Source: a virus
Strand: one strand, 5' to 3'
Length of the DNA stretch: 35,261 nt
Virus record (IMG/VR): IMGVR_UViG_3300030389_001439
Span: 6,425 to 41,685 of that record
Part shown: positions 1-35,261 of the stretch, piece after piece
Layout: each line of letters begins with the position of its first letter
Numbering within the stretch: the first letter of the stretch is position 1
Position numbers and translations under genes: made by a program
Notes under the pieces: model-generated
Database searches by the model: none
What the model was told of the DNA's origin: nothing
Seen by the model: the letters and a program-made list of their open reading frames with translations, nothing else

Positions 1-117
1 GCTTTCACTTAAAACTCCAGATAAAACTCGCGATTGCTTTGCATGAGACCTAGCGGCTTTTTGTAATCCTTTGACTACAGTCTTAATTCTTTTAGCACTT
101 TTTTTATTAATCGCCAT
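1..117 (-). CDS. Small basic phage protein, 3' end cut by window edge
   Basis: The first 39 codons of a leftward gene are visible, beginning M-A-I-N-K-K-S-A-K-R and very rich in Lys/Arg with almost no acidic residues. The ATG shares one base with the TAA of the upstream gene (TAATG), which supports both starts and suggests translational coupling. The reading frame is open to the edge, so the length is unknown. I do not recognise a domain. Like its neighbours it could be a nucleic-acid-binding or virion-associated basic protein, but that is inference. Confidence 0.7.
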   Translation of the reverse strand, partial: MAINKKSAKRIKTVVKGLQKAARSHAKQSRVLSGVLSES

Positions 118-362
118 TAACGAAACCTTGATGTTTTCTTTGCTACACGCTTAGGCTGTTTTACAAATTGTTTGCCTGCTTTTTTGCCCTTCCGCTTGGC
201 TCTCGTAGTTGCGGCATACTCGCTGGCCGAAAGAGCCTTGATAGCTTTCTCCGGTAGATAACGCTCCCCTGTAGCTTTCGGGCCTTGAGTAGATGGCTTG
301 CCACTCTTGGTACGCCATTTTTGCTTTGTCCAATTCTTCAGACTGCGTTGAGGAGCTTTCAC
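117..362 (-). CDS. Conserved small basic marine-phage protein (81 aa)
   Basis: The chosen start is a GTG that overlaps the TGA of the preceding gene as GTGA. The product then begins V-K-A-P-Q-R-S-L-K-N-W-T and contains the segment KPSTQGPKATGERYLPEKAI, which I recall from small proteins in environmental phages. A longer reading from an upstream ATG would add 22 residues lying entirely inside the preceding gene, so it is unlikely. The protein is strongly basic throughout (K/R about a third). The pattern Q-x-FVKQPK near the C-terminus is part of the same family signature. Function unknown; no membrane segment or known catalytic motif. It sits in a chain of overlapping genes with other basic proteins. 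Confidence 0.8.
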   Translation of the reverse strand: MKAPQRSLKNWTKQKWRTKSGKPSTQGPKATGERYLPEKAIKALSASEYAATTRAKRKGKKAGKQFVKQPKRVAKKTSRFR

Positions 363-613
363 GATTTGTATCCGCCACCTTTTTGCTTGTATTGTGCGGC
401 AAGCATCTGAGCCTTTCTTGCGCTCCATTGTCCGGGTGCGCCACCTTTTCCACCTGCTTTGATGCGGTTGAATAAGTTTTTGCGCATACCGGGCTTGGTG
501 TAATTACCGGACTCATTAACACGACTTTTCGTACCCCCTTTCGCCATATTAACAGCGTTCATCGGGCTTGTCTTAGCCGTGCCGCCCTTCATCATCTTTT
601 TAACTTTCTTCAT
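359..613 (-). CDS. Small basic Gly/Lys-rich phage protein (84 aa)
   Basis: The N-terminal part reads M-K-K-V-K-K-M-M-K-G-G and is followed at about residue 24 by a second block, M-A-K-G-G-T-K-S-R-V-N. The C-terminal half has FNRIKAGGKGGAPGQWSARK and ends K-G-G-G-Y-K-S. I recognise this C-terminal pattern from small proteins of marine phages, without a known function. The ATG shares its last base with the stop of the upstream gene (TAATG). The KMMKGG block matches the repeat unit of the lysine-rich protein at 1396-1587, which suggests a shared motif across this operon. Possible virion-associated basic protein (inference). Confidence 0.75.
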   Translation of the reverse strand: MKKVKKMMKGGTAKTSPMNAVNMAKGGTKSRVNESGNYTKPGMRKNLFNRIKAGGKGGAPGQWSARKAQMLAAQYKQKGGGYKS

Positions 614-990
614 TAGAATGCATCCGATGGTAAGAAAAATTCTTCAACAGTTACCATTAAATCTACGTGTATCGTATTACTGCCTGTTGCAGTGAATTTA
701 ATGGTGTCGCTTGGTTCTAGTATAAACTTATCATCGGGAAAAGTCAGGTGTTCTCCGGTTGCCAAAGTTTTACTAACTAATAAACTCATGTGTTGTGAAT
801 TGCTTGTGGTATCAGCGCGGGTAAATTTAAGATCAACATCGGCATTACCTGTGCTTGAGTTACTAACCCACAAAGAATTAGCGACAGTGCGACAGTTAGA
901 TGGACAAGTGTACAGTGTAACTTCCTGACCTGTTGTACCCGCTTCTTTGTTAACTGTACGAAATCTAGAATTTTTATTGGTGTTAATCAT
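613..990 (-). CDS. Small virion structural protein candidate (125 aa)
   Basis: The protein is beta-rich, with alternating Thr/Ser/Val/Ile. It contains the stretch TLYTCPSNCRTVANSLWVSN, followed by N-A-D-V-D-L-K-F-T-R, and a C-terminal T-I-H-V-D-L-M-V-T-V-E-E-F. Small beta-sandwich proteins of this look occur among phage decoration or tail-accessory proteins. No enzymatic motif is visible and there is no signal peptide. The ATG at 990 lies 3 nt after the SET gene and the stop overlaps the next start. It is the only beta-structured, non-basic small protein in the left part of this operon, so a capsid-decoration or neck/fibre-accessory role is my preferred but unproven guess. Confidence 0.7.
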   Translation of the reverse strand: MINTNKNSRFRTVNKEAGTTGQEVTLYTCPSNCRTVANSLWVSNSSTGNADVDLKFTRADTTSNSQHMSLLVSKTLATGEHLTFPDDKFILEPSDTIKFTATGSNTIHVDLMVTVEEFFLPSDAF

Positions 991-993
991 TTC

Positions 994-1395
994 TTAAATC
1001 TCATCTCTATTAACAAAGTCCGGGTAAGCCACTTCATCTTCCCTACTATCCCAATACGCCACACCATAATCGTGCGTTATTTCTTCACCTTTCTGAATAT
1101 CACGCAAAGCAAAAAAACGGACAAAGTCTACTTTCTCTTCTTCCACGATCCATTCAGCATTCGGTTTGGATGAATGGTTATATACCATAGCGTACCCAAA
1201 AGGTGACAGCAAACACTCTTCATCTTCAAATGGGGTACCAAATAAATAATCGCGGAGGATGCTAGTTTCTTCAACCTGTCCATCGTCTAAGACGACATAG
1301 GGACACATTTCAATTGTGTCACCCTCTTTGATTACAGATGTGGCAAAAACCCCATAGCCATGAAGTTTCGACTTTTGTACGGCAATATTTAGCAA
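994..1395 (-). CDS. SET-domain protein lysine methyltransferase (133 aa)
   Basis: Almost the whole protein is a compact SET domain, a family that transfers methyl groups from S-adenosylmethionine to lysine side chains of proteins. Visible motifs are G13-Y-G15-V-F near the N-terminus (SAM-binding G-x-G), Y72-N-H-S75 followed by P78-N79 (the N-H-S-x-x-P-N core) and G-E-E-I-T-H-D109-Y110-G111 (equivalent of G-E-E-L-T-x-D-Y). Pre-SET and post-SET cysteine clusters are absent, as in short bacterial and viral SET proteins. The frame opens with a TTG directly after the TAA of the lysine-rich gene upstream and in the same frame. No ATG or GTG is available before the first SET motif, so TTG is the likely start. 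Its probable substrates are the lysine-rich neighbours (inference). Confidence 0.88.
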   Translation of the reverse strand: MLNIAVQKSKLHGYGVFATSVIKEGDTIEMCPYVVLDDGQVEETSILRDYLFGTPFEDEECLLSPFGYAMVYNHSSKPNAEWIVEEEKVDFVRFFALRDIQKGEEITHDYGVAYWDSREDEVAYPDFVNRDEI

Positions 1396-1587
1396 TTACT
1401 TTTTCTTTTTTGCCATTCCACCGCGCATCATTTTTTTCTTGGCAGTCTTAGCCATTCCACCACCCATCATCTTTTTCTTGGCGGTTTTAGCCATTCCGCC
1501 ACCCTTCATTTTTTTCTTCATGGGCATACCACCGCCACGCATCATTTTTTTCTTGGCGGTTTTTGCTTTGCCGTTATGTCCGGGCAT
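1396..1587 (-). CDS. Lysine/glycine/methionine-rich repeat protein (63 aa)
   Basis: The protein consists of imperfect repeats of the unit A-K-T-A-K-K-K-M-M-(R)-G-G-G-M (three near copies), one variant P-M-K-K-K-M-K-G-G-G-M, and a terminal M-A-K-K-K-K. The start is the ATG of M-P-G-H-N-G-K, which has a good ribosome-binding site (GGAG seven bases upstream); a longer in-frame start lacks one. The composition suggests an unfolded, highly cationic peptide able to bind DNA or acidic surfaces. It directly precedes the SET methyltransferase in the same frame, separated only by TAA. Similar low-complexity K-M-M-G-G-G proteins occur in other marine phages as far as I recall; no function is established. 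Confidence 0.75.
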   Translation of the reverse strand: MPGHNGKAKTAKKKMMRGGGMPMKKKMKGGGMAKTAKKKMMGGGMAKTAKKKMMRGGMAKKKK

Positions 1588-2107
1588 TTCGTAATCTCCT
1601 TCGTTCAAGAACTAAACTTTCGTATGTATCTTTTGGAAAGTGTTTGTAGTACCCACTTTTCTCCAGACTTAATGCCGCATCATCCAGAATAGACAGACGT
1701 TGAACAAAGACCATAGCGTAATCGAGTTCTGAGTCTTCTAAACACTCTACCTCTTCTAGAAAGTGCAGACCTGCTTCTGAGGGACTGTAGTCTGGATGAA
1801 ACAACATTAGATGAAGATCAATACCAGCTACTGACAGTGCCTCATTGATACCGTCACAAAAGCCATCTAAATATTCCATTTCTGGATATTCTTCATCAGC
1901 CCAAATAACAATATCGAAATCGTGTGTATCGTATTCTTTTACTTGTTCTATCAGGCCATTAAGACCCGTATTCACAGAAAACGTAACTTTGTTTTCTAGC
2001 CATGCCCTCTTTGCATATGGGCAGGGTGGTAATCCATTTAATTTATCGCACGGAACTTCTAAAAATTCACGAGACCACTTTCGTATCTCATCTTCAATGT
2101 CAGACAT
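1574..2107 (-). CDS. Conserved hypothetical acidic protein (177 aa)
   Basis: The product starts M-S-D-I-E-D-E-I-R-K-W, overlapping the upstream gene by 8 nt. It has a conserved-looking segment L-N-G-L-P-P-C-P-Y-A-K-R-A-W near residue 25, where the CPYAK motif stands out, and a central region rich in Asp/Glu and aromatic residues (V-I-W-A-D-E-E-Y, L-H-L-M-L-F-H-P-D-Y). Similar N-terminal L-P-P-C-P-Y-A patterns occur in small phage and bacterial proteins of unknown function. There is no membrane segment. It is acidic, in contrast to the basic proteins around it. I cannot name a family with certainty. Confidence 0.75.
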   Translation of the reverse strand: MSDIEDEIRKWSREFLEVPCDKLNGLPPCPYAKRAWLENKVTFSVNTGLNGLIEQVKEYDTHDFDIVIWADEEYPEMEYLDGFCDGINEALSVAGIDLHLMLFHPDYSPSEAGLHFLEEVECLEDSELDYAMVFVQRLSILDDAALSLEKSGYYKHFPKDTYESLVLERRRLRNART

Positions 2108-2432
2108 CAAAGCCCATTTTGCGAACAGCTTTTCTTCCTTTTGGGGATTTAGCTAGTGCTTTCAGTCCGGGATTTGGTAGGTTATCTACTACAACACCGC
2201 CGCCCACGTACCTGTGTGGAGTTCTTTTACCGCCAGCCATGCCGCCATCTTTCAGTTTAGAATTATCTTCATCGATGTTAACGCCGTACCGCTTGAGCAC
2301 ACTGTTGACTTGTTTTAAATTCATCTGAGCGGCCTTGTCTGTTGGGTCAGAACGAAGTTCAGCTTCATACTTAGCTTTTTCATCTTGAAGATCTTTAATC
2401 ATCTTCGCACGTTCTGGATTTACTTTTTCCAT
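2100..2432 (-). CDS. Hypothetical protein with N-terminal coiled coil (110 aa)
   Basis: Residues 1-50 are strongly helical with charged heptad-like spacing (P-E-R-A-K-M-I-K-D-L-Q-D-E-K-A-K-Y-E-A-E). The C-terminal half is glycine-rich, with K-L-K-D-G-G-M-A-G-G-K and Y-V-G-G-G-V-V-V-D, and ends in a basic K-G-R-K-A-V-R-K-M-G-F-D-V. The K-D-G-G-M pattern again resembles the K-x-GG-M motif seen in nearby proteins. The ATG lies 3 nt after the stop of the upstream gene. No known domain recognised; a virion-associated role is possible given the company. Confidence 0.7.
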   Translation of the reverse strand: MEKVNPERAKMIKDLQDEKAKYEAELRSDPTDKAAQMNLKQVNSVLKRYGVNIDEDNSKLKDGGMAGGKRTPHRYVGGGVVVDNLPNPGLKALAKSPKGRKAVRKMGFDV

Positions 2433-2435
2433 TGT

Positions 2436-2702
2436 TTAACTCCGTGGATTCTTTTTACGTGCAGTCTTAGTACGAGCGTAAGACCTGTTTGCTGATGCTG
2501 ACTTAACCGCCAGCTTCTTGTTGTTCAATGCGTTACCACCTACGTGATGAACATCTTTACCATCACCTTTACGTACTAATCCAGCTTTAGCCATCTTCCT
2601 ACGTGCGGCATTGCGAGAGGCTCTTTTCTTACGTACAGCAGGCTGACCGTCGTATTTAGCTTCCTGCTTGTAATTACGTTTGTATCCGGGTGAAGAAGGC
2701 AT
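2436..2702 (-). CDS. Small basic HNH-like phage protein (88 aa)
   Basis: The protein begins M-P-S-S-P-G-Y-K-R-N-Y-K-Q-E and has a dense Arg/Lys helix (V-R-K-K-R-A-S-R-N-A-A-R-R-K-M-A-K-A-G). The segment K-D-V-H-H-V-G-G-N-A-L-N-N-K-K-L resembles the D-x-H-H-x-x-G-x-x-x-N-N-x-x-x-N-L core of HNH nucleases. A complete HNH finger with a second zinc or catalytic histidine is not evident, since the helix ends A-N-R-S-Y-A-R-T-K. It may therefore be a degenerate HNH or a DNA-binding protein derived from one. The start codon overlaps the upstream stop (TAATG). Related short proteins appear in marine podoviruses by my recollection. Confidence 0.7.
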   Translation of the reverse strand: MPSSPGYKRNYKQEAKYDGQPAVRKKRASRNAARRKMAKAGLVRKGDGKDVHHVGGNALNNKKLAVKSASANRSYARTKTARKKNPRS

Positions 2703-3196
2703 TACTTACGTGACATCCTGTTAGGAGGTACTGATGCGCCCGCATTAGCTTTTATTACGCCACCTTTGTTAAGTTTTGTTTCACTCATTACCTTGCCACG
2801 ATGTTCAGCAAACTGCTTTCTTTTTTTATCATCTTTTTTACTTTTAGCTTTTGCTTCTCCTACTTTTATGGCTTTATCGTAAGCTTTTTCTCCTACGACA
2901 TAACCGGCAATTGGCGAAGCGGCGAAAAGAGTTCCTTTGACACCTTTTTTAATACCCTCTGCGGCAACTTTTTTGGGGCCGGTTTGAGTAGGTAACATCT
3001 CTTTGTAAAACTCTTTAATGGGCTTGCCTGTTTTTTCACTTAATTTTGCGGCTTTTGCGCCTTTCGTTGCGGCATCTTGTAAAACATCATCCGAAAAATC
3101 TTTATATTTTTTAGCTAATTCTTTTACTACTTTACTTTTAGATAACCCCTGTAGTGCAAGTCTGCCTGCGGCCATCAATATTGCTGGAATTGCCAT
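2702..3196 (-). CDS. Basic Lys/Ala-rich phage protein with Gly hydrophobic segment (164 aa)
   Basis: The N-terminus (M-A-I-P-A-I-L-M-A-A-G-R-L-A-L-Q) is short, apolar and amphipathic rather than a full signal peptide. A lysine-rich helical middle follows, then a weakly hydrophobic stretch around residues 87-103 (G-T-L-F-A-A-S-P-I-A-G-Y-V-V-G-E). The tail is strongly basic and carries L-N-K-G-G-V-I-K-A-N-A-G-A-S. The latter matches the K-G-G motif of neighbouring proteins. No domain is recognised. It could be an internal virion protein or a DNA-binding protein; neither is shown by sequence alone. Confidence 0.72.
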   Translation of the reverse strand: MAIPAILMAAGRLALQGLSKSKVVKELAKKYKDFSDDVLQDAATKGAKAAKLSEKTGKPIKEFYKEMLPTQTGPKKVAAEGIKKGVKGTLFAASPIAGYVVGEKAYDKAIKVGEAKAKSKKDDKKRKQFAEHRGKVMSETKLNKGGVIKANAGASVPPNRMSRK

Positions 3197-3204
3197 AAAT
3201 TACC

Positions 3205-3489
3205 TTACCATTTCTTACATGACCAGTATCTGGCCGAAAACTTATCTGTTGCTGTATCACATTTGTGACGAGCACGAAACGACTTACGTCTTTCAGGGTT
3301 ATCCTTCTTGATCTCCATATTCGGATCACCGTAACGGACTATCTTAACCTGATCACCTTTCTTGGCAAGCACGGCAAACTTCTTATTTGCACCGGGAGTA
3401 CGCTTAGGTTTGTTATATCCACTGAAAGTTTCACCACGATAGGTAAGTCTACCGCTTTCAGTGCGCTTAACATCTTTAGTTGTCGCCAC
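3205..3489 (-). CDS. DUF5872-like basic protein with C-terminal YWSCKKW (94 aa)
   Basis: The C-terminal half has the pattern R-R-K-S-F-R-A-R-H-K-C-D followed by K-F-S-A-R-Y-W-S-C-K-K-W. This matches my recollection of the DUF5872 family, small proteins of marine bacteria and phages with unknown function. Two cysteines flank an R/K-rich helix and could form a disulphide or metal site. The middle contains F-A-V-L-A-K-K-G-D-Q-V-K-I-V-R-Y-G-D-P, a predicted beta hairpin. Start ATG at 3489 overlaps the upstream gene by 14 nt. The family assignment is tentative. Confidence 0.72.
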   Translation of the reverse strand: MATTKDVKRTESGRLTYRGETFSGYNKPKRTPGANKKFAVLAKKGDQVKIVRYGDPNMEIKKDNPERRKSFRARHKCDTATDKFSARYWSCKKW

Positions 3490-3676
3490 TATCCTTCCAT
3501 CCTGCTTCGCGCATATATTCTTCTACTTGAAATAACGAAAGCTCACAGTCAAAGCGAGCTTCTAACGCCTCCCTCACAAAGAATACATCGGAATGTGGGA
3601 TGTGAATACTGCTTAGAGGGGTTCTGGTTCGGACACAATCGTAGACTTCTTCTACTAATCCTTCACGAGTACGCAT
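3476..3676 (-). CDS. First gene of leftward operon, hypothetical (66 aa)
   Basis: A small acidic protein starting M-R-T-R-E-G-L-V-E-E-V-Y-D-C-V, with a mixed helical pattern and no recognised domain. The ATG at 3676-3674 sits only one base beyond the TATAAC -10 hexamer (3683-3678) of a strong leftward promoter. A transcript from that promoter would be expected to begin inside or after this start codon. Expression may therefore come from the second promoter at 3941-3914, or the true start may be further inside. No Shine-Dalgarno is visible before the ATG. The assignment is less secure than for the downstream genes. Confidence 0.55.
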   Translation of the reverse strand: MRTREGLVEEVYDCVRTRTPLSSIHIPHSDVFFVREALEARFDCELSLFQVEEYMREAGWKDSGDN

Positions 3677-3677
3677 A

Positions 3678-3705
3678 GTTATACTTCTAAATTTTTAATT
3701 GTCAA
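3678..3705 (-). promoter_or_regulatory. Leftward sigma70-like promoter P1 (TTGACA-N16-TATAAC)
   Basis: Read on the minus strand, TTGACA (3705-3700) is followed by a 16-bp A/T-rich spacer and TATAAC (3683-3678). The -35 is a consensus match and the -10 differs from TATAAT at the last base. It points into the leftward operon of small genes. The -35 region and its upstream flank (TTGTCAAGAGAT-TTTGTG on the plus strand, 3699-3716) are repeated at the second promoter, which argues that both are functional. Confidence 0.7.
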
Positions 3706-3760
3706 GAGATTTGTGGGTAATACGAGTGTATCACCCGGAATGTTTGTTGTATTTTAGTAC

Positions 3761-3785
3761 GAACTTCCTTGCTACGCAAGGGTTC
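3761..3785. other. Stem-loop in leftward leader
   Basis: GAAC-TT-CCTTGC-TAC-GCAAGG-GTTC forms a 10-bp stem with a 2-nt bulge and 3-nt loop. It lies between P2 and P1, so it would be in the 5' leader of P2 transcripts. There is no U-tract on either strand, so it is not a classical terminator. Confidence 0.45.
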
Positions 3786-3913
3786 ATTCAAAAATGTACA
3801 GATCCTTACATATAATATGCTTCATTTACAATATCCAGTTGCCTATGACTTTTACAAGAATTTTTGGAGACCTTTTTATGGGGCATATTATCTGTATGTC
3901 GCTACGCTCCGTA

Positions 3914-3941
3914 GTTATATGTATTTCATAAAGGTTGTCAA
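3914..3941 (-). promoter_or_regulatory. Leftward sigma70-like promoter P2 (TTGACA-N16-TATAAC)
   Basis: On the minus strand TTGACA (3941-3936), a 16-bp spacer and TATAAC (3919-3914) reproduce the architecture of P1 exactly, 236 bp further upstream. The flank upstream of the -35 is also shared (TTGTCAAGAGATATTTGTG on the plus strand at 3935-3953). Transcripts would carry a leader of about 230 nt before the first leftward gene, containing the hairpin at 3761-3785. Confidence 0.65.
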
Positions 3942-4106
3942 GAGATATTTGTGACTAAAATAACGAAAATAGTCATAGTTTAAGGGCATATATAGTGTTT
4001 GCGATTAAGTGGTCAGACCAAAAGTGGTTTACAACTGAAAATTCACTTCTGTGTATATCTGTATATACGTATACGTAGACACCCCGTATGGCCCTCGCGG
4101 CCCTAT

Positions 4107-4122
4107 TGTACAATTTTTGTAC
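4107..4122. promoter_or_regulatory. TGTACA-type operator-like palindrome, isolated copy
   Basis: TGTACAATTTTTGTAC is an isolated copy of the palindromic element found as a cluster at 4665-4766, about 550 bp away. Two separated clusters of one operator would allow DNA looping by a repressor or initiator (inference). Confidence 0.45.
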
Positions 4123-4319
4123 TAAAGTCACGGATTCTGCGGGATTTAATGGTCTAAGACCCGCGCCAGTAGGGCATTTGATGCCCAATAGTCAAATGAT
4201 ATCAAAACACTTGCACCCATTGAGTCGCACAATCGACTCGAAATCTCAAAATACTTAGAGACCTAAGTTAGTGTGCACCTATACCCCTACACTCACTGTG
4301 TCCAAACACCACCCCCATT

Positions 4320-4416
4320 GTGCAGTGCACCATCACTACGGTCATTTTTCATGCCAAGTTTTTTGTGCGGTGCCGCATGAGATTTTGTTGTGCAGTGCAA
4401 CAATGGTGCAGTGCGG
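4320..4416. repeat. TGCA-centred palindromes and related inverted repeats
   Basis: GTGCAGTGCAC (4320-4330), TTGTGCAGTGCAA (4388-4400), GGTGCAGTGCGG (4405-4416) and TGCGG-TG-CCGCA (4366-4377) are clustered. A related TTGTGCATTGCACAA lies at 4784-4798. The copies at 4320 and 4784 are each followed within a few bases by ACTACGGTC, suggesting one composite element. Confidence 0.55.
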
Positions 4417-4435
4417 TAAGTCATTGATTTATATA
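4417..4435 (+). repeat. Direct repeat TAAGTNATTGATTT, copy 1
   Basis: TAAGTCATTGATTTATATA is the first of four A/T-rich direct repeats; the others start at 4482, 4836 and 4890. The best shared core is TAAGT-(T/C/G)-(A/C)-TTG-(A/T)-TTT. Repeated A/T-rich blocks among palindromes are typical of replication origins or multi-site regulatory regions. Confidence 0.5.
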
Positions 4436-4481
4436 GCATAATAATCGTGCCAATTTTTTTAGCGATTTTAACTAACACACC

Positions 4482-4500
4482 TAAGTTATTGATTTTATTA
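4482..4500 (+). repeat. Direct repeat TAAGTTATTGATTTTATTA, copy 2
   Basis: This is the most regular copy of the four. It is followed 14 bp later by the first TGCGAA-N3-TTCGCA palindrome. At copy 3 the same two elements occur again but with the palindrome on the other side, so the pair is associated rather than fixed in order. Confidence 0.5.
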
Positions 4501-4514
4501 ATAAATTTTTTAAA

Positions 4515-4529
4515 TGCGAATCATTCGCA
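4515..4529. promoter_or_regulatory. Operator-like palindrome TGCGAA-TCA-TTCGCA
   Basis: A perfect 6+3+6 inverted repeat, flanked by A's. A second copy (ATGCGAA-CGA-TTCGCAT) lies at 4816-4832, 302 bp away. The size and the changing central triplet are typical of a dimeric DNA-binding protein. The binding protein is unknown; the HTH protein at 10908 is one candidate. Confidence 0.55.
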
Positions 4530-4633
4530 AAACCACGATCTTTTTCTTGGAATACTACCCTACCCGGATTAAATTAGCGTCCCGTGGCGGGCTTTATATG
4601 AAGCCTATGTTTTTGGCCTGAACATATAAACCA

Positions 4634-4653
4634 TACTGTATAAATTTACAGTA
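4634..4653. promoter_or_regulatory. LexA/SOS-box-like palindrome
   Basis: TACTGTATAAATTTACAGTA matches the gamma/betaproteobacterial LexA box, CTGT-N8-ACAG with A/T-rich centre, on both half-sites and on the outer TA pairs. It would place nearby transcription under host DNA-damage control. On the minus strand TTGTAC (4672-4667), 17 bp and TAAATT (4649-4644) could form a weak promoter that overlaps it, which is compatible with repression. Alphaproteobacterial LexA usually binds GTTC-N7-GTTC, so the site is informative about the host if real. Confidence 0.5.
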
Positions 4654-4664
4654 CCCGTATTAGC

Positions 4665-4766
4665 TGTACAATTTTTGATCATCCCATTTTGACTGTACAA
4701 ATTTTGATCACTCCATTTAATTGTACAAATTTTGACCACTACGGTCCGATGTACAAATTTTGTACA
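4665..4766 (+). repeat. Iteron-like array of TGTACAAATTTTGA repeats
   Basis: Copies begin at 4665, 4694, 4722 and 4750, that is at 29, 28 and 28 bp spacing. Each reads TGTACAA(A/T)TTTTG followed by ATCA, ACCA or, in the last, TACA. The fourth copy is a complete palindrome, TGTACAAATTTTGTACA (4750-4766). The regular spacing of close to three helical turns puts every site on nearly the same DNA face. This is usual for initiator or repressor arrays and unlike CRISPR, because the spacers are also partly similar and the repeats are short. Confidence 0.65.
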
Positions 4767-4783
4767 GCATATATTATGTACTA

Positions 4784-4798
4784 TTGTGCATTGCACAA
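4784..4798. repeat. Palindrome TTGTGCATTGCACAA
   Basis: A perfect 7+1+7 inverted repeat, the longest member of the TGCA-centred family (other members at 4320-4416). It is followed two bases later by ACTACGGTC (4801-4809), a sequence also found near 4336 and 4739. Confidence 0.5.
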
Positions 4799-4815
4799 AA
4801 ACTACGGTCCCGCAA

Positions 4816-4832
4816 ATGCGAACGATTCGCAT
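4816..4832. promoter_or_regulatory. Operator-like palindrome ATGCGAA-CGA-TTCGCAT
   Basis: This second, one base pair longer copy of the palindrome at 4515 has a perfect 7+3+7 inverted repeat. It is directly followed by copy 3 of the TAAGT repeat at 4836. Confidence 0.55.
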
Positions 4833-4835
4833 CTG

Positions 4836-4908
4836 TAAGTGCTTGATTTTATTAGAAAAATTAATTTTGGACTCTCTGGAACCAATGCATAAGTTATTGT
4901 TTTTATTG
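4836..4908 (+). repeat. Direct repeats TAAGTGCTTGATTTTATTA and TAAGTTATTGTTTTTATT, copies 3 and 4
   Basis: Copy 3 (4836-4854) and copy 4 (4890-4907) of the A/T-rich repeat whose first copies lie at 4417 and 4482. Past copy 4 the sequence remains A/T-rich to about 4990 and then shifts to the hairpin-dense G+C-richer stretch. Confidence 0.5.
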
Positions 4909-5084
4909 AAGTTTTTTTATTACGCAACTGCAATATCTATATTATCCTTTAGTCTAATGTCGGGAACTAATTATCTCTTATATTTGTCCAAGGGGTATCG
5001 ATGCACACAATTCGATGACGAAAAAGACCGGGGACAAGTGAGTCAGGCAAGGACGCCGAAAGCCCCCCGGCTAGGGCTTAGAAC

Positions 5085-5435
5085 CGAATCCCCTTCCTAT
5101 CGTGTGGGGGTTGCCGCGAAAGCGGCCATGTGCGGGGGCATCAATGATGCGGGGCTGTCTTAGTGGTGATGCACCTATGACAGTTAACAGCCTGAACAGA
5201 TAGGCGCGGGAGTCAGTATCCGCGATGCAAACACTGTCGGAATATATGCGGTAAAGCTTGAATGGCGAGGGTCAGTAGTGGTCCCTCGATACTGTACACC
5301 CGCTCCCCTATTGGCACGGGGAGTCACGGCTATAGGCTTCAAGTGGTCCGCATATGAAAGCGCAGGCGTTGAGGTTTGGCACCCTTGCGGGCTTGCGCGT
5401 TTAATGTCCGCACCTAGTGTCGGTGCGCTGACGAT
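5085..5435 (+). ncRNA. Candidate structured non-coding RNA or long leader
   Basis: At least six stable local hairpins follow one another: CCCC/GGGG (5090-5110), GCCGC-GAAA-GCGGC with a GNRA tetraloop (5113-5126), GCATC-AAT-GATGC (5138-5150), CGAGGG/CCCTCG (5266-5288), CTCCCC/GGGGAG (5303-5323) and CGCACC/GGTGCG (5409-5427). The stretch is visibly richer in G+C than the control region to its left and has no ribosome-binding site or convincing gene. It ends about 80 bp before the first rightward gene. It could be a free RNA or a long 5' leader. I could not match it to tmRNA, RNase P RNA, 6S RNA or a known riboswitch. Strand and boundaries are guesses. Confidence 0.35.
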
Positions 5436-5514
5436 CTCATCGAGACAGTCTGTATATGACCGGGCCATGACAAGCCGAAACATTAAACAAACCAAACCAT
5501 GAGGAAATTAACCC

Positions 5515-5712
5515 ATGTCGAATATTAATATCGCTTTGGTAATGATTGAACTAATCCAAGCCGGGAAGCATGACCGCACCCATGTCGGCGTTTTTTCTAC
5601 ATTAATGGACAAATTCAATGGAGACCGGGAGCGCACCGGGCAGGTGCTCCGGTGTATCGAAAATGATTTTGATTTTCACTTGATATCACTACTTGAAATG
5701 GGAGGGTACTAA
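5515..5712 (+). CDS. First rightward early gene, hypothetical (65 aa)
   Basis: The ATG is preceded by GAGGAAATTAACCC, a plausible ribosome-binding site. The same spacing style (GAGGAAAT-x-AACCC-ATG) recurs before the 260-residue protein at 5932. The product is a small helical protein, M-S-N-I-N-I-A-L-V-M-I-E-L-I-Q-A-G-K, with a basic-acidic middle and no recognised domain. As the first gene after the control region it is probably expressed early. Small proteins in this place often counter host defences or take over host functions, but nothing in this sequence shows that. Confidence 0.65.
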   Translation: MSNINIALVMIELIQAGKHDRTHVGVFSTLMDKFNGDRERTGQVLRCIENDFDFHLISLLEMGGY

Positions 5713-5714
5713 TA

Positions 5715-5885
5715 ATGGTTTCACAGTATTGCTTGTTTTATTTAGCCTCAAAAATCGTACTGACTCGCGCCGATTTCTATGATTGGTTTCAGGGTGTCAT
5801 TGCGACAACCGACGATGCTGAAATTTATGACAAAAAATTTAGCGTTGAGCCTGCGTATGTTCAAAATTTAAAGATTGTTTTATAA
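5715..5885 (+). CDS. Small hypothetical early protein (56 aa)
   Basis: A 56-codon frame begins with ATG two bases after the TAA of the upstream gene, preceded by GGAGGG nine bases upstream, which is a strong ribosome-binding site. The product reads M-V-S-Q-Y-C-L-F-Y-L-A-S-K-I-V-L-T and continues with an acidic, aromatic-rich stretch (D-F-Y-D-W-F-Q-G). It ends just before a 46-bp gap holding CCGGCCCTCCGGGGCCG, a short inverted repeat. No domain is recognised. Confidence 0.65.
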   Translation: MVSQYCLFYLASKIVLTRADFYDWFQGVIATTDDAEIYDKKFSVEPAYVQNLKIVL

Positions 5886-5931
5886 CCAACACCGGCCCTC
5901 CGGGGCCGATTGTCTGTGAGGAAATGAACCC

Positions 5932-6714
5932 ATGAAAACTTTAACGGGTAAAAAATTGCGTAATTCTAAGACACTGCGCGGCCCTAAGCCTCGCGGCTTC
6001 GTTATGCACGAAGGCCCATCCGTTCTGGATGGATCACCGATTGTTGTTATTGCGACACTCGAAACGTCGAACGTAAAGACTGGCGCGATGGTTCAAGTGT
6101 GGATCTTGCGCTCTGATATTAATCCCGTGCAGGCAACCAAAACGGGTGCTGATTCCGCTATCTGCGGATCATGCCCACATCGCCATTTCAACGGCGGCGC
6201 GTGTTATGTCAACGTAGGCCAAGCACCTAATGCGGTTTATAAGGCTTTTATTACCGGGAAATATCCTCGCTATGTTCCGCAGGAGCACGAGCATTTCTTG
6301 CGTGACCGCCGTGTTCGTTTGGGTGCATATGGTGATCCCGCCGCCGCGCCTTTTTACGTGATGGAATACCTCGCGAATGTTGGCACTGGTCACACTGGAT
6401 ACACGCACCAAGCCCGGCACCCTAACTTTGATTCGCGGTTTATCGGTATCTGTATGGTATCCGCTGATTCACCGAAGCAGGCGCAACAATGGCACGAGCG
6501 CGGTGCTCGCACCTTCCGGGTAGCGATGGAGGGTGACGCAATGTTTGACAATGAGATCGAGTGTCTGGCTGATTCGCATGGCAAGCAATGCATTGAGTGC
6601 GGTCTGTGTGATGGTGCGAAGCGTACCGATGAGAGTATCGTGATCACGGTTCACGGTTCGCGGGCTTCAAGCTTCAAGACCGCAACGATTATTCCTACTA
6701 TGGAGGTAGCATAA
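5932..6714 (+). CDS. Conserved phage Cys-rich protein (DUF7227-like, 260 aa)
   Basis: This is a widely distributed phage protein family that I recognise from its motifs but whose function I do not know. Around residue 80 there is I-C-G-S-C-P-H-R-H-F followed by G-G-A-C-Y-V-N-V-G-Q-A-P. The middle contains R-L-G-A-Y-G-D-P-A-A-A-P and G-H-T-G-Y-T-H-Q. A second cluster lies near the C-terminus (C-I-E-C-G-L-C-D-G-A). The two cysteine clusters could bind zinc or an iron-sulphur cluster. The middle G-A-Y-G-D-P segment resembles a nucleotide or substrate loop, but this is not established. The start has a good GAGGAAAT site. Leader of the second early gene block; DUF number from memory and tentative. 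Confidence 0.82.
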   Translation: MKTLTGKKLRNSKTLRGPKPRGFVMHEGPSVLDGSPIVVIATLETSNVKTGAMVQVWILRSDINPVQATKTGADSAICGSCPHRHFNGGACYVNVGQAPNAVYKAFITGKYPRYVPQEHEHFLRDRRVRLGAYGDPAAAPFYVMEYLANVGTGHTGYTHQARHPNFDSRFIGICMVSADSPKQAQQWHERGARTFRVAMEGDAMFDNEIECLADSHGKQCIECGLCDGAKRTDESIVITVHGSRASSFKTATIIPTMEVA

Positions 6715-6715
6715 G

Positions 6716-6952
6716 ATGGATAAATATAAGTACGGGCACAATTTCTGTAATTATGATCTGTTACAAATCAATTCGCCATTGCAAATGATGGCAAAAAATC
6801 TTGCATACGATTTTTGTGAAGGTGCTCCGCATTTTTGGACATTGCGCGAGAACAAAAAGGCGTCTCGTCCTGCTTATGATCTATTGATCAGAAAATATGG
6901 TCAAAAGCGCGGGCGTGTTGTTATGTCTTTTTTCATTTCTGATAAGAGGTAG
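6716..6952 (+). CDS. Hypothetical early protein (78 aa)
   Basis: The ATG lies one base after the previous stop, preceded by GGAGGTAGC within the end of the upstream gene. The product is small and aromatic-rich (H-N-F-C-N-Y-D-L-L-Q, H-F-W-T-L-R-E-N), with a basic C-terminal half containing R-K-Y-G-Q-K-R-G-R-V-V-M-S-F-F. No membrane segment and no recognised domain. It is part of a run of closely spaced early genes. Confidence 0.65.
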   Translation: MDKYKYGHNFCNYDLLQINSPLQMMAKNLAYDFCEGAPHFWTLRENKKASRPAYDLLIRKYGQKRGRVVMSFFISDKR

Positions 6953-6958
6953 CCTAAG

Positions 6959-7150
6959 ATGTTCAATAAATTATACAACCTGTATGCGCAGGAAAGGGGT
7001 AGCACCAAATGGAATCGAGCGCCACGGGTGTTACTGGTGTCAACGTACGAAAAGCAATGCGCGTTAAATTGGCAGGGGTCAATGACTGCGCACAATTTAC
7101 TTTGTGACTTTGTCATTGAAGAAATTGAATTAAAAAAGGAGAGTGAATGA
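6959..7150 (+). CDS. Hypothetical early protein (63 aa)
   Basis: A short frame starting M-F-N-K-L-Y-N-L-Y-A-Q-E with a weak upstream GAGGTAGCC site. The tail is helical and acidic (V-I-E-E-I-E-L-K-K-E-S-E), and the stop codon overlaps the next ATG. No domain is recognised. Codon use and the tight spacing to both neighbours support it as a gene. Confidence 0.58.
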   Translation: MFNKLYNLYAQERGSTKWNRAPRVLLVSTYEKQCALNWQGSMTAHNLLCDFVIEEIELKKESE

Positions 7151-7587
7151 TGAAAACAATCTGTTTGCAGGGCGGTGATATCGCATCGCAATTGAAATTC
7201 GACGTGGTGTCCAAAGGCAAATACAGGATACAAAATTTCTGGGGTTGCCGGGTGCGCATGGAGAAATCCGAACACGCTATCGGATGGTATGACACATGGT
7301 TCGTTGAGGTGTACTACAAACGCCGCAACAGCGATAGCGCGAGCGCGTGGGTATCCACGTGTGCGTTTCAACCAACCCGGCGCGATTGTGTGGACTATTT
7401 ACTGCGCATCGCGAAGGCTTCACTGGAGGGTAAGCAGATCACATTCAGGCATCGTGTGATGATCGATAGTGAGGGTATGTGGGCAGGTAGATCATTGCCG
7501 CACCCATACTTTAAAACTGTTCTTAAACCAAACACCCGTAGGAGGGTAGCAAATGAAAATACATCCAGTAATCAAGCCGCGCAATAA
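7147..7587 (+). CDS. Hypothetical early protein (146 aa)
   Basis: Two adjacent ATG codons (7147 and 7150) follow AAAAAGGAGAG; the second has the better spacing of 8 bases from GGAG, so the protein may be one residue shorter. The product has beta-rich segments (Y-D-T-W-F-V-E-V-Y-Y-K-R-R) and an amphipathic helix near residues 75-95 (D-C-V-D-Y-L-L-R-I-A-K-A-S-L). The C-terminus overlaps the next gene by 35 nt. No catalytic motif or membrane segment is seen. Confidence 0.65.
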   Translation: MMKTICLQGGDIASQLKFDVVSKGKYRIQNFWGCRVRMEKSEHAIGWYDTWFVEVYYKRRNSDSASAWVSTCAFQPTRRDCVDYLLRIAKASLEGKQITFRHRVMIDSEGMWAGRSLPHPYFKTVLKPNTRRRVANENTSSNQAAQ

Positions 7588-8059
7588 GGCGCGGCACAAT
7601 CGGTACTGTGGTCCATGTGCTCTGTCTATTTTGACGGGGCAGGATACAGGTGAATGCGCGGGGGCCATACGTGCGCTGAGCGGTGTCTCAGCCGTGCGTG
7701 GCACGTATCCCGCACAATTGATAGATGCCTTAGAGTATTTCGGCTTTAAGGTGATCGGGGCAAACTACCCGCCCCTGAACAATCACTGGTTCCGGGACCA
7801 TGAAGCCCTGCACGATTTAAATGGCAGACTCTATGAGGCCAAGCGCAATCTAAAGAATGCGCCCACGCTCGCGGGGTGGCTCAAGCAGAATAAAGATATG
7901 CGCACCTCCGGGCGTGTGTTCTTAATGTGTGTCGGCTGGCATTGGGCCGTGGTCTCAGGCAGACGTTATGCGTGTGGTCTGACCAAGGACATCGTCAGTG
8001 TTAAGAAAGCCCCCAAACGTAGAGCGCGAGTCTCTGGCGTGTGGGAAATATCGAACTAG
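7553..8059 (+). CDS. Papain-like (C39-type) cysteine protease candidate (168 aa)
   Basis: The N-terminus carries N-R-Y-C19-G-P-C-A-L-S-I-L-T-G, the typical start of the papain-like or C39 peptidase fold, with Cys on the first helix after a G-P turn. A hydrophobic strand ends in M-C-V-G-W-H130-W-A-V-V-S-G, the usual catalytic histidine context, followed by a strand with D146. Cys-His-Asp would form the catalytic triad. The fold could also belong to a transglutaminase-like or deubiquitinase-like enzyme. GGAGGGTAGCAA lies before the ATG. Located in the early operon, it is unlikely to be a head-maturation protease and may act on a host protein (inference). Confidence 0.72.
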   Translation: MKIHPVIKPRNKARHNRYCGPCALSILTGQDTGECAGAIRALSGVSAVRGTYPAQLIDALEYFGFKVIGANYPPLNNHWFRDHEALHDLNGRLYEAKRNLKNAPTLAGWLKQNKDMRTSGRVFLMCVGWHWAVVSGRRYACGLTKDIVSVKKAPKRRARVSGVWEISN

Positions 8060-8074
8060 TCGAGGGGAATACAC

Positions 8075-8425
8075 ATGAAACCGAACTACTCAGGGCGCAA
8101 ATCTTGGAATCACCGCTGGACCGCCTACGGACATCGCAGTTTTCACAGTATTGCGCACGATGTAAATGATATATTGCGAGACGCGAACGGGCCTCAGTTT
8201 GATGAGGCTATTTACATGTGCAAGATGGAAATCAGGAAACTCAAAGCAAGGAAGACACGAACCGAAAATCATACGGCTCGTTGGCGTTTCGATCAATGTG
8301 ATCAAGAACAATTAGATCGTGCAAAGGAATTGATTCCAATAATTGAGCAACTGAAAGAGATACACAATTCATACGATGCTCTACTCCAGACAGTTTATGT
8401 CGAGGGGGTTGATCGCATCGGTTAG
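8075..8425 (+). CDS. Hypothetical helical early protein (116 aa)
   Basis: The ATG follows GAGGGGAATACAC. The N-terminal part (M-K-P-N-Y-S-G-R-K-S-W-N-H-R-W) is basic and aromatic. Residues 25-105 are predicted helical with many charged residues (E-I-R-K-L-K-A-R-K-T, E-L-I-P-I-I-E-Q-L-K-E-I). It could be an all-helical binding protein. No domain recognised. The stop lies near a repeated CGAACTAGTC also found at 8051 just before this gene. Confidence 0.65.
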   Translation: MKPNYSGRKSWNHRWTAYGHRSFHSIAHDVNDILRDANGPQFDEAIYMCKMEIRKLKARKTRTENHTARWRFDQCDQEQLDRAKELIPIIEQLKEIHNSYDALLQTVYVEGVDRIG

Positions 8426-8519
8426 TCGAACTAGTCACCTGCCCATGTGTCCAGTGAGGTTGGGCACATGATCGGTCTGACTAGGCCGGTTATATTATCT
8501 AACATAAGGAAATAAACCT
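8426..8519 (+). other. Short intergenic region with inverted repeat
   Basis: This 94-bp gap is one of the larger ones in the rightward block. It begins with a second copy of CGAACTAGTC (first copy at 8051, before the previous gene), holds TGCCCA / TGGGCA (8438-8465) as an imperfect hairpin and then an A/T-rich stretch. There is no U-tract for a terminator. It may hold a regulatory leader or an internal promoter; I see no good -35/-10 pair. Confidence 0.35.
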
Positions 8520-8882
8520 ATGAAAACGACTACCGACTTAACTCCCAATTGGGAGGCTAGTGCAATGATTTATTCGATGGTCTTGCAGAACCCGGAGGCA
8601 TCGCCTGAGTCAATCAATGATGCCACACTAGATCTTATCCGACTAGCTGAGTGGATAGATAGTGCGGAAGATACCGCGCCTACGCAGAAAGTGTTCGTGC
8701 TTGCATCAATCGAATTACTTATGGACCCAGAAGTATCCGCACGTAGAAAGTCGTCAACCGAATGGCTACTGGCTGATCTGGGGAGACGACTCGATGAGAG
8801 ACAGCGGGCATTACTCAGTCGCCCGGAAGTTAAGTATGCTGAAGATGTTCAAAAAATTATAACCGCTAAAGAGGATTTATAA
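8520..8882 (+). CDS. Hypothetical acidic helical protein (120 aa)
   Basis: The ATG is preceded by AAGGAAATAAACCT. The product is acidic, mostly helical and soluble (L-I-R-L-A-E-W-I-D-S-A-E-D, T-E-W-L-L-A-D-L-G-R-R-L-D-E-R). It contains no cysteine, no membrane segment and no motif I recognise. The stop is two bases before the next start. Confidence 0.65.
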   Translation: MKTTTDLTPNWEASAMIYSMVLQNPEASPESINDATLDLIRLAEWIDSAEDTAPTQKVFVLASIELLMDPEVSARRKSSTEWLLADLGRRLDERQRALLSRPEVKYAEDVQKIITAKEDL

Positions 8883-8884
8883 CC

Positions 8885-9316
8885 ATGCGTGTAGAAATCT
8901 ATCGCAACTTACATAACGGTAAGTTAAGTATCAGGGATGCCAAGACTAAGCATGTGATCGGTCATGCCGCACGTGTTTACTTGCATGATGCAAACTTTAA
9001 CGTCTCACAAGCAGGGCGTAAGCGTGTTCTGCGTGAGAAGCGCAAGAACGTCCATGCAGTGGTCAATGGTGTACTGGGTAAGGCTGAAGCATTTCAGTCG
9101 TACAGGGGCCGTGACATTGGCCCGTATCAGCATGAATACAGCGTGTTCCATCCTGAGTTTGGGACATCGCCGCCCATCAAGCGGCTGTATGATATTACAT
9201 ACAATCCCTATCGCTTCTCTCAATTTTGGCGGGAAGATGCGGATAAAGGTGTGGATTTTGCACCATTGGTGCGCATCATGCCTGAGAGTATCACTGCCAT
9301 TAAAGTAACCAATTAG
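8885..9316 (+). CDS. Conserved phage protein of unknown function (143 aa)
   Basis: The pattern M-R-V-E-I-Y-R-N-L-H-N-G-K-L-S-I-R-D-A near the N-terminus and R-V-L-R-E-K-R-K-N-V-H-A-V-V-N-G in the middle are ones I remember from hypothetical proteins in many unrelated phages. The C-terminal half contains I-T-Y-N-P-Y-R, also typical. The N-terminal third is beta-rich and the central R-E-K-R-K-N-V-H segment is basic. No function is known to me. The gene follows the previous one by two bases. Confidence 0.75.
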   Translation: MRVEIYRNLHNGKLSIRDAKTKHVIGHAARVYLHDANFNVSQAGRKRVLREKRKNVHAVVNGVLGKAEAFQSYRGRDIGPYQHEYSVFHPEFGTSPPIKRLYDITYNPYRFSQFWREDADKGVDFAPLVRIMPESITAIKVTN

Positions 9317-9328
9317 GAGGTAATATAA

Positions 9329-9649
9329 ATGGCAATTGAAATAAGAGATGTTGCGTATCATCGCAATGGTATAGCGGGACTACCGTTTTATGTGGTCCTG
9401 TTCAACGACACTGACGCAGGGATGTTCAATCAGGTTGCGACAATCGACGAAGACGGCAAAGACTGCCGTGTCATCAATGCGGGACTGATAGTCACTGCCA
9501 GTGAGATTGGGAACCGTCACATGAATAAGTGGCGGGGTGATCAGTACCTATCCATGATCAAAGAGGCTATGCAAGAGCATAGACACAGTGAGTATTGGGA
9601 TTGGTACATTTCAATATTTGAAGATGAGGAGACTTCAGATGTGGAGTAA
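9329..9649 (+). CDS. Conserved phage protein of unknown function (106 aa)
   Basis: The N-terminus, I-R-D-V-A-Y-H-R-N-G-I-A-G-L-P-F-Y-V-V-L-F-N-D, resembles a short family of phage proteins in which V-A-Y-H-R-N-G-x-x-G is conserved. The middle reads N-K-W-R-G-D-Q-Y. The C-terminus is helical and acidic (S-I-F-E-D-E-E-T-S-D-V-E). AGGAGG lies 9 bases before the ATG. It is likely a small beta-sheet and helix protein; the role is unknown. Confidence 0.72.
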   Translation: MAIEIRDVAYHRNGIAGLPFYVVLFNDTDAGMFNQVATIDEDGKDCRVINAGLIVTASEIGNRHMNKWRGDQYLSMIKEAMQEHRHSEYWDWYISIFEDEETSDVE

Positions 9650-9815
9650 ATATATATTACCTGCAAATCTTGTGATAGCAGGTACGCCACTTTTCTTTGG
9701 GGGAGTGGCGATGATCCATGACGATTGGATCGGGGTGCCGGTTATGTTAATCGGTTTGGCAATGTACATGACTAGCTACATGTTAGTGGTCAGAATAAAA
9801 ACATTTGACATCTAA
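9639..9815 (+). CDS. Small membrane protein with two predicted TM helices (58 aa)
   Basis: The start is the ATG of M-W-S-K-Y-I-L-P-A-N, overlapping the end of the previous gene by 11 nt and preceded by GAGGAG at ideal spacing. Two hydrophobic stretches are visible: L-V-I-A-G-T-P-L-F-F-G-G-V-A-M-I (about residues 10-25) and V-P-V-M-L-I-G-L-A-M-Y-M-T-S-Y-M-L-V-V (about 32-50). The ends are charged. It is an inner-membrane protein by composition; possible roles are superinfection exclusion or membrane remodelling (inference). A longer in-frame start at 9588 lacks a ribosome-binding site. Confidence 0.65.
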   Translation: MWSKYILPANLVIAGTPLFFGGVAMIHDDWIGVPVMLIGLAMYMTSYMLVVRIKTFDI

Positions 9816-9875
9816 TCAAATGGCGTTTAGACTGTCATTTCTTTGGTAGAAATTAACTCTGAGGAGAGTATAGCA

Positions 9876-10766
9876 ATGAGTAAGTATGAAAACTTTGCAG
9901 GAATTCCTGCACTTCCAGTTGAACTTGATTTTGATCCGGTTCGTGAACCTGCCAAGCGTGTTGCCAAAAACGGTGACGTGCAGGTCATCCCCGGTGTGTT
10001 CAACATCGTTAACCCTAACACTGACACAGTGATGACTGTGTCCAAATCGAAGCACAATCCTGTGAACTACAACCTGATGTGGCAGTCGTTCATGGACGGC
10101 ATCATGGCTTCAGGTATCGACACATCCCAAGTCGAAGCCAAGTTTAATATCGCTGACAATGGACGGGCGTTCACTGCCGACATCATTATGAAGCGATTCA
10201 ATTTTGAGCGCGTAGTGGGTGAGCCTGTATTCATGCGCTTCCGTATCGCCGACTCGCATGACACCACGTTTGTGCGTGACCTCATGTGTGGTCTGTGGAG
10301 ACTGTGGTGCACCAACGGGTGTTCATCTATCGCTGAGAATTTACAGGTGCGTAACAAGCACACCCGGTTCTCTGATCCTGAGAAGTTGGGCGCGATTGTC
10401 GCTGACTATCCTGCCCGCCTTGAGTCTGAGGCTGAGTTATACCCACTAATGATGGGCACTAAGGTCTCGCATGAACAGGCTATCGACTTCATGGAGCGCA
10501 ATGTCGCTATGTACCGGACCAATGCCGGTAAGTGGAAGCTTAACAACAAAGCACTTGAAGAGTGCAATCGTGTGTGGGGCTTGTACAGCAAGATGGGTGA
10601 TACCGGGTATCGCCTGTACAATACGCTGACCCATATCGGGACGCACGTGGAAGGCCGTGACGGTACGAACCTCACCCTGAAGCAGGCCCGTATGGAGCAA
10701 AAGGTTCAGGAGGTTGTGGACCTTCCTGAGTTCAAGTCACTGGTGGGTCTGCCACTGGCGGCTTAA
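9876..10766 (+). CDS. DUF932 family protein (296 aa)
   Basis: The sequence has the features of the DUF932 family of phage and plasmid proteins (TIGR03299-like): an N-terminal V-I-P-G-V-F-N-I-V-N-P-N-T-D-T-V, a central F-M-R-F-R-I-A-D-S-H-D, and L-W-R-L-W-C-T-N-G-C-S as the most recognisable motif. A long helical C-terminal half follows. The family has no firm biochemical role; members occur near replication and recombination genes. The start ATG at 9876 has GAGGAGAG in front of it, whereas a longer in-frame start at 9843 has none. This is the last gene before a terminator. Confidence 0.85.
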   Translation: MSKYENFAGIPALPVELDFDPVREPAKRVAKNGDVQVIPGVFNIVNPNTDTVMTVSKSKHNPVNYNLMWQSFMDGIMASGIDTSQVEAKFNIADNGRAFTADIIMKRFNFERVVGEPVFMRFRIADSHDTTFVRDLMCGLWRLWCTNGCSSIAENLQVRNKHTRFSDPEKLGAIVADYPARLESEAELYPLMMGTKVSHEQAIDFMERNVAMYRTNAGKWKLNNKALEECNRVWGLYSKMGDTGYRLYNTLTHIGTHVEGRDGTNLTLKQARMEQKVQEVVDLPEFKSLVGLPLAA

Positions 10767-10780
10767 TGGTTCTCTCCATT

Positions 10781-10803
10781 CCCCACTTCGGTGGGGCTTT
10801 TTC
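10781..10803 (+). terminator. Rho-independent terminator after the DUF932 gene
   Basis: CCCCAC-TTCG-GTGGGG is a six-base stem with a stable TTCG tetraloop, followed by CTTTTTC. It closes the first early operon. The T-tract ends exactly at the first base of the tRNA gene, so the tRNA must be made by read-through or by processing, or from a promoter inside the DUF932 gene. Confidence 0.85.
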
Positions 10804-10877
10804 TCAGGGTGGCAGAGTGGTTATGCGCCTGACTGCAAATCAGGTACACGCAGGTTCGATTCCTGTCCCTGAGTCCA
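10803..10877 (+). tRNA. tRNA-Cys (anticodon GCA)
   Basis: A complete cloverleaf fits: acceptor stem CTCAGGG / CCCTGAG (7 bp), a D arm with A-G-T-G-G-T-T-A, anticodon stem CCTGA / TCAGG around the loop CTGCAAA (anticodon GCA), and T arm GCAGG-TTCGATT-CCTGT. The discriminator is T, as usual for tRNA-Cys, and CCA is encoded (10875-10877). Phage tRNAs may offset codon bias, and a tRNA near an integrase can mark or mimic an attachment site. I found no second copy of its 3' end in the window. Confidence 0.93.
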
Positions 10878-10907
10878 CTTTTATAATACTTAATAGAGGA
10901 TAAAGTA

Positions 10908-11120
10908 ATGAATAGCGTTAAAATGTTTAGCCTGAGTGAGATTGTCAAGCGTCTTTCTGATCGTAATATAAAGATAGTCTCTCAAAAATCTGGTGTTCCA
11001 TATCAGACCCTGCGCCTCATAGCGATTGGTAAAACTAAGAGGCCTAGCTATATGGACATGGACAAACTTAGGACATATTTCTCTGTCGTAGAGGAAATTA
11101 ATTCATCCGCGCAAGAGTAG
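10908..11120 (+). CDS. Small HTH transcriptional regulator (70 aa)
   Basis: The product is mostly one helix-turn-helix of the Cro/XRE-like type: L-S-E-I-V-K-R-L-S-D-R-N-I-K-I-V-S-Q-K-S-G-V-P-Y-Q-T-L-R-L-I-A-I-G. The segment V-S-Q-K-S-G-V-P-Y-Q-T-L-R matches the helix 2-turn-helix 3 pattern. K-T-K-R-P-S-Y-M-D-M-D-K-L follows as helix 4-5. It probably binds palindromic operators such as those in the control region or the inverted repeat just downstream (11128-11167). Being directly upstream of the integrase, it is a candidate lysis-lysogeny regulator or integrase regulator. AGAGGATAAAGTA precedes the start. Confidence 0.75.
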   Translation: MNSVKMFSLSEIVKRLSDRNIKIVSQKSGVPYQTLRLIAIGKTKRPSYMDMDKLRTYFSVVEEINSSAQE

Positions 11121-11127
11121 TTCTAAC

Positions 11128-11167
11128 AGGATCTATGGGGTGTTTAGTATTTAACCTCATAGATCCT
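11128..11167. other. 13-bp inverted repeat between regulator and integrase operon
   Basis: AGGATCTATGGGG (11128-11140) pairs with CCTCATAGATCCT (11155-11167) over 13 positions, with one G-T wobble and a 14-nt A/T-rich loop. There is no U-tract, so it is not an ordinary terminator. It could be an operator for the upstream HTH protein, a stability hairpin at the end of the regulator message, or part of an attachment site. It lies 28 bp before the next start. Confidence 0.65.
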
Positions 11168-11195
11168 ATCCAAAACAGCCGTTACGGAGACATTT

Positions 11196-11342
11196 ATGAT
11201 TAAGGCTTACACTTTTGTTCTAATCGTATTCGGTGCCACAGCTAGTATCGGATACTTTTTGTCAAATGAAAGTCGGAGTATTGGATTTACAAATATTTGT
11301 GGGGAGCACAAGTATTTTTGCACGAGGAAAAACAATGACTGA
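11196..11342 (+). CDS. Small signal-anchor peptide (48 aa)
   Basis: A 48-codon frame with ATG preceded by ACGGAGACATTT, a fair ribosome-binding site. The N-terminus, M-I-K-A-Y-T-F-V-L-I-V-F-G-A-T-A-S-I-G-Y, is a basic residue followed by a 17-residue hydrophobic segment, consistent with a membrane anchor or secretion signal. The remaining 28 residues contain two cysteines (F-T-N-I-C-G-E-H-K-Y-F-C-T) that could form a disulphide outside the cytoplasm. The stop overlaps the next start (ATGACTGA), so it is likely translationally coupled. Role unknown; immunity or superinfection exclusion is possible given the context. Confidence 0.55.
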   Translation: MIKAYTFVLIVFGATASIGYFLSNESRSIGFTNICGEHKYFCTRKNND

Positions 11343-11550
11343 TTTACACGAAGCCGCTGAAGAGCTACGCAAGAAACGTAGCGACACATCGCTGATAAAC
11401 TTTTTGCAGAACAACAGAGTTTCTGTAGTCTATTTAGGTGAGACCCGCAGTTGGGTTGCGAGGTCTCCCGATTCATGGCAAGAGGGTAGGGGCAACAGTT
11501 TGCGCTCCGCAATTATCGATTTAGAAAGGAGAATGTATGGCAGGGGTTAA
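11335..11550 (+). CDS. Hypothetical protein upstream of integrase (71 aa)
   Basis: The start M-T-D-L-H-E-A-A-E-E-L-R-K-K-R has GAGG 7-10 bases upstream. A longer frame exists but overlaps the signal-anchor peptide without a ribosome-binding site. An N-terminal helix is followed by a beta-rich stretch (V-S-V-V-Y-L-G-E-T-R-S-W-V-A-R-S-P-D-S-W) and a final helix. It overlaps the integrase start by 14 nt. The size and position would suit an excisionase-like or integrase-accessory role, but no excisionase motif is recognised. Confidence 0.6.
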   Translation: MTDLHEAAEELRKKRSDTSLINFLQNNRVSVVYLGETRSWVARSPDSWQEGRGNSLRSAIIDLERRMYGRG

Positions 11551-12484
11551 CGGCACTATGATCAAGCACCTTGTGGATGCTTATCTAGGTTCCCGCGACT
11601 TTGAGCGTGTTTTAGCATCCCAAGACCAGTATCGCTACTGGTTGAGGGTGCTATGTGATACAGCATTTGTTGACCGTAGTGTTGGGCAGTTGAAGTATCG
11701 ACAGCTAACGACACCACAGGCACAGATGATCTATGACACTCTATCAGATCGTGGGATTACATTCGCAAACCGGATCACCGGGGTCACCCGGAAGATGTTT
11801 AATTATGCCAAGAAGTATGGAATTGTAGATAATAATCCTTGGTCCAGTATTCAAACACTCACGCCTAAGCCACGCAAAGTTATGTGGCAACCCCAAGACA
11901 TACAAAGGTTCCTAGAAGTCGCTTACAGCCGCTTTGAGACACGCTCAGTGGGTCTCATAGCCCAGATGGCATACGAATGGGCACAGCGTATTGGTGACAT
12001 GCGCCTGTTGACATGGGACTCTATCGATTTTGAGAACAAAGTACTGAACTTGGAACAGTCCAAGCGTAGGGCGGTGGTCCACCTGCCGATATCAGATGAC
12101 CTGATGTACATGCTTAATCAGCAAAACGGGGAATTCGATTGGCAACCCTACGTAGCACCTAATCTGAATTCTAAAGATGTGGATGGATACAACCCTTATA
12201 ATATCTATAATATTTCACGTGTAGCTAAACGCATCCTGTCTGAGGCAGGATTGAATGAGGAGTTACGATTATCTGATCTTAGGCGTACTGCTACCACTGA
12301 AATGGTTGAAGCTGGGGTAGGCATTGTACAGATCATGCAGGTCACTGGTCATCAGTCGCCGCAGTCTGTTACTCCCTACATGAAAAATACCTTGACAGGG
12401 GCGACAAATGCGCTTACGCTCCGCTCTGCACACACGGCAGGTGCTACATTACAAAAGGACATAGAACATGTCGAAAGTAAGTGA
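11537..12484 (+). CDS. int: Tyrosine recombinase / phage integrase (315 aa)
   Basis: The enzyme family cuts and rejoins DNA via a phosphotyrosine intermediate, inserting phage DNA at an attachment site. An N-terminal SAM-like core-binding domain occupies about residues 5-95 and the catalytic domain about 115-300. Visible catalytic residues are R151 (W-A-Q-R-I-G-D-M-R), K176 (E-Q-S-K-R-R), R249 (S-D-L-R-R-T), H272 (T-G-H-Q-S) and Y281 (T-P-Y-M-K). The usual first histidine of H-x-x-R is Ser246 here, a known tolerated variation in this family. It overlaps both neighbours and so is co-expressed with the primase. With the HTH regulator it implies a temperate or formerly temperate lifestyle. Confidence 0.92.
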   Translation: MAGVNGTMIKHLVDAYLGSRDFERVLASQDQYRYWLRVLCDTAFVDRSVGQLKYRQLTTPQAQMIYDTLSDRGITFANRITGVTRKMFNYAKKYGIVDNNPWSSIQTLTPKPRKVMWQPQDIQRFLEVAYSRFETRSVGLIAQMAYEWAQRIGDMRLLTWDSIDFENKVLNLEQSKRRAVVHLPISDDLMYMLNQQNGEFDWQPYVAPNLNSKDVDGYNPYNIYNISRVAKRILSEAGLNEELRLSDLRRTATTEMVEAGVGIVQIMQVTGHQSPQSVTPYMKNTLTGATNALTLRSAHTAGATLQKDIEHVESK

Positions 12485-13271
12485 CTTTGTTGAATCATTA
12501 GATATTAGTGTAGGTGCAACCTACCGGGGCAACTGTCCTAAGTGTGGTGGTTACAAAACATTTACTGTGTCTAATAATGATGGGCATATCCTGTTCAACT
12601 GCTATAAACATAGCTGTAAAATACACGGTGTTTCCAAACGCAACTTAGATGTTTTTGCAATCAAAGACAGATTAAATAGTACGTACAATATTATGGATGA
12701 TTATGAACAGGCCGTGAACATAGAAATGCCTATGCCTGCGTTTTTGTCTATGATTAAACCTAATACTGATAAGGTTAACTTGTTTATGACCACTTGGAAC
12801 ATTAATCCAGACGATGTTTATTACGACGTTAGACAGGATCGTATAGTGTTTCCCTTATTCCATAACGGAATAATGGTTGATGCTGTAGGCAGATCAGTAT
12901 TCAGCAAAAAACAACCTAAATGGTTACGCTATGCCGCATCACCGATACCGTACATGTATGGTGAAGGTGATATCATGGTGATAGTGGAAGACGCTATCAG
13001 TGCGTACACAGTCGGTAAGATGTTTCCCAATGTAGTTGGCGTCGCATTGTTAGGAACACAATTGACTAATTTTCACAAATGGTTTTTCAAAAAGTATTTT
13101 AGATACAATAAAATTATTGTGGCACTAGACCACGATGCATTTACAAAAAGTCTCTCTATAGCCAAAGAGTTACGTGCTGAATTATCTAAAGGTATAAGTG
13201 CTCTTAAATTAATGGAAGACTTAAAGTATCTACACAGTTCTGACGTAGAAGCATTACAGGAGATGTTATAA
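12468..13271 (+). CDS. DNA primase with zinc finger and TOPRIM domain (267 aa)
   Basis: Stand-alone equivalent of the primase half of T7 gp4, making RNA primers for lagging-strand synthesis. The zinc-binding N-terminus contains N-C23-P-K-C26-G-G and F-N-C45-Y-K-H-S-C50. The TOPRIM core has I-M-V-I-V-E174-D-A with its conserved glutamate and I-I-V-A-L-D221-H-D223, the metal-binding D-x-D. The helicase is encoded separately at 14617, unlike T7, where the two are fused. The ATG overlaps the end of the integrase by 17 nt. Confidence 0.9.
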   Translation: MSKVSDFVESLDISVGATYRGNCPKCGGYKTFTVSNNDGHILFNCYKHSCKIHGVSKRNLDVFAIKDRLNSTYNIMDDYEQAVNIEMPMPAFLSMIKPNTDKVNLFMTTWNINPDDVYYDVRQDRIVFPLFHNGIMVDAVGRSVFSKKQPKWLRYAASPIPYMYGEGDIMVIVEDAISAYTVGKMFPNVVGVALLGTQLTNFHKWFFKKYFRYNKIIVALDHDAFTKSLSIAKELRAELSKGISALKLMEDLKYLHSSDVEALQEML

Positions 13272-13562
13272 ATGAAAAGTACACGATGGCCCCAAGCTAG
13301 AATTGATAAGCTGGTCGCTCTGTATAGAGACGGTGTAATATTAGATGATATTGCAGAGGCGCTTGACACTCCCGTGACGACTATTAAATCGCGGATAAGA
13401 GTCATACGTGAAGAATATAATTTACCATACCGTGATCCGAAAGAAGTTCAGCGCAAGGCAAGACCCAGAAATACTGTTACCAGTTACGATAAAAGGTGGA
13501 GTGGGCCTATCCCACGTGGGCATTGGATGATTACCAAACCTTGGAAAAAGAATCATGGCTAA
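13272..13562 (+). CDS. HTH protein, GcrA/Myb-like N-terminus (96 aa)
   Basis: The first 50 residues (R-W-P-Q-A-R-I-D-K-L-V-A-L-Y-R-D-G, then I-A-E-A-L-D-T-P-V-T-T-I-K-S-R-I) resemble the N-terminal DNA-binding domain of GcrA, the alphaproteobacterial cell-cycle regulator, and Myb-like HTH domains. The C-terminal part is basic (K-E-V-Q-R-K-A-R-P-R) and lacks the rest of GcrA. It could bind methylated or specific sites in host promoters or phage DNA. It starts directly after the primase stop with no gap. Family assignment tentative. Confidence 0.65.
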   Translation: MKSTRWPQARIDKLVALYRDGVILDDIAEALDTPVTTIKSRIRVIREEYNLPYRDPKEVQRKARPRNTVTSYDKRWSGPIPRGHWMITKPWKKNHG

Positions 13563-13692
13563 GCCAAAGTGCGATAAGTGTCATAGGGATGCCGTAGTTA
13601 TCGAGCAGAATACGTTTTATTCCTGTGCACACTGTTGGTTGAAAAATAACGCCCGGAAAATAGGAAAAAAGCACAATGCAAAAAGTTTTTGA
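13555..13692 (+). CDS. Short zinc-ribbon peptide (45 aa)
   Basis: A 45-codon frame overlaps the end of the HTH gene by 8 nt and the start of the membrane protein by 17 nt. It reads M-A-K-P-K-C-D-K-C-H-R-D-A-V-V-I and later F-Y-S-C-A-H-C-W, so two C-x2-C knuckles 16 residues apart can bind one zinc. The C-terminus is basic (R-K-I-G-K-K-H-N). Such small zinc ribbons in phages often bind proteins or nucleic acid. GGAAAAAGAATC precedes the ATG. The metal pattern supports a real gene despite its size. Confidence 0.65.
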   Translation: MAKPKCDKCHRDAVVIEQNTFYSCAHCWLKNNARKIGKKHNAKSF

Positions 13693-13954
13693 GTTTCTTA
13701 ATCCGTCATACAATGCCTTACGTAATTCACCACCCGAATGGAAGTTTTTAGCTTCAATAATATTAGCTACCTTCTGGTGTTTGGCATTTGGTATATTTAC
13801 CGGAGAATTGCTGTTTATCGGGTATAGTATGATAGGTCACTACGCTTTACTATTTTGTGTGTTTTTGACGTGGAGTGTGTTTCGTCTCACACGAAAAATG
13901 TACGGACCCAATATCCCCAACAAAGTTAAATGGGATTTAGAAAAGGAGGCTTAG
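13676..13954 (+). CDS. Membrane protein with two predicted TM helices (92 aa)
   Basis: Residues 24-43 (F-L-A-S-I-I-L-A-T-F-W-C-L-A-F-G-I-F) and about 48-70 (I-G-Y-S-M-I-G-H-Y-A-L-L-F-C-V-F-L-T-W-S-V-F) are hydrophobic. Between them is a short loop with T-G-E-L, and the C-terminus is charged and cytoplasmic by the positive-inside rule (R-L-T-R-K-M-Y). No domain is recognised. A membrane protein among replication genes might anchor replication complexes or alter the host envelope (inference). The start overlaps the zinc-ribbon gene and has AGGAAAAAAG upstream. Confidence 0.65.
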   Translation: MQKVFEFLNPSYNALRNSPPEWKFLASIILATFWCLAFGIFTGELLFIGYSMIGHYALLFCVFLTWSVFRLTRKMYGPNIPNKVKWDLEKEA

Positions 13955-13956
13955 TA

Positions 13957-14202
13957 ATGAGTAAAGTTCCAGACGTGATTCGTCCACCGGGATACACTGT
14001 TGGTTTGACAGGAGAGTGCGCATACTTGTGGGCATTGTTTCTGCGCAATGAAGCTGACATAGAGGATGATCAATTGGCATACAGTCAGTGGCAATCAATG
14101 GTAGAGGCGCTACAACCTAAGCCGCACAAACCAATGCCGTCTACTGTTCATATTTCAGCGTTAGAGGATGCTATTACTTCATATAAAAGTGGGGTTATAT
14201 GA
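13957..14202 (+). CDS. Hypothetical protein (81 aa)
   Basis: The start is the ATG of M-S-K-V-P-D-V-I-R-P-P-G-Y-T-V-G, two bases after the previous stop and with AAAAGGAGG upstream. A longer frame from 13930 overlaps the membrane protein and is less likely. The sequence has G-L-T-G-E-C-A-Y-L-W-A-L-F-L-R-N-E and an acidic helical middle. No domain recognised. Confidence 0.62.
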   Translation: MSKVPDVIRPPGYTVGLTGECAYLWALFLRNEADIEDDQLAYSQWQSMVEALQPKPHKPMPSTVHISALEDAITSYKSGVI

Positions 14203-14366
14203 TTTCCCTTTATGATGTATACTATCATCAGAAGCTGGTAATTCGTAACGTGCGAGCTACGAGTGAGCAGGACGCGATTAATCAGGTGTACATGAGAGAT
14301 CGCCATGCGCCAGCTTCAGCGTATACAGGAAGAAGTCAGTCAAACTATAGGGCGGTTAAGAAATGA
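14199..14366 (+). CDS. Small hypothetical protein (55 aa)
   Basis: A 55-codon frame joined to both neighbours by ATGA overlaps (14199-14202 and 14363-14366), a typical sign of coupled phage genes. The product M-I-S-L-Y-D-V-Y-Y-H-Q-K-L-V-I-R-N-V-R-A begins with a beta-hairpin-like segment and has a helical middle (T-S-E-Q-D-A-I-N-Q-V-Y). Its pattern of a strand pair followed by a helix with a final basic tail recalls small phage proteins of unknown role. Confidence 0.6.
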   Translation: MISLYDVYYHQKLVIRNVRATSEQDAINQVYMRDRHAPASAYTGRSQSNYRAVKK

Positions 14367-14617
14367 AAGAAGAAGCATGGGAAATAATAATTACCACAGA
14401 AGCCCCACGTATTGGGTCAGGTTATCGATTCGTAAAAACGAAACAGGGCAGGAAGTGGACCTACATGACTACTTTGTGTGGCGAAGGTCGCACAAAACTT
14501 TCTAAAAGCGAGTGGAACAAAATTAAGAAGCGACAGAAGCTTTGTATGAAAGAGGTGAACAAAAGTTTGCGCAGAGCAAAAAAGATTTTGTTTCCCCGGT
14601 CATGGCGGAGTAGATAA
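14363..14617 (+). CDS. Small basic hypothetical protein (84 aa)
   Basis: Starts within the stop of the previous gene (ATGA) and ends inside the start of the helicase gene (TAATG). The N-terminal part is beta-like (W-E-I-I-I-T-T-E-A-P-R-I-G-S-G-Y-R-F-V-K-T) and the C-terminal part is a very basic helix (W-N-K-I-K-K-R-Q-K-L, S-L-R-R-A-K-K-I-L-F-P-R). Position next to the helicase and charge suggest nucleic-acid binding (inference). No known domain. Confidence 0.62.
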   Translation: MKEEAWEIIITTEAPRIGSGYRFVKTKQGRKWTYMTTLCGEGRTKLSKSEWNKIKKRQKLCMKEVNKSLRRAKKILFPRSWRSR

Positions 14618-15828
14618 TGGAGCTAGCAATCATTAAAAGTCTTCTTAGAAAAGAATTCTATGATGAGCATAAGGGGGCCAAGTGCCCCCACTCTTTATTT
14701 ACTAAAGAAGTAAAAAAAATTAAGACAACGATTGACCAAGCAATGGCTAAGTACAATCGTGACCTTACAGTCGATGAGATCGAAGGCTTGTTCTTTGCCT
14801 CTGATCCCACGATTACAACGGCCCAAAAGCATGGGTACTCTGGCATATTCCAAAAGTTACGTAGCGAGGCACCTATCGGTGATGACGTAGCACAAGAAAT
14901 ATTAAGTAAACTTTTTCAACAATACCTTGGGGAAGAGATTGCAAATATAGGTTTTGATTATGTTAACGGCACACAGTCAACGCTTGAGCCGCTACGCAAA
15001 CTGCTTGAGCAATATCGGGATGACTTTTTGCCTGATCTTAGTATCGAGTGGGATGACTTAGAGATCGAAACATTATTGGCAAAAAACGATTTAGAGGCCC
15101 GTTGGCATTTTAATATACCTACACTTGCCATTCGCATAGAAGGTGTTAATGACGGTCACCTGATTGTTGTTGGAGCTAGACCTAACACTGGCAAGACCTC
15201 ATTCCATGCAAGCATGATCGCGGGTCCAGATGGCTTTGCCCATCAGGGAGCAAAGTGTGTCGTGCTTTGTAATGAGGAGGGGACACACCGTGTGGGTGCA
15301 AGATATCTTACTGCCGCATCAGGTATGACGCTCAAAGAAATCAAAGCTAGCCCCCGCACTGCACAACAGCGGTGGGCAAAACTTAAAGATAATATAAAGA
15401 TCAAAGATGCTACGGGGCGAGACATGGCATGGGTCGAGTCAGTGTGTAAAACTTACAGCCCAGACATTCTAGTGATCGACATGGGCGATAAGTTTGCTGG
15501 TGATCAATCCCATGAAGGATTAAAGAATTGTGCTATCCACGCCCGACAAATATCTAAAGAGTACGGATGTGCTTTATTTTATATGTCCCAGTTGTCTGCT
15601 GAAGCGGAAGGTAAAATTGTCCTCAATCAATCCATGATGGAGGGAAGTAAAACTGGTAAAGCATCTGAAGCTGATCTTATGTTATTGATTAGCAAGAATC
15701 CCCCTGTTGAGGGGCGCGAAGAAGATGACCTTCAAAGACACATTAATGTAGTCAAAAACAAGCTTACTGGATGGCACGGCTACATAACTTGCAAATTAAA
15801 TTATCAGGTAGGTAGATACGAAGTTTAA
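14617..15828 (+). CDS. Replicative DnaB/gp4-like helicase (403 aa)
   Basis: A RecA-fold ATPase that unwinds DNA at the fork. The Walker A motif G-A-R-P-N-T-G-K-T-S lies at residues 186-195 and Walker B I-L-V-I-D-M at 284-289, with M-G-D after it. A DnaB-like signature F-Y-M-S-Q-L-S and the late V-V-K-N-K-L-T-G (equivalent of K-N-R-x-G) follow. The N-terminal 150 residues are helical and divergent, probably a primase- or loader-interacting domain. The separate primase at 12468 supplies the other half of the T7 gp4 function. RBS lies inside the previous gene (CATGGCGGAG). Confidence 0.88.
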   Translation: MELAIIKSLLRKEFYDEHKGAKCPHSLFTKEVKKIKTTIDQAMAKYNRDLTVDEIEGLFFASDPTITTAQKHGYSGIFQKLRSEAPIGDDVAQEILSKLFQQYLGEEIANIGFDYVNGTQSTLEPLRKLLEQYRDDFLPDLSIEWDDLEIETLLAKNDLEARWHFNIPTLAIRIEGVNDGHLIVVGARPNTGKTSFHASMIAGPDGFAHQGAKCVVLCNEEGTHRVGARYLTAASGMTLKEIKASPRTAQQRWAKLKDNIKIKDATGRDMAWVESVCKTYSPDILVIDMGDKFAGDQSHEGLKNCAIHARQISKEYGCALFYMSQLSAEAEGKIVLNQSMMEGSKTGKASEADLMLLISKNPPVEGREEDDLQRHINVVKNKLTGWHGYITCKLNYQVGRYEV

Positions 15829-15837
15829 AGGATTTAA

Positions 15838-16335
15838 ATGGCACACAGTAGAACTAAAGGACGGTACTACAAAGATAATCCAAGAGCGGTAAAAGCAAGA
15901 GATGCAAAAAGAATGTATGTAGGCGGAGTAGAAATTTCTAAGTATAATCCTTTGCATACTCCCGGACGGTATGCCTCGTGGCAAGATGCGTGGAACAATA
16001 ACGAATTAGATAGTAAAACCACCACCGGACATATTTATGCTATTGGAAACCCTGCTTGGCCCGAATGGATAAAAATAGGTAAAGCGGTAGATGCGTTAGA
16101 CAGACTAAACGGATATCAAACTTCATCGCCGTATCGTGATTATTTTTTGATTCACAGTAAGTACGTTGAAAATAGAAGCGAAGCAGAGTCTATAGCGCAT
16201 GAAACTTTAATTAACATGGGTTTTAAAAACAAAGGCGAGTGGTTCAAGGTTTCTTCAACGACGGCTATAAATATTATAGATAATACAATTACAATTAGTA
16301 CACAGCAGGATTTATTTGATGAAGACAGTTCTTGA
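15838..16335 (+). CDS. GIY-YIG / T5orf172-type nuclease-like protein (165 aa)
   Basis: Residues about 64-150 resemble the T5orf172 branch of the GIY-YIG superfamily: G-H-I-Y-A-I-G (first strand), W-I-K-I-G-K-A (second strand), R-L-N-G-Y-Q-T-S-S-P with its conserved Arg, A-E-S-I-A-H-E-T-L and a final G-E-W-F-K-V with the likely catalytic Glu. Members may be DNA nucleases, including homing enzymes. The basic N-terminal 60 residues (H-S-R-T-K-G-R-Y-Y-K) may bind DNA. It sits between helicase and polymerase, a place where phage homing genes are frequently found. It overlaps the polymerase start by 17 nt. Confidence 0.78.
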   Translation: MAHSRTKGRYYKDNPRAVKARDAKRMYVGGVEISKYNPLHTPGRYASWQDAWNNNELDSKTTTGHIYAIGNPAWPEWIKIGKAVDALDRLNGYQTSSPYRDYFLIHSKYVENRSEAESIAHETLINMGFKNKGEWFKVSSTTAINIIDNTITISTQQDLFDEDSS

Positions 16336-18370
16336 TGTAGAAAACACTGTTACAAAACGTGATGGCAAACTGCACCTCGATCCTTACGAGCAAACAAACA
16401 GTTTGGTTATGATCGGTGTGCATGTCGAAGGCGAAGAGCCTAAGCATTATACGTTCGATCACGAAGAATATGATTGTAAATACGAGTACCGTAAAAAAGA
16501 TTGTGATGAGATTCAGTCTATATTAGATAAAACAACATTGTTAATCGGACATAATATCAACCATGATTTGCTGTGGCTTTGGGAAACTGGGTTTAAATAT
16601 AGCGGCGCAGTGTGGGATACCATGTTGGCTGAATATTTGTTGCAAAGGGCGCAGAAAGAACCATTGTCGCTTGAGGCTGTAGCAGAACGTAGAGATTTGT
16701 CTGTCAAGAAACAAGACACACTTAAAAATTATATGAAGCAGGGCACAGCTATTAGTGCCATACCATACGAGGAACTTAAAGAGTATCTGTATGCAGATTT
16801 ACAAACTACTTTTGAACTGTATTACGAACAGAGTCTTGATTATCGAGATGACGTGAATCGTATTCTAATGCCCGTGGTGGACCTGACAATGGAAACATGT
16901 GTGGTCCTATCCCGAATCTATCAAAACGGTTTCACAGTCGATACAGAGGCTTTGGATGAGGTTCGTGTGCAGTTTGAGACAGAACGCGCCCAAATACAAA
17001 ACGAATTGCAGTCTGTTGTAAGAGAATTAATGGGAGATACACCTATTAATCTTAATTCTCCTGAACAATTATCGTGGGTAGTCTATTCGCGTAAGCCAAA
17101 GAACAAAACTCAGTGGGCTATGGATGCTGATCCTTACATGAAAAATGATCAGTTCAAAAGACTGATTTCTAGTTCAACAATGCCTGTGCGTAAAACTGTG
17201 GCAAAACAATGCTCTGCCTGCAAAGGGAAAGGCACATATTATAAAAAGAAAAAAGATGGGTCTAATTTTAAGAAGCCTAGCAAGTGTGCTACATGTAATG
17301 GCGCAGGATATATTTTGAAACCCGTCAATGAATTAGCGGGGTTAAAATTTACTGCACCATCAGTTAAGTGGCACAGTGCTAATGGTTTTAGTACTAGTAA
17401 AAACAATTTGGAGTACTTAGAACGTGTCGCGAAATCAAAAGGTATGGATGAAGCAGTTAACTTTCTCTCCAAGATTCGTAGACTCAATGCTCTTGATACT
17501 TATCTTAGTAGTTTCGTGGATGGTATCAGGACTCACCTTAAACCAGATGGTAAGCTTCATGTTCGCCTTACTCAGCACATGACAGCAACGGGGAGATTCT
17601 CTGGGCGAGACCCTAACATGCAAAACATGCCACGTGGCGGTACATTTCCTGTAAAAAAAGTTTTTGTGTCTCGTTGGAATGATGGCAAGATCATGGAAGC
17701 AGATTTTGCCCAACTAGAATTTAGGGTGGCAGGATTTCTGTCACAGGATAGTGTAGCAATCAAGGAAGTAACGGAGGGTTTTGATGTCCACGCGTACACC
17801 GCAAAAATCATTTCGGAAAATGGTCAAAGAATTAGCAGGCAGGAGGCGAAGGCGCATACTTTCGCGCCGCTATACGGCGCAACAGGATTCGGCAGAACAA
17901 AAGCCGAAGCATCCTATTACGAACAGTTTACACACAAATACAAAGGAATCGGACAATGGCACCAAAGATTAGCTACAGAGGTGTTATCTCAAAGAAAAAT
18001 AACTACCCCCAGCGGAAGACAATTTTCGTTTCCTTATGTCAAGCGCCGAAAAAATGGCACCATAACGGATTTCACGGCGGTAAAGAACTACCCGGTGCAG
18101 TCGTTTGCAACTGCGGACATTGTCCCCGCTGTGCTGATCGAAATTTTTCACAGACTGAGTGATATGGAATCAATGTTAGTTAATTCTGTGCATGATTCTG
18201 TTGTAATAGATGTTCATCCCGACGAGGAAGATAAAGTTATAGCGTTGATCGATGACATCAATAACAATTTAAAATTAATAATAGATGATAGATTCGGTAT
18301 CGATTTTAATGTGCCCCTTTTACTTGAGGCAAAAATTGGTGTAAACTGGCTGGATCAAAAGGAGGTCTGA
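16319..18370 (+). CDS. polA: Family A DNA polymerase with exonuclease and zinc-finger insertion (683 aa)
   Basis: Replicative polymerase of the T7 type. The 3'-5' exonuclease shows D6-x-E8, G-H-N-I-N-H-D83 and Y156-x3-D160. The polymerase core shows motif A D462-F-A-Q-L-E, motif B R-Q-E-A-K511-A-H-T-F515-A-P-L-Y-G and motif C H625-D626-S. Phe515 corresponds to E. coli Phe762. Between the two domains lies a DnaJ-like zinc finger: C298-x2-C301-G-K-G and C323-x2-C326-N-G-A-G, about 22 residues apart. This insertion is known to me from marine phage HMO-2011. The ATG chosen at 16319 avoids one leading residue read from a TTG. No domain appears broken. Confidence 0.95.
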   Translation: MKTVLDVENTVTKRDGKLHLDPYEQTNSLVMIGVHVEGEEPKHYTFDHEEYDCKYEYRKKDCDEIQSILDKTTLLIGHNINHDLLWLWETGFKYSGAVWDTMLAEYLLQRAQKEPLSLEAVAERRDLSVKKQDTLKNYMKQGTAISAIPYEELKEYLYADLQTTFELYYEQSLDYRDDVNRILMPVVDLTMETCVVLSRIYQNGFTVDTEALDEVRVQFETERAQIQNELQSVVRELMGDTPINLNSPEQLSWVVYSRKPKNKTQWAMDADPYMKNDQFKRLISSSTMPVRKTVAKQCSACKGKGTYYKKKKDGSNFKKPSKCATCNGAGYILKPVNELAGLKFTAPSVKWHSANGFSTSKNNLEYLERVAKSKGMDEAVNFLSKIRRLNALDTYLSSFVDGIRTHLKPDGKLHVRLTQHMTATGRFSGRDPNMQNMPRGGTFPVKKVFVSRWNDGKIMEADFAQLEFRVAGFLSQDSVAIKEVTEGFDVHAYTAKIISENGQRISRQEAKAHTFAPLYGATGFGRTKAEASYYEQFTHKYKGIGQWHQRLATEVLSQRKITTPSGRQFSFPYVKRRKNGTITDFTAVKNYPVQSFATADIVPAVLIEIFHRLSDMESMLVNSVHDSVVIDVHPDEEDKVIALIDDINNNLKLIIDDRFGIDFNVPLLLEAKIGVNWLDQKEV

Positions 18371-18372
18371 AA

Positions 18373-19266
18373 ATGACAAATCAAGTTGCAACCCTAAATA
18401 CAGGGAACTTTGCAGAAATGGCTAAGGCTATGGGCATGTCGTCGGATATGGACGCAGACAGCAGAAGCAAGTCCTCGACTTTACCTCGTTTACGCATTTG
18501 GAATCAACCCGTCATGGGACAAGTAGAAGTTAAGGGTAAGATGAAAAACATGGAGGTAATACCTGCAGGTATGTACCGTCTTCAGTTGCCCGATGATACA
18601 TACATATACGCAGAGAGCGTTAAGCTTCGTGTGTTTGTACAGCGTTTTATGTATAAGCGTTATGATTCTAACAACAACATGTACATCAAAACATTGATGG
18701 CAGAAGATTTAAAAGGGGATCTAAAAGATAATACAGGATTGCTAAATTGTGGCAAACCTGCCGGGTACATCAAAGACTTTCAGGCTCTTCCTGAAGATAC
18801 TAAGGCACTGATCAAGCAGATCAAGCGTGTCCGCGTAATTTTGGGAGAGGTGGAGCTTGTCAATCCAGTGGATGGAGAAGGCAATGAAAAAACGGACATG
18901 GAGGTCCAACCTTTTATCTGGGAAATAGATAATAGAGACGCTTTCAAAACTATGGGTGAACCATTTACTCAAATGGCGAAGCAACGCAGGCTACCTGTGC
19001 AACACTGGGTTGCCTGTGGTTCGGAGGAACGGTCCATCCCTACTGGAGCTAAATTTTATCTGCCTGTTCCTAACGTCGATTTGACTACCTCTATTGATTT
19101 GACTGACGCAGATCAGAATAAATTTAGCGATTTTATCGAGTGGATTAACAATTACAATGAATATATTGTTTCTGCTTGGAATGAAAAACGCACAGAAAAA
19201 ATAGAGGCCGAAGATGAATCTTTGGTTGAAGACTTTATTGATATCGACGCGGATGGAGATGATTAA
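18373..19266 (+). CDS. Putative single-stranded DNA-binding protein (297 aa)
   Basis: No strong family signature is seen, but the gene's place directly after the polymerase and before the exonuclease, its mid size, and its highly acidic tail (E-D-E-S-L-V-E-D-F-I-D-I-D-A-D-G-D-D) suit an SSB of the T7 gp2.5 kind, where such a tail contacts the polymerase and helicase. The middle is beta-rich, with S-V-K-L-R-V-F-V-Q-R-F-M-Y-K-R-Y, and contains basic and aromatic residues able to bind ssDNA. GGAGG precedes the ATG. An alternative is an unrelated replication accessory protein. Confidence 0.6.
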   Translation: MTNQVATLNTGNFAEMAKAMGMSSDMDADSRSKSSTLPRLRIWNQPVMGQVEVKGKMKNMEVIPAGMYRLQLPDDTYIYAESVKLRVFVQRFMYKRYDSNNNMYIKTLMAEDLKGDLKDNTGLLNCGKPAGYIKDFQALPEDTKALIKQIKRVRVILGEVELVNPVDGEGNEKTDMEVQPFIWEIDNRDAFKTMGEPFTQMAKQRRLPVQHWVACGSEERSIPTGAKFYLPVPNVDLTTSIDLTDADQNKFSDFIEWINNYNEYIVSAWNEKRTEKIEAEDESLVEDFIDIDADGDD

Positions 19267-20129
19267 TGAATGTCTCACATCCTGCTGAGATACAAATTCA
19301 TAAGTATCTAGAGGATGTTCGCAAGGGCGAGAGTGGTATGTCGGATACCACAATCGCCCGGATTGTTAGGGACGTAGAGGAAGCTGTTAAAAAACAGTTT
19401 AATTCTAACAAGCGCACATTTTCATTACGGATGTCGAATGTCGGTCGTCCCTTTTGTCAACTATGGTATGAAAAAAACGAACCTGAGTCTGGCATTGAAT
19501 TACCTGCAAATTTCTTAATGAATATGATGCTTGGGGATATTGTCGAGGCTGTATTTAAAGGCATCCTGACAGAAGCCGGTGTTAAGTTTAGTGACGGGCA
19601 CAAGAGCACATTAAAAGTAGGTAAGTATAAAGTAGATGGCACACACGATCTTGTATTAGATAATAAAGTAGACGATATTAAGTCTGCTTCACCGTGGTCT
19701 TACAAAAATAAATTTAAAGATTATGCTACCCTCAAAGAGCATGATGCCTTTGGGTACATAGGTCAGCTTGCGGGGTATGCCAAGGCGCTGTCTGTTGAGG
19801 CAGGTGGTTGGTGGGTTATCAATAAAGCCAACGGCGAGTTTAAATACGTGTCTGCATGGGACATGATTGTTCCAAATGAACTAGATAAAATAGAAGATAC
19901 AATTAACAAGCTCGAAAAAAATAACTTTGAGCGATGCTTCGTTCCCGTAAAAGAAACATTCCGAAGAAAAGAAACTGGAAATATGATTCTTTCTGAAGAG
20001 TGTAGTTGGTGTAAGTTTAGGCATAAGTGCTGGCCTACGCTACAAGAAATTCCCTCGTTGGTGTCGCAAGCAAAGGAGCCGCCTGTAATTCCTTACGTAG
20101 AAATTTCGGATGAGTATCAAACAGAGTAA
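19266..20129 (+). CDS. PD-(D/E)XK exonuclease, Cas4/RecB-like with Fe-S cysteines (287 aa)
   Basis: The core reads G-T-H-D128-L-V-L-D and V-D-D137-I-K139-S-A-S, the catalytic PD-(D/E)XK residues, followed by G-Q167-L-A-G-Y171, the QxxxY motif of the RecB/Cas4 branch. An N-terminal Cys (R-P-F-C64-Q-L-W-Y) and a C-terminal trio (E-C246-S-W-C249 ... C255-W-P) match the four-cysteine iron-sulphur site of Cas4 and AddB nucleases. Its likely role is resection of DNA ends in recombination or host DNA breakdown, as T7 gp6 does. Start and stop overlap both neighbours. Confidence 0.88.
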   Translation: MNVSHPAEIQIHKYLEDVRKGESGMSDTTIARIVRDVEEAVKKQFNSNKRTFSLRMSNVGRPFCQLWYEKNEPESGIELPANFLMNMMLGDIVEAVFKGILTEAGVKFSDGHKSTLKVGKYKVDGTHDLVLDNKVDDIKSASPWSYKNKFKDYATLKEHDAFGYIGQLAGYAKALSVEAGGWWVINKANGEFKYVSAWDMIVPNELDKIEDTINKLEKNNFERCFVPVKETFRRKETGNMILSEECSWCKFRHKCWPTLQEIPSLVSQAKEPPVIPYVEISDEYQTE

Positions 20130-20571
20130 GATCAGAAGGAATGCTATACGTCATGGGTATCGTTCCGGGTTAGAGCATGTAGTTCTTAAATCTTTAAAGT
20201 CTAGAAAGTGTAGTGCTTTATACGAATGCGTAAAGATAGAGTGGGAAGATTTACGTTATCGTAAGTACACTCCCGATTTTTTATTACCTAATGGTATAAT
20301 AATCGAGACCAAAGGAAGATTTACACCGGCAGATCGAATGAAACATTTAGCAATAAAAAAACAACATCCTAAGCTAGATATTCGTTTTGTATTTAACAAT
20401 AGCAGGGCTAAGTTACGTAAGGGGGCTAAGAGTACATATGCGGATTGGTGCGAGAAGCATGGTTTTTTATACGCAGATGCTGATGTGCCTCAAGAATGGA
20501 TTAACGAGAAACCAAAAAAACAGATACCGTCTGCTTTGGTTGCTTTTCCCTTTAAAAAAATTAGTAGGTAA
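20110..20571 (+). CDS. T7 endonuclease I-like Holliday junction resolvase (153 aa)
   Basis: The family cleaves four-way and branched DNA during packaging and host DNA breakdown. The catalytic residues line up with T7 gp3: E22 (R-S-G-L-E-H), D56 (Y-T-P-D-F-L-L-P-N-G), E66 and K68 (I-I-I-E-T-K-G-R-F), against E20, D55, E65 and K67 in T7. The length is close to that of T7 gp3 (149). The C-terminal third is helical and basic. It overlaps the nuclease upstream by 20 nt. Confidence 0.92.
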   Translation: MSIKQSKIRRNAIRHGYRSGLEHVVLKSLKSRKCSALYECVKIEWEDLRYRKYTPDFLLPNGIIIETKGRFTPADRMKHLAIKKQHPKLDIRFVFNNSRAKLRKGAKSTYADWCEKHGFLYADADVPQEWINEKPKKQIPSALVAFPFKKISR

Positions 20572-20574
20572 TAC

Positions 20575-20925
20575 ATGAAAGAAAATGCACAAACTTCTTT
20601 TGCTGTAGTGATTACACCCGACTTTGACGAAGAGGGTCGCTTTGAAGACACTATGGGTGTTCATATAGAGGAAGAGATTAATCATAATCTTACGGACGAA
20701 CAAAAATTTAATATGCGCACTGTTTGTGGCATGTTAATGACTTGCATCCATTTAATAGAAACAGATCAAGATTTTTCTGAACACATTCAAACAACCTTTG
20801 CTTCTATGTTTGCAGATAACATAGATGAAATATTAGGTAAAGAAAAGGTTCCCAGTTTTACTCGCAGTGCAGATGGCAAAGTTATTACTTTGGAGTTTGG
20901 CACAAAGACACACGGGAGTGCATAA
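20575..20925 (+). CDS. Hypothetical acidic protein (116 aa)
   Basis: An acidic, soluble protein with an N-terminal strand segment (S-F-A-V-V-I-T-P-D-F-D) and helices in the middle (E-Q-K-F-N-M-R-T-V-C-G-M-L-M-T-C). Its stop overlaps the next start as TAATG. No domain recognised. It lies between resolvase and DUF3310 genes, in a place where nucleotide-metabolism or replication accessory genes are usual. Confidence 0.7.
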   Translation: MKENAQTSFAVVITPDFDEEGRFEDTMGVHIEEEINHNLTDEQKFNMRTVCGMLMTCIHLIETDQDFSEHIQTTFASMFADNIDEILGKEKVPSFTRSADGKVITLEFGTKTHGSA

Positions 20926-21239
20926 TGGGGCTAGAAAAAATTCGATCTGAACTTACATCGGATTTAAACGCGCTAATAGAAGATACAGTTGAAGATGAAA
21001 TCTTTGATATGGTGACTAAGCCTAAGCACTATAATACCGGACAATTTGAAACTTATGATATTATTGTTGATGTGTTGGGTAAGTATGACGCTATTTCTTA
21101 TTGCCGGGGTAATGTTTTAAAATACATGTTGCATCGTCTTTGGAATAAAGGAGATCCTATTGAGAACGCAAGGAAAGCACAGTGGTATCTTGAAAAAATG
21201 ATAGAACTTATGAAGGATACAGAGGGAACTAACTGGTAA
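20925..21239 (+). CDS. DUF3310 family protein (104 aa)
   Basis: Contains the DUF3310 pattern P-K-H-Y-N-T-G-Q-F-E-T-Y-D-I-I, then S-Y-C-R-G-N-V-L-K-Y-M-L-H-R, and W-Y-L-E-K-M near the end, with a helical A-R-K-A-Q between. The family includes or is related to T7 gp1.7, which has thymidylate kinase activity in T7, so a nucleotide-metabolism role is plausible. An extra 35-residue acidic N-terminal stretch precedes the domain. Start and stop overlap neighbours by one base. Confidence 0.85.
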   Translation: MGLEKIRSELTSDLNALIEDTVEDEIFDMVTKPKHYNTGQFETYDIIVDVLGKYDAISYCRGNVLKYMLHRLWNKGDPIENARKAQWYLEKMIELMKDTEGTNW

Positions 21240-21418
21240 TGAGTGTTGAAATAAAGGTTGACTTGCAGTTTGAAATAGATATAACTGAAGTTTCGCCTGA
21301 ACATAGGAATGCAGATGGCCTTACAGAAATTGTCTCAGACATCCTCAATTCGTGTATGTATGACATTCCGGGTGCAGAACTCAAGAAATGTGAAATTTCT
21401 ATTGAAGGACTTGATTAA
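21239..21418 (+). CDS. Small hypothetical protein before nrdA (59 aa)
   Basis: A 59-codon frame that begins inside the stop of the DUF3310 gene and ends inside the start of nrdA, both as TAATG. It reads M-S-V-E-I-K-V-D-L-Q-F-E-I-D-I-T-E-V-S and has a middle A-D-G-L-T-E-I-V-S-D-I-L-N-S. It is acidic and looks like a small alpha/beta protein. The tight coupling on both sides argues strongly that it is translated. Function unknown. Confidence 0.7.
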   Translation: MSVEIKVDLQFEIDITEVSPEHRNADGLTEIVSDILNSCMYDIPGAELKKCEISIEGLD

Positions 21419-23187
21419 TGGGACAAATAAATTATCTGGGAATACAGATAGATCTGGAAAGAGACGCTGAGTTATCAGAGCAAGCTATCTCATTGCTAAA
21501 AGATTATTACATGTTAGATAATGAAAAATCTCCACAGCAAGCATTTGCACGTGCGGCTGTGGCTTACTGTGAGGGTGATTATGATTTTGCTCAACGCATT
21601 TATGATTACGCTAGCAACCGTTGGTTTATGTTTGCTAGTCCAGTTTTGTCTAATGCACCAAATGCCGACAGTCGCCCGAAAGGGCTTCCTATTAGTTGCT
21701 TTCTCACATATGTTGATGATACTTTGGATTCTCTTATTGAGCACAACTCTGAGGTAGCGTGGCTATCTGTCAAAGGAGGTGGAGTCGGAGGTCACTGGTC
21801 GGATGTACGTCCTGTAAGTGACAAGGCTCCGGGAGTCATTCCTTTTATGAAAGTCGTTGACTCACAGATGACAGCTTATAAGCAAGGCAAGACTCGCAAG
21901 GGATCTTATGCCGCATACCTCGATGTATCTCACCCGGAGATCATTGAGTTTATAAACTTTAAAGTTCCCACAGGCGGGGACGTTAATAGAAAGTGTTTGA
22001 ATTTATTCAACGCAGTTAATATTACAGATGCTTTTATGGAGGCAGTACAAAATGGAGAACAATGGGAACTTAGATGCCCTGATTCAGGAGCTATCAGAAG
22101 TACAATCCAAGCTAGAGAGTTGTGGCAAAGAATACTTGAAGCTCGTTTCAGAACAGGCTCCCCATATATCAACTTTATCGACACAGCAAACAGAGGGTTA
22201 CCGGATTCTCAAAGAGCACTTGGATTATCAATTAGAGGCTCTAATCTCTGCAATGAAATACATCTCGCAACATCTACAGAACGCACAGCAGTTTGCTGTC
22301 TCTCCTCAGTCAACCTTGAAAAGTGGGACGAATGGAGAACCAGCAGAATGGTTCAAGACTTGGTACGACTCTTGGACAACGTCCTTAAATTCTTTATCCG
22401 CCATGCTCCAGAAGAGATAGAAAAAGCTAAATATAGTGCTTACATGGAACGCTCTATTGGATTAGGTGCAATGGGCTTTCACGGATACCTACAAAACAAA
22501 GGTATCGCATGGGATTCTTGGCAAGCGGCTAGTGAAAACTATCAGATGTTTAAGAAGATCAAAGAAGATGCTGTGGAGTCTACGCATGAATTGGCTAAAG
22601 AGAGAGGTGAATCACCTGATATGGCGGGCACAGGGAGGCGTAATGCGCATTTACTTGCGATTGCTCCTAATGCTAACTCGTCAATTATCTGCGGGTGCTC
22701 AGCGTCTATCGAACCTATCAAGTCGAATGCATACACTCACAGAACACGTGCAGGTGCGCATTTGGTTAAGAACAAAGCGTTAGAAAGAATACTGGAGAAG
22801 CACGGTGAAAATACGAAGAAAACGTGGAAGGGTATCATTGCTTCAGAAGGCTCTGTCCAGCATCTGGACTTCCTCTCAGACCACGAAAAGGGAGTTTTCA
22901 AAACGGCCTTTGAACTCGATCAGACGTGGGTTATTGAACATGCGGCGAAGAGACAGGAGTTTATTTGCCAAGGACAGTCTGTGAATGTGTTTTTCCCGGC
23001 TGGTTCACCTAAGTCGTACGTAAACTCTGTTCATATAAAAGCTTGGAAAGATGGCTTGAAAGGGTTATACTACTTACGTACAAACGCAGGAGTGTCTGCT
23101 GACAAAGTAGGTGCATCTGTAAAGCGCAATGCGCTAAAGGATTTCTCTGGCGACGATGCAGAAGAATGCATCAGTTGTCAGGGATAA
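21418..23187 (+). CDS. nrdA: Class I ribonucleotide reductase, large subunit (589 aa)
   Basis: Reduces ribonucleotides to deoxyribonucleotides for phage DNA synthesis; needs the small subunit encoded at 23508. Visible residues include C94 (P-I-S-C-F-L-T), N276-L-C278-N-E280 (equivalent of E. coli N437, C439, E441), a resolving Cys at 293, Y551-Y552 of the radical path (G-L-Y-Y-L-R-T-N-A-G) and the C-terminal E-C584-I-S-C587 used for re-reduction. At 589 residues it lacks the N-terminal ATP-cone of E. coli NrdA (761), so it is probably not shut off by dATP through that domain. It starts one base into the previous stop. Confidence 0.95.
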   Translation: MGQINYLGIQIDLERDAELSEQAISLLKDYYMLDNEKSPQQAFARAAVAYCEGDYDFAQRIYDYASNRWFMFASPVLSNAPNADSRPKGLPISCFLTYVDDTLDSLIEHNSEVAWLSVKGGGVGGHWSDVRPVSDKAPGVIPFMKVVDSQMTAYKQGKTRKGSYAAYLDVSHPEIIEFINFKVPTGGDVNRKCLNLFNAVNITDAFMEAVQNGEQWELRCPDSGAIRSTIQARELWQRILEARFRTGSPYINFIDTANRGLPDSQRALGLSIRGSNLCNEIHLATSTERTAVCCLSSVNLEKWDEWRTSRMVQDLVRLLDNVLKFFIRHAPEEIEKAKYSAYMERSIGLGAMGFHGYLQNKGIAWDSWQAASENYQMFKKIKEDAVESTHELAKERGESPDMAGTGRRNAHLLAIAPNANSSIICGCSASIEPIKSNAYTHRTRAGAHLVKNKALERILEKHGENTKKTWKGIIASEGSVQHLDFLSDHEKGVFKTAFELDQTWVIEHAAKRQEFICQGQSVNVFFPAGSPKSYVNSVHIKAWKDGLKGLYYLRTNAGVSADKVGASVKRNALKDFSGDDAEECISCQG

Positions 23188-23192
23188 TTAGT

Positions 23193-23426
23193 ATGATAGA
23201 TAGAAGTCATCAAGAATTAATTTGCTCTGTTTGTCGCTGTGAATTTGACATAGAGCTAGAGGGTGGCGTAGAGGGCGAAATAGGAATACTTCCTGTTGCT
23301 TTATGCACCATGTGCTACTCTGGATTGTATGATTTATTTGATACAGAAAGAAAAAAAGAAAATATTCAATTGCGTCAAGAAGTTAACGATTTAAGAAACG
23401 CGTTGAATAAAAAAAATATTGACTAA
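23193..23426 (+). CDS. Small zinc-ribbon coiled-coil protein (77 aa)
   Basis: The start is M-I-D-R-S-H-Q-E-L, five bases after nrdA; a longer frame overlaps nrdA without support. C-S-V-C near residue 12 and C-T-M-C near residue 42 can bind zinc, and the C-terminal 25 residues form a charged coiled coil (N-I-Q-L-R-Q-E-V-N-D-L-R-N-A-L). It lies between nrdA and a terminator, so it belongs to the nrdA operon. A regulatory or scaffold role is possible, but the family is not recognised. Confidence 0.68.
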   Translation: MIDRSHQELICSVCRCEFDIELEGGVEGEIGILPVALCTMCYSGLYDLFDTERKKENIQLRQEVNDLRNALNKKNID

Positions 23427-23459
23427 TTTTCCTCGCTGAGTATAACTACTCATTGCTGT

Positions 23460-23482
23460 GCCGCCTTCGGGCGGCTTTTTTT
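23460..23482 (+). terminator. Rho-independent terminator between nrdA and nrdB
   Basis: GCCGCC-TTCG-GGCGGC is a strong six-base stem with a TTCG tetraloop followed by seven T's. It separates nrdA from nrdB, so the two subunits are not simply made from one transcript unless read-through occurs. Confidence 0.9.
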
Positions 23483-23507
23483 ACAAACAAATAAACGGAG
23501 TGGTGTC

Positions 23508-24470
23508 ATGCCCCTACTACAAGAATCAAAAACGTATAAGCCCTTTCAATATCCGTGGGCTGTGGAAAAAGCTATAGCACATGAGAAGGTGCACTGGGGC
23601 GAGTGGGAATGCCGGTTACAAGACGATGTTTCTCAATGGAATAATGGAAAGTTAACTGATGTCGAAAGAAACCATATCACGCAAATACTTCGATTGTTTA
23701 CGCAGTCAGATGTCCAAGTTGGAACTAACTATCTGGAATGTTACATCCCAAAATTTAAGAATAATGAAATACGTGCGATGCTTACTAGCTTTGCTAATCG
23801 TGAGTTTGTTCACCAACGCTCTTATGCTTTACTTAATGATACGCTAGGTTTGCCAGAAGAAGAATTTTCAGCCTTTTTAGAATACTCCGAAATGGCAGAT
23901 AAGATTGAGTTTATGGCCGACATTGATGTAAACACTTACAGTGGGTTGGGTAAAGCCGTGGCCCGCTCTGTAATCAATGAAGGCATGTCTTTGTTTAGTG
24001 CATTTGTTATGCTACTTAATTATCAAAGATACGGAAAGATGAGAGGCATGTGTGAGATAGTAGAATGGTCTGTTCGTGATGAAACCATGCACTGCGAAGG
24101 AATGACAAAACTATTCCATACATTTTGTGAAGAACATCCAAGGATTGTTAACGATGCTTTTAAAGCAGATATCTATCAAATGGTTAGGGATGCAGTTGCA
24201 CTTGAAGATAAAGTTATTGACCTTGCGTATGAAATGGGTGATTTGGAAGGATTATCTTCGGACGAAGTCAAACATTATATACGCTACATCGCTGATAGAA
24301 GACTCATACAGTTGGGTCTCAAAGGCAATTACAAAGTCAAAGAAAATCCTCTCCCTTGGGTAGATTGGATTATTGCCGGGGACTCCCATAAGAATTTCTT
24401 TGAGGGTGTTGTAACAGACTATAATGCCGCAGGTATGGATGGCACTGATTGGGGTTGGCATGCCGCATGA
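23508..24470 (+). CDS. nrdB: Class I ribonucleotide reductase, small subunit (320 aa)
   Basis: Carries the di-iron tyrosyl-radical centre that starts catalysis in NrdA. Ligands are D68 (F-T-Q-S-D-V-Q-V), E99 and H102 (R-E-F-V-H-Q-R-S-Y), E158 (I-N-E-G-M-S), E192 and H195 (R-D-E-T-M-H), and the radical residue Y106 is present in the S-Y-A-L-L motif. All positions match class Ia NrdB. It starts after a 25-nt gap beyond the terminator, with AAACGGAGTGG as ribosome-binding site. No obvious own promoter was seen in the gap. Confidence 0.95.
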   Translation: MPLLQESKTYKPFQYPWAVEKAIAHEKVHWGEWECRLQDDVSQWNNGKLTDVERNHITQILRLFTQSDVQVGTNYLECYIPKFKNNEIRAMLTSFANREFVHQRSYALLNDTLGLPEEEFSAFLEYSEMADKIEFMADIDVNTYSGLGKAVARSVINEGMSLFSAFVMLLNYQRYGKMRGMCEIVEWSVRDETMHCEGMTKLFHTFCEEHPRIVNDAFKADIYQMVRDAVALEDKVIDLAYEMGDLEGLSSDEVKHYIRYIADRRLIQLGLKGNYKVKENPLPWVDWIIAGDSHKNFFEGVVTDYNAAGMDGTDWGWHAA

Positions 24471-24577
24471 GTTTAGATCAAGTTAAGAAAGAATTTGAAA
24501 AACTTAATCGGCGAATCAAAGAATTGGAGGCTACTATTAGATATATGAAACGAGACATGCGTAAAAATAACGCTTGA
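24467..24577 (+). CDS. Short coiled-coil peptide (36 aa)
   Basis: A 36-codon frame joined to nrdB by an ATGA overlap. The product M-S-L-D-Q-V-K-K-E-F-E-K-L-N-R-R-I-K-E-L is a charged helix with heptad-spaced Leu/Ile and Val, likely a coiled coil, with a basic C-terminus. The -35 hexamer of the next promoter overlaps its stop codon. It is a probable gene on position and coupling, though very short. Confidence 0.5.
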   Translation: MSLDQVKKEFEKLNRRIKELEATIRYMKRDMRKNNA

Positions 24578-24601
24578 CTTTTGTATTAATTCGTATATAA
24601 C
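24574..24601 (+). promoter_or_regulatory. Rightward sigma70-like promoter P3 (TTGACT-N16-TATAAC)
   Basis: TTGACT (24574-24579), a 16-bp spacer and TATAAC (24596-24601) repeat the exact layout of P1 and P2. No protein gene lies downstream on this strand before the terminator at 24678, so its product would be an untranslated RNA of about 95 nt. Confidence 0.6.
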
Positions 24602-24607
24602 TAATAG

Positions 24608-24703
24608 TTATTAGAGAGAAGCTACTTATCTGTAGCTTTCCCTTCGCTGTCAGCCCTCACACTCACAGCACCCAATAGCCCCGTGCAATGCGGGGCTTTT
24701 TAT
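24608..24703 (+). ncRNA. Candidate phage small RNA (about 95 nt)
   Basis: The segment between P3 and a strong terminator can fold into three hairpins: AGCTAC-TTATCT-GTAGCT (24620-24637), GCTGT / ACAGC (about 24647-24669) and the terminator GCCCCG / CGGGGC (24678-24696). It carries no credible open frame and lies at the junction of two converging transcription units. The 5' end near 24608 is inferred from the -10. It might act by base pairing or by blocking the opposing transcript. An alternative is that this is only the 3' end of the nrdB message. Confidence 0.45.
24678..24701 (+). terminator. Rho-independent terminator at convergent operon junction
   Basis: GCCCCG-TGCAATG-CGGGGC followed by T5A ends the rightward unit. 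On the minus strand the same stem is followed only by TATTGGG, so it is weaker in that direction for the leftward unit that ends at 24706. Confidence 0.85.
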
Positions 24704-24705
24704 TA

Positions 24706-27700
24706 TTAGAATTGCTTAACAAAGTTCTTAGCAATTTCAATCAGTAATTTTAGATCTTCTTCGTTTTGGAGGTCTGGCTTCCTGCCTCTTAGTTTTCTAA
24801 ACTCAACAACAGACATATCCCTGCTGTCAATAGGTTCCGATTCAAACTTAATGCGCATAATCTCTGGCACTGAGTAGTCAATCTTTCTATTGCGGGATTG
24901 TGCTAGCAGTACATCAAACACTTGTCCACGAACCTGAGATACGTAGTCTTTAGAAATAGTCTTTAGCAAAGTCTTTTTTGTTTTTGCGTCGGCTGTTGAG
25001 TAACGCTCACTACGAATTAAAGGTTTTACATACTGGGATAAAGAGGGCATATTGCCATTACCAGAAAGCTCTCTGCGAATAAGAACATCTGCCGGTCCAA
25101 AGGGTATGGGTTTGTACAGATCGTATGCAGTCAGTTTATTTCTTGCTAACTCTTTTTCTAGTTCTGTCTTAGGACGAGATCGCGCAAGACCAGTAAGCGC
25201 AGTTGTGGCCGGGTCGCGTGTCTCTGTTGGTTCTTCAGATGTTATTACGTAACGCTCTTTAACTAGCGGTCTCTTTTCAAGCCCTTCAACTACATCTTCT
25301 TTTAGCGGTTGTGGCAATGCACGTGATGCACGTACCGTAAATATGTCACCAAAGGTAACTTGTCCGTTAGTCTCATTGACTACCCTAGCTTCTGCATCTG
25401 TAATTTTATATAAATCACGAGCCACAGATAACGGCATTGCATATGAAAGGGTAGCGACATAGTCACCTGCGAATCGAGCCATAGCTCGCTCAAACTTCTG
25501 GCTAGAAACAAAGTCGCTGTCTTCGCCTACTCCTGCCGCCCAATCAACCATTTCTGGCAACGCTGTCTCAGCAAAGTACGCGCCTGCACCGACACGCAGG
25601 GCTGAGCCAATCATAATTTCAGATACGATTTTAGCGTCTGCGCCTTTTACGATTGCGTTAACATTGTCAGTATTTGTTTTGTTTGAATCATAATGCCTGT
25701 ACAAAAGATCGGCCATGTAGAATGGCATGGACAGTGGACCTAAGAATGGACGTAAATCAGTAACAGACCCATCTTCATTCTCGTACTCATACCACATGTT
25801 TTCTTCGCCATTGGCTACCCGCATCTGATAAGCACCCATAATCATGCCAACACCAGTAATTTGCTTGGCTATTTTTTCAGGTGCTTCTTTTGAAGATAAT
25901 AGGCCAATGATTGGGGCATGGTCGTAGATAAACTCAATCTGATTAGCAACAAATCTTGGAAATGGAACTAGCATGCCCATCAGTATGCCTGACCCAGCTT
26001 TTTTATCTGCTTCAAGATAAAGCCTTGCCGCTTTCCCTGCGATACCTTTCCCGGTCGGATACTTTTGATATAACAATTCAAATGCTTTGTCTGTAGCTTT
26101 GTTGAACAACTTGGAATCAATCTTATTAAAATCGCCGTCAGCAATTACTTGCAACAGGTCTCTGTTTCTTTTACCTGCAATTGTAGCACTCTTTACATAC
26201 CTGTTAAGCTCTCCAGCGAATATAGCTTTCTTGTAATAGTTATCAGAAAATCTGTTAGCAAAGTTAAGTGCAGACCCAACTCCCTCTAAAAATCCACCTA
26301 TCTTACCTTTGTTGGCTACGTACCCGGCATCAATAAATGTACCAAACAATCTTGCGGCACCTTCCTGATTCCTGTTTTGATAGAGATTAGCTATGACATC
26401 TGCTACTACTCTGTTTTCTTTTGTAGGTATAATAGGATTCAGATACTTTGCTATACTTAAAGAGTCAGTGCGAAATGAATCTGGTGCATAATTTTTTATG
26501 CCGAACACATTCAAGATTTTACGAGTCATGTTTTCAAATAATGTTTCTGGCATATCAATTAATATACGTGCGGCACCACCAGCAAAGTTACGGACTGTGG
26601 TTGCGGGTTGCGAAGTTAAAACTGCCCTACGCATACGCTCAAAGCCTCTTAATCCGCCAAAAGTTTCTGCGGCTAAGAAACCTAAACCATTTGAAACATC
26701 AGAAATAAACTCGCTCTGCTGTTCGCTTAACTCTACGCCTCTACGAACTGTATTGCCGTCTGCGTCTACTGTTTCGTCAGACAATTTTTGTATGTCTGTA
26801 GCAAGTTTATTCAGTACATTTTTCTTTAATTGACCCTGCAGTTGCAGTGTACGTGCCGCATCAGATACGTCAGCAGTAAAAATGAGGCTTAGCTGTTCGC
26901 GAGATAAGTTGTAATTTTCAGCGATGTCATCTATTTGGCCTGTAGTCAAATCTCCTGAACGAATACGATCAGCGACAATCTCAGTGATACGTTTTTGAGG
27001 ATCTTTAGCTAAGTCTTCTGGTCCGATTAAATCAATAGCCGCCGCAGTAATAGCCTTCTTAGTTGGTATATCCATATCAAATATGAATAGTTCGTTAGCA
27101 CTTAATTGCTTTCGCAACTCCGTGCCTTCTTTAACAGCTTCTTCGTCTAATGGGCGTAACTTGCTTTTAACACCATCTACCTTATCTGCATTCTTTGCAA
27201 TAGTTTCTTCAGCACGGGCAGTAGCTTTTTCGGTAGTTTCTTTAGTGGCCTTGTTAGCACTTTCTAATAAGCTTGACGCTCTATCTACTTGTCTTTTTTT
27301 CAAGTAGCCTGTTAACGCACCGCCTGTTGAGCCAAGAGCACCTGCTAATACTGTGTTTAATTTTATCGCAGTTTGATCCTCTTCCTCTTGTGCGCCAACT
27401 TCGACACGAGCCATCTGCCTAGCTTTCTCTTGTCCGTATCCTGCGATGCCACCTTCTACAACGCCACCAGCAAGCGCACCAGACAAGATCGGAGACTTAG
27501 CGAAGTCCCGGTACAATAATGCTCTTACGCCCGTTCTAGCGGCCTGCTGTGCGCCTAGAGAGGCAACCTTGCCTGCACCTGCTGTAAGAAAGCCTAACCA
27601 CGTTGAGGGGGATGACAATACGGATATGCCGTAGTCTTGTGCTACTTCTAATAAATCGTCATTGGCGTCTGACTCTAGCTTGTCAAAAGATTGAAACAAA

Positions 27701-27942
27701 CGAGACATTGATTCCTTCATTTCTGGACTAGCTTTCTGGGCAAACATCAAATCCCGGACAGGGGTAACATCATTGCTACTATGAAAGCGCATATGACTAA
27801 GATAGTTTTCAAATATTTCTTCTGGATCAATATATAAATTACCTGTGCGTTGGCGTAAAAACTCTGAAGCATCATCTAAAAATAGATCGTCATTGATTAA
27901 TTGATCTTTTGTCAACTCTTCTGTTCTAGCTTCGTTGTACAT
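24706..27942 (-). CDS. Large internal virion / DNA-ejection-type protein (1078 aa)
   Basis: The largest gene in the window. The N-terminal 100 residues are acidic. A Gly/Ala-rich apolar region at about 115-180 (G-F-L-T-A-G-A-G-K-V-A-S-L-G and L-A-G-G-V-V-E-G-G-I-A-G-Y) recalls membrane-inserting segments of large internal virion proteins. A long helical charged stretch follows (A-N-K-A-T-K-E-T-T-E-K-A). The C-terminal two thirds are mixed, with many Arg/Lys/Glu. No lysozyme, protease or polymerase motif is visible. Large late proteins at the end of the lysis-proximal structural block are usually DNA-ejection proteins in podoviruses. It begins two bases after the previous stop. Function by context only. 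Confidence 0.75.
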   Translation of the reverse strand: MYNEARTEELTKDQLINDDLFLDDASEFLRQRTGNLYIDPEEIFENYLSHMRFHSSNDVTPVRDLMFAQKASPEMKESMSRLFQSFDKLESDANDDLLEVAQDYGISVLSSPSTWLGFLTAGAGKVASLGAQQAARTGVRALLYRDFAKSPILSGALAGGVVEGGIAGYGQEKARQMARVEVGAQEEEDQTAIKLNTVLAGALGSTGGALTGYLKKRQVDRASSLLESANKATKETTEKATARAEETIAKNADKVDGVKSKLRPLDEEAVKEGTELRKQLSANELFIFDMDIPTKKAITAAAIDLIGPEDLAKDPQKRITEIVADRIRSGDLTTGQIDDIAENYNLSREQLSLIFTADVSDAARTLQLQGQLKKNVLNKLATDIQKLSDETVDADGNTVRRGVELSEQQSEFISDVSNGLGFLAAETFGGLRGFERMRRAVLTSQPATTVRNFAGGAARILIDMPETLFENMTRKILNVFGIKNYAPDSFRTDSLSIAKYLNPIIPTKENRVVADVIANLYQNRNQEGAARLFGTFIDAGYVANKGKIGGFLEGVGSALNFANRFSDNYYKKAIFAGELNRYVKSATIAGKRNRDLLQVIADGDFNKIDSKLFNKATDKAFELLYQKYPTGKGIAGKAARLYLEADKKAGSGILMGMLVPFPRFVANQIEFIYDHAPIIGLLSSKEAPEKIAKQITGVGMIMGAYQMRVANGEENMWYEYENEDGSVTDLRPFLGPLSMPFYMADLLYRHYDSNKTNTDNVNAIVKGADAKIVSEIMIGSALRVGAGAYFAETALPEMVDWAAGVGEDSDFVSSQKFERAMARFAGDYVATLSYAMPLSVARDLYKITDAEARVVNETNGQVTFGDIFTVRASRALPQPLKEDVVEGLEKRPLVKERYVITSEEPTETRDPATTALTGLARSRPKTELEKELARNKLTAYDLYKPIPFGPADVLIRRELSGNGNMPSLSQYVKPLIRSERYSTADAKTKKTLLKTISKDYVSQVRGQVFDVLLAQSRNRKIDYSVPEIMRIKFESEPIDSRDMSVVEFRKLRGRKPDLQNEEDLKLLIEIAKNFVKQF

Positions 27943-27944
27943 TG

Positions 27945-29468
27945 TTATGCGCCATCGGTGAAGTCAATACGCTGTTTAATAGCGCTATTGTACTGTTCAA
28001 TTTTTTCTTTAATTTTACTTTTAGAAATTGGAAATCCTCCTTTATATTCTCCCTCTGGTGTGAACATAATCTCTCCTTTTTTGGGGCCATACGTGCTCGA
28101 AAATATGCTATCCCATATTTCTGCGTCATCTGGATCTTTTGGTCTGGGAGGAGCTTTAAGGGGATCAGAGGTCGCTACCTTTGAACCTGAACCTGATTTT
28201 ATCTCTGGAGTAGCCCCCCCTGTTAATTCCCTAAGAATATCTTTATCCTCAGTATCTAAAGCAGAAATCGCCGCATTAATAGCTGTTGTTTGATTTTTAT
28301 TCAGCTTTATCTTTTCGTTCTCTTCGTCTTTTAAAGAGGAGGCAAAACCTCTACCTGACGCAATAGCAGACAGCACTTTTTGTAACACTGTGTTGTCCAC
28401 GCGGTCTACAGATTGCAATGCCCCGATTAAATTGGCTACTGCATTATTGCTTCCGGGATTGTTTTCTAGGTATTTAGTGACATTACTTGAGAAGATATCG
28501 AGGGTAACAGTTTGATCACCCTTTTCTCCAAGGTCTTTTTCTCCCGCACTTGCAGGGCCAAAAAGTTCTTCGGCTATACGATCTAATATTTCTCGATCTG
28601 TTTCTCCACCTTCCATCGATGGTGGTTTATAGTCTGAACTTCTTTTGTACGCTGAATATGCTTTCGCCAGTTGATCTTGCGCTTGCATAGCCCGTTTAAA
28701 TACTTCAAGATCTGCTTGATCTTGTTCCGCCGCACTTGCAAATAATCCAGTGGCTGGTGCTGTTTTTAGATTTCCAAATTCACCTATCGATCCAAGTTTC
28801 TTTACAATTTGTCTGTCTAATATGCTTGATGTTGTGAACATATTCTCTGGAATGACATCACGAACTGTACTACTCATAAGATCAGAAACACCTACCAAAC
28901 CTACTGGCGCATCATAGTCAGGTACATTAGTATCTTTGCTAAGACCTTTAATGTCGTCACGGATACCTTTTGTGTAATCGTATCCGAAGATGGATTGTGT
29001 AATATCAGGTGTCTCCGTTGATTGAGGGAACTTATCCAGTAATCCTTGTACAACTGGTTCAATCTCAAGAGATCTCTGTTGTTCTGTTACAAGTAAAGTG
29101 TCAAATCTTTTTCTGTATTCGTCTCTATATTTAGCACCTGTTTTATCTTGCTGTAATAAACTTGTGTAATTCGACGATCCTTTAAATCTTTTCAGATCAT
29201 CCGCAACAACAGCGAAAAAGTTTTCACCGTAGGTGTTAAGGCCGTTAGCAATCTGCACTTCAGTCAGACCTTCAGCACGTAACGCATCTACCTTTTTATC
29301 AATTTCACGCTTTTGCTCTCTGGTTCTTTGTTGCCACTCTCGCTTTTCTTCAGCTTGAGTTTCAAATCGCTTAACAAAGTAATCAGTAGCAAATTTTCTG
29401 TACTCGTTTTCTCGATCAGCCAAGGTTTCACCGATTTGCCCCGCGACAATCTTCCAATTAATACCCAT
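27945..29468 (-). CDS. Internal virion protein candidate, helical (507 aa)
   Basis: A long helical, charged protein. Residues 15-80 contain R-K-F-A-T-D-Y-F-V-K-R-F-E-T-Q-A-E-E-K and E-Q-K-R-E-I-D-K-K-V-D, a likely coiled coil. Later parts are Asp/Asn/Gln-rich with many short helices, and the C-terminus reads Y-K-G-G-F-P-I-S-K-S-K-I-K-E-K. There is no membrane segment or catalytic motif. It precedes the 1078-residue protein and probably forms part of the same internal or ejection complex, by analogy with the adjacent internal core genes of T7-like phages (inference). Confidence 0.7.
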   Translation of the reverse strand: MGINWKIVAGQIGETLADRENEYRKFATDYFVKRFETQAEEKREWQQRTREQKREIDKKVDALRAEGLTEVQIANGLNTYGENFFAVVADDLKRFKGSSNYTSLLQQDKTGAKYRDEYRKRFDTLLVTEQQRSLEIEPVVQGLLDKFPQSTETPDITQSIFGYDYTKGIRDDIKGLSKDTNVPDYDAPVGLVGVSDLMSSTVRDVIPENMFTTSSILDRQIVKKLGSIGEFGNLKTAPATGLFASAAEQDQADLEVFKRAMQAQDQLAKAYSAYKRSSDYKPPSMEGGETDREILDRIAEELFGPASAGEKDLGEKGDQTVTLDIFSSNVTKYLENNPGSNNAVANLIGALQSVDRVDNTVLQKVLSAIASGRGFASSLKDEENEKIKLNKNQTTAINAAISALDTEDKDILRELTGGATPEIKSGSGSKVATSDPLKAPPRPKDPDDAEIWDSIFSSTYGPKKGEIMFTPEGEYKGGFPISKSKIKEKIEQYNSAIKQRIDFTDGA

Positions 29469-29470
29469 AA

Positions 29471-29986
29471 TTATTGCTTCCTACTCATTAACCCACGAGG
29501 TGCTTCCGTTTTTTCTGGCATTTCTTCTGCTGGCGGTTTTGTTACTTCGGGCATTGCATTAGCTTTTTCTAAATCGCCGCTGTTCATTAAATCGTCGCGC
29601 ATCTTGATCATTTGTTTTTTAGACATTTTAATATCGTCACGCTCATCACCAACTTCATAAGATACTCCATCGGCTTCTAGCAATGCTTTCATCATCTCTA
29701 TAATTACGGGAGATACAAGAGCGCCCAAGTCTACTGAATGCACACCTTCCATCGTAGACGTAGTTGTCCATAAGTCTGCAATAAATGCTAAAGGAAAACC
29801 AACCTCAACTTGTTCAGTAAGACCAGCAGTAAATTCTGGATTCACCATTAAATCCATATAATGGGCGGCAACCTCATCAACAGTAGATAATTGATAAGGT
29901 CTACGCCACGGTCTTCCTTTTGGCTCAGCAGTCAGTGACATGCCCGGAACTGGAGCACTTAGTTTGACTTCTTGTTCAATTGCCAC
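29471..29986 (-). CDS. Conserved marine-phage virion-associated protein (171 aa)
   Basis: Begins with M(GTG)-A-I-E-Q-E-V-K-L-S-A-P-V-P-G-M-S-L-T and W-R-R-P-Y-Q-L-S-T-V-D-E-V, a pattern that I recall from short proteins next to structural genes of marine phages. Residues 40-110 are helical and the C-terminus is low-complexity (P-P-A-E-E-M-P-E-K-T-E-A-P). The GTG start lies inside the 3' end of the upstream gene. The conserved N-terminus supports this start although the ribosome-binding site is poor. Function unknown. Confidence 0.72.
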   Translation of the reverse strand: MAIEQEVKLSAPVPGMSLTAEPKGRPWRRPYQLSTVDEVAAHYMDLMVNPEFTAGLTEQVEVGFPLAFIADLWTTTSTMEGVHSVDLGALVSPVIIEMMKALLEADGVSYEVGDERDDIKMSKKQMIKMRDDLMNSGDLEKANAMPEVTKPPAEEMPEKTEAPRGLMSRKQ

Positions 29987-30224
29987 CTTTCATGTCCTCA
30001 ATCATTTTTACGTATTCAAGAACTGTTCTAAGCTCTTTGTCTGATTCGTTGTTTTTGTTAACAGGATTCTTTTTCTTCATTGTATTAGATATTGTCATTA
30101 AGCCTTTCTTTTTTACAGGATTTTCTGGTTCGCTTCCGTATTTATCAAGCTCTTCTACAGTCTTCCTATATTCTTTAAAATTGATATACGCTCTAAGTGC
30201 GGCGTTATTTTTAGCGTTTAACAT
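29976..30224 (-). CDS. Small hypothetical protein (82 aa)
   Basis: Helical N-terminus (N-N-A-A-L-R-A-Y-I-N-F-K-E-Y-R-K-T-V-E-E-L) and a Lys/Asn-rich middle (T-M-K-K-K-N-P-V-N-K-N-N). The stop overlaps the next gene. The product is small, soluble and basic. It may be a chaperone or linker for the virion proteins on either side. No domain recognised. Confidence 0.68.
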   Translation of the reverse strand: MLNAKNNAALRAYINFKEYRKTVEELDKYGSEPENPVKKKGLMTISNTMKKKNPVNKNNESDKELRTVLEYVKMIEDMKGGN

Positions 30225-30233
30225 ATCTACCTC

Positions 30234-32261
30234 TTAACCAAGTGCTATAATATTTTCGTTTGCGAGATATCCAGATACAACAGTTCCTATAAATGACCCC
30301 AAACCAGAAGATGCTTCAGCATCAGCCTTGAGATCAGCAAGTTTTAAATTAGTATCTGCTTGTAGTTTGACAACCGCTAAATCGTTTACCCGCTGTAGCT
30401 CATTTTCCGCAGTGCGCCAAGCGTATTCCATCTGATCTTCATATGCTTGCCACATGTTAGCGTAGGCTTGTTCACTAATATTTAATACAGCCTGCGCATT
30501 ATTTTTATTCGCTTCGTTAATTGCGGCAGTGTTAATAGTCGCGATATCTCTACGCCACTGAGCGTTAGATTGCGCAATAACTAATTCATTTTGTGCGTTG
30601 AACTGTTCTCTTTGATTTCTTATATCTGTATTAAACTTGTCAATTGCAGTCTCTTGTTCAATGTTAAACTGCTCCATTGCATTAGACTGTGTTGCGTTAA
30701 ACTGAGAAACTTGAGTTTGCAAGTTAGCAAAAAACTGATCGGTCTGGTTTTGCGAAGAAGCATTAAATTGTCTTGCGGCGTTGGTAGCCGCTTGATCAGA
30801 TAGAAGTGCCTGCATACTATTTTGCGTGTCCAGCATAGTAGCCTGTTGGGCGTTAGATAAATTTGCCATATCCATCTGTAAAAATGCTTGTGCGTTTTGC
30901 ACAGCCGCTTGCTGACGATTGTTTAGATTAGTAGTTTCTAAATTTGCAATCTGCGCAATACTAGCCATTGTAACAGCTTGACGGTTAGATAAGTTAGCTA
31001 AATCAACAGTTTGCGCCATTTTAGCATTTTCTAATGCAATCTGTTGTTCAGCGTTAAAGTTTAAATTAGCGATATCGCTGATCTTAGATGCGTTAATTAC
31101 ACGAGCCTGAAACTCTTGATCGAACTGCTGGCCGATAAATCCAGCACGTTGTTCTGCCGCAAGCATTGCACGAGCCTGTCTGTTTGACAGATTCTGCATT
31201 TCAAATCGTCCAAATGTTTGTGCATCAGCCATAGCAACAGGTAAGGCAGATTCCATAGCCGCTTGTATCAGTGCTTGTCCCGCCATCGAAGAAGCAGATA
31301 AACCGCGCTGTGCCATGATAGCAGACGCATTACGCATTGCCCCTGCCGCCCACGGAGGAGTTTGCCCTTCTTCAAACTGCGCCATCATATTGGCTAACTG
31401 TCCCTGTACAGTAGCCTTTTCAGAAGGTTGCCCCTGCGCGGCTTCAACTTCTTCTGCAAACATTGCCGCCGCTCTTGCGCTGGCTGGTGCCGACACTAGC
31501 TCTTCAGGAGAAAGCTGTCTTGCATCAGGTGCCTGTATACGAACAGAACCTTCTAGTTGTGCGGCCTGTTGATTCGCAACCTCAGTAGAAGTTGGAACAG
31601 TTGTCTGCGCTTCCATTGGGGCTGAAACAGTACCAACTGCGGGTGCAGTAGAGGGCACCTGTCCAGATGCTAGCATTGCTTCATATTGCTGTGCCGTGGG
31701 TGTTACTGGTGCCGTAGCTTTTTGTGTTGCGGCTGTATCGGGTGCACTAGCCTGTGGTGCAGTGTCACTAACCTGACCTGTTCCTTCTGCAATATTTTGC
31801 TCATCGGTATTTTCTATACCTTGTGCTATTTGAGTCCCCCCGGTAGGAAGACCCGGTTGAAATATGCGTTGAGCAGTTGTATCTACAATAGTAGGCATAA
31901 CATCCTGCATCATAGGATTGCCTTCAGGATCTAGTACTGGATTACCTTCAGTGTCTAACACCTGTTCTTGTATGACATTACCTTCAGCATCTACTTTAGG
32001 CCCATACGCTGGTTGCTGTGGCACAGCGGCACCTGTGATAGGAGCACCTACACCCTCTCCCGCTTGTTGCACATCACCACCTTCTTGTAGCATACGCACA
32101 TATCCACCGGCATTCATTTTCAACATATTTGCCCTATTCTGTAGCCCCATATAAGCTTGTCTGGCACCGGGATTACTCTGTAAGAACTCATTAAATTTAT
32201 GAGGCGGACCGTCATACCCTAGCTTCTTAGCGATTCGGCTCATTTGTTTTTCGCTAAACAT
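30234..32261 (-). CDS. Virion protein with 11-residue helical repeats (675 aa)
   Basis: Residues 1-65 are basic and end with M-N-A-G-G-Y-V-R-M-L-Q-E-G-G-D. Residues 85-120 repeat D-x-E-G-N-x-(V/M). Then comes a long Ala/Pro/Thr/Gln-rich linker to about 300. From 350 to 570 the sequence is a long repeat domain: N-L-(S/N)-N-R-Q-type units begin at 356, 422, 444 and 466, and the pair Q/K-F occurs at 498, 509, 520, 531, 542 and 553, exactly 11 residues apart. Such hendecads form long right-handed or straight coiled coils. The C-terminus ends with a mildly apolar L-G-S-F-I-G-T-V-V-S-G-Y. The role is probably a long internal or tail structural element. Confidence 0.78.
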   Translation of the reverse strand: MFSEKQMSRIAKKLGYDGPPHKFNEFLQSNPGARQAYMGLQNRANMLKMNAGGYVRMLQEGGDVQQAGEGVGAPITGAAVPQQPAYGPKVDAEGNVIQEQVLDTEGNPVLDPEGNPMMQDVMPTIVDTTAQRIFQPGLPTGGTQIAQGIENTDEQNIAEGTGQVSDTAPQASAPDTAATQKATAPVTPTAQQYEAMLASGQVPSTAPAVGTVSAPMEAQTTVPTSTEVANQQAAQLEGSVRIQAPDARQLSPEELVSAPASARAAAMFAEEVEAAQGQPSEKATVQGQLANMMAQFEEGQTPPWAAGAMRNASAIMAQRGLSASSMAGQALIQAAMESALPVAMADAQTFGRFEMQNLSNRQARAMLAAEQRAGFIGQQFDQEFQARVINASKISDIANLNFNAEQQIALENAKMAQTVDLANLSNRQAVTMASIAQIANLETTNLNNRQQAAVQNAQAFLQMDMANLSNAQQATMLDTQNSMQALLSDQAATNAARQFNASSQNQTDQFFANLQTQVSQFNATQSNAMEQFNIEQETAIDKFNTDIRNQREQFNAQNELVIAQSNAQWRRDIATINTAAINEANKNNAQAVLNISEQAYANMWQAYEDQMEYAWRTAENELQRVNDLAVVKLQADTNLKLADLKADAEASSGLGSFIGTVVSGYLANENIIALG

Positions 32262-32754
32262 CGATTAACTCCATTGCCTTAGCACGTGTCTCATCGATTC
32301 TACGCTCCCACCCTTTTCCAAATGTGTCGTAGATAGACAGACCCCTAATAAATTTCTGACGAATACTAGTAACCTCATTCACTACGTATTCTTCACCTTC
32401 GTTTTTGACTGTAGTCCAGACTGCGGCAAGTGTGTGGGGGCCGATGATGCCGTCACCCTCCTTGATTCCACAGGCACATTGTAATGCTTTGGACGCACGA
32501 CTGATGCCTGAGTTGACACCATAGTCCATGACAACACAAGCAACACCCCTAGGCAAATCCTCACCTTTAATCTTGGACCAATAGTCCTTAAAATATATTT
32601 CTCCTGCATCTTCTTCCGTTAAATTAGCTATATCAATTTCTGGATAGGCACGTTTACTTATGCCATACTTAGTTTCACCACCCGGATCATTCGGATGATT
32701 GACATAGCCACCTTCGTGGTGAAGGACCATCTCGATTACAGAAGAGAAACTCAT
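32254..32754 (-). CDS. Endolysin, glycoside hydrolase family 108 (166 aa)
   Basis: Degrades peptidoglycan at the end of infection. The N-terminal H-H-E14-G-G-Y-V-N-H-P-N-D-P-G-G-E-T-K-Y-G-I-S motif is the signature of GH108 (N-acetylmuramidase-like), with E14 as the likely catalytic acid. The middle D-Y-G-V-N-S-G and the C-terminal G-D-G-I-I-G-P-H-T-L-A-A-V are the PG-binding-3 type partner region. No signal peptide is seen, so export depends on the neighbouring holin. The ATG overlaps the holin stop by 4 nt. Confidence 0.95.
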   Translation of the reverse strand: MSFSSVIEMVLHHEGGYVNHPNDPGGETKYGISKRAYPEIDIANLTEEDAGEIYFKDYWSKIKGEDLPRGVACVVMDYGVNSGISRASKALQCACGIKEGDGIIGPHTLAAVWTTVKNEGEEYVVNEVTSIRQKFIRGLSIYDTFGKGWERRIDETRAKAMELIDV

Positions 32755-33128
32755 TTCTTATTCCTTAAATTCATAATTTTATCTGCTGACTTCAGGCCAA
32801 AAGAAGCAGAAACAGCAATAAACAAGAGATACTGATACCACTCCGGTAGTTGACTGAGTGCCGCAAAGCCCTCGTTAACTCTAGAGATAATTTGTGGATC
32901 ATCGACAATAACACTATACGCTACACCTATTAGTGGCAAAGAAAGTAGTACAGAAAACCATTCATCTTTCCAGCTTTTTTCCGCACCTGATGCCATCTTT
33001 GCTTCCCAATCGGCATCGTTCTGAATTGTTGCAATCTTTCTTTCTTGGATTGCTTTCTTTTCATCAGCTTTTCCCTTAATAAAATCTTTTGCAAGATCTA
33101 TTGCAGGCCCGATAATTAAATTTAGCAT
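32751..33128 (-). CDS. Holin-like membrane protein (125 aa)
   Basis: A hydrophobic N-terminus is followed by a charged helix (K-A-D-E-K-K-A-I-Q-E-R-K). Then come two clear transmembrane segments: F-S-V-L-L-S-L-P-L-I-G-V-A-Y-S-V-I-V (about residues 58-76) and Y-L-L-F-I-A-V-S-A-S-F-G-L (about 100-113). The motif S-W-K-D-E-W precedes the first. The pattern resembles phage holins of the 3TM type used in marine phages and gene transfer agents. It adjoins the endolysin, as in many lysis cassettes. Topology only; not proven. Confidence 0.72.
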   Translation of the reverse strand: MLNLIIGPAIDLAKDFIKGKADEKKAIQERKIATIQNDADWEAKMASGAEKSWKDEWFSVLLSLPLIGVAYSVIVDDPQIISRVNEGFAALSQLPEWYQYLLFIAVSASFGLKSADKIMNLRNKK

Positions 33129-33448
33129 TTACAGTTGCCTTTTTTCTTTGCTTGGTAGGCTGACGCGCCGAAGAAACTGGCGACTAAAGCAGACACTGAA
33201 ATAAAGTAAGTGCCAGAAATATTACCCAGAATAGTAGCGGCATTAGTAAGATTAAAAAGATCGCAAAGAAATATTCCAGACGGGTATAATAACATCCCTG
33301 CTAGTGCATACCAGACCATAACTCTAATTTGATCACGCTGTTTGTCGTCATCCTCAAGACGGCGACGACGATCCTCCAGCATAAGCTTGCGTTCTTCAGC
33401 ATCTAATACTCCGTCACCATTTAAGTCGTACTTTTCTAGTTCTGTCAT
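33122..33448 (-). CDS. Membrane protein with EF-hand-like loop (108 aa)
   Basis: The N-terminus contains K-Y-D-L-N-G-D-G-V-L-D-A-E-E-R, a D-x-N-x-D-G-x-L-x-x-E-E EF-hand calcium loop, followed by a charged helix (R-R-R-R-L-E-D-D-D-K-Q-R). Two transmembrane segments follow (Y-A-L-A-G-M-L-L-Y-P-S-G-I-F-L and G-T-Y-F-I-S-V-S-A-L-V-A-S-F-F). The start ATG is inside the previous stop (ATGA); a further upstream ATG adds five residues. The combination of calcium loop and membrane helices suggests a regulated membrane role in lysis or superinfection (inference). I recall similar proteins in marine phages. Confidence 0.72.
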   Translation of the reverse strand: MTELEKYDLNGDGVLDAEERKLMLEDRRRRLEDDDKQRDQIRVMVWYALAGMLLYPSGIFLCDLFNLTNAATILGNISGTYFISVSALVASFFGASAYQAKKKGNCKC

Positions 33449-33630
33449 GCGTCTGTCTTCCATTCAGGAGGTATTGGTACACATGCCATGCCTCTGGGGT
33501 CATTGGCGTCATTCATCAACATCATTGCTTTTTCAAAACAATCCTGTGGATTTTCAAACTCTTCACGTCCTACTACCTGTAATAAACCCGGCTGTACAGC
33601 GAGAGTGATTATTCCAACTACAGTCCACAT
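33445..33630 (-). CDS. Small signal-anchored protein (61 aa)
   Basis: Begins M-W-T-V-V-G-I-I-T-L-A-V-Q-P-G-L-L-Q-V-V, an apolar segment that could be an inner membrane anchor or secretion signal, though with few N-terminal positive charges. The rest is acidic with two cysteines (Q-D-C-F-E-K and G-M-A-C-V-P-I-P-P-E-W) and a proline-rich end. The size and cysteines recall small spanin or cell-envelope peptides, but no lipobox is evident. It lies in the lysis gene block and its stop overlaps the EF-hand gene. Confidence 0.58.
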   Translation of the reverse strand: MWTVVGIITLAVQPGLLQVVGREEFENPQDCFEKAMMLMNDANDPRGMACVPIPPEWKTDA

Positions 33631-33659
33631 ATTATTGCGCCCACTTTTGCCATTCCATT

Positions 33660-34109
33660 TTATCTACCTTTCGTACTTATGATCCAATATAATATATAGA
33701 CGCCAAGGCCAATAGCAGAAAGGGCGGCAACGGCAACAGTAATGCCAAGACTCCATTCTTTAATGAGTTTCTTGCGTCTAGCTCGTTTAGCTTCTTCTCG
33801 TTTTCTCGCATTCTCTTTTAATTTCTTCCTATTCTTAATAAATGTTTGATAATCGTCCCATAAACCCGGTCTACCGGCGTAGATAAACATTTGTTTTATC
33901 TCATAATTTTTTTGCTTTATGTTTTCTAAAGCCCAGAAGTGGTCCATACATCCTGCGTCTGCTTTACGCTGTATTTCTTCTTCTGCATCCGCAAGCTTAG
34001 TGAGGTGCTTGCCCATTTGCCCTACAGATGTGACATGGCCCGCAAGCTCTTTAATACCGTTGATTGCCTCGTTAGCAAGTTGGATTGCCGCAATCGTTTC
34101 TACAAACAT
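33660..34109 (-). CDS. Helical protein with C-terminal TM anchor (149 aa)
   Basis: The start is M-F-V-E-T-I-A-A-I-Q-L-A-N-E-A, whose ATG shares one base with the previous stop (TAATG); a longer frame lacks support. Residues 1-100 are helical with I-N-G-I-K-E-L-A-G-H and the motif Y-A-G-R-P-G-L-W-D-D-Y, which I recall from proteins of unknown function in many phages. A very basic region (R-K-R-E-E-A-K-R-A-R-R-K-K) precedes a final membrane segment (L-G-I-T-V-A-V-A-A-L-S-A-I-G-L-G-V-Y). Topology is thus cytoplasmic domain then tail anchor. It may belong to the lysis or cell-envelope group. Confidence 0.7.
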   Translation of the reverse strand: MFVETIAAIQLANEAINGIKELAGHVTSVGQMGKHLTKLADAEEEIQRKADAGCMDHFWALENIKQKNYEIKQMFIYAGRPGLWDDYQTFIKNRKKLKENARKREEAKRARRKKLIKEWSLGITVAVAALSAIGLGVYILYWIISTKGR

Positions 34110-34294
34110 TACAGATTTACCAATAAAGCAACGGCAGTTCCAATAACAGCTAAGGTTGAACACATGATCATGGCCTCTAAACGCCACATACGTTTATCTA
34201 AGGACTTGAGGCTATCCTGTACATACTGATAACGGATAGCGCACTCAGCCTCGTGCTTTTCTAGTTGACTCTGAGTCATCTGCGGTAAATCCAC
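34109..34294 (-). CDS. Small coiled-coil membrane protein (61 aa)
   Basis: A GTG start with AAGGAAATAAGCA upstream. The first 40 residues form a charged coiled coil (Q-S-Q-L-E-K-H-E-A-E-C-A-I-R-Y-Q-Y-V-Q-D-S-L-K) and the C-terminus is a transmembrane helix (M-C-S-T-L-A-V-I-G-T-A-V-A-L-L-V). The arrangement L-E-K-H-E-A-E-C-x-x-R-Y is common in small phage proteins near lysis genes and resembles XhlA-type hemolysin accessory proteins. Role is likely in the lysis cassette. Confidence 0.7.
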   Translation of the reverse strand: MDLPQMTQSQLEKHEAECAIRYQYVQDSLKSLDKRMWRLEAMIMCSTLAVIGTAVALLVNL

Positions 34295-34305
34295 TGCTTA
34301 TTTCC

Positions 34306-35261
34306 TTACGTCTTGATGATGTAGTTGAGGATTATTGTAGGCTGTACGTTGTTGTGTGCTTGACCACTACCTTGGGTTTCTGTTGATTTAGTAGTAGAAC
34401 TCTGTCCTTCTGTAGTGCTTCTCACTACTGATAAAGTTCCGTCGCTTGCTTGAGAATTAGCGGTTGTTATGTTGTGAGCGTGTGCCGGCAATTGTGCAAT
34501 GGATAGATCTTGCTGTTCGACACCGCCGACAGCACCTAGAGTATCACCATCAACTCCGTTTGTTTGACCTGTAAGACGGTCTTGCGAGGTTGTAGAACCC
34601 ATAGTATCCAAACCGGCGATGACGCGACCACGTAGATCTGGCACATTAAAGGTGCTAGAGCCATTTCCCGCACCATAGGTTGTTCCAATTGCAGAAAACA
34701 AGTCTGAAAATGTACTGCGATCAAGGGCTTGTCCGTTACAGAATTGATAGCCGGTGGGGGCGGATGTGCCAGCGTAGGGGACTATAACACCAGCCGGGGT
34801 AGACGCAGATGTCTGGCTCGCTATGTACGCTTTGATTGACTGCTGTGTGGCAAGAGCCGTAGCACTGTCTGATGCAAAGTTGTCTTCGTCCAGAATACTA
34901 GTTACCGATGCACCGCTTGCAAGTGTAACTTGACTGAACGTACCAGCGGCGGCACTGTTAGCTCCAATTGTTGTTCCGTCAATTGCGCCAGAGTCAATGT
35001 CTACTTTACTAATATCAACTTCACCAGTTCCATTTGGCGTTATGGTAATGTTACCATTAGTATCAGTGCTTGTGATTGCGTTGCCATTGACATTTATATT
35101 ATCTACATCAACGCTTCCCAGTGTAAGCCCTGCGGCTGTGTAGCTAATATTGCCAGTAGAATCTGCTGTAGCTGTAGTTGTACCGAAGGCAAATTTATCT
35201 GCACTTTCGTCCCAAATTATTACAGCATTGTCGCCCGTGCTACCACGCTCAATTATAATCC
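34306..35261 (-). CDS. Tail fibre with C-terminal tail-collar domain (5' end beyond window)
   Basis: The minus-strand frame is open from the right edge to a TAA at 34308-34306, at least 318 codons. From the edge it begins I-I-I-E-R-G-S-T-G-D-N and continues with beta-repeat-like segments (I-T-P-N-G-T-G-E-V-D-I-S, N-I-N-V-N-G-N-A-I-T-S), then A-T-Q-Q-S-I-K-A-Y-I and the phage tail collar pattern (P-T-G-Y-Q-F-C-N-G-Q-A and T-Y-G-A-G-N-G-S-S-T-F-N-V-P-D-L-R-G-R). A low-complexity Ser/Thr/Gln end follows. Such domains form trimeric fibres for host recognition. The N-terminal attachment region is outside the window. Confidence 0.88.
   Translation of the reverse strand, partial: IIIERGSTGDNAVIIWDESADKFAFGTTTATADSTGNISYTAAGLTLGSVDVDNINVNGNAITSTDTNGNITITPNGTGEVDISKVDIDSGAIDGTTIGANSAAAGTFSQVTLASGASVTSILDEDNFASDSATALATQQSIKAYIASQTSASTPAGVIVPYAGTSAPTGYQFCNGQALDRSTFSDLFSAIGTTYGAGNGSSTFNVPDLRGRVIAGLDTMGSTTSQDRLTGQTNGVDGDTLGAVGGVEQQDLSIAQLPAHAHNITTANSQASDGTLSVVRSTTEGQSSTTKSTETQGSGQAHNNVQPTIILNYIIKT

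Follow-up and report, generated by a model that had tools for sequence, protein, structure and literature searches.

The new element of this analysis is a vSET-like enzyme of tailed phages that is accompanied by a conserved lysine-repeat gene and has a sister gene in the host group. The enzyme's gene lies in a stretch of viral DNA of 35,261 nucleotides (the window), which corresponds to positions 6425-41685 of the 41,685-bp IMG/VR record IMGVR_UViG_3300030389_001439. Our most far-reaching explanation, which we put forward tentatively, is that tailed phages of the HMO-2011 group carry a two-gene cassette made up of a SAR116-derived methyltransferase and a multi-site lysine-repeat protein adapted as its substrate, and that the cassette would tune a cationic late or virion protein. 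If this is true, the cassette would be a phage counterpart of histone-tail methylation, and phages would have, in a SET enzyme and its conserved lysine-repeat partner, a route to the post-translational tuning of their proteins. A survey describes HMO-2011-type phages as dominant in the ocean and widely spread there (PMC9038755); its text mentions neither SET nor methyltransferase.

Phage type and the late operon

The window belongs to an HMO-2011-type marine podovirus, judging from its DNA similarity and a gene order like that of Puniceispirillum phage HMO-2011 and the Roseobacter CRP phages. The portal, terminase and basic genes follow an order common to this phage and the HMO-2011/CRP genomes, and the gp66 and repeat region of HMO-2011 is 69.7% identical to the window at the DNA level over 650 nt. 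In the direction of transcription, the leftward late operon runs from basic genes to gp66, the lysine-repeat gene, the SET gene, the gene for a 125-aa protein and further basic genes, and it continues with the terminase and portal outside the window. The features at the locus are as follows.

117-428, minus strand: basic 103-aa protein, phrog_14910, pI 11.6; possible other substrate
359-613, minus strand: basic 84-aa protein, phrog_17747, with a KKMMKGG head and an NESGNYTKP core, pI 11.1
613-990, minus strand: 125-aa protein, phrog_1276, the next gene after SET
994-1395, minus strand: predicted SET-domain protein lysine methyltransferase, 133 aa, vSET-like by profile, fold and motifs
1396-1587, minus strand: 63-aa protein of lysine/methionine/glycine repeats; relatives carry a homologous ORF behind gp66
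1412-1560, minus strand: 39-nt tandem repeat in 3.9 copies, coding for the repeat units (Tandem Repeats Finder score 179)
1574-2110, minus strand: gp66 homologue, acidic, 178 aa (phrog_28122, E=2e-69)
2100-2432, minus strand: mildly basic 110-aa protein, pI 9.8
2436-2702, minus strand: basic 88-aa HNH-like protein, phrog_4590, pI 11.5
2702-3196, minus strand: basic 164-aa protein, pI 10.1
3205-3489, minus strand: basic 94-aa protein, phrog_7595, with a weak DUF5754 match, pI 10.3

All late-operon genes at the SET locus are on the minus strand, and their starts and stops overlap or abut. The initial annotation had placed the SET gene directly behind a 63-residue lysine-repeat gene, and this is what we find, since 994-1395(-) abuts 1396-1587(-); the five other very basic proteins that it had counted within 3.2 kb are also there, with calculated pI values of 10.1-11.6. 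Its further claim, that the SET and repeat genes share one leftward transcript, agrees with the strand and with the overlapping or abutting spacing, and it is because of this spacing that we infer a common transcript, but scans for promoter and terminator consensus sequences gave matches no higher than the background of shuffled sequences. The family of the 359-613(-) protein (NKAGNYTKP) occurs with or without SET and served as our control gene. In sister phages lacking SET, the gene for the 125-aa protein is found after the repeat gene or after an ORF of ~48 aa.

Two observations concern the window more generally. Repeats of 28-29 nt with the core TGTACAAATTTTGATCA are present at 4660-4762, in a long non-coding stretch between the leftward and rightward operons, and may serve as regulatory or origin sites. 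Just upstream of the window start, at ~6421-6424 of the source record and within a basic ORF, a short stretch of N marks an assembly gap.

The SET enzyme

The SET ORF encodes an acidic protein of 133 aa (pI 4.3, net charge -17) from a TTG start that abuts the TAA stop of the repeat ORF. It matches Pfam PF00856 with E=4.9e-17 and 62.7 bits (cutoff 22.4), and a profile search of the PDB gave PBCV-1 vSET (1n3j) as the top match with E=6e-22. The AlphaFold model has a pLDDT of 76 and a pTM of 0.69, and the top Foldseek matches to it were all SET domains with E values down to 3e-10, Plasmodium PFL0690c being the first and vSET (3kma) the second (E=4e-10). The domain stands alone, with no pre-SET or post-SET zinc modules and with the C-terminal YGxxYWxSR present. 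An alignment of 16 diverse phage SETs contains 33 invariant columns, including YG..YW.SR, and the motifs HGxG, NHSxxPNAEW and HxYGxxYWxSR are invariant throughout; HGxG, NHS, PN and Y110, which are the conserved SAM-binding and catalytic motifs, are present in the window's SET and in its phage relatives alike. Values of dN/dS, in the pairs where they were computable, range from 0.06 to 0.20, which indicates purifying selection and therefore a working gene. On the combined strength of profile, motifs and modeled fold, the gene at 994-1395 is read as an intact minimal SET methyltransferase of the vSET type, and its product is very probably an active methyltransferase, a catalytic role that we infer.

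The lysine-repeat protein and gp66

Read from its ATG, the repeat ORF encodes 63 aa, MPGHNGKAKTAKKKMMRGGGMPMKKKMKGGGMAKTAKKKMMGGGMAKTAKKKMMRGGMAKKKK, with a pI of 12.0, 33% lysine and a net charge of +23; an in-frame TTG at 1608 is an alternative start that gives 70 aa. The units of the protein follow the form AK[MT]AKKKMM[RG]GGGM, and the underlying DNA is a true tandem array with a 39-nt period. The gp66 homologue encoded just before it has an AlphaFold pLDDT of 89 and weak similarity to DUF6875/DUF1415; with the similarity this weak and no Foldseek match of the model to the PDB at E<=0.001, gp66 was rejected as a known enzyme.

Of the 139 distinct gp66 genes examined, 123 are followed by a repeat ORF. 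These 139 loci divide into 50 with repeat and SET, 73 with the repeat alone, 16 with neither and 0 with SET but no repeat, so that the repeat is not dedicated to the enzyme: 73/123 repeat loci have no SET behind them. Genome-wide absence of SET in the presence of the repeat was found in 17 records of 33-59 kb, including HMO-2011 and CRP-345, two phages that share the gp66-repeat pair and the genome type of the window's phage but have no SET anywhere. Because the repeat gene occurs without SET in these two phages and in many IMG/VR phages, it is independent of the enzyme, and the idea that it is a SET-specific invention was rejected, the gene being older, tied to gp66 and also present in SET-free phages. 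Gene content and distribution point to the repeat gene as the older and more widely spread partner of gp66 and to SET as an add-on.

In HMO-2011 (NC_021864.1, ~50628-50780; L014:4490-4642, minus strand) the repeat ORF is an unannotated gene of 50 aa between gp65 and gp66. Some repeat ORFs (L047, L050, L052, L089 and L611:948-1505) contain an extra non-repeat domain, either C-terminal (GADVKAALDTSSKSAFIASALKRNPSL...) or N-terminal. KKMMxGGM repeat proteins are also widespread in viral contigs beyond the gp66 context, where a pattern scan found at least 120 stretches (L090-L208).

Conservation of the pairing

We searched IMG/VR for the pairing with SET profiles alone, and the count is therefore not biased towards repeats. 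Among the best 80 of up to 411 matches per scan, a KKMM-GG repeat gene lies directly upstream in 90 of the 96 distinct SETs with enough upstream DNA, and the commonest junction between repeat and SET is an overlap of 1 nt. The remaining six belong to one early-module clade, in which a SAR116-like SET is located in the replication module. A further count of testable SET loci gave the pairing in 75/75, while none of 79 cellular SET loci has the repeat or an adjacent ORF of K>=20%. The initial annotation had named loss of the pairing in close relatives as the observation that would speak against it, and no such loss was seen. The pairing that it proposed is nevertheless one-way: it is conserved from the side of SET, with the repeat type covarying, and is not conserved from the side of the repeat. 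The gp66 tree requires a minimum of 3 changes in the presence of SET and allows as many as 9, and comparison of sister phages with and without SET shows it inserted precisely at the junction of the repeat gene and the gene that follows.

Repeat types in phages with and without SET

Repeats next to SET have an unbroken lysine run (AKKKMM, KKKMMGGG), whereas in repeats without SET the first lysine is often replaced (A[SAQTP]KKMM). With motif traits that were picked after inspection of the sequences, A[SAQTP]KKM units occur in 1/50 SET+ vs 44/71 SET- repeats, and KMMGG in 34/50 SET+ vs 1/71 SET- repeats. Only 3 starred pairs were available for an independent-pairs sign test, which is too few for significance, and for this reason we used a likelihood test and a partial Mantel test. 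The likelihood test of correlated evolution on the gp66 tree gave p=2e-4 and 2.5e-7. After the removal of gp66 distance, repeat distance still followed SET state (partial Mantel r=0.34, p=0.001), and the same test with the control gene 359-613, two places on from SET, gave r=0.004. The association between repeat type and SET holds once phylogeny is allowed for, with the caveat that genes that touch may recombine together.

SET away from the repeat

A search that started from the SAR116 SET identified six HMO-2011-like contigs (L553-L557 and L577; records G062-G067) with a SAR116-like SET beside a helicase gene in the replication module, where it adjoins helicase and polymerase genes; the enzyme thus has a second location within this phage group. 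On the tree, these early-module SETs group with the SAR116 SETs (98/92), separately from the phage SETs linked to a repeat. Two of the six records extend to gp66, and each contains exactly one SET, which in G063 is ~14 kb from gp66 and on the opposite strand; behind the repeat both phages have a small ORF, as in SET-free phages, and no SET. The repeats of both nonetheless belong to the SET type: they contain KMMGG or RMMGG, lack A[SAQTP]KKM and resemble SET+ repeats more than SET- ones (mean 4-mer cosine 0.64 vs 0.43, and 0.51 vs 0.37), although the comparison comprises two phages only, which are related to one another and whose gp66 is placed near SET+ lineages with weak support. A repeat of the SET type in a phage whose SET is distant would not be produced by linkage alone. 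These cases favor functional coupling over linkage, and they show that adjacency of SET and repeat is apparently dispensable.

Relatives of SET in SAR116

Among cellular SETs, the nearest are encoded on the chromosomes of SAR116, which is the host group of HMO-2011, and of related Alphaproteobacteria MAGs, at 45-55% identity. A clade with 100/99 support unites the phage SETs with those of SAR116 and excludes other cellular SETs, and a SET of this clade is present, exactly one each, in 51/61 genomes of the SAR116 family. The occurrence of the phage SETs in one clade with a gene so common in this family makes an exchange of genes between host and phage likely, and the tree most likely reflects capture, with the direction from host to phage. 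The best tree divides the repeat-linked SETs into two clades, and a single clade is not rejected (AU p=0.42; 0.28 with the early SETs added); two independent captures of the repeat-linked SET are thus not required.

Like the phage enzyme, to which it is about 45-62% identical, the chromosomal SET of SAR116 (L287-L292, L298, L453-L472) is acidic and has the same motifs. Unlike it, the SAR116 gene has no lysine-repeat gene next to it, and nucleoside-recognition (Gate) and OlsF genes are nearby where the surroundings could be read; in one MAG (L298:3915-7297) it is located between a Gate-domain membrane protein and the ornithine lipid synthase OlsF. DNA for the KKMMxGG motif was found in 1/61 SAR116-family genomes. 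The sister SET is present in most of these genomes and the motif in only one, which means that the ancestral substrate was something else, and the proposal that the repeat motif was the ancestral host substrate is unsupported.

Possible targets of the enzyme

Our preferred reading is that SET methylates the lysine-repeat protein, a substrate role that we consider plausible if not quite probable. It would begin with a vSET-type enzyme in HMO-2011-type phages, common to their SAR116 hosts and most likely captured from them. Ribosomes finishing the lysine-repeat gene could start on SET, and with SET so placed the enzyme and the repeat protein would be made together in the late operon. The acidic SET would bind the strongly basic repeat protein and methylate lysines of the repeated AK[MT]AKKKMM[RG]GG units. 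Methylation of lysine would keep the positive charge while altering bulk and hydrogen bonding, and could in this way tune the partner binding of a repeat protein that is probably associated with DNA or the virion. The arguments for this reading are the intact motifs and fold, purifying selection, the conserved order and the covariation of repeat type, including in the unlinked phages, and precedent is provided by cpnSET acting on Hc1 and Go1-SET on MC1-alpha. Against it are the retention of the repeat in SET-free phages, the SAR116 sister SET without the motif, the independent capture of a SET away from the repeat, and the possibility that gene order stays fixed by descent within a single phage lineage with no function behind it. 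Taken together, the genomic patterns suggest that the phage chemically modifies its own lysine-rich protein.

The main rival, which we find doubtful but take seriously, is a host target: the enzyme would be a host-derived auxiliary SET that methylates the cellular protein of the SAR116 chromosomal SET, in a slot behind the repeat that was tolerated and then inherited. Much of the evidence from SAR116 agrees with it, namely the wide distribution of a SET joined to the phage SETs with high support, the lack of a repeat neighbor there and the near absence of the KKMMxGG motif, and the SAR116-like SET that some phages carry next to their helicase and polymerase genes fits early action on the host; a viral parallel is PBCV-1 vSET, a packaged enzyme whose target is the host's histone H3 (PMC7019647). 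What a host target would not predict, however, is a repeat type that tracks SET, even in phages with the two genes wide apart, or a SET gene that almost always comes right after the repeat, also where other inserts share the slot. The repeat protein and a host protein could also both be targets at once.

It is improbable, in our judgment, that the repeat protein is a binding partner rather than a substrate, whether it serves SET as an adaptor or inhibits or activates it; as a polycation it might, for instance, hold on to the acidic enzyme or direct it to DNA or the virion. The opposite charges are conserved (mean net -19 for phage SETs and about +22 for repeats), translational coupling would lead to co-production, and repeat type follows SET, all of which such a partner would explain; yet the repeats are rich in the very residue that SET modifies, which makes a pure scaffold less economical, and the repeat persists without SET. 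We regard as distinctly improbable that SET acts mainly on the other basic late-operon proteins of the phage (117-428, 359-613, 2436-2702, 2702-3196 and 3205-3489), given that the control gene 359-613 does not vary with SET and that SET is not fixed beside any of them, even though six basic proteins are encoded within about 3 kb and SETs of unrelated viruses (L007/L008, GR11A) also adjoin non-homologous basic genes. Chance adjacency, with SET and repeat traveling together by descent and recombination just because they touch, is very improbable, since the SET-type repeat was kept in two phages whose SET belongs to the replication module, although nearly all cases come from one phage group, one recombination tract would carry both genes and the starred branches of the gp66 tree force just 3 changes.

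Nature offers ready controls in the form of phages with SET adjacent to the repeat, far from it or missing. A phage SET with a conserved repeat partner would bring two questions within reach of testing, namely the role of the SET widespread in SAR116 and the purpose of KKMM-GG repeat proteins, of which marine phages have many.

Comparison with known SET systems

PBCV-1 vSET (A612L; 1n3j, 3kma) is, like the phage enzyme, a minimal virus-encoded SET of ~120 aa with the NHS..PNA and YGxxYWxSR signatures. We know of no repeat partner of vSET, and bacterial hosts have no histone H3. The target of vSET is K27 of host histone H3 (PMC7019647), and it cannot apply to the window's phage because its host is bacterial. 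Two prokaryotic SETs are reported to methylate basic proteins that bind the DNA of the same cell: for chlamydial cpnSET (NUE) the target is the histone-like Hc1 (PMC10117894), and for archaeal Go1-SET it is the DNA-binding MC1-alpha (PMC6776556). Unlike the phage SET, these are cellular genes whose target genes are not described as adjacent.

The initial annotation had noted that SET genes in phages are known, and others do carry them, Stenotrophomonas phage Moby among those annotated so; a search on phage SETs and phage lysine methylation found no paper on a phage SET in the literature collection covered. Small SET domains are likewise encoded by Synechococcus phage SynMITS9220M01 and Vibrio phage GR11A. 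These three are large phages whose SETs are 32-36% identical to the phage SET described here and have no KKMM-GG neighbor, and a basic neighbor gene is found in GR11A only.

In GR11A (MT366761; L473:22295-25441) the SET gene is directly behind a protein of 36% K+R, and a K/M-rich protein (MMKKKKSKAG...KMMKKKMKKM) is encoded ~2 kb beyond it; the two are among the three most basic proteins of the 59 genes examined. Two further viral contigs encode a distant SET of 35% identity and, after it, a run of basic genes for a 75-aa protein (32% K+R), an HNH_3 protein and a KP-rich repeat protein of 366-377 aa (L007:2282-4284 and L008:1140-3175).
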